A stretch of DNA of 36,145 nt from Candidatus Zipacnadia bacterium (GTDB taxonomy: Bacteria > Armatimonadota > Zipacnadia > Zipacnadales > Zipacnadaceae): NCBI GenBank assembly GCA_029821195.1, contig JALGTU010000012.1, positions 1-36,145 of the forward strand, in the 5' to 3' direction. The first letter of the stretch is position 1. Each line of letters starts with the position of its first letter. The notes under the pieces were generated by a model that worked only from the letters and a program-made list of their open reading frames with translations, did not search any database and was not told the origin of the DNA. Below are positions 1-36,145 of this stretch, one piece after another. A program made the translations under genes and the position numbers.

Positions 1-891
1 GCCCTCGGGCGTGACGAAATTCCACAGGTCCTGCCCCCAGTGATGAGCTATCTCGCAGATCTCGGCGAATCCCTCCATATTCATCAGCGAGTAGCCCAGC
101 GAGCTGGTCCGCCGCTCCTCCCACGGACAACTCCCGTCCGGCTCCATTTGCTCGGGGAGCAATACATTGCGGTAGTGGTCGAGCATATCGTCAACCACTT
201 CGCCATTACCCACAAATATCGCATAGGTAGCGACCTGGACAACATAGTAGGTGGCATGATTGTTGAGCGCGTTTCGCTCATCTATTCCCTGGGGGTGCGT
301 GGTCAGCCAGTGCACGAAATCAGAGAACCACTCGCCGAGCGCCGCCGGCTGAGCCTCGGGCCAGGCCGGCGTACGGGCCAGGAAGGTCAGCCCGTGGACC
401 AGCCCACGCAGGCAACTTGCGTCAATGATGCCAATGCCTCGCCCATCGCAGTGACCTTTGATCGCCTGGGCATACCGCATATTCGGGTTCATACGAGTCG
501 CGTCATCAACAAACCAACTGCGCAAGAACTCAGCGGCCTTCCGCCCGTAGCTCAGTACGCGGCCATAGACAGATCCCGCACCACATTGGACAGCTCGCCG
601 ATTGCCTGGCGATGCACGTGGAACCCGTCTGGATTGATCTCACCATCGCGGCGGATGTAGGGGCCGTCAGGATTATCCGGGTCCGGCCACCAGTACGGCC
701 CTTCGCTGAAATAGTCGTGCGGATCGCCGCTGGCGGCGGGGGAGGTCTCAAAGGTTACGCTCCACGGCCCCTGGGTCATCGCCTCGTCGGCGCGCGCCCG
801 CAGCCGCTTCACTACCTCTGCCCAGGGGCCGCTGGGCGCGGCCAGAGCCTGCGTATATAAAAGCGGGTGGTGGGGAACTCGGATCGAGCAT
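1..891 (-). pseudogene. Alginate-lyase-like protein (PF05426 type), frameshifted and cut by the window edge
   Basis: Reading the minus strand from an ATG at 891, preceded by GAGG, gives MLDPSS and then a sequence typical of the alginate lyase domain: HHPLLYTQ, DYFSEGPYWWPDPDNPDGPY, RRDGEINP. After a second break it continues with RKAAEFLRSWFVDD, TRMNPNMRYAQAIKG, GRGIGIID, ALNNHATYY and SLGYSLMNMEGFAE. These pieces lie in three different frames. The first break is at the GGGG run at 872-875 (+ strand), where one fewer base restores MLDPSSHHPLL. The second is at the TGA at 552-554 after LSMAAY; the next frame picks up at YGRKAAEF, and a loop of about seven residues expected in the family is missing, so this looks like a small deletion rather than a one-base error. 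The family acts on uronic-acid polysaccharides; substrate here is unknown. The 3' end lies beyond position 1. A sequencing error could explain the first lesion but less easily the second. Confidence 0.8.
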
Positions 892-958
892 GGCTATCGT
901 CCTCGCTGGATAACGGAGTAGCTGCTTCATAGCCTGCAGGCCCACATGATCTCGCGTT

Positions 959-986
959 ATTATATAGCAACTTGCTGCAATGTCAA
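959..986 (-). promoter_or_regulatory. Consensus sigma70-type promoter of the alginate-lyase-like gene
   Basis: On the minus strand TTGACA (986-981) is followed after 16 bp by TATAAT (964-959). Both hexamers match the consensus exactly. Transcription would start near 952, about 60 bases before the likely ATG at 891. The promoter of this broken gene is undamaged. Confidence 0.7.
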
Positions 987-1023
987 GCTTACTGCAGCGG
1001 ATACCCGAGCTATGTTGGGTTTC

Positions 1024-1052
1024 TTGACATCTGTTATTGCGCCCCGTATAAT
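1024..1052 (+). promoter_or_regulatory. Consensus sigma70-type promoter for the 1115 gene
   Basis: TTGACA at 1024-1029 and TATAAT at 1047-1052 with a 17-bp spacer are a perfect consensus promoter. The predicted start near 1059 lies about 55 bases before the ATG at 1115. It is back to back with the promoter at 959-986, the two -35 boxes being 37 bp apart. Confidence 0.75.
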
Positions 1053-1114
1053 ATAGCAGGCGTAGCTACCGATCCGTTGTCCGATAGCTGCACAAACAGG
1101 GAGGGTGACAGCAA

Positions 1115-1795
1115 ATGTCTGAAGACGAACTGAACACCGAAGGCGAAGAGCAGTCGGAAAGTCAGGAACCCGCAGAGATCGATATTGAGATCGAAGAGAC
1201 CCCCCCGGCAGGCGGCGGCCGGGGCGTCTGGACCGTGATAGTGCTGATCATCATCCTGGCTGCGATAGCATGGTATCTCTTCTGGGCGATCGGCAAGGCC
1301 CAGGAGCGCGAAGAGCTGGAAAGAGAAGCACGGCTCCAAGCCTACAGCATACAACAGCGACAGATCGGGCGCGAACTGGATGGCGCATTCGAAATGCTCG
1401 AGGATAATGACGTCGCCGGGGCTGTTGAGGCCCTGAGCCAAGCGGCATTGCACCTGCGCACCCTGGCCAGTCGCGCGGCCGCCGATCAGGACACTGCCGA
1501 GAGCACCCAGATTGAGTTGAAGGCCAAACAAGCCGAGGATAGCGCGGCTGAGATTGCGGCTATGCAAGCCGAACTCGTCGAGTTGTCCCGCGAGAAGATG
1601 GCTGCCCTGCAGCGTTCGCTGGGTCTGAGGGTCACCGGTGACGTGCGTGAGGAGGAAGCACCTGCTGAGGAACCTTCGGAGGAGACCATCCCCGAAACAC
1701 CGCCGGAAGAGCCGGTCAGCCCAGAAGTCTCGCCGGCGCCGCCCGAGGAGGTAGCTCCGCCCCCCGAGGGGGAAGCTCCGCTGCCACCGCCCTAA
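1115..1795 (+). CDS. Hypothetical single-pass membrane protein with acidic N-terminus, helical middle and Pro/Glu-rich tail
   Basis: The 226-residue protein begins with about 35 acidic residues (rich in E, D, S). One strong membrane segment follows (about 38-60, VWTVIVLIIILAAIAWYLFW). A charged, Ala/Glu/Gln-rich helical stretch (about 62-175) is likely to form a coiled coil. The tail (about 180-226) is almost only Pro, Glu, Ala and Val. There is no signal-peptide cleavage site, so the protein is probably anchored with the long C-terminal part outside the cytoplasm, though topology is not certain. An SD-like GGGAGG (1100-1105) lies before the ATG. I do not recognise a family. A role as a membrane-tethered scaffold or envelope spacer is only a guess from composition. 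Confidence 0.75.
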   Translation: MSEDELNTEGEEQSESQEPAEIDIEIEETPPAGGGRGVWTVIVLIIILAAIAWYLFWAIGKAQEREELEREARLQAYSIQQRQIGRELDGAFEMLEDNDVAGAVEALSQAALHLRTLASRAAADQDTAESTQIELKAKQAEDSAAEIAAMQAELVELSREKMAALQRSLGLRVTGDVREEEAPAEEPSEETIPETPPEEPVSPEVSPAPPEEVAPPPEGEAPLPPP

Positions 1796-2015
1796 CCGCT
1801 CGCCGACCTTGGCAACCGTCGCACCCTCCGGACCGCGTAGCAGCGGCCGGCTAATCACTGTAGGCGGCCGCAAACAGCGCGCGGAGCGCTGGTGGTCACC
1901 ACAGTGCAGTGCCCTTATCGCTACGCGGCGGGCGAGTGAGGCCACGTTGAGACGATTCAGGCTATCTGCCCTGCTAACAGTTGACCGACTAGGTCGCTGG
2001 CGACGGATGATTGAC

Positions 2016-2040
2016 CCGCCAACCGACCAATGGTTGGCGG
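2016..2040 (+). promoter_or_regulatory. Perfect 9-bp hairpin touching the ribosome binding site of the HEAT-repeat gene
   Basis: CCGCCAACC (2016-2024) and GGTTGGCGG (2032-2040) pair perfectly around a 7-base loop. The last two Gs of the stem are the first two bases of the SD GGAGAGG (2039-2045) that serves the GTG at 2053. The rest of the 1796-2052 gap holds no gene that I can support; it also has a short GTGGTCACCAC near-palindrome at about 1890. Confidence 0.5.
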
Positions 2041-2052
2041 AGAGGTTGTATT

Positions 2053-3381
2053 GTGGCTGTTTCCAAGCGCAAGATCACAAAGCTGGTATCGCAACTGGCC
2101 GAGGCGAAAAGCTCCGAGAGCCGCCAGCAGATTATCAACGAGTTGGTGGAAATCGGTTCGCCGGCGGTAGAGCCGCTGACCAAGCTGCTGGAGGATAACG
2201 ACTATAAGGTGCGTATGGCGGCGGCGGCGGCACTGGGCGCGATCGCGGGGCCGGCGGTGGTCGAGCCGCTGATTCGCAGCTTGGGTGACACCAGCAAGAA
2301 CGTACAGCAGGTGGCCGCCGAGTCGCTGACAAAAGTGGGCGAGCCGGCCATATCAGCACTGCTAGATGCGCTCATCGGCAAAGATCAACTGGCTCGCAAA
2401 TGGGCGGCTGAGGTGCTGGGTAGCATCGGCGATATCTCGGTGGCCCAGCAGCTCATCGCTCGACTCAATGACCCTAATGTTGACGTCCAGCGGGCGGTGG
2501 TCACTGCACTGGGCGATCTGAAGTCCAAGCGGGCCATCGAGCCGCTTATCGAGGTGCTGGCATCCGATAACATCGAGCTGGCCCGAGCAGCTACTGAGGC
2601 CCTCGGGCAGATCCGCAGCCGCGTAGCCATCGTCCCGCTGCTGACCGCCCTCAAATCGGCCAGTGACGACGTGCGGCGAGCGGCAGCCGCATCGCTATCT
2701 CACACTGGTTCCCCAGCAGTCCCGGTACTGCTCAAGGAGATGGATGACGCCGATCGTCAACTACGCCTGTACATAGTGGAAGTTCTGGGCAATATCGGCG
2801 ACGCGCGGGCGCGCAACGCCCTGACCAACGCCTTGGATGACCCCGATGAGCGCGTCATCACCGCTGCTGCAGTTGCCCTGGGCAAACTGGGCAAGGAATC
2901 GTCGGTAAAACACTTGGCCAAGCTGATCAAGTCCGAGTACTCTTCGGTGCGCTGTGCCGCGGCTCAGGGGCTGGGGTATATCGGCACCGCGAATGCGGTG
3001 GCGCCGCTGGTTAAGCTGCTGCGCGACAAAGACTGGGTCACCCGGATGGCGGCAGCCAAGGCCCTCGGACAGGTGGGCAGTCGCAGTGCCGTTGGCCCGC
3101 TGACTAAGGCGCTCAAGGACCCGGAGTGGAGCGTGCGCCTGCACAGCGCCACTTCGCTGGGCGAAATTGGCCAAAAGAAATATGCCACCGAGGTCTTGAC
3201 AGAGCTCCTGGAAGACCCTCAAGACCTCGTGCGGCGCGGCGCGGCCCTGGCCCTGGCAAAGCTAGGCGCCCCACAGGCCGCTGAGGCCTTGCAGGAGTTC
3301 ACCAGCACCCGGCAGGAAGACGAAGCAGCCACGGAGGTTGCCGAGGCGCTTGTGCTGCTGGGCGAAGAGAACGAGTCATAG
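2053..3381 (+). CDS. HEAT-repeat (PBS lyase-like) protein
   Basis: The 442-residue protein is built almost entirely of about 13 helical repeats of about 31 residues. Each has the form xxAVEPLxxxLxDxDxxVRxAAAxALGxIG (for example AVEPLTKLLEDNDYKVRMAA near the start and AVAPLVKLLRDKDWVTRMAA later). This is the HEAT_PBS/HEAT_2 pattern, which forms a curved solenoid for protein binding and has no catalytic residues. The first about 35 residues (Lys-rich, VSKRKITKLVSQLAEAKSS) form a capping helix. I chose the GTG at 2053 because GGAGAGG lies 7 bases upstream; the same frame is open back to a TTG at 2011, but that reading would run through the hairpin. No signal peptide or membrane segment is seen, so it is probably cytoplasmic. 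The partner is unknown. Confidence 0.85.
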   Translation: MAVSKRKITKLVSQLAEAKSSESRQQIINELVEIGSPAVEPLTKLLEDNDYKVRMAAAAALGAIAGPAVVEPLIRSLGDTSKNVQQVAAESLTKVGEPAISALLDALIGKDQLARKWAAEVLGSIGDISVAQQLIARLNDPNVDVQRAVVTALGDLKSKRAIEPLIEVLASDNIELARAATEALGQIRSRVAIVPLLTALKSASDDVRRAAAASLSHTGSPAVPVLLKEMDDADRQLRLYIVEVLGNIGDARARNALTNALDDPDERVITAAAVALGKLGKESSVKHLAKLIKSEYSSVRCAAAQGLGYIGTANAVAPLVKLLRDKDWVTRMAAAKALGQVGSRSAVGPLTKALKDPEWSVRLHSATSLGEIGQKKYATEVLTELLEDPQDLVRRGAALALAKLGAPQAAEALQEFTSTRQEDEAATEVAEALVLLGEENES

Positions 3382-3421
3382 TCTGGCGGCAATCACAACT
3401 GACAGCAAGTCACTACCATGG

Positions 3422-3510
3422 GACGTCCGTGCGGCCAATTACCCGAGACCTCCTGGCCGGCAACCAGGGATCAGCGTGCGCTGTAGCACTTAATTGGCCG
3501 TAGGGACGTC
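3422..3510. repeat. 20-bp imperfect inverted repeat enclosing two small hairpins, upstream of thiC
   Basis: The arms 3422-3441 and 3491-3510 match at 18 of 20 positions (GACGTCC and GGCCAATTA on the left, TAATTGGCC and GGACGTC on the right). The 49 bases between them contain CCTGG/CCAGG (3452-3456/3464-3468) and CAGC/GCTG (3472-3475/3480-3483). The whole could fold as a three-way junction. It lies between the HEAT-protein stop and the probable thiC promoter. It might be the 3' end of the upstream transcript, a separate small RNA or a MITE-like relic. The CUGAGA and ACCUGAU signatures of a TPP riboswitch are absent. Confidence 0.55.
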
Positions 3511-3515
3511 TAATA

Positions 3516-3545
3516 TTGCACGGGCAAGAGGAATTGGTATATAAT
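3516..3545 (+). promoter_or_regulatory. Probable thiC promoter
   Basis: TTGCAC (3516-3521), an 18-bp spacer and TATAAT (3540-3545) resemble a sigma70 promoter. The start would be near 3552, leaving a leader of about 75 bases before the ATG at 3626. That is too short for a TPP riboswitch, and no such motif is seen. If this promoter is used, the inverted repeat at 3422-3510 is not in the leader. Confidence 0.5.
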
Positions 3546-3625
3546 AAGATCAGGTTTGGTGGCTGAAACTGACGGGAAATCCCTGCCAGTACTATTCCAT
3601 CCCCGATAGAGCCAGGTGTGGACAT

Positions 3626-4921
3626 ATGTCTTCGGCAATTGACCCACTGAAAATATCAGACGAAGCGACTCTGGCCGTGATCGCTCGCCAGGAGCATATC
3701 ACGGTCGAGCAGCTTACTGGCAGCATACAGACGGGTGAAATCGTTGTTTTTGGCCAGGCGGACGGGCCGGTGCGGCCGCTGGGCATCGGGGCTGGGCTGA
3801 GCACCAAGATCAACGCCAACCTGGGCACCTCACCCGATTTTCCCGAGGTGCATGACGAGTTACGCAAGCTGGACGCGGCCGTCGCCGTAGGCGCCGATAC
3901 AGTAATGGACCTGAGTACCGGCGGCGACCTGGATGCAGTTCGTCGCGCCATTCGCGAGCACTGCCCGGTAGCGCTAGGCACCGTGCCCATATACCAGGCG
4001 GCCATCGAGGCCCAGGAGCGCTTCGGCAGCATAAGCAAGATGACTGCCGACCAGATCTTCGAGGTGATTGAACGCCAGGCACAAGACGGGGTTGACTTCA
4101 TGACCCTGCACTGTGCCGTAACCAACCGGAGTGTTGCTGCGCTCGACAGTAGCCCTCGGGTAGGGGGAATCGTCAGTCGTGGGGGGAGCATGCTCGCCAG
4201 TTGGATGCAGGCTAACCAGGCGGAAAACCCTCTGTACGAGCAATATGATCGCCTGCTGGATATTCTGGCCAAGTACCACGTCGCTGCCAGCCTGGGCGAC
4301 GGGCTACGGCCCGGCGCAACAGCGGATGCTTCCGACCCGGGCCAAATCGCCGAAATGCGCGTCCAGGGCGAACTAGTAGTGGCGGCCCGGGAGGCCGGTG
4401 TACAGGTCTTCGTCGAAGGGCCCGGGCACATGTCCATTGACCAGATCGTGGGCATTGTCAGCTTGCACAAGCAACTCTGCGCCAATGCGCCCCTGTACGT
4501 GCTGGGGCCACTGGTAACCGATGTTGCCCCTGGCTACGACCACATCACCGCCGCTATCGGCGGCACGCTCTGTGCCGCGGCGGGCGCCGACTACCTGTGC
4601 TACGTCACGCCCGCCGAGCATATCGGGCTGCCCGACGAGCAAGATGTAGTCGAGGGCGTGATAGCCGCGCGCATCGCTGCTCACGCTGCTGATCTCGCCA
4701 AGCGGGTACCGGGCGCCGCCGACCGGGACGACGAGATGTCCGAGGCGCGCCGCCACCTGGACTGGGAGCGTATGACTAACCTGGCCCTCGACCCGGGCAC
4801 AGTCATCAAGCGCCGCGGGGAGCGGGCAACGCTCGACCCCAAGGCGTGCTCGATGTGCAGCAAGTTTTGCTCGATAAAGCTCGACCTGGCGCGGGAGGCA
4901 GCCGCAGTCACCGAGGAATGA
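3626..4921 (+). CDS. thiC: Phosphomethylpyrimidine synthase ThiC, short form
   Basis: ThiC is a radical-SAM enzyme that rearranges 5-aminoimidazole ribotide to the hydroxymethylpyrimidine phosphate of thiamine. The 431-residue protein carries the family hallmarks: INANLGTS, GADTVMDLSTGGD, ALGTVPIYQA, TLHCAVT, VGGIVSRGGS, SLGDGLRPG, EGPGHMSIDQ and a C-terminal Cys cluster. It lacks the long N-terminal domain of the E. coli enzyme, as do other short-form ThiC proteins. The cluster motif reads CSMCSKFC (C408, C411, C415), so it is CX2CX3C and not the classical CX2CX4C. AGGTG lies upstream of the ATG. A benzimidazole-making ThiC paralogue (BzaF) is possible, but no cobamide gene is nearby. Confidence 0.9.
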   Translation: MSSAIDPLKISDEATLAVIARQEHITVEQLTGSIQTGEIVVFGQADGPVRPLGIGAGLSTKINANLGTSPDFPEVHDELRKLDAAVAVGADTVMDLSTGGDLDAVRRAIREHCPVALGTVPIYQAAIEAQERFGSISKMTADQIFEVIERQAQDGVDFMTLHCAVTNRSVAALDSSPRVGGIVSRGGSMLASWMQANQAENPLYEQYDRLLDILAKYHVAASLGDGLRPGATADASDPGQIAEMRVQGELVVAAREAGVQVFVEGPGHMSIDQIVGIVSLHKQLCANAPLYVLGPLVTDVAPGYDHITAAIGGTLCAAAGADYLCYVTPAEHIGLPDEQDVVEGVIAARIAAHAADLAKRVPGAADRDDEMSEARRHLDWERMTNLALDPGTVIKRRGERATLDPKACSMCSKFCSIKLDLAREAAAVTEE

Positions 4922-4991
4922 ACAGAGCCTGGTGCTCCGAGTGAACAGGGCCAGGGCAATTGTCTCGAAAGCAAGGAGCGTCTGACAGCCA

Positions 4992-6611
4992 ATGTCAATC
5001 ATGGGTCTGCGCAAGGGTTTCAGCAAGCCCATCCATATCCGGGTCGGGAAGCGTACCATACGTCTGGGTACTCCGCTAACCGTCTTTTTCTGGGCTATTG
5101 TGGTAATCTTCCTCGCCGGCGCCTATTTCAGCTTTGGCCTGGGCCGAGCGTCCAATCCAGCCGCTCAGCGAGGCCAGCACGAAGGTATCCGCCGCGTCAC
5201 TCCGATAGTGGCCCAGGTCGGGGGGTATAAGATCGAGCGCGAGGACTTCGAGACGCGCTTTATGCGCATGGTGGAGCGCCAGCCCGGAGGCATACCCATC
5301 AGCCGACAAGCCTTTGCCAAGTACCAGTTGATGGAAAGCATGATCGAGCACCACCTGCTCCTCAAAGCAGCAAAGGCCGAGAAGCTAAATGTCTCGCGCC
5401 AGGACTTGGACGCCCGCATCGAAGAAATGGTCGAGGACTCGATGCAGCGCAACTTCCCCGATCAGAAGCAACTGGTGAAGTACCTGCAGAAGAAAGGGCT
5501 TTCTTACGATCAGTACCGCAACCAGCTTCGCGAGGGCCTGGTGTCCAACCGCGATGCCATGCGGGAAGACCTGCTCCTGGAAAAGCTCGAAGAGAAAGTC
5601 AAAGGGCAGGTCGAAGTCACCGACGAGACGGTCAAGCAGCAATACGAAGAGGTCAAGGCACGCCACATCCTCATCCGGCCTGACAAGCTCGCCCAGGGCG
5701 CAACCGACGAAGCCGACCAGGCGGAGGGCCCGGAGGCCGACAGCTCGGCACCGGAGCTTTCCGAGGAACAAGCTGAGGAGCAGGCCTGGCACCAGGCGGA
5801 AGAGCTGTTGGCCAAGATCGAAGCAGGGGCGGATTTTGCCCAGCTCGCCAAAGAGCATTCCGACGATACCGCCAGTGCTGCCAAAGGCGGCGACCTGGGG
5901 TGGTTCAGTCGCCGCGCGATGGTCAAGGAGTTCTCCGATGCCGCCTTTGCCCTTGAGCCGGGACAGGTGAGCGGCGTAGTAAAATCGCCCTTCGGGGTTC
6001 ATATCATCAAGGTGGAAGACAAGCGCGTAAACCTGCCCGAGGACTTCGAGGAGAATAGGCAGCGCTACGTTGATCAGCAGAAAGCCACCCAGGAGTTCCA
6101 AGCCTGGAACCAATACAAGCAGGACCTCAAACAGCAGGCTGATATCCAGATCCACGACCCCGAGCTCCAGGCGCTTGGCCTGATTACCCAGGGCCGGCAG
6201 GACGAGGCTATCCCGCTGCTGGTGCAGGCGGCGGAGAATGACTCCTACAACCTGACCGCGCGATATGCGCTAGCCGAGACCTATCAACAGAAAGGCAACA
6301 AGCAGCAGGCTATTGAGTACTACCGCCAGGTAGTCGAGCTTGCCCCCGGCCCCGCGTCGTCCGAGGCGCACCTGGAACTGGGCAAACTGCTGCGGGACCA
6401 GGGCGAAAAGGAAGAAGCCCTGGAGGAATTCAAGAGCGCGTCAGACTGGGCTGCCTCCCTGCAATATCAGAATTACTACACGCACACGCAACTGCAGAAG
6501 ATATATGAAGAGATGGGCCATACCGAAGGCGTCGCGCAGGAGCAGGCGTGGCTGGACGAGTTCGAAGAGGCCCAGGAAGAATCAACGGGCGGCACCATGA
6601 CGCTCCCGTAG
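4992..6611 (+). CDS. Membrane-anchored parvulin-type peptidylprolyl isomerase with C-terminal TPRs
   Basis: This 539-residue protein has one N-terminal membrane segment (about 29-52) after a basic cytoplasmic leader, so the rest should be extracytoplasmic. A SurA/PrsA-like helical chaperone region (about 70-210) is followed by a PpiC/rotamase domain (about 222-345) with ARHILI, FAQLAKEHSDD, KGGDLGWF, AFALEPGQVSGVVKSPFGVH and IIKVED. An acidic Glu/Ala/Asp-rich insertion of about 35 residues splits the domain after ARHILIRPDK. The C-terminus (about 385-495) holds three TPR-like repeats (ARYALAETYQQKGNKQQAIE, HLELGKLLRDQGEKEEALEE). AAGGAG (4973-4978) precedes the ATG; a second ATG lies at 5001. 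The likely role is folding of secreted or outer-membrane proteins. The fused TPR region is unusual for PrsA or SurA. Confidence 0.9.
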   Translation: MSIMGLRKGFSKPIHIRVGKRTIRLGTPLTVFFWAIVVIFLAGAYFSFGLGRASNPAAQRGQHEGIRRVTPIVAQVGGYKIEREDFETRFMRMVERQPGGIPISRQAFAKYQLMESMIEHHLLLKAAKAEKLNVSRQDLDARIEEMVEDSMQRNFPDQKQLVKYLQKKGLSYDQYRNQLREGLVSNRDAMREDLLLEKLEEKVKGQVEVTDETVKQQYEEVKARHILIRPDKLAQGATDEADQAEGPEADSSAPELSEEQAEEQAWHQAEELLAKIEAGADFAQLAKEHSDDTASAAKGGDLGWFSRRAMVKEFSDAAFALEPGQVSGVVKSPFGVHIIKVEDKRVNLPEDFEENRQRYVDQQKATQEFQAWNQYKQDLKQQADIQIHDPELQALGLITQGRQDEAIPLLVQAAENDSYNLTARYALAETYQQKGNKQQAIEYYRQVVELAPGPASSEAHLELGKLLRDQGEKEEALEEFKSASDWAASLQYQNYYTHTQLQKIYEEMGHTEGVAQEQAWLDEFEEAQEESTGGTMTLP

Positions 6612-6628
6612 CGCCGGGGCACCGGGCT

Positions 6629-7498
6629 ATGACCAGGCTCGAGCCAGAGACAAAGCCAACGGGTGTCCTCTATGTAGTGGCCACTCCCCTGGGCAACCTC
6701 CAGGATACCACCCACCGCGCGCTCGACGTGCTCGGGTGCGTAGACATGGCGGTGGCCGAAGATACCCGCCGCACCCGGAAGCTCCTCGCCCATTTTGGCA
6801 TCTCCGCTCCCCTCGAAAGCTATCACGGCGAAAGTAGTCCCGAAAAAGCAAGTCGCCTGGTTGAGCGACTCAAGGCCGGTGCTCAGATGGCGCTGCTGTC
6901 GGACTCGGGGACGCCCGCCGTCTCTGATCCGGGGGCCAAACTGGTTCGCCTGGCCCTGGACAACGGAATCAAGGTGGTGCCGATTCCCGGCCCCAGTGCG
7001 GTGACTGCGGCCTTCTCGGTGGCGGGTATTTCCGCTGGCGGCTTCGTCTTCGCCGGTTACCCCCCGCGCAAGGCCGGTGAGAAGCAGTCGTTCCTCCAGC
7101 GAATCGGCGACGAGCCCCGTCCCACGATCTTCTACGAAGCGCCGCAGCGGATAGTGTCTACCTTACAGACGTTGGCCGAAATCTGCCCCGACCGGCGGAT
7201 ACTGGTGGCCCGGGAGCTGACCAAACTGCACGAAGAGCTCCGGCCTGGCAGCGTGGCCGAGATGGCCGAGTACTTCTCACAGCAGGAGCCGCGCGGGGAG
7301 TTCACGCTGGTGCTCAGCCCGGCACAAGTGCAGGACTCACGGCCAGAGGTATCTCAGGAGGCCTTGCGTGAGGCAATCGAGGCAATGCTAGCGGCGGGAA
7401 TGAGTCGGCGGGACGTGGCGCACGTGGTCGAGCTGCTGACCGGTCTTGGCCGCAACCAGGCGTACGAGTTGGCTCAGCGCAGGAGTGGTCAGCAGTAG
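6629..7498 (+). CDS. rsmI: 16S rRNA (cytidine(1402)-2'-O)-methyltransferase
   Basis: RsmI uses SAM to 2'-O-methylate C1402 in the decoding centre of 16S rRNA. The 289-residue protein has the tetrapyrrole-methylase fold signatures of this family: LYVVATPLGNLQD, AEDTRRTRKLL, SYHGE, LLSDSGTPAVSDPG, IPGPSAVTAAFSVAGI, GFVFAGYPPRK, IFYEAPQRI, ARELTKLHEE and RGEFTLVL. The ATG at 6629 fits the usual N-terminus; the frame is open further upstream but that part overlaps the PPIase gene and is not family-like. It starts 17 bases after the PPIase stop, probably in the same transcript. It converges on the EamA gene, with only one base between the two stop codons. Confidence 0.95.
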   Translation: MTRLEPETKPTGVLYVVATPLGNLQDTTHRALDVLGCVDMAVAEDTRRTRKLLAHFGISAPLESYHGESSPEKASRLVERLKAGAQMALLSDSGTPAVSDPGAKLVRLALDNGIKVVPIPGPSAVTAAFSVAGISAGGFVFAGYPPRKAGEKQSFLQRIGDEPRPTIFYEAPQRIVSTLQTLAEICPDRRILVARELTKLHEELRPGSVAEMAEYFSQQEPRGEFTLVLSPAQVQDSRPEVSQEALREAIEAMLAAGMSRRDVAHVVELLTGLGRNQAYELAQRRSGQQ

Positions 7499-7499
7499 A

Positions 7500-7946
7500 T
7501 CACAGCCCGCCGTTGCGGCCCAGGCCGGAGACCAGTATTATCCCCACTACTATGCAGACTACGCCCAGCAGCTTCGTCCCGGTCATCTTCTCCCCCAACA
7601 GCAGTATCGCCAGCGCCACGGTGACCAGCGGGTAGGTGGCAGTCACTGGCACTACCTGGGAGGCCGGAGCGATCTTGAGCGCCCGGTAATACATAAACTG
7701 CCCGAAAACCTGGGACAGCAGCGACCCCGCGACCACCCACGCTACCGGCACCCAGCTGGCAGTGGCAATCTCCCCAAAAAGCCCGGCCGCTCCGCCCCAG
7801 ATGGAAATAACTGTGGCAGCAACCAGACTGCGCAGCAGCAGCAAGCCCTGAGCCGACAGGTCCCGCACGGCCAGCTTGTCACAGATGGTGCCACCGCCCC
7901 AGCTCATGACGGTCGCTAACGCGGAAAACAGTGCAGTGGGGTTCAC
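7500..7946 (-). CDS. EamA/DMT-family transporter, single-domain form
   Basis: The 148-residue protein is very hydrophobic, with about five membrane helices and one EamA domain (CDKLAVRDLS, GQFMYYRALKIAPASQVVPV, YPLVTVALAILLLGEKMTGTK, GVVCIVVGIILV). Drug/metabolite-superfamily members of this half size work as dimers and move small metabolites across the inner membrane; the substrate cannot be read from sequence. The start is a GTG at 7946 with GGAGGT nine bases upstream. It is the last gene of a minus-strand set after GHMP kinase, FGGY kinase and URO-D protein (47-base gap), so it could carry a related small molecule. That link is an inference. Confidence 0.85.
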   Translation of the reverse strand: MNPTALFSALATVMSWGGGTICDKLAVRDLSAQGLLLLRSLVAATVISIWGGAAGLFGEIATASWVPVAWVVAGSLLSQVFGQFMYYRALKIAPASQVVPVTATYPLVTVALAILLLGEKMTGTKLLGVVCIVVGIILVSGLGRNGGL

Positions 7947-7993
7947 TTGGGAAGTACCTCCGAATCGAATGCAGACGTTTGCGCCGGCCGACT

Positions 7994-9085
7994 TCAGTAA
8001 TTTCCGTGTTCGCGCAGCAGCTCCAGCGCGTAGCAGTAGGTCTCGAAGCGCACATCCGGCGGGATGGAGTGGTCGGAGTGGAATATGTACGGGATGCGCA
8101 TTTCTTTGAGCGTCTCGATCTTACCCACCACTTCTTCCCGCACCTTGTCTCTGTCATTGGTATTGAGGACGGTCACGTCAATATTACCCATATACGAAAT
8201 CTGGTTGCCGTACTCGTGCGCAAACTCAACCACATTGTTGCCCGCCTTGGCCTCCATCGCTTGCAGACAGTCAAAGCCCGCCTCGATAATGATGGGCACG
8301 GCCTGGCGCACGTCACCACAGGTATGTAGAATAACAGGGAGACCGTAGTCCTTGAAGAAACCGACCAGCTCCGTATAGTAGGGCAGAAACAGCTTCCGCA
8401 TTGTCTGGGGCGAGCACCATAGCCCATTGGTAAACCCCACATCCTCATAAATGAACATGCCGTCGGGCAGCCCGGCTTCATCGAACAGCGCCGCATAATG
8501 AGCCTTGAAGAATGCAAGGTAAACACTATTGAAGTCGTGGATCCAGTCCGGCTCAATGAGCAGCGCCGGCAGCCAAACCAGGTCGCCGAGCGTGGCACGC
8601 AGCAGCTCTACGAAGACCATGTTTCCATAGAAGGCAAACTTGCCCTTCTCGCGGACAACCGCCAGGTCCTCGCGAGTCTTGGCAGCGTCATAGCGGCTTC
8701 GGTCCAGCTCCAGGAGCGGCTCGCGGAACTCAGCCCACGTCTCCGGGCTGGTCACTGTGAAGCCGATATGCTGGGGTGTTCCCGACTTGTTTTTCCAGTA
8801 CTTGAGTATCGCGCCGCGGCCGTCTTTGCGGACGTACCACTCGTCGGTTTCCTCAAGTATCTCCTCGACTCCGGGGAACGGCACAGTGCCCAGCCAACCG
8901 CCCGCTCCCTGGAGGTCGAGATGGAAATAGTCCCCGGGCGCCTCGCCCTCGGGATAGCCTTCATTGACCCAGTAGTCGCGGATCGTCTCGCCCCAGAAGT
9001 GCTCGAACAGCCCCATCCGGTCGGGAATCTGCTTATTAAGCAGCATGGTTATTCGTTCGCGAGAGTTCACAATAGCCAATCCCAC
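7994..9085 (-). CDS. Uroporphyrinogen decarboxylase (URO-D) family protein, probably a methyltransferase-type member
   Basis: The 363-residue protein has the URO-D/MtaA-CmuA fold pattern: SRERITMLLNKQIPDR at the start, EPDWIHDFN, YEDVGFTNGLWCSP, LPVILHTCGDV (His254, Cys256), CLQAMEAKAGNN, ISYMGNIDV. The HxCG motif is a zinc/thiol-methyl-transfer feature of MtaA/CmuA-like members. The RQAGRYLPEY-type N-terminus of true HemE is absent, so haem synthesis is unlikely. Proteins of this kind often occur in sugar- or glycan-catabolic clusters, with unknown reactions. It lies 45 bases downstream of the FGGY kinase. The GTG start at 9085 has no clear SD; a second in-frame GTG lies five codons in. Confidence 0.85.
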   Translation of the reverse strand: MGLAIVNSRERITMLLNKQIPDRMGLFEHFWGETIRDYWVNEGYPEGEAPGDYFHLDLQGAGGWLGTVPFPGVEEILEETDEWYVRKDGRGAILKYWKNKSGTPQHIGFTVTSPETWAEFREPLLELDRSRYDAAKTREDLAVVREKGKFAFYGNMVFVELLRATLGDLVWLPALLIEPDWIHDFNSVYLAFFKAHYAALFDEAGLPDGMFIYEDVGFTNGLWCSPQTMRKLFLPYYTELVGFFKDYGLPVILHTCGDVRQAVPIIIEAGFDCLQAMEAKAGNNVVEFAHEYGNQISYMGNIDVTVLNTNDRDKVREEVVGKIETLKEMRIPYIFHSDHSIPPDVRFETYCYALELLREHGNY

Positions 9086-9130
9086 TAGGACATAGTTGTG
9101 ATCGCAGCAGACTGCCCGGAGATGTTGCTA

Positions 9131-10636
9131 CTACAACTGGTGTGCTATATCACGCACTGCTGGCCACAATTGCTTGTACAGCTCGAAACAGTGCGCGTAG
9201 CTTTCGTGCACCTGCACATCGGGTTCGTAGACAGTCCCCTCCCGGACGAGCTGCTCGACTGCGTCCGGGATCGAGCTGTAGACTCCCGCCGCTACGCCGC
9301 CCAGAATCGCACCCGCCTGGCAGCCACTCTCAGTGACGTTGATGGTCACCACCTCACGCCCAGTGATATCCGCCTTGAGCTGGAGCCAGTAGGAGCTCTT
9401 GGAGCCGCCGCCGGTGGCACGCAGGCGGCTGACTTCAATTCCGGCCTGCGCCAGCGATTCCAGATTCAGTCGCAACTCCAGGCAGAGGCCCTCGAGCAGG
9501 CCCTTGACGAAAGTCTTGCGGTCGGTGCCCAGCGTCATCCCCAGCATAGCGCCTTTGGCCTGGGCGTCCATATAGGGCGTGCCCGAACCGACAAAGTAGG
9601 GGACTACCAGTAGTCCGGTAGACCCGTCGGGCAAGCCTTCCAGGATTATCTCGTAAACGTCGCGGCCCTGGTCCTCGGCGCGCCGGCGGTCGGCTTCGGC
9701 GAAGTTATCCCGAAACCAGCGCAGCAGACTGCCGCTGGAATAGTTGAACGCGAGCGTGGCGTACATATCGCCGACCACGTGCGGATAGCAGCAGTAGCCG
9801 TGGCGGAGCATCGCCTCGCTGAGCACCGGCTGATCGAAGGCGACAGTAACGCACTCGACAGTGCCCATGCCGTCTACCGCCAGGCCCTCGGCGATGATCC
9901 CCGCACCCAGCGCGTTCATCGGCTGGTCGTGGCCGCCCGCCACGATCAGGCAGTCGGTGGTCAAACCGAGCTGCTCTGCCGCCCGAGCAGGCAGATGCCC
10001 CACTACTTCCCCGGGCCGGATAGGCTCGGCCAGAAGCGCCGGCGTGATGCCTGCCGCCTGAAGCATCGCCTCCGACCACTCGCGGTCCACCACGTCAAAG
10101 GCCATCGTCCGCCCCGCCAGGCTCCAGTCCAGTCGCGGCGGCAAGCCGAGCTTAAAGCAGATTACATCAGGCCACAGCAAGTACTTGTAGACATTAGCGT
10201 GGACTTCAGGCTCGTTATCGCGCAGCCACATCAACTTGGGCAAGGTGAAACTGGGATGAATGGGCATGCCCGTTATCTCGAAAATCCGACGCTCGCCGAC
10301 GATTCCAGCCAGCTCCTCGACCTGTTCCTGGGCGCGGCCATCGTACGAGAGGATACTGCCGTAGAGGAAGTTGGCGTGCTCGTCAACCGGCACGAAGGCC
10401 TCGCCCTGGGCGGATATGGACAGCGCCTCGACCGGGTCTCCCCCACTGCCCGCGGCAACTTGCGAGACCACCGCGACAAACGCCTCCCAGACCTGCCCGG
10501 GGTCGAGCTCGAACCTCCCCGGGGCCGGATGCTGCTCCGGATACTCCCGGTAGGCCTGGGCCATTATGTCCCCATCAGCATTAAACAGCACCACTTTGGT
10601 GCCAGTGCTACCGATATCAATACCCATAAGACTCAC
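9131..10636 (-). CDS. FGGY-family carbohydrate kinase (xylulokinase-like)
   Basis: FGGY kinases phosphorylate sugars or polyols with ATP. The protein shows the N-terminal phosphate-binding motif LMGIDIGSTGTKVVLF, SISAQGEAFVPVD, LWPDVICFKLGLP, DWSLAGRTMAFD, the catalytic-base region VAGGHDQPMNALGAG (Asp about residue 237), GTVECVTVAF, FNYSSGSLLRWF, GLLVVPYFVGSGTPYMD and the C-terminal ATGGGSKSSYWLQLKADITG. Length (501) is normal. I favour the GTG at 10636 because GGGTGA lies just upstream; an in-frame GTG at 10645 and an ATG at 10627 are alternatives. It starts 12 bases after the GHMP kinase stop and is surely co-transcribed. The sugar cannot be named; pairing with a GHMP kinase and a URO-D protein is not a standard pentose pathway. 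Confidence 0.92.
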   Translation of the reverse strand: MSLMGIDIGSTGTKVVLFNADGDIMAQAYREYPEQHPAPGRFELDPGQVWEAFVAVVSQVAAGSGGDPVEALSISAQGEAFVPVDEHANFLYGSILSYDGRAQEQVEELAGIVGERRIFEITGMPIHPSFTLPKLMWLRDNEPEVHANVYKYLLWPDVICFKLGLPPRLDWSLAGRTMAFDVVDREWSEAMLQAAGITPALLAEPIRPGEVVGHLPARAAEQLGLTTDCLIVAGGHDQPMNALGAGIIAEGLAVDGMGTVECVTVAFDQPVLSEAMLRHGYCCYPHVVGDMYATLAFNYSSGSLLRWFRDNFAEADRRRAEDQGRDVYEIILEGLPDGSTGLLVVPYFVGSGTPYMDAQAKGAMLGMTLGTDRKTFVKGLLEGLCLELRLNLESLAQAGIEVSRLRATGGGSKSSYWLQLKADITGREVVTINVTESGCQAGAILGGVAAGVYSSIPDAVEQLVREGTVYEPDVQVHESYAHCFELYKQLWPAVRDIAHQL

Positions 10637-10648
10637 AGTTATCACCCA

Positions 10649-11659
10649 CTAAGTCGTCGTGACCGTAAGTCCCTCTCGGTCTATAGTGTAGGGCAGGTGT
10701 TCGGCCCCGTTCGACTCCAGGGCAGCGATGACCGCCTGGGTCGCGCCGGGCGCAGCCAGCGTGATCATACAGCCGCCGCCGCCCGCCCCGCAGATCTTGC
10801 TGGCCCGCGCGCCCGCCTCCCGCGCCGCCGCCATCAACTGCTCAATCTGCGGAGTGCTGACGCCCTCGGCCAGTCGCCGGCGATTCTGCCACTCCTGGTC
10901 CAGCAGTTCAGCGAAGCGGTCCAGGTCCTCCGATTGGCAGGCCTCGCGCATCGCCAGCGCTGTCTGCTTGATCATCTTCATATTCTGCACCGTCGTGCCC
11001 TGATTCTCGATATACATCTTCATCATATTCCAGTTGCTGGTGCCGGAGAAGTGCGTCTCCCCGGTGAAGCTGAGTACGAGCAGCTCTTCGAGATCCCCCA
11101 TGAACTGCTCCGAGACCTCCAGCCGCTCAACCTCGTCGCCCTCTACCTCGAACCAGATGGCGTTAATGCCACCGTAGAGGGCGGCATAGTAGTCCTGGCG
11201 GCCGGTGGGGACACGGATGTTCTGGGCCTCCAGACAGGAACCGTATTGCACAATCTGCTCGTCGGTAAGGTCGGTGGCCTGGTTGAGCTCGCGCAGAGCG
11301 CCGCTCAGAGCGATGAGCAGCGATGAGGAAGCGCCCAGGCCACTGCCGTGGGGGGCGTCGTTGCGACTGTATACGTCCAGGCCCGTCGCGGGCCGATAAA
11401 AGTGGATGATGCGGGCCATCAAGTCGAGAGGGCCACCCAGCTCCAGCTCATCCACACTAGGGGCCGACTGCTCGGCACCGGTGTCCTCCGAGCGCAGGTG
11501 GATTTCGTCATCGGCCCGGGGAATCAGCCGCAGGTGGCTGCCGACGGATATGCCCATATTCACAGTAATGCCACCGTCTTCAAACAGGTAAAGCGGATAC
11601 AGGTCCAGAGTGCCTCCCGCCAGGTCAATACGAGAGGGGGCAAAAGCCTGAATCTCCAT
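10649..11659 (-). CDS. GHMP-family sugar kinase
   Basis: GHMP kinases phosphorylate small hydroxylated metabolites such as galactose, heptose phosphate or mevalonate. Motifs are present in order: motif 1 APSRIDLAGGTLDLYPLYLF (residues 7-26), motif 2 PHGSGLGASSSLLIALSGAL (103-122) with the ATP-binding Gly/Ser loop, PTGRQDYYAALYGGI, and motif 3 KICGAGGGGCMI (288-299). The ATG at 11659 is chosen because AAGGAG lies nine bases upstream; the open frame extends further but has no such signal. Length is 336 residues. The closest functional type by eye is HddA-like (D-glycero-D-manno-heptose 7-phosphate kinase), but that is weak. It heads the minus-strand set and has its own promoter, which diverges from that of the lipid A operon. 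Confidence 0.88.
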   Translation of the reverse strand: MEIQAFAPSRIDLAGGTLDLYPLYLFEDGGITVNMGISVGSHLRLIPRADDEIHLRSEDTGAEQSAPSVDELELGGPLDLMARIIHFYRPATGLDVYSRNDAPHGSGLGASSSLLIALSGALRELNQATDLTDEQIVQYGSCLEAQNIRVPTGRQDYYAALYGGINAIWFEVEGDEVERLEVSEQFMGDLEELLVLSFTGETHFSGTSNWNMMKMYIENQGTTVQNMKMIKQTALAMREACQSEDLDRFAELLDQEWQNRRRLAEGVSTPQIEQLMAAAREAGARASKICGAGGGGCMITLAAPGATQAVIAALESNGAEHLPYTIDREGLTVTTT

Positions 11660-11706
11660 GGGATAGCGCTCCTTGACGATGACGGAATACTGGACGGTCA
11701 CCCCCG

Positions 11707-11735
11707 ACTTTAGCCTGAAACCAGGGGCCTGTCAA
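11707..11735 (-). promoter_or_regulatory. Promoter of the GHMP kinase-FGGY kinase-URO-D-EamA set
   Basis: On the minus strand TTGACA (11735-11730) is followed after 17 bp by TAAAGT (11712-11707). The start would be near 11700, about 40 bases before the ATG at 11659. Confidence 0.6.
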
Positions 11736-11741
11736 GACGCA

Positions 11742-11768
11742 CCAACGCCCGCGTCCCGGGCTGGTTGG
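11742..11768. promoter_or_regulatory. Inverted repeat between divergent promoters, possible operator
   Basis: CCAACGCCCG (11742-11751) and CGGGCTGGTTGG (11757-11768) are inverted copies with a two-base bulge and a 5-base centre. The element sits between the -35 boxes of the two divergent promoters (11730-11735 on minus, 11783-11788 on plus), where one regulator could affect both. Confidence 0.4.
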
Positions 11769-11782
11769 CCTCCACGGCAGAT

Positions 11783-11811
11783 TTGACAGTAGCCTGGGGG
11801 GAGAGTATAAT
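11783..11811 (+). promoter_or_regulatory. Consensus sigma70-type promoter of the lipid A operon
   Basis: TTGACA (11783-11788), 17-bp spacer, TATAAT (11806-11811): an exact consensus. The start near 11818 gives a leader of about 125 bases before fabZ. The leader holds a possible hairpin CCGGG/CCCGG (about 11866-11885) and GC-rich palindromic CCGG steps near 11900, but no riboswitch I recognise. Confidence 0.75.
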
Positions 11812-11943
11812 CGTTACCGCTTTTACTGTAGGGCTGGACGCAAGACTTGCTGACATCCGGGCTGTCTGAGTTGGGATACACCCGGCTGGTATGGACCGGC
11901 GACCGGCCGGGCCTTGTCTGGACTGAAAGGGGACGCACAAGAG

Positions 11944-12399
11944 ATGGAGATGGACATTAAGTCTATCCTGAAAAGCCTGCCCCACCGCTATCCTTTTCTG
12001 CTCGTGGACCGGATATTGGAGATGGAGCGAGGCAAGCGGGCCGTGGGCATAAAGAATGTCACCGCTAACGAGCCTCAGTTCACCGGCCACTGGCCCGGGA
12101 ACCCGGTAATGCCCGGCGTTTTGATTGTGGAGGCGATGGCCCAAACCGCCGGCGTTGCGCTGCTATCGCGACACGGCACCGAAAACAACCAGGCGTTCTT
12201 CGGCGGACTTGACAACATGCGTTTCCGGCGGTTGGTAATTCCGGGCGATCAATTGGTCATCGAAGCGGAGATCGTCCGAAAAAAGGGAGCGATACACAAG
12301 GTCCACATCGTGGCCAGAGTCGAGGGTCAAGTGGCATGCGAGGGCGATTTCAGTTTTGCTCTAGTTGACGACTCACCACCCCTCGAACAAGACGCTTGA
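11944..12399 (+). CDS. fabZ: 3-hydroxyacyl-[acyl-carrier-protein] dehydratase FabZ
   Basis: FabZ removes water from 3-hydroxyacyl-ACP in fatty acid elongation. It competes with LpxA for 3-hydroxyacyl-ACP, which is why it is often found beside lpx genes. The 151-residue hot-dog-fold protein has LPHRYPFLLVDRILE, TANEPQFTGHWPGNPVMPGV with the catalytic His (about 49), LIVEAMAQTAG with the catalytic Glu (about 63), and FFGGLDNMRFRRLVIPGDQL. The ATG at 11944 follows AAAGGGGA (11926-11933); an ATG at 11950 is a close alternative. It is the first gene of the lipid A operon and is separated from lpxA by 17 bases. Confidence 0.95.
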   Translation: MEMDIKSILKSLPHRYPFLLVDRILEMERGKRAVGIKNVTANEPQFTGHWPGNPVMPGVLIVEAMAQTAGVALLSRHGTENNQAFFGGLDNMRFRRLVIPGDQLVIEAEIVRKKGAIHKVHIVARVEGQVACEGDFSFALVDDSPPLEQDA

Positions 12400-12416
12400 C
12401 GGCGGAGCCCACACTC

Positions 12417-13205
12417 ATGAACATCCACCCTACAGCGATAATTGACCCGCAGGCTGAACTGGGCGAGAATGTTATTGTAAAGCCCTACGCCATCATTGAG
12501 GCGGATGTCCAGATCGGTGATAACTGCATCATCGGTGCCTATGTAGTAATACGGGGCGGGACGCAACTGGGCGCAGGTACCGAAGTGCACACTGGGGCGG
12601 TACTGGGCGAGCCGCCCCAGGACATGAAGTACAGGGGCGAGCCCACGCACCTGAGCATCGGCGAGAATAACCACATTCGCGAGTTCGTGACGATGCACCG
12701 GGCCAGGGGGGAGGGCGAAAGCACGCGGATCGGCGACAATAACCTGCTGATGGCCTACTCCCACATCGGCCACAATGTCGTGGTGGGTAATGAGGTAATC
12801 ATGGCCAACAACGCCGGGGTCAGCGGCCATTGCGTGATCGAAGACTACGTCAACATCGGTGGCATGGTCGGGATCCACCAGTACCTGACCATCGGGACAA
12901 TGGCAATGGTCGCCGGCTTTTGTCGACTGGTACGCGATGTGCCCCCATATACCGTCGTGGAAGGCCTTCCCGCCCGGCCGCGGGGCATCAATGTGCGCGG
13001 CCTGCAGCGTCACGATATGTCAGCCGAACAGATCAGTGCTCTCAAGCGGGCCTACCGCCTGCTGTTTCGCAGCGAACTCAACACCAGCGACGCGATTGCG
13101 AAGCTGGTGCAAGAATCGGAGCCAACAGCGGAGGTAAAGCGGCTGATCGAGTTTATGCGGCGCATTGACCAGGGCTACAGCGGCCGCCAGGCTGACCCTC
13201 ACTGA
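12417..13205 (+). CDS. lpxA: Acyl-ACP-UDP-N-acetylglucosamine O-acyltransferase LpxA
   Basis: LpxA adds the 3-O-hydroxyacyl chain to UDP-GlcNAc, the first step of lipid A synthesis, in the cytoplasm. The 262-residue protein begins with left-handed beta-helix hexapeptide repeats (IHPTAIIDPQAELGENVIV, VQIGDNCIIGAYVVI). The catalytic His is in AYSHIGHN (His119, matching His125 of E. coli); NNAGVSGHCVIEDYVNIGGM and GIHQYLTIGTMAMV follow. The C-terminal helical part (RGINVRGLQRHDMSAEQ, ALKRAYRLLFRS) is complete. The ATG at 12417 has GGAG nine bases upstream; an upstream in-frame TTG overlaps the fabZ stop and is less likely. Confidence 0.96.
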   Translation: MNIHPTAIIDPQAELGENVIVKPYAIIEADVQIGDNCIIGAYVVIRGGTQLGAGTEVHTGAVLGEPPQDMKYRGEPTHLSIGENNHIREFVTMHRARGEGESTRIGDNNLLMAYSHIGHNVVVGNEVIMANNAGVSGHCVIEDYVNIGGMVGIHQYLTIGTMAMVAGFCRLVRDVPPYTVVEGLPARPRGINVRGLQRHDMSAEQISALKRAYRLLFRSELNTSDAIAKLVQESEPTAEVKRLIEFMRRIDQGYSGRQADPH

Positions 13206-13258
13206 CTCGTGTGCGACCGGCTTCCGCACTGCGCGGCTTTCCTCAAGGGCATCGGCCT

Positions 13259-14452
13259 ATGAACAACGAGTGGGAAGTATTCTTCGTAGCCGGCGAGCCC
13301 TCCGGGGACCTGCACGCGGCCAGCCTGGCTAGCGAACTGGCCCGGCTTGCCCCAGTCAAACTGACCGGCGCCGGCGGGAGCCGCATGCGTGAAGCTGGCG
13401 TCATTACCGACTTTGACAGCACCAACTGGGGGGCGATGGGGGTACCCGAGGCGATTCGCAAGCTGCCCCATCTGTTGCTCCAGCACAAGCGAATGGTCAA
13501 TCTCATAAGGCGGCGCTCACCCGCCTTGCTTATCCTGGTTGACTTCGGCGCTTTCAACGTGCGTCTGGCCCAAGCCGTGCGGCGGACTCGTCCCGAGCAG
13601 CGCATTATGTACTACTTCCCGCCCTCCTCGTGGCGGCGCCGACCGCGCGACTGGACCTTCCTGCACGAACTCGTTGACGTGGTAGCTACGCCCTTCAAGT
13701 GGTCCGCCCAGCAGCTTTCCGCCTCTGGGGTGTGCGCACACTGGGTAAGTCATCCGGTACTCGAACGCTTCAGCGGCCGGGAAGTTCCGGCTGAGTTTCG
13801 CCGCACGCAGGACCTACCGGAGGGGAAACCGGTAATCGGACTGATGCCGGGCAGCCGGAAGGTCGAGCGCGACTGCATCGGCCCGCAACTGCTGGGGGCG
13901 GCGCAACTATTGCGTGACAACCTGCCGGAAGCTCACTTCCTGTGGTCGGTGTGGAACGCCGAGCGGCCCAGCCGACTCGACCAGCGGGCCGCCGCAATCG
14001 AATACATAACGCCGCTCACCGACAGCCGGACTCTGATCCTGGCCTCGGACCTGGTGATAGCCGCCTCGGGCACTGCGACCCTGGAGTGCGCTGCCGCGGT
14101 GCGCCCGTTGATTATGGTCTACCGCGGCACCCGGGCAACGGCGCTCCAACACCGCTTGGTTGATCTGGGGACTGACTATTACGCGATGCCCAATATCATC
14201 GCCAACCAACCGGTCGTGCCGGAACTGATCCAGTACGACGTCAATCCGCAGCGACTTTGCCGGGAAGTGCTTGCGTTGTACACCGACCCATCGCGCTACC
14301 AGCAAATGAGGCAGGAATTGGCCGCAATCCGGGCGGAGCTGGGTGCCCCCGGTGCTTCGCGGCGTGCCGCCGAGCTGGCTGTGGCTGTGATGACCGGGGG
14401 GCGCGAACTATCGCCGGGCCGGCTTACCAGGCCAGGGGAGGGCGTACAGTGA
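13259..14452 (+). CDS. lpxB: Lipid-A-disaccharide synthase LpxB
   Basis: LpxB joins UDP-2,3-diacyl-GlcN and lipid X to form the lipid A disaccharide at the inner face of the inner membrane. The 397-residue protein has the GT19 features VFFVAGEPSGDLHAASLA, LTGAGGSRMREAGV, WGAMGVPEAI, ILVDFGAFNVRLA, KPVIGLMPGSRKVERD, AASGTATLECAAAVRPLIMV and MPNIIANQPVVPELIQ. The usual SPQVWAW-type stretch is replaced by FPPSSWRRRP, an unusual variant. AAGGG lies ten bases before the ATG. The stop codon overlaps the GTG start of the next gene by four bases (GTGA). A lipid-A-disaccharide-synthase-related protein is possible, but its place in the operon favours LpxB. Confidence 0.88.
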   Translation: MNNEWEVFFVAGEPSGDLHAASLASELARLAPVKLTGAGGSRMREAGVITDFDSTNWGAMGVPEAIRKLPHLLLQHKRMVNLIRRRSPALLILVDFGAFNVRLAQAVRRTRPEQRIMYYFPPSSWRRRPRDWTFLHELVDVVATPFKWSAQQLSASGVCAHWVSHPVLERFSGREVPAEFRRTQDLPEGKPVIGLMPGSRKVERDCIGPQLLGAAQLLRDNLPEAHFLWSVWNAERPSRLDQRAAAIEYITPLTDSRTLILASDLVIAASGTATLECAAAVRPLIMVYRGTRATALQHRLVDLGTDYYAMPNIIANQPVVPELIQYDVNPQRLCREVLALYTDPSRYQQMRQELAAIRAELGAPGASRRAAELAVAVMTGGRELSPGRLTRPGEGVQ

Positions 14453-16239
14453 GTGGATTGTGGGGCCTGCGGAGCTTCGCGAGGAAGTACTGGCCTATCA
14501 TCGCGGTAGCACTGGTGGTGATGACCCTGGCCGGCGGCCTGAATTCGCTGGCCATTTACCGGTTCAAGCACGTCTTCACGCCGCTGTTTGAAAGCCTCAG
14601 CGGAGCAGGCGCCGCCGCGCAGGACGAACAGTTGCAGATCTTGGTGCATCAGGTTATGATTCTGCTCGGGTGGCTGGTCGCGGCTGCACTGTTCCAGGGG
14701 ATCTCCGCCTACCTGGGCGAGTGGATCGGCCAGAAGACCTTGCTGGATCTGCGCACCGCCGTCTTCAACCATCTCCAGTTCCTCTCGATGAAGTTCTTTG
14801 ACCGCCAGCGCTCCGGGGAGTTAATCTCCCGGGTCAATAACGACACGACGCTGCTCCAGCAGGTGCTCGGCTCGCAACTGGCCCAACTGGTCGTCGCGCC
14901 GGTTACTGCCCTGGTCTCGTTCGGCCTGATGCTCAAGCTCTCCTGGCGACTGACGCTGGTTACAGTGGCCGTCGCTCCGCTGGTCTACTTTATCACCAAG
15001 TCCTTGGGCAACTGGGTCCGCCGCTACAGTCATCTGGTCCAGTCGCGCCTGGCCGATCTTACTGCCGCGGTGGCAGAAGGCTTTGGCCTCATCCGGGTCA
15101 TCAAGATATTCGGCATGGAGCGCGCCGCAGCGGAGCGGTTTGCGAATTCCGCGGAGGGAGTAATGCGCGGGGAGTTGCGCAGTGCTCGGGTCCGGGCCAC
15201 TTCGCAAATGCTCACATTGAGCCTGGTCAGCGCAGCGTTGTGCGGGGCGATGCTCTACGGCGCTTATGAGATAATCCACGGCCATCTTACTCCCGCCGAA
15301 CTGATGACCTTCGTTCTGCTGATGCAATCGGCGGGCACCGGCATCAGCCGGCTTACCCGGCTGCGGCTGGCCCTGGATCGCGGCGAGGCCGCCGCCCGCC
15401 GGACCCTGGATATGCTCGAAGAACAGACCGACGTAGCCGATGCACCCGATGCCATCGAATTGCCGGACGCCGCTGGCGAGGTGCGCTTCGAGAATGTCCG
15501 ATTCTCATACGATGAGGGCACGCCTGTCCTGATTGATTTTGATCTTACGATCAGTCCCGGCGAGACCGTGGCGCTCGTCGGCCCGAGCGGTGCTGGCAAA
15601 ACGACGGTGGGCAACCTGGTGCCCCGCCTGTACGACGTTGCCGCCGGAGCGGTGCTGGTGGACGGTCACGACGTGCGCAGCGTCACCCAGGCCTCCCTGC
15701 GCAGCTTCATGGGCTTTGTCCCCCAGGAGACGCTGCTTTTTGCCGGGACGGTCCGGGATAATATCGCCTTCGGGCGGCCAGATGCGTCTGAAGACGAGAT
15801 CATCGCGGCCGCTCAGGCGGCCAATGCCCACGATTTCATCGCCGCTCTCCCGGAGGGCTTCGACACTCTGGTCGGCGAACGCGGCGTCAACCTCTCCGGG
15901 GGACAGCGCCAGCGCATCGCCATCGCCCGGGCGCTGCTGCGTGACCCACGCGTACTGATCCTGGATGAGGCCACCTCCTCGTTGGACCGCGAGAGCGAAG
16001 CAGCAGTGCACCGCGCTCTGGATACGCTTCTGGAGGGCAGAACCGCTATCATCATCGCTCATCGCCTCTCGACTATCCGCGACGCCGACCGGATTGTCGT
16101 TCTGGAGCAGGGCCGAATCGTCCAGCAGGGCACACACGACGAACTGATCAGCACCGAAGGCGTGTACCGCCGGCTCTATCGCAGTGCCGAGGTGAAAGGC
16201 ACTCAGCATCTGAACGACGCGGGGGGCGACTCACGTTGA
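14449..16239 (+). CDS. msbA: ABC transporter, lipid A flippase MsbA type (fused permease and ATPase)
   Basis: MsbA flips core-lipid A across the inner membrane using ATP. The 596-residue half-transporter has an N-terminal membrane domain with five to six helices (about 15-310) containing QKTLLDLRTAVFNHLQFLSM, FFDRQRSGELISRVNND and GFGLIRVIKIFGME. The nucleotide-binding domain follows: Walker A GPSGAGKTT (378-386), Q-loop FVPQETLLFAGTVRDNI, signature LSGGQRQRIAIARAL (482-496), Walker B VLILDEATSSLD and H-loop IIIAHRLSTI. The start is a GTG at 14449 with AGGGGAGGG six bases upstream, overlapping the lpxB stop. Family membership is certain; the lipid A substrate is inferred from the operon. Confidence 0.92.
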   Translation: MSGLWGLRSFARKYWPIIAVALVVMTLAGGLNSLAIYRFKHVFTPLFESLSGAGAAAQDEQLQILVHQVMILLGWLVAAALFQGISAYLGEWIGQKTLLDLRTAVFNHLQFLSMKFFDRQRSGELISRVNNDTTLLQQVLGSQLAQLVVAPVTALVSFGLMLKLSWRLTLVTVAVAPLVYFITKSLGNWVRRYSHLVQSRLADLTAAVAEGFGLIRVIKIFGMERAAAERFANSAEGVMRGELRSARVRATSQMLTLSLVSAALCGAMLYGAYEIIHGHLTPAELMTFVLLMQSAGTGISRLTRLRLALDRGEAAARRTLDMLEEQTDVADAPDAIELPDAAGEVRFENVRFSYDEGTPVLIDFDLTISPGETVALVGPSGAGKTTVGNLVPRLYDVAAGAVLVDGHDVRSVTQASLRSFMGFVPQETLLFAGTVRDNIAFGRPDASEDEIIAAAQAANAHDFIAALPEGFDTLVGERGVNLSGGQRQRIAIARALLRDPRVLILDEATSSLDRESEAAVHRALDTLLEGRTAIIIAHRLSTIRDADRIVVLEQGRIVQQGTHDELISTEGVYRRLYRSAEVKGTQHLNDAGGDSR

Positions 16240-16739
16240 CCAAGAATCACCTTGTGCCCACGATACGACAAGCTGAGCCTGAGGATCTGCCCCGCATGCA
16301 GGAGATCGCCGTGCGCGCCTGGGAGCCGATCTATCAGGGCTTCTGCGAGCGGATGGGCGAAGAGCTGTTCGATCGGCTGTGGCCGGACGGCTGGCAGACT
16401 GGCAAGGTCCAGCAGATCGCCAACCACTTCGAACGCCGGCCCGAATGGTGTCTGGTCGCCGAGATTGACGGTCGGATTGTCGGCTTCGTCACCTTCGTAC
16501 TTGACTCGGAAACGAGAATAGCAGAGATTGGCAACAATGCGGTAGATCCGGATTGCCAGGGCCAGGGCATCGGCGCCGCGCAATATCGTCACGTGCTGGC
16601 GCTGTTTCGGGAGGCGGGAATGGTCTACGCGAAAGTCCACACCGGGCTGGATGAGGCCCACGCACCGGCGCGCGCAGCCTACGAGAAGGTCGGCTTCGAG
16701 CTAATGACTCCCCATGGCGAATTCTACCGCAAACTCTGA
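16236..16739 (+). CDS. GNAT-family N-acetyltransferase
   Basis: GNAT enzymes transfer an acetyl group from acetyl-CoA to an amine. The 167-residue protein shows TIRQAEPEDLPRMQEIAVRA at the start, LVAEIDGRIVGFVTF, the acetyl-CoA-binding motif A NAVDPDCQGQGIGAAQYRHV, and the C-terminal ARAAYEKVGFE. The start is a TTG at 16236 that overlaps the msbA stop (TTGA). Translational coupling is likely; a GTG at 16254 is an alternative. The acceptor is unknown. Its place inside the lipid A operon hints at an envelope precursor, or it may simply be carried along. Confidence 0.88.
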   Translation: MTKNHLVPTIRQAEPEDLPRMQEIAVRAWEPIYQGFCERMGEELFDRLWPDGWQTGKVQQIANHFERRPEWCLVAEIDGRIVGFVTFVLDSETRIAEIGNNAVDPDCQGQGIGAAQYRHVLALFREAGMVYAKVHTGLDEAHAPARAAYEKVGFELMTPHGEFYRKL

Positions 16740-16753
16740 GCAAATACCAGACA

Positions 16754-18115
16754 ATGACCACGCGAAAACGCAAGACCACATTCGACTGGCGCAGAATACT
16801 GTACAATCTTCTGCTTGTCCTGTTGCTGCCGCTGATCCTCCTGTACCTGCTGTGGCGGCTGGTGGTGCAGGGCAAGTCCCGCGAGGGCCTCGGCGAGCGG
16901 CTGGGGGTACTACCCGGTGCGATCAAGGAGCTCGATAACTCCGCAGGCCCGATCATCTGGGTGCATGCTGTTTCGGTCGGCGAGGTGGCCGCGACCGAGC
17001 CGATTCTGCGCGAGCTGCGCCTGGCCGAACCGAACGCCCAGATCGTGCTGTCTACTACCACCCCCACCGGGCGGAAGATGGCCCAGAAACTCAACCTGGA
17101 CCTTGAGGGGCTTATCTACTTCCCCTTTGATTTCCCGATCATAACCCAGCGTACGCTCAGCACGGTGAGCCCTGAGCTGATCGTGCTCATGGAAGCCGAA
17201 TTGTGGCCCAACCTGCTGGCTGCCGCTCACGCCGCCGACATACCCGTGGCGGTGGTTAACGGCCGCATCTCCGACGCTGCTTATCCCAAGAACCGGCTGT
17301 GCCGCCCGCTGTTTGCCTGGACACTGGGCAATGTTGACCTGGTCTGTGCCCAGTCGGAAAAGGACGCTCAGCGCTTCGTGGCGCTGGGGTCCCCCCCAGC
17401 GCAGGTGCTGGCCAGCGGCAATACCAAATTTGACGAAGATTTCCCTTACGTACCGCCCGAAGAGCAAGCTAAGTGGCGGCAGGACTTGGGCTGCCCGCAG
17501 GATGCGCCGGTTCTGGTGGCCGGCTCCACCCATCCGGGCGAGGATGAACAAGTCCTCGACGCTTTCGACCAGCTCTACAGCCGGCATCCCGCTCTCGAGC
17601 TGGTCATTGCGCCTCGCCACCCCCAGCGCGGCGATGACATCGAGAAGCTGGTCAGCGATCATGGTTATGCCACCTACCGGCGTAGCCGCGTCCTGGCCGA
17701 GCTGGCCGCCGGCAAGGAAATTGACCTGACCCGCGGCGCACAGGCGCGCGTGGTGATACTCGACACCATCGGCGAGCTAAACCGCGTATTCAGCATCGCC
17801 ACAGTAGTGTTTATGGGCGGCAGCTTGGTACCACGGGGCGGGCATAACATCCTCCAGCCTCTGGCTCAGGCCAAGCCAGTGATCTTCGGCCCATATATGC
17901 ACAATTTCGGCGATATTACCGACCTGGCGCTGCGCGAGGGCGCCGCGATTCAGGTGGCCGATGCTGCCGACTTAGCCCAGGCGGTAGACCAACTGCTGTC
18001 CTCGGAGGCCGAACGCGAGTTGTACCAGACTAAGGGCCAGGCGCTGCTCCAGAAGCACTCCGGCGCCTCCAGCCGAATGGCTGCCCAACTGGTAGGGCTC
18101 CTCCACCGATCATGA
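16754..18115 (+). CDS. waaA: 3-deoxy-D-manno-octulosonic acid (Kdo) transferase
   Basis: WaaA (KdtA) transfers Kdo from CMP-Kdo to the lipid IVA precursor. The 453-residue protein has an N-terminal membrane anchor (about 14-38), then the GT30 domain. HAVSVGEVAATEPIL contains the conserved catalytic Glu (about 77). ILIVLMEAELWPNL-like VLMEAELWPNL, VNGRIS, GNTKFD, VAGSTHPGEDEQVL, APRHPQR, VVFMGGSLVPRGGHNILQPL and FGPYMHNF follow. Length is within the family range of 420-450. There is no clear SD before the ATG, which lies 14 bases after the GNAT stop. Whether one or two Kdo residues are added cannot be read from sequence. Confidence 0.95.
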   Translation: MTTRKRKTTFDWRRILYNLLLVLLLPLILLYLLWRLVVQGKSREGLGERLGVLPGAIKELDNSAGPIIWVHAVSVGEVAATEPILRELRLAEPNAQIVLSTTTPTGRKMAQKLNLDLEGLIYFPFDFPIITQRTLSTVSPELIVLMEAELWPNLLAAAHAADIPVAVVNGRISDAAYPKNRLCRPLFAWTLGNVDLVCAQSEKDAQRFVALGSPPAQVLASGNTKFDEDFPYVPPEEQAKWRQDLGCPQDAPVLVAGSTHPGEDEQVLDAFDQLYSRHPALELVIAPRHPQRGDDIEKLVSDHGYATYRRSRVLAELAAGKEIDLTRGAQARVVILDTIGELNRVFSIATVVFMGGSLVPRGGHNILQPLAQAKPVIFGPYMHNFGDITDLALREGAAIQVADAADLAQAVDQLLSSEAERELYQTKGQALLQKHSGASSRMAAQLVGLLHRS

Positions 18116-19266
18116 ACACTCCACAATCTTCCGGGCGATGCTCATTCCCTCATCACTGGTGGGAAGACGTGGTATCCAGGCGGGATAGTGGCATTCCAGC
18201 CCGCCTTACCAGGCTGGCGTTGGGCGCTCTATCCGGCCCGTACTGGCTCGGCCTGAAGGCCAATCTCGCCCTGTACGCCACCAAGCTTAGGCGGCGCACG
18301 CAGCCTGCCCTGCCCGTGGTGAGCGTCGGTAACCTGACTCTGGGCGGCACCGGCAAGACGACAGCCGTCCAGTTTCTGGCTCGCCGCCTCCAGGAAGCAG
18401 GCACCAGGCCCGCGGTGGTCCTGCGGGGTTACCGCGCCGGCCGAACCGGTCAGCCGATAATCCTGGCCGGCAGCGAGTATACCGAGCTTCCTGAGGTAGC
18501 CGAAGTCGGCGACGAGGCGTACCTCCTGGCGCAGGCGCTCGCCAATGTTCCCGTCGGCGTGGGCAAGCACCGCGAGGCGGTAATCGCGGAACTGGCCGCC
18601 CAAGCCCGGGGGCAGGTAGTACTGCTCGACGATGGCTTTCAGTACTTTCGCATGAACAGGCTTTTCGATATCGTGCTGGTGGACGCCACGGTTGATCTCA
18701 GCCGCCAGCGACTGTTCCCGGCCGGTTATCTACGCGAGCCGCTCTCCCACCTGCGCCGCGCCGACCAAATCTGGATCACCCACTGCGATCTGGTGGCCCA
18801 GTCCGAACTTGCCGGGCTGAACAGCACCGTCGCGCGCCTCAGCGGCGACCTGCCGGTGGTCGAGACGATACACGAGATCACCGGGCTGCGTATGCTGAGC
18901 GGCCAAGAAATGACGCCGGACGAAATTGTGGGTATGCGGCTGCTCGCAGTCTCAGCGATTGGCAATGCACAGGCCTTTGAACAGTCGCTCAGCAGTCTGG
19001 GCGCGGAAGTCATTTCCCTGCGCTACAATGACCACCATTACTACTGCCCCGAGGACCTCGCCCACATTGACAGTTGTGCGCGCGAGCACGACGCCGAGCT
19101 TGTTGCCATCACCCCGAAGGACGCGGTCAAGTGGCCGAGGGGAACCACCGAGATACCCGTGGCAGTTGTGGATTGTCAGCTCCGCATAACGAAGGGGGAG
19201 CAAGCGGTTACCGCTCTCATTGCCAGCGTGCAGCAGGTCGTGAGTGATATGAACAATGGCCGATAA
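18112..19266 (+). CDS. lpxK: Tetraacyldisaccharide 4'-kinase LpxK
   Basis: LpxK phosphorylates the 4' position of the lipid A disaccharide using ATP at the inner membrane. The 384-residue protein has a hydrophobic/amphipathic N-terminus (LGALSGPYWLGLKANLALYA), VVSVGNLTLGGTGKTTAVQF with the Walker A loop (73-84), VLRGYRAG, VGDEAYLLA, VVLLDDGFQYFRMNR, DATVDLSRQRLFPAGYLREP, RADQIWIT, AVSAIGNAQAFEQSL and NDHHYY. The ATG overlaps the waaA stop by four bases (ATGA), which indicates translational coupling. The extra about 40 N-terminal residues compared with E. coli LpxK carry no motif; a later start would lose the overlap. Confidence 0.95.
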   Translation: MNTPQSSGRCSFPHHWWEDVVSRRDSGIPARLTRLALGALSGPYWLGLKANLALYATKLRRRTQPALPVVSVGNLTLGGTGKTTAVQFLARRLQEAGTRPAVVLRGYRAGRTGQPIILAGSEYTELPEVAEVGDEAYLLAQALANVPVGVGKHREAVIAELAAQARGQVVLLDDGFQYFRMNRLFDIVLVDATVDLSRQRLFPAGYLREPLSHLRRADQIWITHCDLVAQSELAGLNSTVARLSGDLPVVETIHEITGLRMLSGQEMTPDEIVGMRLLAVSAIGNAQAFEQSLSSLGAEVISLRYNDHHYYCPEDLAHIDSCAREHDAELVAITPKDAVKWPRGTTEIPVAVVDCQLRITKGEQAVTALIASVQQVVSDMNNGR

Positions 19267-20173
19267 GCCGCGCCCCGTGGGCAAGAGAATTGGCTATCTG
19301 GCAGTTCGGGCGATCACCGTGGTCGCCAACGGCCTGGCGCGCGTGCTGCCGCTCGGTTGGCTGCGCACTATTGCCACCGGCTTTGGCTACATCCTTTGCT
19401 TGCTTGTTCCGTCCCGCCAGCGAATGGCTGCGGAGAACATCCGCAAAGCCTTCGGCGATCGCTTCACTGCGGCGCAGCGCCGTGCTATCGCGCGCCAGTC
19501 AACCATCAATATCTCCAAGACAATGCTCGAGCTGCTCAAGATGCAGTATTTGCGCCCCGAACAGGTGGAGAAGCTGGTTTCGCTGGAGGGCTTGAAGCAT
19601 CTCCAGGCACCCCACCAGCGAGGTCAGGGCGTCATACTCCTTACCGCCCATTTTGGCAATTGGGAATTAGGCGGAGCACGCATTACCGCCGAGGGCTATC
19701 CCATGGTAGTTATCGCACGCGATGCCAGTGAACAGTTCAGCGCCAGCGTGATCAACCGCGCCCGCACACGGCACAACATGACTGTCATCGGTCGCGAGGA
19801 CCTCCGCGCGATGCTGGAGACGCTGCGTAGCAACAAGCTCCTGGCCATACTACCCGATCAGCACGCCGCGCGCGGCGGCATTGTCGTTGACTTCCTGGGC
19901 CGTCCGGCTGCCACAGCACCCGGGCCGGCTGTTCTCGCCCTGCGCACCGGCTGCGCGATTGTCCCGTTTTTTACCTACCGCCAGCCCAACGGCACCCTCC
20001 ACACCCGACTTTTTCCGCCGCTCGAGTTTACGGCAACCAGCAATCGAGGCGAGGACGTACGAGCGCTGACTCAGAAGATTAACCAGACAATCGGCGCGCA
20101 GATCGCTGAATACCCCGACCATTGGCTCTGGCTGCACAACCGCTGGAAACCAATCAACCCGGAGAATTCATGA
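19256..20173 (+). CDS. lpxL: Lysophospholipid/lipid A late acyltransferase (HtrB/LpxL family)
   Basis: This family adds secondary acyl chains to Kdo2-lipid IVA at the inner membrane. The 305-residue protein has an N-terminal membrane helix (about 13-50), the HX4E catalytic motif HFGNWE (His132, Glu137), ISKTMLELLKM, the substrate-binding PDQHAARGGIVVDFLGRPAATAPG and a typical end WLWLHNRWK. The gene overlaps lpxK by 11 bases. The last seven residues (PINPENS) and the stop codon fall in or next to a repeat whose other copy lies at 24878-24960. The natural C-terminus therefore seems to have been reshaped by the repeat. Whether it acts as LpxL or LpxM is not clear. Confidence 0.9.
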   Translation: MADKPRPVGKRIGYLAVRAITVVANGLARVLPLGWLRTIATGFGYILCLLVPSRQRMAAENIRKAFGDRFTAAQRRAIARQSTINISKTMLELLKMQYLRPEQVEKLVSLEGLKHLQAPHQRGQGVILLTAHFGNWELGGARITAEGYPMVVIARDASEQFSASVINRARTRHNMTVIGREDLRAMLETLRSNKLLAILPDQHAARGGIVVDFLGRPAATAPGPAVLALRTGCAIVPFFTYRQPNGTLHTRLFPPLEFTATSNRGEDVRALTQKINQTIGAQIAEYPDHWLWLHNRWKPINPENS

Positions 20174-20240
20174 ACGGCTTTCGTGAAAAACCCGCTTTTT
20201 GGGAAAAAGCCGGTTCTTCACACTTTTCCGGCAAAAACTT
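20158..20240 (+). repeat. 83-bp palindromic 3'-end repeat, copy A
   Basis: The element runs from CCCGGAGAATTCATGAACGG to CCGGCAAAAACTT. Its core is a hairpin: arms GTGAAAAACCCGC (20184-20196) and GCCGGTTCTTCAC (20210-20222), topped by TTTTT-GGG-AAAAA. An equal-length copy lies on the minus strand at 24878-24960. About 71 of 81 aligned bases match, with two compensating two-base gaps. Copy A overlaps the end of lpxL and supplies its TGA. It holds a 24-codon open frame (20170-20244) whose ATG overlaps that stop. The orientation is sense to lpxL. Confidence 0.85.
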
Positions 20241-20433
20241 CTAACAATGAGCAATAAGCCGACAAGTACAGCATATCGTTATTCGTAGGAGACTGTGAAT
20301 TAGCGTTCATGTAGCGTACAATACTTCACGGCTCTCTTACAGATGTTCTTTACTGCGTGGACAATAGATGTTAATACTAACTCGCAGGCCTGGGCCGAGG
20401 GCCCGAGATTTGCACTAAAGGGGGAGTTGGATA

Positions 20434-20676
20434 ATGTACGCCGGAGACGCACTTGGTTTCGGCATAACTGCATTGTGGATTGCAGTTGCACTGTGGGAAA
20501 TCGCGTGGAAGGCCTTTGCCCTTTGGAAGGCGGCGCGCCGGGATCAGTTGACCTGGTATATATTGCTGCTGATCCTGAACACAGTCGGAATCCTGCCCGT
20601 CATCTACATCTTTGCAGTGGCACCGCGTCATCCCAAGATAGGCACACCGACGCAAGCGGGTGTCAGCCAACGATAG
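20434..20676 (+). CDS. Small DUF5652-like membrane protein
   Basis: The 80-residue protein has two hydrophobic helices (about 8-32 and 40-63). The pattern LWIAVALWEIAWKAFALWKA, ARRDQLTWYILLLILNTVGI, LPVIYIF is that of the small DUF5652 family, whose function is unknown. The SD AAAGGGGGAG (20417-20426) lies seven bases before the ATG and is the strongest in the window, so the gene is very likely expressed. The 20241-20433 leader holds only weak promoter-like boxes (TACAAT at 20317-20322; TTTACT/TAATAC around 20350-20380). It converges on the RDD gene with six bases between the stops. Confidence 0.75.
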   Translation: MYAGDALGFGITALWIAVALWEIAWKAFALWKAARRDQLTWYILLLILNTVGILPVIYIFAVAPRHPKIGTPTQAGVSQR

Positions 20677-20682
20677 CCACCA

Positions 20683-21495
20683 TTAGAGGTTGCGCTGGCG
20701 CTGGAGGTGCGCCTGGTAGATGATCTCCAGCAGTCGCTCAGGTCCGCCTGCCTCTTCGACCATTATGCCGGGGAATTGCTCGCGCAGGGGTGCGGCGATT
20801 CGCGCCGCCAGTTCCGCTCGCATCTGCGGGGTAAGCTCATCGCGCCGCTCCAGGAAACGGCGAACGGTGTCAATCTGCTCGCGGCTCAGCGAGCCGACAT
20901 AGCCTTGCGCCCGGCGCACCGCGTCGTCATCTCCTGTCGGCAACGCATCGCTTTCCCCAGCAGGTTGCTCGTCATCTTCGCCGGGGTACGCCCACAGCCG
21001 CTCCTTGATCACGATTGTGCCCGCGGCCAGGTCGCCGATGCGCTGGCAGCCACGGGTAAAAAAGACGAACGCTCCGCCGAGGAGGTACAACACTGGGAGC
21101 ATGTCCACGAGCCGCAGGATGTTCCGGGTGAGTGCCTCGATGACGCCGATTGGTCCCCCGCCGACCTTAATTGCGCGCAACCCCGCCATGCGCTTGCCCG
21201 GTGTCTGTCCGTTCCACGTGATCTCAAAGCCGGTATCGTACACCAGTGAGAGCAGGGGTACCGCAGAGAGAATGATCAGCATCATCACCGGCACACCCGC
21301 AATCTCACCGAGGTCAGGCGAGACCCAGTTCAGAGCGGTATTGAGGTACGCCAGTAACGCGAATAGCACGAAAAGGCCTACTGCCTTGATGATCGTGTCC
21401 ACCGTTCGGGCCAGGAAACGCGAGCCCAGGCCAGCCAGCTCGTAGCTGAACTCCACGTGCTCGGGTGTCTCGATGATGACGCGGTCCTGCTCCAT
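20683..21495 (-). CDS. RDD-family membrane protein
   Basis: The 270-residue protein has the RDD domain with three to four membrane helices: FSYELAGLGSRFLARTVDTI at the start (the Arg and Asp that name the family), VYDTGFEITWNGQTPGKRMA, LRAIKVGGG, ALTRNILRLVDMLP and RIGDLAAGTIVI. A hydrophilic tail of about 90 residues (about 180-270), rich in Asp, Glu and Arg, carries helices (REQIDTVRRFLERRDELTPQ, MRAELAARIAAPLREQ) seen in RDD proteins that neighbour SpoIIM genes. It diverges from the SpoIIM-type gene, a common pairing in bacteria. The function is unknown, possibly transport or membrane stress. Confidence 0.88.
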   Translation of the reverse strand: MEQDRVIIETPEHVEFSYELAGLGSRFLARTVDTIIKAVGLFVLFALLAYLNTALNWVSPDLGEIAGVPVMMLIILSAVPLLSLVYDTGFEITWNGQTPGKRMAGLRAIKVGGGPIGVIEALTRNILRLVDMLPVLYLLGGAFVFFTRGCQRIGDLAAGTIVIKERLWAYPGEDDEQPAGESDALPTGDDDAVRRAQGYVGSLSREQIDTVRRFLERRDELTPQMRAELAARIAAPLREQFPGIMVEEAGGPERLLEIIYQAHLQRQRNL

Positions 21496-21563
21496 TTCGC
21501 TTAGGCCATCCGCGCAAAAGTGGTATAATGACTGAGACTGCCGCCGACCGGCGGGTGATACCT

Positions 21564-22553
21564 ATGCCGAACCATCTCGAGCGCTGGGAGCGACTGACCG
21601 AGCTGGTCAACCGAGCGCAAAACCAGAGCCTGAGCCAACTGAGTGCGGATGAGCTGGACGAGCTCGGCGCATTGTACCGTCAGGCTAGTTCCGCGCTGGC
21701 GCGCGCCCACACCCTCAGCCGCGACCGTCAGCTCATCGAGTACCTCAACCAGCTCGTGGGCCGTGCCCACGCTCTGGTTTACGGACGCCGCAGTCAACCG
21801 CGCCTGAGCCTGGGCCACCTATTCGGCGTGGACATCCCCCGCACCTTCCGGGAGAACTGGCGCTATGTCGCCGTTGCCACGGCCATCAGCCTGGTTGCCG
21901 CCGCTCTAGCCTACCTGCTGATCCGGGTAGACCCGCGCTGGTCCAAGGCCTTCCTGGGCGACTGCTTCTCCCAGGCCGTCGAAGAGTTCGCCGCCTCGGA
22001 TAAGTCGGCTGGGGAGTACTTCGCTGATGCCGCCCAGACCCTGGGTAGTGCTAACCTCTCCTTCCTGCTTATGACCAATAACATCCAGGTCGCGCTGAAA
22101 GCCTTCGCCCTGGGGGTAAGCCTCGGCCTGCTGACCGTTTACGTGCTGGTCGCCAACGGCTTTATGCTGGGAGCGTTCCTGGGAGTCGGGGCGCACCACG
22201 ACCGCCTGCTCGACCTGGTGGCGGTAGTAATCCCTCACGGCGCTATCGAGATACCGGCAATATTCATCGCCGGCGGAGCCGGGTTGATGATCGGCCACGC
22301 GCTGGTCAATCCCGGGGATATGCTGCGCCGCGACGCCCTGCGCATCGCTGCGCTGAAGGCAGTAAAGCTGGCGGTGGGCACGGTGCCGGTGTTCGTCGTG
22401 GCCGCGCTCATCGAGGGCTTGCTCAGCCCCCAGCACGTAGGACTATTCGCCGCCAATGAGGCCCGCTTCCTGCTCGGAATCCTATTCTTTGTCCTATTCG
22501 TCCTGTACTTCGGCTTCGGCGATCGTATCCTCGCCCGCCACCCGCACCGTTAG
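21564..22553 (+). CDS. Stage II sporulation protein M (SpoIIM/DUF95) family membrane protein
   Basis: The protein (329 residues from this start) has a soluble helical N-terminus (about 1-100), then about five membrane helices with the DUF95 pattern: ANLSFLLMTNNIQVALKAFA, GVSLGLLTVYVLVANGFMLG and VIPHGAIEIPAIFIAGGAGL. I prefer the ATG at 21564 because GGGTGAT lies just upstream. The ATG at 21528 overlaps a TATAAT (21524-21529) that looks like a -10 box, though its -35 is weak. Despite the name, family members occur in non-sporulating bacteria next to RDD, DUF58 and MoxR genes; only the RDD gene is present here. Confidence 0.88.
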   Translation: MPNHLERWERLTELVNRAQNQSLSQLSADELDELGALYRQASSALARAHTLSRDRQLIEYLNQLVGRAHALVYGRRSQPRLSLGHLFGVDIPRTFRENWRYVAVATAISLVAAALAYLLIRVDPRWSKAFLGDCFSQAVEEFAASDKSAGEYFADAAQTLGSANLSFLLMTNNIQVALKAFALGVSLGLLTVYVLVANGFMLGAFLGVGAHHDRLLDLVAVVIPHGAIEIPAIFIAGGAGLMIGHALVNPGDMLRRDALRIAALKAVKLAVGTVPVFVVAALIEGLLSPQHVGLFAANEARFLLGILFFVLFVLYFGFGDRILARHPHR

Positions 22554-22586
22554 CGATCCGGCCAAACCTGCAAACACCGGTGCTAC

Positions 22587-24029
22587 TCAAACCGGAGCAA
22601 CCGGCACTAGCGTGGCGTGCAGGACGATCACGAAGAGCACTTGCAGCAGAAGTAGTCCGCCCCCCAACCACACCAGCCGGGTCCCGGACAGTTGGGCGAG
22701 ATAGTCGGCAGCAGGCAGGGCGGCCAGCGGCATCAGAAACAGCCAGATTCTCCCCGCTTCGGCCCGTGTCGAGCCGGAGATGAGTAGCAGCGCCACAACG
22801 ATCACAAGGCCAATGACCAACCCCTGGGGCATAGCCGGCCAGCGGCACGTTGCCAGCCCCCTCCTGGTAGCGGCGAGCGACGCTACCGCCAGCGCCGGGC
22901 CCATAAACAGCAGGAAGTCGTATAGATTCATCGGCAACCACGCCCAATAGGTTCGTCCGACCCCAGCCAGGATCTGCCGGTGTGCGGCCAGCGACGCCGG
23001 CAGAGCGCTGAGCACGTTGTACCCCGACCACATATACAGCGCATGGTGCACTACCCCGAACGCTACAATTCCCCAGCCCACGCCGCGCAGGTGGCGACTG
23101 AGTTGATCGGGCCAGACTTGTCCCCAGACCGGCAGCGCCACGAACAGCGCCAGGACAAGCAGAATCGCGAATCCGAAGCTCCACAGCAACATTATGCCGG
23201 CGCCGAGCGCTGAGGCCACATACAGCCACGACCCGCCGCGCCGCAGCGTCACCAGCCACAACCAGATAAAGCCCAGAGCCAGGACCGCCCCGATGCCGTC
23301 AATGCTGGGGGCAAAGTGCAGCAGGGAGGGTAAACTGACCGCCAGCAGGGCGAGAATCAATCCTACCCGTCGGTCGAAGACGACGGCACCTATCCCGTAG
23401 GCGGGCAGCACGATCAGCGCGGGCAGTCCAGTCAAAATGAAGGCCACGGGTACTGCGATCAAAGCATCCTGCCGACTTATCGGCACACGACTCAACTTCA
23501 CCGCGACGCGATGAAGCTCTGCCACCTTGAGGTTATACCGGGTTGCGAGGGTGGCCTCGATTCTTTGCAGCAACCGGGGCATACGGTGCAGGGATTCGTG
23601 CAGGAAGTAGCAAAACAGCATCGGGCCGGGAGGATGGGTGCGAATACGAGCGGGAAGATCACGGCTGCCAACCCGGGCCAGGTGATAGGAAAAGGCATCC
23701 CGCGTTGCGCTAAGCTGCAAAGCCTGAGTGTAATAGCCCATCGAGCTATCACTAAGCACCGCCAGCGGCGCACTGAGCGGGAAACTGGTATCCGCCAACG
23801 CCAGGCCAAAGAGCGCGACCGTCCCGGTGGCTAACATCAATACCAGCAGCAAGGCAACGACAGCCCGACGGGGAGTTTGACCGCTGCGCAACCAGGCGAA
23901 TGTGCCCAATACCGCCAACGCGATGGCGCCCAGGGCAGCCACTGCGCCTGGACCAATCGCCAGAGGCAACTCCCGCCGCGGCCAGACCCACTGACCGGGT
24001 ACCCCCAGAGGCAGCCAATCCCACCACAA
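22587..24029 (-). CDS. Polytopic membrane glycosyltransferase-like protein (GT39/ArnT-like, GT-C)
   Basis: The protein of about 480 residues has around eleven membrane helices. The first large loop contains DTSFPLSA and, further on, RIRTHPPGPMLFCYFLHES; HPP followed by a hydrophobic stretch is typical of lipid-linked-sugar transferases of the GT39/PMT type. Such enzymes use polyprenyl-phosphate sugars to modify proteins or lipid A. The start is uncertain: the TTG at 24029 cuts into what reads as a membrane helix (VVIGLVGTGATALAAALLWW) that continues upstream in frame into scpB without ATG, GTG or TTG. Either an unusual start or an upstream frameshift is likely. It is the last gene of the minus-strand run. 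Confidence 0.7.
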   Translation of the reverse strand: MWWDWLPLGVPGQWVWPRRELPLAIGPGAVAALGAIALAVLGTFAWLRSGQTPRRAVVALLLVLMLATGTVALFGLALADTSFPLSAPLAVLSDSSMGYYTQALQLSATRDAFSYHLARVGSRDLPARIRTHPPGPMLFCYFLHESLHRMPRLLQRIEATLATRYNLKVAELHRVAVKLSRVPISRQDALIAVPVAFILTGLPALIVLPAYGIGAVVFDRRVGLILALLAVSLPSLLHFAPSIDGIGAVLALGFIWLWLVTLRRGGSWLYVASALGAGIMLLWSFGFAILLVLALFVALPVWGQVWPDQLSRHLRGVGWGIVAFGVVHHALYMWSGYNVLSALPASLAAHRQILAGVGRTYWAWLPMNLYDFLLFMGPALAVASLAATRRGLATCRWPAMPQGLVIGLVIVVALLLISGSTRAEAGRIWLFLMPLAALPAADYLAQLSGTRLVWLGGGLLLLQVLFVIVLHATLVPVAPV

Positions 24030-24076
24030 CAGTGCGGCGGCCAGAGCCGTGGCGCCGGTCCCAACCAGGCCGATGA

Positions 24077-24697
24077 CTACTGGTCTTGTGCGGTCTCGTC
24101 CGTTGGCGATGGCTGCTCGTCCTCCTGGGTCGCTCGTGCTTCCGGCCGGTCCGATTCGACCGCGCCGCTGGCCAGCAGCCGCGCTTCGAGCTCATCCAGA
24201 CGCGGCAGTTCCTCTATGTCGCGCAGGCCAAAGCTGGCCAGGAACTGCGGCGTGGTCCGCAGCAGGAAGGGCCGGCCGGGCACTTTCTTGCGGCCGGCAA
24301 TTTCCAGCAGCCCCTTTTCAAGCAGCGTGGTAACTACCCCACTCGAATTCACACCCCGCAGCTCGTCTATCTCCGGTCGCGTGATCGGCTGACGATAGGC
24401 AATGATAGCCAGGGTCTCCAGCGCCGCCAGTGACAACCGCTCTGGCGCGGGCTCCAGAAATCGTTCCACGATCTGCGCGTACTCGCGCCGGGTCGCCAGA
24501 TTATAGCCTCCTGCCAACTCGGCCACGCACAGCCCGCGCTGTTCCAGCCGGCCCGCCAGCTCAGCGACAAGCTCCGCGATCCGCTCCACTGGCACCCCCA
24601 GGACCTCGGCCAGGTGTTCGGCAGTCACCGGCTCGTGGCTGACAAACAGCAAACATTCAATTGCCGCACACAAGTCCAGTGAGCTCAACAGCTTCAT
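24077..24697 (-). CDS. scpB: SMC-Scp complex subunit ScpB
   Basis: ScpB forms a dimer of winged-helix domains that binds the kleisin ScpA in the SMC condensin complex. The 206-residue protein has IECLLFVSHEPVTAEHLAEV, LAGGYNLATRREYAQIVERF, LSLAALETLAIIAYRQPITR, PEIDELRGVNSSGVVTTLLE and GRPFLLRTTPQFLASFGLRD. An acidic tail of about 35 residues follows. AAGGGA precedes the ATG. It is separated from scpA by 278 bases that hold copy B of the palindromic repeat; in many genomes the two genes touch. Confidence 0.95.
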   Translation of the reverse strand: MKLLSSLDLCAAIECLLFVSHEPVTAEHLAEVLGVPVERIAELVAELAGRLEQRGLCVAELAGGYNLATRREYAQIVERFLEPAPERLSLAALETLAIIAYRQPITRPEIDELRGVNSSGVVTTLLEKGLLEIAGRKKVPGRPFLLRTTPQFLASFGLRDIEELPRLDELEARLLASGAVESDRPEARATQEDEQPSPTDETAQDQ

Positions 24698-24877
24698 CTT
24701 TCCCTTCGGGGCGACCGGCTAAGTTGCACCAATATGCCCAGCCCATATTATTCATGAAGATCGACGCAATCAGCGCCTCGGAGGCGTGGAAGTAGCCCCC
24801 GAAGCCCCTCACGCCAATCCACTATTCGCTGTCAACCACGACAGCATGCAATTGTCACGGGGGGTGCTCAACTTTCC

Positions 24878-24960
24878 AAGTTTTTGCCGGAAGGATGTGG
24901 AAAACCGGCTTTTTTGCCTAGGAAGCGGGTTTTCCACAAGCCGTTCATGAATTATCCGGG
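24878..24960 (-). repeat. 83-bp palindromic 3'-end repeat, copy B
   Basis: Read on the minus strand it runs from CCCGGATAATTCATGAACGG to CCGGCAAAAACTT and is 83 bp, like copy A at 20158-20240. The hairpin arms are GTGGAAAACCCGC and GCCGGTTTTCCAC. Where copy A has an A-T pair at the fourth position, copy B has G-C, a compensatory change. It starts about 15 bases after the scpA stop, in sense orientation. An open frame begins at the same ATG as in copy A. The remaining 24698-24877 stretch holds no gene that I can see, only a short CGCCT/AGGCG hairpin near 24774-24786. Confidence 0.85.
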
Positions 24961-24975
24961 CTAGGCTTGCTCGGA

Positions 24976-25794
24976 TCATACTTCTGCGAGATGTTCAGAA
25001 TCGGGGACCAGGCGAATGACAATATCCGCTCGCGGCTTGTCCTGCCGTACTTTGATACGGCGCCGCCGAATCAACTCCAACACCGCCAGGAAGGTCACAA
25101 CAACCATCTGACGGGTGATGGGTGTGCCGACCAGCTCCGCCAGCGTCAGGGGCTGATCGCCCATCGCTGTGAGCTGAAACAAGATGTCTTCGAGGCGCTC
25201 GGCTAGCGTGATCGCTGGCCGAGGTACTATCCCCGTGGTCGGCTCCGACTCGGCTCTATTAAGCAGGTCGCGCACCGCGCCCACAATGTCAAACACCGAA
25301 ACGTCCTCCAGGCTCACAAAACCACTGGACAAGTCGCCGCCCGCCTGCAGGCTGCGCACATAGAGCTGCTGGCGAAGTCGCCGGGACTCGTTGAGCGCGA
25401 GGGCAGCTTGCTTGTAGGTACGGTACTGGGCTACCCGCAGTTGCATCTGACTGAGCAGTTCCAGCTCGTCGTCTTCCTCCTCGGCCTCCTCTGCCGTCGC
25501 CGGCAGCAGTCGCCGCACCTTGATCTGCAGCAGCGTTGCCGCAGTCACGATGAATTCGCCGGCCACCTCGATGTTGATGGCTTGCATTGTGCCCAGGTAC
25601 TCCAGATACTGGCCGGTGATCTCGGCGAGGGCAATCTCGGATATGTCTAGCTCCTCGCGCTTGACCAGGTAGACCAGCAGGTCCACCGGTCCCTGGAAAA
25701 TCTCGATCTTGACCGGATATCCTGTAAAAAGATCCAGGTCCTGTTGTTCGACGAGAGCTGCCTCCATAGCAGAGCAGCGCGGCGGTACCGTCAC
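24976..25794 (-). CDS. scpA: Segregation and condensation protein ScpA (kleisin)
   Basis: ScpA bridges the SMC heads and binds ScpB in chromosome condensation. The 272-residue protein has the N-terminal kleisin pattern YPVKIEIFQGPVDLLVYLVK, REELDISEIALAEITGQYLE and GEFIVTAATLLQIKVRRLLP, an acidic linker (EEAEEEDDELE), and the C-terminal winged helix (FLAVLELIRRRRIKVRQDKP). The GTG at 25794 is supported by GAGGTGA inside the end of the upstream gene; an ATG at 25767 is possible. It follows the nucleotidyltransferase gene by six bases. Confidence 0.93.
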   Translation of the reverse strand: MTVPPRCSAMEAALVEQQDLDLFTGYPVKIEIFQGPVDLLVYLVKREELDISEIALAEITGQYLEYLGTMQAINIEVAGEFIVTAATLLQIKVRRLLPATAEEAEEEDDELELLSQMQLRVAQYRTYKQAALALNESRRLRQQLYVRSLQAGGDLSSGFVSLEDVSVFDIVGAVRDLLNRAESEPTTGIVPRPAITLAERLEDILFQLTAMGDQPLTLAELVGTPITRQMVVVTFLAVLELIRRRRIKVRQDKPRADIVIRLVPDSEHLAEV

Positions 25795-25800
25795 CAGCCG

Positions 25801-26874
25801 CTAAGTCACCTCGATGCGACACATATCGCCGACGACAATGCGCGTCGGTCGCGTACAGCAGCCCTGCCCGGTTATGCGCACCTGGCGGCCGATCACCGAT
25901 CTGACCACGCCGGCGGGCAGGTTCTCGATGTGCGTGTCATCCTCGACGATGCAGTTCTGAAGTTGGACGTTGAGAATGTGACAATTGTTGCCGAGCGTCA
26001 CGTTGGGGCCGACAGTGCTGTTGGCCACTACCGAATCCTTGCCGATCAGACACGGCCCCGACAGCCGGGAGTTGGTCACCTGCGTGCCCACGTCTACTCC
26101 CACCGCACCTTCGACGGTGCTGGCGGGGTCAACCACGCCGTGTACCTCGAGCCTGAGCTGGGTCAGGTAGAATCGGTTAATGCGCAGTAGGTCTTCGGGC
26201 GAGCCGGCATCTTCCCAGAAGCCCCCCAACTCGTGGGCGATGACCTTGCCGCCATCGTCAAGCAGTCTCTGGATAGCGTCGGTAATCTCGTATTCTCCCC
26301 GCGTCGAGGGTGTGATGCGGTCAATGGCGTCGAAGATGACCGGTGCGAAGGCGTAGACACCGGCAATTGCCAGATTGCTGGGCGGCTCCGGCGGCTTCTC
26401 CACCAGCCGCACTACCTCTCCGGCGGCCAGCTCAACCACCCCGTACTGGCGGGGGTCGGCGACCTGTTTGACCAGAACTGCCGCCTGTGCCTGGCTCGCT
26501 TCAAACTCCTTGATAAACTCGGCCAGCGACCATTCCAGCGCGTTGTCGCCCAGGTACATCAGGAACGACTCGGCGCCCAGGAACTCGCGGGCCGTACTCA
26601 GGGCATGGGCCAGGCCCAGCGGCCGGGGCTGCACCAGATAAGTGGTAGTCATCCCCCACTGCGCCCCATCCTCCACAAATTCCTGGATAGCATCCGCATC
26701 GGGCGGCGTGACCACCCCGATCTGCTCAATGCCCGCATCGGCCAGCGCGCGCAGTATCCAGCTCAGCAGCGGCCGGCCCGCCACCTGCATCAGGTGCTTG
26801 GGGCGCGAAAAACTCAGCGGGCGCAGCCGCGTGCCTTCACCCGCGCATAAGACCACCGCTTTGCGAATCGCCAT
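25801..26874 (-). CDS. Sugar-1-phosphate nucleotidyltransferase (long RmlA-like, glucose-1-phosphate thymidylyltransferase type)
   Basis: The enzyme class couples a sugar 1-phosphate with dTTP or another NTP to make an activated sugar for glycan synthesis. The 357-residue protein has the N-terminal transferase domain with VLCAGEGTRLRPLSFSRPKH, LVQPRPLGLAHALSTAREFL, FLMYLGDNALE, YGVVELAAGEVVRLVEKPPE, PPSNLAIAGVYAF and TRGEYEITDAIQ. A left-handed beta-helix follows (about 240-350: SRLSGPCLIGKDSVVANSTV, GPNVTLGNNCHI). This is the layout of long-form RmlA. The last 70 residues contain several Cys (NNCHIL, LQNCIV, GQGCCTRP, DMCRIE), unusual for the family. AGGGTGAT precedes the ATG. Base and sugar specificity are not proven. 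Confidence 0.88.
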   Translation of the reverse strand: MAIRKAVVLCAGEGTRLRPLSFSRPKHLMQVAGRPLLSWILRALADAGIEQIGVVTPPDADAIQEFVEDGAQWGMTTTYLVQPRPLGLAHALSTAREFLGAESFLMYLGDNALEWSLAEFIKEFEASQAQAAVLVKQVADPRQYGVVELAAGEVVRLVEKPPEPPSNLAIAGVYAFAPVIFDAIDRITPSTRGEYEITDAIQRLLDDGGKVIAHELGGFWEDAGSPEDLLRINRFYLTQLRLEVHGVVDPASTVEGAVGVDVGTQVTNSRLSGPCLIGKDSVVANSTVGPNVTLGNNCHILNVQLQNCIVEDDTHIENLPAGVVRSVIGRQVRITGQGCCTRPTRIVVGDMCRIEVT

Positions 26875-26917
26875 TCGATATCACCCTGGTAGCTGGGACG
26901 TTCGCGAATCATCCCGC

Positions 26918-27907
26918 TTAACGGCTTACCTTCATTGCGGCGCGGACCTGCTCCATAGTCGCGGCGGCGACCTCGCGAGCCTGCTTGGCCCCCTGCGCCA
27001 GCACGTCGCGCACCGTCTCGCGATCAGCTTCCAGTTCGCGCCGCCGCTGCATTATCGGCGTAATTGCCGCCAGCAGCTTCTCGATGACCTCAGCCTTGCA
27101 ATCAACACAGCCCAGATCGCCGGATTCGCAGGCTGTTCTTATCGGCTCAGTGCGCTCCTTGTTATACATGCCCTGATAGACGAATACCGGGCATTGGTCG
27201 GGATGACCCGGATCGCCCTTGTAGATCTTCTTCGGATCAGTGAACATCTTGCGCATCTTCTGGGTGATTTCCTCGGGGGTATCAGCCAGGTCTAAGGTAT
27301 TGTTGTAGGACTTACTCATCTTTCGGCCATCGGTACCCGGGACAACCGAGAACTCGCTGAGTATAGCCTGGGGTTCCGGGAAGACGTCGCCGTAGAAGTT
27401 GTTGAAGCGCCGGGCAATCTCGCGCGTGAGCTCCAGGTGAGGCAGTTGATCCTTGCCGATCGGCACCGTATCCGCCTTATAGATGATGATGTCCGCGGCC
27501 TGCAGAACCGGATAGCCCAGGAAGCCGTATCCGGCGGTTTTCGCCTCGCCGATCTGGTCTCTTTGCTCCTTGTAGGTGGGACAGCGCTCCAGCCACGTGA
27601 CGGGCGTGACCATTGAAAGCAGCAGGTGCAGCTCGGCATGCGCTTTGACATCGGATTGCACGAAGAGCACGCTGCGCTCCGGGTCGAGGCCGGAAGCCAA
27701 CCAGTCAATTGCCACCTGCTCGATATTCTCGCGCAACTGGTCGGTTTCTTCAAAACTAGTGGTGAGGGCATGCCAGTCGGCAATCTCGAAAAAACACTCG
27801 TAGTCGTCCTGGAAGCCGGCCCAGGCCCGCAGCGTGCCCTCCAGGTGCCCCAGATGGAGCCGGCCCGTGGGCCGATGCCCACTCAAGATGCGTCCTTTCT
27901 TCGCCAC
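26918..27907 (-). CDS. trpS: Tryptophanyl-tRNA synthetase
   Basis: TrpS charges tRNA-Trp with tryptophan. This class I synthetase has SGHRPTGRLHLGHLEGTL with the HIGH-type motif HLGH (18-21), FFEIADWHALTT, CPTYKEQRDQIGEAKTAGYG, LGYPVLQAADIIIYKADTVP, VPIGKDQLPHLELTREIARR and KMSKS exactly at 196-200. Length is 329, normal for bacterial TrpRS. A CVDCKAEV pair near residue 280 is typical of this subgroup. The start is a GTG at 27907 with GGAGG upstream. It lies 35 bases after the M50 protease gene. Confidence 0.96.
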   Translation of the reverse strand: MAKKGRILSGHRPTGRLHLGHLEGTLRAWAGFQDDYECFFEIADWHALTTSFEETDQLRENIEQVAIDWLASGLDPERSVLFVQSDVKAHAELHLLLSMVTPVTWLERCPTYKEQRDQIGEAKTAGYGFLGYPVLQAADIIIYKADTVPIGKDQLPHLELTREIARRFNNFYGDVFPEPQAILSEFSVVPGTDGRKMSKSYNNTLDLADTPEEITQKMRKMFTDPKKIYKGDPGHPDQCPVFVYQGMYNKERTEPIRTACESGDLGCVDCKAEVIEKLLAAITPIMQRRRELEADRETVRDVLAQGAKQAREVAAATMEQVRAAMKVSR

Positions 27908-27942
27908 AACTCAGCCTCCGTAGCTGAAACTCACAGATTCGC

Positions 27943-28569
27943 CTAGAAAAACGGGGAAAGATCAGTGAATAGACTATATAGCAATCTGGAAGGAATTACA
28001 ACCACAGTCCACAGCACACCGGTAAAGACGAGCACAAGCAGAAGAATCAGCCCGTACCTGCTCATAAAGATGGCATAGCTACGAGCTTTCTCGTAGGGTA
28101 GTATCGCCTGGAGAATGTGCGAACCGTCCAGGGGGAAGATCGGAATCAGATTGAAAAAAGCCAGGAACAAATTCAGCGATACTATGAGACTAAGGGCGAG
28201 GCCATATTCGCCCGCGAAGCCCAGCCGCAGCGGCACGGCAAACAACGCAGCCGTGATGATATTTGACCCCGGACCGGCCACGGATACTAGCGCCTCGTCG
28301 CGGCGCGGGTGACCGAAGTTGGCGGGATTTATCGGTACCGGCTTGCCCCACCCCATCCCCACCAGCAGAATCATGGTCGTGCCGATGGGATCGTAGTGGT
28401 CCAGCGGATTGAGCGAGACCCGCCCCTGGTCGCGTGCTGTCGGGTCGCCGGCCATGTCCGCCACCTTGGCATGCGCGAATTCGTGCACGGTCAGGGCAAT
28501 TATTATCGCCACTATCCAGGCCAGCACAAAGGCCCAATCGCCATTCATTACGCGCTCAATCAGTATCAT
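27943..28569 (-). CDS. Site-2 protease family (M50) membrane metalloprotease
   Basis: M50 proteases cut substrates within the membrane with a zinc ion. The 208-residue protein has four to five membrane helices, the zinc motif HEFAHAKVADMAGDPTARDQ (HExxH at about 29-33), NPLDHYDPIGT, WGKPVPINPANF and the second motif NLIPIFPLDGSHIL, whose Asp is the third zinc ligand. It is of the compact SpoIVFB/YwhC-like type without a PDZ domain. The substrate is unknown. The ATG overlaps the stop of the upstream tRNA-nucleotidyltransferase gene by one base (TAATG). Confidence 0.93.
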   Translation of the reverse strand: MILIERVMNGDWAFVLAWIVAIIIALTVHEFAHAKVADMAGDPTARDQGRVSLNPLDHYDPIGTTMILLVGMGWGKPVPINPANFGHPRRDEALVSVAGPGSNIITAALFAVPLRLGFAGEYGLALSLIVSLNLFLAFFNLIPIFPLDGSHILQAILPYEKARSYAIFMSRYGLILLLVLVFTGVLWTVVVIPSRLLYSLFTDLSPFF

Positions 28570-29876
28570 TATGACCCGCTATCGCTAGTTTCAGAATCGT
28601 GGGATAGTACATCCAGGGCCGCCTTAAGCTGCTCCTCGCGTCCGGCGGCCGCATCGTTCAGCTTCACCCGCAGCGCCTCATCTAACGCCGCAGCGAACCC
28701 AGCACCCGGCGTGGCGCCTGCGGCAAGCAGGTCCTCGCCGGTCACATCAGCCCGGACATCGCGCAGATCGAGCCAGTACCACGCAATACGCCTACGCGCA
28801 GCCGCATCGCCCCGGGCCCACAGCGCCGCCGCAGTGACCAGATCAGCCTTCGCCAGTGCGAAGTACAGGTCCGCTGGGCTTACCTCAGACTCGCTCAACT
28901 CCGGCGGTGGGCTGCTCAGCATCGCCAGCGCTGTTCTCAGGCTGCGCCGAGCCTCCGTTGCCACCTGCAGGCAACCAGTGAGCGTCGCCAGGTCAGTACC
29001 GGCCTCGTGCGCGAGCAGGCCTAAGTAAACCAGTGCGGCGGGTTGTCCAGTCTGCGGCGCGCCCAGCGTCTCCAGCGCATCCGCGACTTGTCCCAGCACC
29101 GACCGCAGGTCATCACTCACTGGGCCACCCAGGTGCATCGCTTCGAGCAGGCCCAGCTCGCCCATGCGCACCGATACTGCCACGGCATATTCGCCCCGCA
29201 GCAGCGGCAGGAGTACCTCCGCGCGCCGCTGGGGCGAAAGCAGCTCCAGCGCCGACTGGCGGATTGCGGCCTGGGCCAGCGCCAGAGTATGCTCCTCCAG
29301 CGAGAAGCCCAGCCGCACCTCAAAGCCGACCGCACGAACAAGGCGGGTGGGGTCATCCAGGAAGCTGCCGTCGTGCAGCACTCGTATCAAACCGCCCTGC
29401 AGGTCCTCCCGACCATCGAACGGGTCATACAGTTGTCCCCACTTGTCTGCATTCAAGGCTACAGCCAGCGCGTTGACGGTGAAATCCCGCCGGGCGAGGT
29501 CCTCAGCCAGGGTCGCCGGCTTGACCGTGGGCAGAGCGCCCGGACGTTCGTAAGTCTCCTGCCGGGCGGTGGCAATGTCAATGTGGCCACCGTCGGGCAG
29601 CACCAGTCCAGCAGTCATAAACGACTCGTGCCGGCTAAGCTGTGCTCCCCACATATCGGCGCAGGCCTCAGCGAATCCCAGCCCGTCGCCCTCGACGACC
29701 AGGTCCAGGTCGAGCTGGGGCCGACCCAGCAGCAAGTCACGCACCGGCCCGCCCACCAGGCAAACGTCCACGCTCATACGCTCCGCCAATTCGCCGGCTT
29801 CCCGGAGAAGCTGATACCGCCGAGAGTCCAGCAGTTGTTGCATCACTGGGGACAGGTTATCAGCGGCTGCGTTCAT
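28569..29876 (-). CDS. CCA tRNA nucleotidyltransferase/poly(A) polymerase family protein
   Basis: The family adds the 3' CCA (or part of it) to tRNA. The head domain shows CLVGGPVRDLLLGRPQLDLD with the GG-RD motif and the catalytic DxD, HIDIATARQETYERPGALP, LARRDFTVNALAVAL, YDPFDGREDLQGGLIRVLHD and SFLDDPTRLVRAVGFEVRLG with EEHT after it. The C-terminal part (about 240-435) is Ala/Leu-rich and poorly conserved; no HD domain motif is seen. I chose the ATG at 29876 (435 residues); the frame is open upstream but that part overlaps lysA. Full CCA, A-adding or CC-adding activity cannot be told apart here. Confidence 0.88.
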   Translation of the reverse strand: MNAAADNLSPVMQQLLDSRRYQLLREAGELAERMSVDVCLVGGPVRDLLLGRPQLDLDLVVEGDGLGFAEACADMWGAQLSRHESFMTAGLVLPDGGHIDIATARQETYERPGALPTVKPATLAEDLARRDFTVNALAVALNADKWGQLYDPFDGREDLQGGLIRVLHDGSFLDDPTRLVRAVGFEVRLGFSLEEHTLALAQAAIRQSALELLSPQRRAEVLLPLLRGEYAVAVSVRMGELGLLEAMHLGGPVSDDLRSVLGQVADALETLGAPQTGQPAALVYLGLLAHEAGTDLATLTGCLQVATEARRSLRTALAMLSSPPPELSESEVSPADLYFALAKADLVTAAALWARGDAAARRRIAWYWLDLRDVRADVTGEDLLAAGATPGAGFAAALDEALRVKLNDAAAGREEQLKAALDVLSHDSETSDSGS

Positions 29877-29937
29877 ATCCACGGTATGGTCGTTGGGAGC
29901 CAGATCGCATCGCGAATGTTTCCTCGCCACATCACGC

Positions 29938-31263
29938 TCAGCGCAGGCGTTCCGGGATAATGTCCTGCCGGACCAGATCATCCAGGCTCTCGCGCCGGAC
30001 GATCAGGTCGGCCTGGCCATCCTGGACCAGAACCATCGCCGGCCGGGGGAACCGATTGTAGTTCGAAGCCATCGAATAGTTGTAAGCACCGGTCGAGAAG
30101 ACCGCTAATATGTCGCCTTCGCGCACCGGAGCCAGCGCAACTTCCTCGATAAGCGTGTCCGTCTCACAGTGCCGCCCGGCGACGCGCACCGGCATCGTGC
30201 GCGGTTCACCGGCCCGGTTGGCCACCAGGGCGGTGTATTGCGCGTCGTACAGAGCGGGCCGCGGGTTATCTGACAGGCCGCCGTCTACGGCCACGTAGGT
30301 GCGCACACCGGGGATTTCCTTAACCGGGCCTACGGTATACAGGGTGGTCCCGGCGGTGCCGACTATCGAGCGACCTGGCTCCAGGGCGAGCACCGGCATG
30401 GGGTAGTCATGCTCGGCCACCGCCTGCTCCAAAGCTTCCGCAACCACGCCGGCCAGCTCCGCAATAGCGGGCGGAGCATCTTCGGGTGTATAAGCAATGC
30501 CCAGCCCGCCTCCCAGGTTCAGTTCTTCGAGTGTAACACCGAACTCGTCACGCATCTGGGCCATGAATTCCACCATTATCCGTACCGCGCGGGCAAAGCT
30601 GTCCAGCTCGAACATCTGCGAGCCGATGTGGCAGTGCAGTCCCCGGAGCGTTACTCCCGCCATCTCCTGAGCAAGGCGGACGCCCTCGGCGGCAGCGCCG
30701 GTGCTAATGTGTAAGCCAAACTTGGTGTCAACCTGTCCGGTCTGGATGTAGCTGTGGGTCTGGGGCTTGATGCCGGGCACCACCCGCAGATAGATGGCGA
30801 CATTTGCACCTCGTCCCTGCGCCATTTCGTCCAGGCGGCGCAATTCCGAGAGGCTATCCACGACGATACGCGATAGCCCGCTATCCAACGCCATTGCCAG
30901 TTCCTCATCGAGCTTGAAGTTGCCGTGCAGCACTATCCGCTCGGGCGGGAAGGCCGCCCGGAGAGCCGTGTGAAGCTCTCCGGCACTGGACACCTCCAGA
31001 TGCAGCCCCTCCTGGGCAACCAGGCGGCAGACGGCCATAGTAATCAGCGCCTTACCAGCGAAGCAGATGTTGACCTTGGGCAGACGCGCGGCGAAGCTAT
31101 CTCGATATGCGCGACAGCACTCGCGCAGGTGGGCTTCATCTACGACGTACAGGGGTGTACCAAACTCAGCGGCCAGGTCCACGACGTCACAGCCACCGAT
31201 GTCCAGGTGACCGGCATCATTTATCCGCTGAGTCCCGAGAAGCATCAGTTCTCCGTCTGGCAT
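29938..31263 (-). CDS. lysA: Diaminopimelate decarboxylase
   Basis: LysA makes L-lysine from meso-diaminopimelate using PLP. The 441-residue protein has FGTPLYVVDEAHLRECCRAY, the PLP-lysine in NICFAGKALITMAV (Lys71), LEVSSAGEL, IVLHGNFKLDEEL, RVVPGIKPQTHSYIQTGQVD, TKFGLHIS, LRGLHCHIGSQ, LNLGGGLGIAYTPEDAPP, LALEPGRSIVG, YVAVDGGLSDNPRPALYDA, GRHCETDTL and STGAYNYSMASNYNRFPRPA. GGGAGGG lies eight bases before the ATG. It heads the minus-strand run. No lysine riboswitch fits in the 144-base upstream gap. Confidence 0.96.
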   Translation of the reverse strand: MPDGELMLLGTQRINDAGHLDIGGCDVVDLAAEFGTPLYVVDEAHLRECCRAYRDSFAARLPKVNICFAGKALITMAVCRLVAQEGLHLEVSSAGELHTALRAAFPPERIVLHGNFKLDEELAMALDSGLSRIVVDSLSELRRLDEMAQGRGANVAIYLRVVPGIKPQTHSYIQTGQVDTKFGLHISTGAAAEGVRLAQEMAGVTLRGLHCHIGSQMFELDSFARAVRIMVEFMAQMRDEFGVTLEELNLGGGLGIAYTPEDAPPAIAELAGVVAEALEQAVAEHDYPMPVLALEPGRSIVGTAGTTLYTVGPVKEIPGVRTYVAVDGGLSDNPRPALYDAQYTALVANRAGEPRTMPVRVAGRHCETDTLIEEVALAPVREGDILAVFSTGAYNYSMASNYNRFPRPAMVLVQDGQADLIVRRESLDDLVRQDIIPERLR

Positions 31264-31334
31264 GTAGATACCCTCCCTTCGGGGACGACACCAATAGTCT
31301 CCACGAGCCTATCCCCTCAGCACATAACCTAAGA

Positions 31335-31364
31335 CAGCCCCAGAGATACTCTCAGCAGGGGCTG
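31335..31364 (-). terminator. Stem-loop between the Ig/stalk-domain gene and lysA
   Basis: CAGCCCC (31335-31341) and GGGGCTG (31358-31364) form a 7-bp stem, with an inner GAGA/TCTC stem. It follows the stop of the 31408-33396 gene on the minus strand. No T-run follows, so if it ends transcription it is a weak or factor-dependent terminator; it could also act as a leader structure for lysA. Confidence 0.4.
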
Positions 31365-31407
31365 CCTTGGGCACGATTGGGACAACCGTCGTAACAAAGC
31401 TCTGGAA

Positions 31408-33396
31408 TCAGTTACTGCTTACCACCAACTGGCCCGTGGCCGGATTGTAGCGAATCGCCACGTCCAGGGTATCTGCCAGGAATTGCAGGGGCACCATAGT
31501 CCGCCCGCGCTTGATATAGGGAGCCAGAATCAACTCCTGCTCCTGATCGTTGACCGTGACAACCGGGTTACCGATCTTCAGGTTGACGTCAACATCCTTG
31601 TTGACCGCCCGGACCTGCTTCTCTATCGGGAACCAGTACAGGACACCGTCGGTTTGCTCGAATATCTCGCGCAGCGGGCCCACGGAGATGCCCGCCTTGA
31701 GTTCGGGCGTCGCCCGCAGGTCGAGCAGCTCTCCGTTGAAGACCACCTTAATATCGCGCAGCGCCCCGATCTCAGTCGGGAGGAAGACATCGGTTTCCGG
31801 TTTACCCACACGCTCTGCGTACGGCCAACCGGCCGGTCGCGAACTCGGCAGCATGGCCACGCGATACTCGATGACTCCGCCAGCCTCTGCCGGCAAGACA
31901 GACTTGCTGATTGCAGCCGTAATCGGCTTGGTTGCCATCTCAGTAGCCGGCAGGGTATACCGCGCTACTGGGGCCATCGCATGCCGGACAGCGACCGGCC
32001 CTGCGCTTATCACCGGCGGTGTGCCAGCCGCAGCAGTCGCCTTCACCGTCGTTGCCGAGACCGTCCGGGCCGGCGCTGGCTTCTGCACCGCCAGTGACGG
32101 CGAGGTCACGCGGCTGGTAAACTCGCCGCGATACGCTGTCGCCGACGGCATCACCGAGCCAGCCGGGACCATAGCCAACTGGCTCGCACCAGCAGACCGG
32201 GAAGTCACCGCGGGCGTCAGCGGGATTTCAAGCACGGTAGCCGGCATGGTATTACGGAGCGCCGGCGCCATCGCATACCGCCCGACGACTGTTCCCGCGG
32301 TTGCCATTGGCTGCGTGCCAGTTGCGGCGGACTTCGCGGTCGCTGCCGAGGGCAGCCGAACCAGTGTCGGCTTAGGCGTTCGCGTCGTCCGGGCCAATCC
32401 GGGAGCGCTCACCGCAGGGACTAGCGCCGGAGTCGCTACTTGGCGTGCCGGCGGGCTAACCCGTGTCGGAATAGGTCCAGGTTCTCGCATATCTGTCGGC
32501 AAGGCCACGATCTGCACGTCCCCGGCCTGGCTTTCCACGCGGCGCTCCGCGATTGCCGGCGCACCGAAGGTCTGTTCGGCGATCTGCTCTGGCGACGCGG
32601 GCGCGATGGCTGGTGCGTCAGCGATCGGCGGCGTCACCACCGGAGCCTCGGGAACTCCCTCCGGCGGCTGAGCAACAGTCCTAGCCGGAGCCTCCGCGGT
32701 GGTCAGGGCGCGGTTGCTGACCAGTACCGTCACCTCGGCCGAATCTCCCTGGTTCTCCGCCTTGTCCAACGCGCTTGCCTTCAGCACGTGCAGACCGTCG
32801 GCAGCGGTGGTGGTATCCCACTTGGCCACGTACGGAGGAGTGTTATAGATCCACGTATGTATCTTGCCGTCCACGTAGAAGAAAACCGTAGTAACGCCGA
32901 CGTTGTCGGTGGCGTTGGCCTTGATCTCAACGCTGCCGCTGACCTCCGCGCCCTGGGCTGGGTAGTAGATGTTGACCACCGGTGGGATCTGGTCGGGTTG
33001 CTCCGTGGTCATTCCCCGCATCCGAACGATGATCTCGGCGGTACCCTCGCTGCCCTGGGTATCAATGGCTTTAGCTGTTACCGTATGCGTGGTACCCCCC
33101 GAAAAGACGAAATCCCACGAGAAGCTGTGCTGGCCCTCAGTCTTGGGCACAGCCAGCCGCCAGAAGCGGGCCAGCTTCTTGTCCACATACAACTGGATGA
33201 CCTCGACCGGATTACCGCTGTCGCTGCGATAGGCGACCTCAATCCAGGTCTGCCCAGAGACCGTTTGCCCGCTTTGGGGCTTGGTAATACGGACCACAGG
33301 GGCACCGACGGCGGCCGGGGACAACGACATTGCGAGGAAACTGACTAGCCCGATTTGGCCAAGTAGCGCCCAGCAAAGCGACCTTAGCTTCGACAT
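31408..33396 (-). CDS. Secreted protein with Ig-like domains, repetitive Pro/Ala/Thr linker and copper-amine-oxidase-N-like stalk domain
   Basis: The 662-residue protein starts with a signal peptide (about 1-31, ending AAVGA). Two Ig-like (Big_9 type) domains follow (about 34-126 and 138-228), each with a VxGxxxIxVxAxDxxGVxxVxFYVDGK-like pattern. A long disordered linker (about 230-540) contains a tandem duplication of about 98 residues (SAATAKSAATGT...RYAMAP at 350-377 against SATTVKATAAAGT...RHAMAP at 447-475). The C-terminus (about 548-662) matches the copper amine oxidase N-terminal-like domain (VFNGELLDL, RGRTMVPLQFLADTLDVAIR), a wall- or substrate-binding module with no oxidase activity. 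GGAGGGAGG precedes the ATG. A surface or matrix role is inferred. Confidence 0.85.
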   Translation of the reverse strand: MSKLRSLCWALLGQIGLVSFLAMSLSPAAVGAPVVRITKPQSGQTVSGQTWIEVAYRSDSGNPVEVIQLYVDKKLARFWRLAVPKTEGQHSFSWDFVFSGGTTHTVTAKAIDTQGSEGTAEIIVRMRGMTTEQPDQIPPVVNIYYPAQGAEVSGSVEIKANATDNVGVTTVFFYVDGKIHTWIYNTPPYVAKWDTTTAADGLHVLKASALDKAENQGDSAEVTVLVSNRALTTAEAPARTVAQPPEGVPEAPVVTPPIADAPAIAPASPEQIAEQTFGAPAIAERRVESQAGDVQIVALPTDMREPGPIPTRVSPPARQVATPALVPAVSAPGLARTTRTPKPTLVRLPSAATAKSAATGTQPMATAGTVVGRYAMAPALRNTMPATVLEIPLTPAVTSRSAGASQLAMVPAGSVMPSATAYRGEFTSRVTSPSLAVQKPAPARTVSATTVKATAAAGTPPVISAGPVAVRHAMAPVARYTLPATEMATKPITAAISKSVLPAEAGGVIEYRVAMLPSSRPAGWPYAERVGKPETDVFLPTEIGALRDIKVVFNGELLDLRATPELKAGISVGPLREIFEQTDGVLYWFPIEKQVRAVNKDVDVNLKIGNPVVTVNDQEQELILAPYIKRGRTMVPLQFLADTLDVAIRYNPATGQLVVSSN

Positions 33397-33736
33397 TTGT
33401 GGTTCCTCCCTCCAACTGACTGCGACGAGTGCTGCGGTTTCCGGTGAACCATACGATACCAGCCCTGACAGAGGGCCAGCCAGCCCCGCTCTTGCCCTGC
33501 TGATTCAGGGACCACGCCGGCCACCTGCTGAGTCGAACCCCAATTGTCCAGCAATTCCACTATATTCTACCACAGGGGCCACTGAAGAGTCAAGCCCGCC
33601 AATCGCTATAAGCAAGAGGAACTGACCTGCCGTCCGTTGAATCCAAACCCGAGAACGCCGCGGGCTATCGCCACAACTCAGATTGCGTGGCCCAATACCG
33701 TTCGCAACTCGTACGGAATCGGGATGTGCCTAACCT
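33397..33736. other. 340-bp divergent intergenic region
   Basis: This stretch separates two divergently transcribed secreted-protein genes. It contains the minus-strand promoter at 33564-33593 and a leader of about 160 bases for the Ig/stalk-domain gene. I see no clear promoter for the plus-strand gene, no open frame worth calling and no tRNA. Confidence 0.6.
33564..33593 (-). promoter_or_regulatory. Promoter of the Ig/stalk-domain secreted protein
   Basis: On the minus strand TTGACT (33593-33588) and TAGAAT (33569-33564) are 18 bp apart, each one base off consensus. The start would be near 33557. Confidence 0.55.
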
Positions 33737-36145
33737 ATGAAAAACTTCTCATCGGCGACTTCACTAGCGCATTTGGGCCTGCTTGCGGCCGTATGTGTGG
33801 CGGTGCTTGCCCACGCTGCGCCGCTGGCAAGCAGCGCGAGTGAGCTGCCGGCCATCAAGGCACCGCCGCCCGACTCAGATACCGCACTTCCCGCAGGCTG
33901 GGGCTTCTGGACGGATAATAGGGATAAGACCCAGGCAGAATTCTGCGCTGACCCTGTTCCCCACATCGCGCTGCGGGCCGGGCATCAGGGCCAGTGGTCA
34001 CTGGCGCTGGGTGGGACCGAGGAGGTCAAGCCCGGCGAGAAGTGGACATTCACTGCCGTCTGCGCCGGGCGGAATCTCGGCCTGTTTGGCGCGGGCGGCG
34101 GGGCGCTGACGATTCGCTCGTACAACACGGCAGGCGAGTTGGCCAACCCGTTGCAGGGAGCTAATTGGCAGCGGGGCACTTTCGGCTGGCAAATCCTCAG
34201 CGTAACGGTCGCCGTACCCGAGGGTATTGCCCGTCTGCGCCCGCGCTTTTACGGGCATGGCGGCGGCGAGTTCTTCATCGCATCGGCAGCCTTTGAGAAA
34301 TCCGACCAACCTGCCGATCTAGCGGTACCGGAAGCCGATTGTCCGCAGTATGACGAGCCGTTGCAGTTCGCGCTGACCGTTGTCCCCGACCGCAAGCACT
34401 GCATATACGACCCCGGCGAGACGATTGCCTGGCCTATCCCGAACATAAACGCCAATGTCAATCTGAATTATCGGGTGGTCGGCCCGTATGACGAACTGTA
34501 CGCCGAGGGCACCGCAGCACCAGGCAGACAGGTCAGCTTCGACCCGCCGGATGTCGGCTACTATGAACTGCGCTTGACCGGCGAGGTCAATCCGGCGATG
34601 CGGATAGAGGGCCGCAGTTCAGCGATTGTAGCGCCGCTGCCACCGCGCACCGCACCGTTCAGCAACCCCTTTGGCGCCCAATCCGGCCCGCTGGAGATCA
34701 ACTCGCGGCTGGCGATGACGTGGGCGCGCTGGGTAGCTTACAACATTGTTAGCGGCAGCCACAGCGAGTTGCCGACCGACCTGGCCACGTATGCGGACGC
34801 CTGGGAAGAGAGGATGCACCAGGAGTTCAATCCATATTACGCCACCTATGCCGAGGTCTGGAACGAGCCGCTCAACGAGATTAAGCCGGGCTGGAAGATG
34901 CAAGATTTCGCGGGGATGGTCCGGGCTACCCGGGAGGGCATCCACCGCGTGGACCCAAGCTTCAAAGTGGCCGTGGATTTCACGCACCTTTATGCCTATC
35001 AGAGCTTCCACAAAGCCGGCGGTGCCGGACTCTACGACGTAATGACGCTGCATCCCTACTCACACGCAATCTTTGCCAACCCCGGCTGGCCGGAAAGACC
35101 GGAGCACGCAATGCTTGCCGAGGAGATAATCTCAGCGCGGGAGCTGCTCAACCGTGCTGGTCTGGAAGATGTCGAGATCTGGACGACGGAGTACGGCTGG
35201 CCCACCGCCCAGGGCTACCCGTTCTCCACCACCGAGCTTGACCAAGCCCGGTTTAACGTCCGCTCCAGCCTGCTGCAACTGGCCGCCGGAGTGAAGCGGG
35301 TCTGCCCCTTCCGGATGACTGATGTGTCGTTCTGGGGGCCGCGCGATGGCACCTTCGGATTCATCCGCACCGACGGCACCCCCAAGCCCTGCCTGCTGGC
35401 CTACGGCGTAATGGCGATGACCATCAACGACTTGCCCTACGCCGGGTACTTCCGCCTGGGCCACAATGTCGGCGCGTTCGCCTACGGCAGAGAAAAAGAG
35501 ACTGTGCTCGCGCTGTGGCACCCGGATGAGGAGCAGGAGATTGACCTGGCCCTGCCCCGCGCAGCGAATAGCGTCATCACCTTGTTCGGACAGAAGACGC
35601 GCATTGCTGGTCACCGGTTCATGGGAACGATCGGCCCCTCGCCCATCTATATCGTCACGCATGCCTCGCCCGAGCAACTGGCGGAGGCCATCGGCAGCCC
35701 CCTGCGCACCGGCCCGCCCAAGGGGCTGTTCGACTACGGGCGCCCACACAAGCACTGGCAGATCCCAGCAATTCCTACCCCACCGCAGATTGACGCTGAT
35801 CTGAGCGAGTGGTCCGGGCCGGAGATTGTGCTGACTGACTCCGAGAAGCGTTGGGAGGGGCGGACTCGCCTGGCGGTTGATCGCGAGAATCTCTACATGG
35901 CATTGGCGGTCCGGGGGGATACCCCGGGCATAAACAACGAGGTGCCCAGTAAGATCTGGGCGGGGAATTGCCTGGAGGTCTTTATCTCGACCAGACCGGA
36001 GAGTCGCACCGTTCATGTCTACCTGGATTCGGATTATCAGATCGGACTCTCACCCGGCAACCAGGGCGACGGGGCCCTGGCCGCTGACATAATCCGTACC
36101 AAAGAAGTTATTGCCGGCGCGAAGGTAGCGGCCCGCGCTCTGGCG
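33737..36145 (+). CDS. Secreted clan GH-A glycoside-hydrolase-like protein with CBM9-like C-terminus, 3' end outside the window
   Basis: One frame is open for 803 codons from the ATG at 33737 to the window end. A signal peptide (about 1-28, LGLLAAVCVAVLAHA) is followed by beta-rich modules (about 45-300), one like a carbohydrate-binding jelly roll (LALRAGHQGQWSLALGG-like, EFFIASAAFEK) and one Ig-like (IYDPGETIAWPI...GYYELRLTGEV). The catalytic part has YAEVWNEPLNEIKPG with the acid/base Glu (377) and VEIWTTEYGWPT with the nucleophile Glu (485), the hallmarks of GH39/GH5-like clan GH-A enzymes. The C-terminus (about 675 on: PPQIDADLSEWSGPEIV, LYMALAVRGDTP, LEVFIST) is CBM9-like and incomplete. 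The barrel between WARWVAYN and WNEP is about 70 residues shorter than usual. No strong SD precedes the ATG. The substrate is unknown. Confidence 0.8.
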   Translation, partial: MKNFSSATSLAHLGLLAAVCVAVLAHAAPLASSASELPAIKAPPPDSDTALPAGWGFWTDNRDKTQAEFCADPVPHIALRAGHQGQWSLALGGTEEVKPGEKWTFTAVCAGRNLGLFGAGGGALTIRSYNTAGELANPLQGANWQRGTFGWQILSVTVAVPEGIARLRPRFYGHGGGEFFIASAAFEKSDQPADLAVPEADCPQYDEPLQFALTVVPDRKHCIYDPGETIAWPIPNINANVNLNYRVVGPYDELYAEGTAAPGRQVSFDPPDVGYYELRLTGEVNPAMRIEGRSSAIVAPLPPRTAPFSNPFGAQSGPLEINSRLAMTWARWVAYNIVSGSHSELPTDLATYADAWEERMHQEFNPYYATYAEVWNEPLNEIKPGWKMQDFAGMVRATREGIHRVDPSFKVAVDFTHLYAYQSFHKAGGAGLYDVMTLHPYSHAIFANPGWPERPEHAMLAEEIISARELLNRAGLEDVEIWTTEYGWPTAQGYPFSTTELDQARFNVRSSLLQLAAGVKRVCPFRMTDVSFWGPRDGTFGFIRTDGTPKPCLLAYGVMAMTINDLPYAGYFRLGHNVGAFAYGREKETVLALWHPDEEQEIDLALPRAANSVITLFGQKTRIAGHRFMGTIGPSPIYIVTHASPEQLAEAIGSPLRTGPPKGLFDYGRPHKHWQIPAIPTPPQIDADLSEWSGPEIVLTDSEKRWEGRTRLAVDRENLYMALAVRGDTPGINNEVPSKIWAGNCLEVFISTRPESRTVHVYLDSDYQIGLSPGNQGDGALAADIIRTKEVIAGAKVAARALA

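Follow-up and report, generated by a model that had tools for sequence, protein, structure and literature searches.

A minus-strand operon of two sugar kinases, a URO-D superfamily protein and a half-size EamA transporter in Candidatus Zipacnadia, with a possible tie to corrinoid-dependent methyl transfer

The window, by which we mean the whole stretch of 36,145 nucleotides analyzed here, comes from a metagenome-assembled genome (MAG) of the Candidatus Zipacnadia/WS1 type (Armatimonadota), a sediment bacterium. Four open reading frames on its minus strand encode, in order of transcription, a GHMP-superfamily kinase, an FGGY-family kinase, a URO-D superfamily protein and a small EamA transporter:

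11707..11735, minus strand: promoter-like site, TTGACA-17-TAAAGT, a consensus match only, upstream of the GHMP gene
10649..11701, minus strand: GHMP-superfamily kinase, from a GTG start (Pfam, NCBIfam and PDB match); a lineage-specific addition
9131..10645, minus strand: FGGY-family kinase (Pfam, NCBIfam, predicted fold); conserved core of the unit, probably a ketose or polyol kinase
7994..9085, minus strand: URO-D superfamily protein with HTCG at 254-257 and HSDHS at 336-340; putative corrinoid-dependent methyltransferase
7500..7946, minus strand: half-size EamA/DMT transporter (Pfam); conserved partner of the FGGY kinase

The gaps computed from the ORF coordinates are 3, 45 and 47 bp, bearing out the original prediction of co-directional genes with short spacing. 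The promoter that it assigned to the set is plausible and suggestive only: the site at 11735-11707 matches the consensus at 10/12 positions, and the scan returned 4 such sites per 4.8 kb as against 1.5 +/- 1.0 in shuffled sequence. The GHMP frame has a better start than the GTG, an ATG at 11659 (336 aa) behind AAGGAG at 11674-11669; the protein of the sister genome, as called, also begins at the matching position, and the ATG is likely the real start. The EamA gene ends one base from a convergent rsmI gene; on the divergent side, the unit adjoins fabZ (an NCBIfam match), followed by an lpxA-like gene named by eye.

The Pfam matches of all four proteins lie well outside chance expectation, and the two kinases belong to different superfamilies, as predicted. 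The FGGY kinase carries FGGY_N (1e-54) and FGGY_C (6e-32) over its full length, and its model matches xylulokinase 2itm, LsrK 5ya0 and glycerol kinases with Z of 41-49; D240, which we take to be the catalytic Asp, is invariant in 52 alignment rows. Unlike these known kinases, the protein falls under every listed NCBIfam cut-off and forms a clade of its own: it is rejected as a xylulokinase (TIGR01312, 307.2 against an equivalog cut-off of 380.25) and as a glycerol kinase (below the curated cut-off). Its substrate is probably a ketose or polyol. The GHMP kinase shares its GHMP_kinases_N and GHMP_kinases_C domains (~2e-13 each) with the heptose kinase HddA and with fucokinase, but differs from both in its APSRIDLAGGTLD-type N-terminus. 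Its best solved relatives are 3k85, 4usm and 4n3o, with the D-glycero-D-manno-heptose kinase 3k85 (2e-38) as the top PDB match; HddA identity (NF049969) is rejected, as the protein scores 144.7 against an equivalog cut-off of 600, and, also unlike HddA, no heptose gene is seen beside it. The EamA protein (148 aa; Pfam 7e-21, score 75.3 against a gathering threshold of 28.2) has the single repeat typical of half-size EamA/DMT transporters.

The URO-D protein (Pfam 2e-14) was predicted to be something other than HemE, the uroporphyrinogen decarboxylase, and to contain an HxCG motif; both points stand. HemE models are absent among its NCBIfam matches at E <= 0.001, so HemE identity is rejected. 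The matches comprise MtaA/CmuA/MtbA-type models, all under cut-off, and MtaA/CmuA identity (TIGR01463) is rejected as well, at 40.9 bits against 235.4. The motif reads HTCG at residues 254-257, with the His in 29/29 and the Cys in 28/29 alignment rows; it aligns with HICG of 4ay7 and supplies the HxC pair of the zinc site of UroD-superfamily corrinoid methyltransferases. In fold and in this motif, the protein resembles MtaA/MtbA, OdmB/VdmB/MtvB and CdmB as presented in PMC10418091 and PMC13222342. It departs from that group in an invariant, Cys-free HSDHS block (336-340; H336, D338, H339 and S340 in 29/29 rows), which appears to stand where the third Cys of S-methyltransferases is expected, a placement made through HemE alignments because the 4ay7 alignment stops before the block. 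A structural model of moderate quality (pLDDT 74.7, from 6 sequences) matches the methylcobalamin:CoM methyltransferase 4ay8 with Z of 23.0 and HemE 4zr8 slightly better, at 25.1. The sequence alone finds no PDB match, and the family profile gives weak matches only; a plasmid search returns 3 weak records, none spanning 80% of the protein.

If corrinoid and RACo genes are absent in and near the operon, unlike in characterized UroD-superfamily methyltransferase systems, why consider methyl transfer at all? The answer lies in the rest of the genome and in relatives. This MAG holds 36 URO-D matches (34 over cut-off) per one match to B12-binding_2 (PF02607), itself a departure from those systems, and the gene of this corrinoid protein adjoins a RACo reactivase elsewhere in the MAG; the corrinoid gene (G000:C180) occupies 6281-6919 of L193 and the RACo gene 7027-8898. 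The family seems to share a single corrinoid (vitamin-B12) protein. Across the phylum, URO-D matches occur in 108/161 genomes and the corrinoid protein in 103/161, all inside those 108; the five exceptions are G061, G067, G068, G078 and G083, and in G036, one of 56 URO-D genomes, all corrinoid frames are short (129 and 140 aa). MttB or MtaB could be an alternative reason for keeping a corrinoid protein; seven URO-D genomes that lack an MttB match still carry it. At the operon level, URO-D relatives in G070, G128, G175, G079 and G107 (31-35% identity) lie 43 bp to ~2 kb from a corrinoid gene. Corrinoid or reactivase genes occur near relatives in L218-L223, and RACo, MtaB or homocysteine methyltransferase genes lie near the corrinoid-linked members: by Pfam, L219, L222 and L223 contain MtaB, whereas a homocysteine methyltransferase is present in L220, L221 and L223. 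These linked proteins are only 31-40% identical to the window URO-D, and 5/6 have HxDG in place of HxCG. Methyl transfer, the activity first proposed from the motif, is a likely function of the window protein, given the lack of a HemE model match and the presence of relatives in operons for corrinoid methyltransferases.

How old is the four-gene unit? The tree places the FGGY kinase in a clade of 24 loci from Zipacnadia/WS1/Armatimonadota. Among them, L141 is a second copy from G001, and L152 (from G042) belongs to a different order within the class. The genomes are not independent of one another, which makes p values computed over them too favorable, and some loci run out at contig ends. EamA follows FGGY co-directionally in 16/24 loci, an HxCG URO-D is present in 3/24 and a GHMP kinase is adjacent in 2/24, the window and G003. 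The complete quartet is seen only in the window and this sister, G003/CSMAG_1221, in which it is split over two contigs. At a contig end of G001 stand FGGY, URO-D and a partial EamA, with no GHMP gene adjoining FGGY; in G002 and G011 the FGGY-EamA pair occurs by itself. Behind FGGY, L144 has three half-size EamA units in tandem and L145 has two, and in another clade a second, distant URO-D type, which has no HxCG, has joined the pair. In other families the pair lies beside NAD-synthase, rsmI and adenylosuccinate-lyase-type genes. Further afield, in Clostridia and Bathyarchaeota, FGGY relatives adjoin genes for sugar isomerases and aldolases; in G046 the adjoining gene matches an isomerase weakly. 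The stretches fetched around more distant homologs, 11 of them orthologous URO-Ds and 14 GHMP relatives, contain no FGGY or EamA relative. The key comparisons rest on tblastn; the hexamer model used for gene calling in the fetched loci errs in L079, L117 and L224 and calls no FGGY gene in L154. FGGY and half-size EamA are an old conserved pair kept together in Zipacnadia and relatives. The unit is best described as a lineage-specific accreted operon, to which URO-D and then GHMP were presumably added, in that order, in the genus of the window.

The original prediction had suggested that the set may process a possibly methylated or demethylated sugar or polyol phosphorylated at two positions, which would make the four genes one dedicated pathway. 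Co-orientation, short gaps, a single promoter-like site and retention of all four genes in the sister speak for such a pathway. The proposed neighborhood survey found next to no conserved co-occurrence, with one sister MAG as the exception: no GHMP gene is seen beside FGGY in 22/24 loci and no HxCG URO-D in 21/24 (some reach contig ends), and distant URO-D orthologs and GHMP relatives live apart from FGGY and EamA. On this neighborhood evidence a dedicated conserved quartet is rejected, and a dedicated pathway is highly unlikely. At the other extreme, the genes may be functionally unrelated and merely gathered behind one promoter in the genus of the window. Patchy presence along the tree and the varied neighbors of FGGY-EamA in other families fit this idea, but two distant URO-D types have joined the same pair in two clades, and we think it distinctly unlikely. 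A role in surface-sugar synthesis, with GHMP acting like HddA and FGGY supplying a ketose phosphate that feeds lipopolysaccharide via the divergent fabZ-lpxA side, draws on the 3k85 match and on that neighborhood; against it, the HddA score is far below cut-off, the fabZ side persists without GHMP in L134 and L135, and FGGY-EamA persists where the neighbor is not fabZ. It has little chance of being right.

What remains to be weighed is the chemistry of the URO-D protein. It could share the fold yet work as a lyase, isomerase or decarboxylase, a passenger unrelated to a plain ketose-kinase/transporter unit. The slightly closer HemE fold, the absence of a cobalamin gene from the operon, the lack of HxCG in the second URO-D type and the Cys-free HSDHS block all lean this way; the restriction of the corrinoid protein to URO-D genomes and the operon linkage of relatives to a corrinoid gene lean against it, and we regard it as somewhat unlikely. 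We tentatively prefer, at a little less than even confidence, an accreted operon in which a corrinoid-dependent methyltransferase, perhaps acting on O-methyl groups, was added to a ketose/polyol-kinase unit. In this scheme, the URO-D protein would demethylate a small carbohydrate-related molecule, probably an O-methylated one, and pass the methyl group to the single PF02607 corrinoid protein, which would be kept active by the RACo encoded next to it; the methyl group would then enter one-carbon/acetogenic metabolism. The freed ketose or polyol would be phosphorylated by the FGGY kinase, EamA would move the substrate or an intermediate, and GHMP would be a peripheral sugar kinase working alongside them, not an obligatory second step.

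A bolder, and unlikely, extension is that the expanded URO-D family of anaerobic Armatimonadota comprises substrate-specific O-demethylases for methylated polysaccharide sugars served by one shared corrinoid protein and RACo, a hub with spokes; the unit in the window would be one such spoke, joined to a ketose kinase. If true, this set would do without oxygen what the P450 route does for methylated algal sugars. It would also assign a function to the dozens of URO-D genes in each genome, which by family name would be expected to act on porphyrins, and would link the use of polysaccharides with acetogenic one-carbon metabolism in sediments. The idea of anaerobic sugar O-demethylation onto one shared corrinoid protein offers a concrete, testable candidate for a question that has been described as open in the literature; the open-licence literature, mostly titles and abstract starts, yielded no report of anaerobic sugar demethylation by URO-D-type enzymes.

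Do the other URO-D genes of this genome keep sugar-related company? Around 12 of them, carbohydrate-related neighbors number 16/32 as against 4/24 around control genes (Fisher p 0.012), a weak test: the categories were author-set and unblinded, no more than 7 contigs supply the URO-Ds, and roughly half the neighbors were picked first for a sugar-like look and the rest scanned afterwards. Of the control contigs, 3/15 have no called gene. The p value rises to 0.03-0.04 with one borderline control counted or without phosphofructokinase and Gfo/Idh; the count leaves out an FGGY gene in L199 (third neighbor) and a rhamnosidase in L200 (third place). Part of the URO-D set lies beside glycosidases and sulfatases.

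The interval 7500-11701 is occupied by four minus-strand ORFs, coding for kinases of the GHMP and FGGY families, a URO-D protein and a half-size EamA transporter, with intergenic gaps of 3, 45 and 47 bp; the co-directional arrangement with short gaps is as originally predicted. The EamA gene stops a single base short of rsmI (TIGR00096), which is convergent to it. The GHMP kinase start is better placed at the ATG at 11659, preceded by AAGGAG and 14 codons downstream of the listed GTG; the GHMP protein of the sister genome, as called, begins at the same ATG position. The unit was also thought to have its own promoter, and a candidate exists:

11735-11707, minus strand, promoter-like site TTGACA-17-TAAAGT, a consensus match ahead of the four-gene unit

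The promoter scan gave 4 sites vs. 1.5 ± 1.0 in shuffled sequence, so this part of the prediction is no more than plausible. A perfect σ70-like TTGACA-17-TATAAT (11783-11811, plus strand) is directed at fabZ, divergent to the operon.

Is the quartet conserved? The closest FGGY relatives come from the MAG “bacterium CSMAG_1221” (88%) and a Candidatus Zipacnadia MAG (77%), the remaining close ones from records titled Zipacnadia, WS1, Armatimonadota or Armatimonadetes (one “bacterium”). Zipacnadia are described as an Armatimonadota class of anoxic sediments that consists mainly of anaerobic acetogens; several of its MAGs have an almost complete Wood-Ljungdahl pathway (PMC10290634). In the FGGY tree, the window is sister to CSMAG_1221 (locus L132), beside two Zipacnadia MAGs (L133, L134), within a 24-row clade. 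Across the 24 loci compared (window, L132-L153 and L156; L154, in which no call was possible, was left out), a co-directional EamA gene lies behind FGGY in 16 (behind URO-D in the window), an HxCG URO-D in three (window, L132, L133), and GHMP is ahead of FGGY in two (window, L132). The L132 contig carries just the start of URO-D; the rest, with EamA and rsmI, is on contig C13 of the same genome (G003), so the sister's quartet is inferred across a contig break. A URO-D paralogue, such as the 77% identical one in the window's own genome (G000), may explain a break of this kind. Genome G001 has FGGY, URO-D and 71 EamA residues at a contig end, with no GHMP gene adjoining FGGY; G002 and G011 have FGGY-EamA alone; and in other families the pair adjoins NAD-synthase, rsmI or adenylosuccinate-lyase-type genes. 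Among the other 60 genomes, 15 have full-length GHMP relatives (at least 44%). Of 15 loci chosen from the best-matching relatives, one (G003) has FGGY; tblastn finds neither FGGY nor EamA in the 5-14 kb fetched for each of the other 14. Likewise, none of 11 orthologous URO-Ds (44-62%; G009, G055, G059, G072, G077, G087, G088, G102, G108, G150, G156) has an FGGY, GHMP or EamA match in its fetched flanks. The idea of a conserved four-gene set thus fails in this survey: the window locus is an ordinary patchwork with a patchy history, and its conserved core is the FGGY kinase and EamA transporter.

This core has also acquired another partner. Within a nine-row FGGY clade, eight rows (L142, L143, L147-L150, L153, L156) have a different URO-D type downstream of FGGY, six of them behind a called EamA, and the contig of the ninth shows nothing past EamA. 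This second type lacks HxCG, is at most 24% identical to the window URO-D and forms a tandem pair in L148, L150 and L153. Two distant URO-D types have therefore joined the same FGGY-EamA pair, which is modest evidence for a functional link. Three (L144) or two (L145) EamA half-units stand in tandem behind FGGY, an arrangement compatible with a small heteromeric transporter.

What might the kinases phosphorylate? The FGGY kinase falls below curated NCBIfam cut-offs; among PDB sequences it is closest to xylulokinase 2itm (9e-48) and AI-2 kinase 5ya0 (1e-46), and its model (pLDDT 95) gives its best match with glycerol kinases (6k76, Z 48.6, 1.8 Å over 473), with xylulokinase 5vm1 (Z 45.6) among lower-ranked matches. 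In gut Clostridia, the operons of 33-35% relatives also encode an L-fucose-isomerase-type protein (Pfam; L163, L166) plus a DUF4432 protein and class II aldolase (Pfam; L163). Relatives in Bathyarchaeota (40-43%) adjoin genes for an L-rhamnose-isomerase-type protein (Pfam; L157, L159) and for a class II aldolase (Pfam; L157), and in G046 the gene after the relative encodes a product whose fucose-isomerase match is below threshold. By analogy with these isomerase- and aldolase-linked relatives, the substrate is likely ketose-type. A more complete ketose cluster, another FGGY kinase with a fucose-isomerase-type protein and class II aldolase, lies elsewhere in the same genome (L194 5028-8983, G000:C42). 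The closest solved relatives of the GHMP kinase are HddA-type heptose kinases (3k85, 2e-38); assignment as HddA was rejected, the score being far under the HddA cut-off. A RIDLAGGTLD-type N-terminus, with small changes, is common to 15 aligned GHMP rows.

The window URO-D matches Pfam URO-D at 1.8e-14; its top NCBIfam model, MtaA/CmuA, scores 40.9 bits, under cut-off. Its model (pLDDT 74.7) aligns with HemE 4zr8 at Z 25.1 and with the M. mazei methyltransferase 4ay8 at Z 23.0; MetE comes next, at 14. Across 29 aligned rows, H254, H336, D338, H339 and S340 are invariant and C256 is present in 28. Profile alignment places HTCG on HICG of 4ay7 and, against HemE, the HSDHS block on NLGHG, which would put His339 near the third-Cys position of methyltransferases. 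UroD S-methyltransferases use His-Cys-Cys, and O-methyltransferases have one or both Cys replaced, in the account of PMC10418091; UroD O-demethylases with and without zinc are mentioned in PMC13222342. These observations lean towards a non-thiol substrate but prove nothing.

The own genome (95% complete) has 36 PF01208 (URO-D) matches, 34 over cut-off, and one match to PF02607 (B12-binding_2), the corrinoid protein:

L193 6281-8898 (G000:C180), the sole PF02607 match (212-aa B12-binding protein) and the corrinoid reactivase RACo side by side, no URO-D adjacent

Of 61 relatives, 56 have a URO-D match, and every one of these also has PF02607 in a short open frame of 210-290 aa (just 129 and 140 aa in G036); in the five without URO-D (G049, G051, G052, G056, G057), PF02607 falls solely within longer frames (320-413, 571 or >1200 aa). 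MttB matches are absent from 12 of the 61, seven of which (G002, G012, G027, G043, G047, G048, G058) keep URO-D and corrinoid protein. Several MttB matches contain in-frame TAG, TGA or TAA, with pyrrolysine, frameshift and pseudogene as alternatives; examples are:

G003:C2:1159-2631, MttB match with in-frame stop
G050:C16:9944-11431, MttB match with in-frame stop
G000:C160:373-1917, MttB match with in-frame stop

In a broader sample of 161 genomes from the phylum, each at least 85% complete (corrinoid protein E ≤ 1e-30, URO-D E ≤ 1e-5), 103 have the corrinoid protein, all with URO-D; 108 have URO-D, alone in five (G061, G067, G068, G078, G083); and 53 have neither. The two track together within families f17, f21 and f30, and three of the exceptions fall within f28 and f29. 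Both phylogeny and an anaerobic lifestyle are still confounders here. Besides this nesting, URO-D relatives are operon-linked with the corrinoid protein: those of 31-35% identity lie 43-106 bp from a corrinoid match in G070, G128 and G175 and ~1-2 kb away in G079 and G107, and in G113 ~3 kb separates a 40% relative from the match, further URO-D-like genes are close by and RACo follows. RACo matches occur in five of the six corrinoid loci fetched (not L223); Pfam-confirmed neighbors are MtaB (L219, L222, L223) and homocysteine S-methyltransferase (L220, L221, L223). All six corrinoid-linked relatives have the HSDHS(I/V)P block, five with HxDG and one with HxCG; in these operons, URO-D could act on either the donor or the acceptor side. 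The point of interest is many URO-Ds around one corrinoid protein, which is directly testable, rather than the window locus.

For the window URO-D, we infer that it would carry out methyl transfer, that an O-methyl carbohydrate would be the donor, and the order in which the steps would proceed. According to PMC12316285, how the galactose residue is demethylated anaerobically has not been elucidated. Do URO-D genes keep sugar-related company? For 12 of the own genome's 36 URO-Ds, on 7 contigs, 16 of 32 first or second neighbors are carbohydrate-related over Pfam cut-off vs. 4 of 24 control genes from the middle of stretches from 12 other contigs (Fisher p 0.012 in this small, unblinded comparison; 0.030 with one borderline control counted, 0.044 without phosphofructokinase and Gfo/Idh). 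The carbohydrate-related neighbors include GH4, GH29, GH123, GH141, GHL6, GHL10, sulfatases, phosphofructokinase, sugar dehydrogenases, a dTDP-sugar epimerase, a TIM-barrel isomerase and CBM9. Orthologous URO-D loci elsewhere have a heparinase-like neighbor (L084), a sulfatase (L227) and a sulfatase-like gene (L228, by BLAST). The 77% paralogue is immediately followed, on its own strand, by a GHL6 glycosyl-hydrolase-like gene (L079 597-3717, G000:C190).
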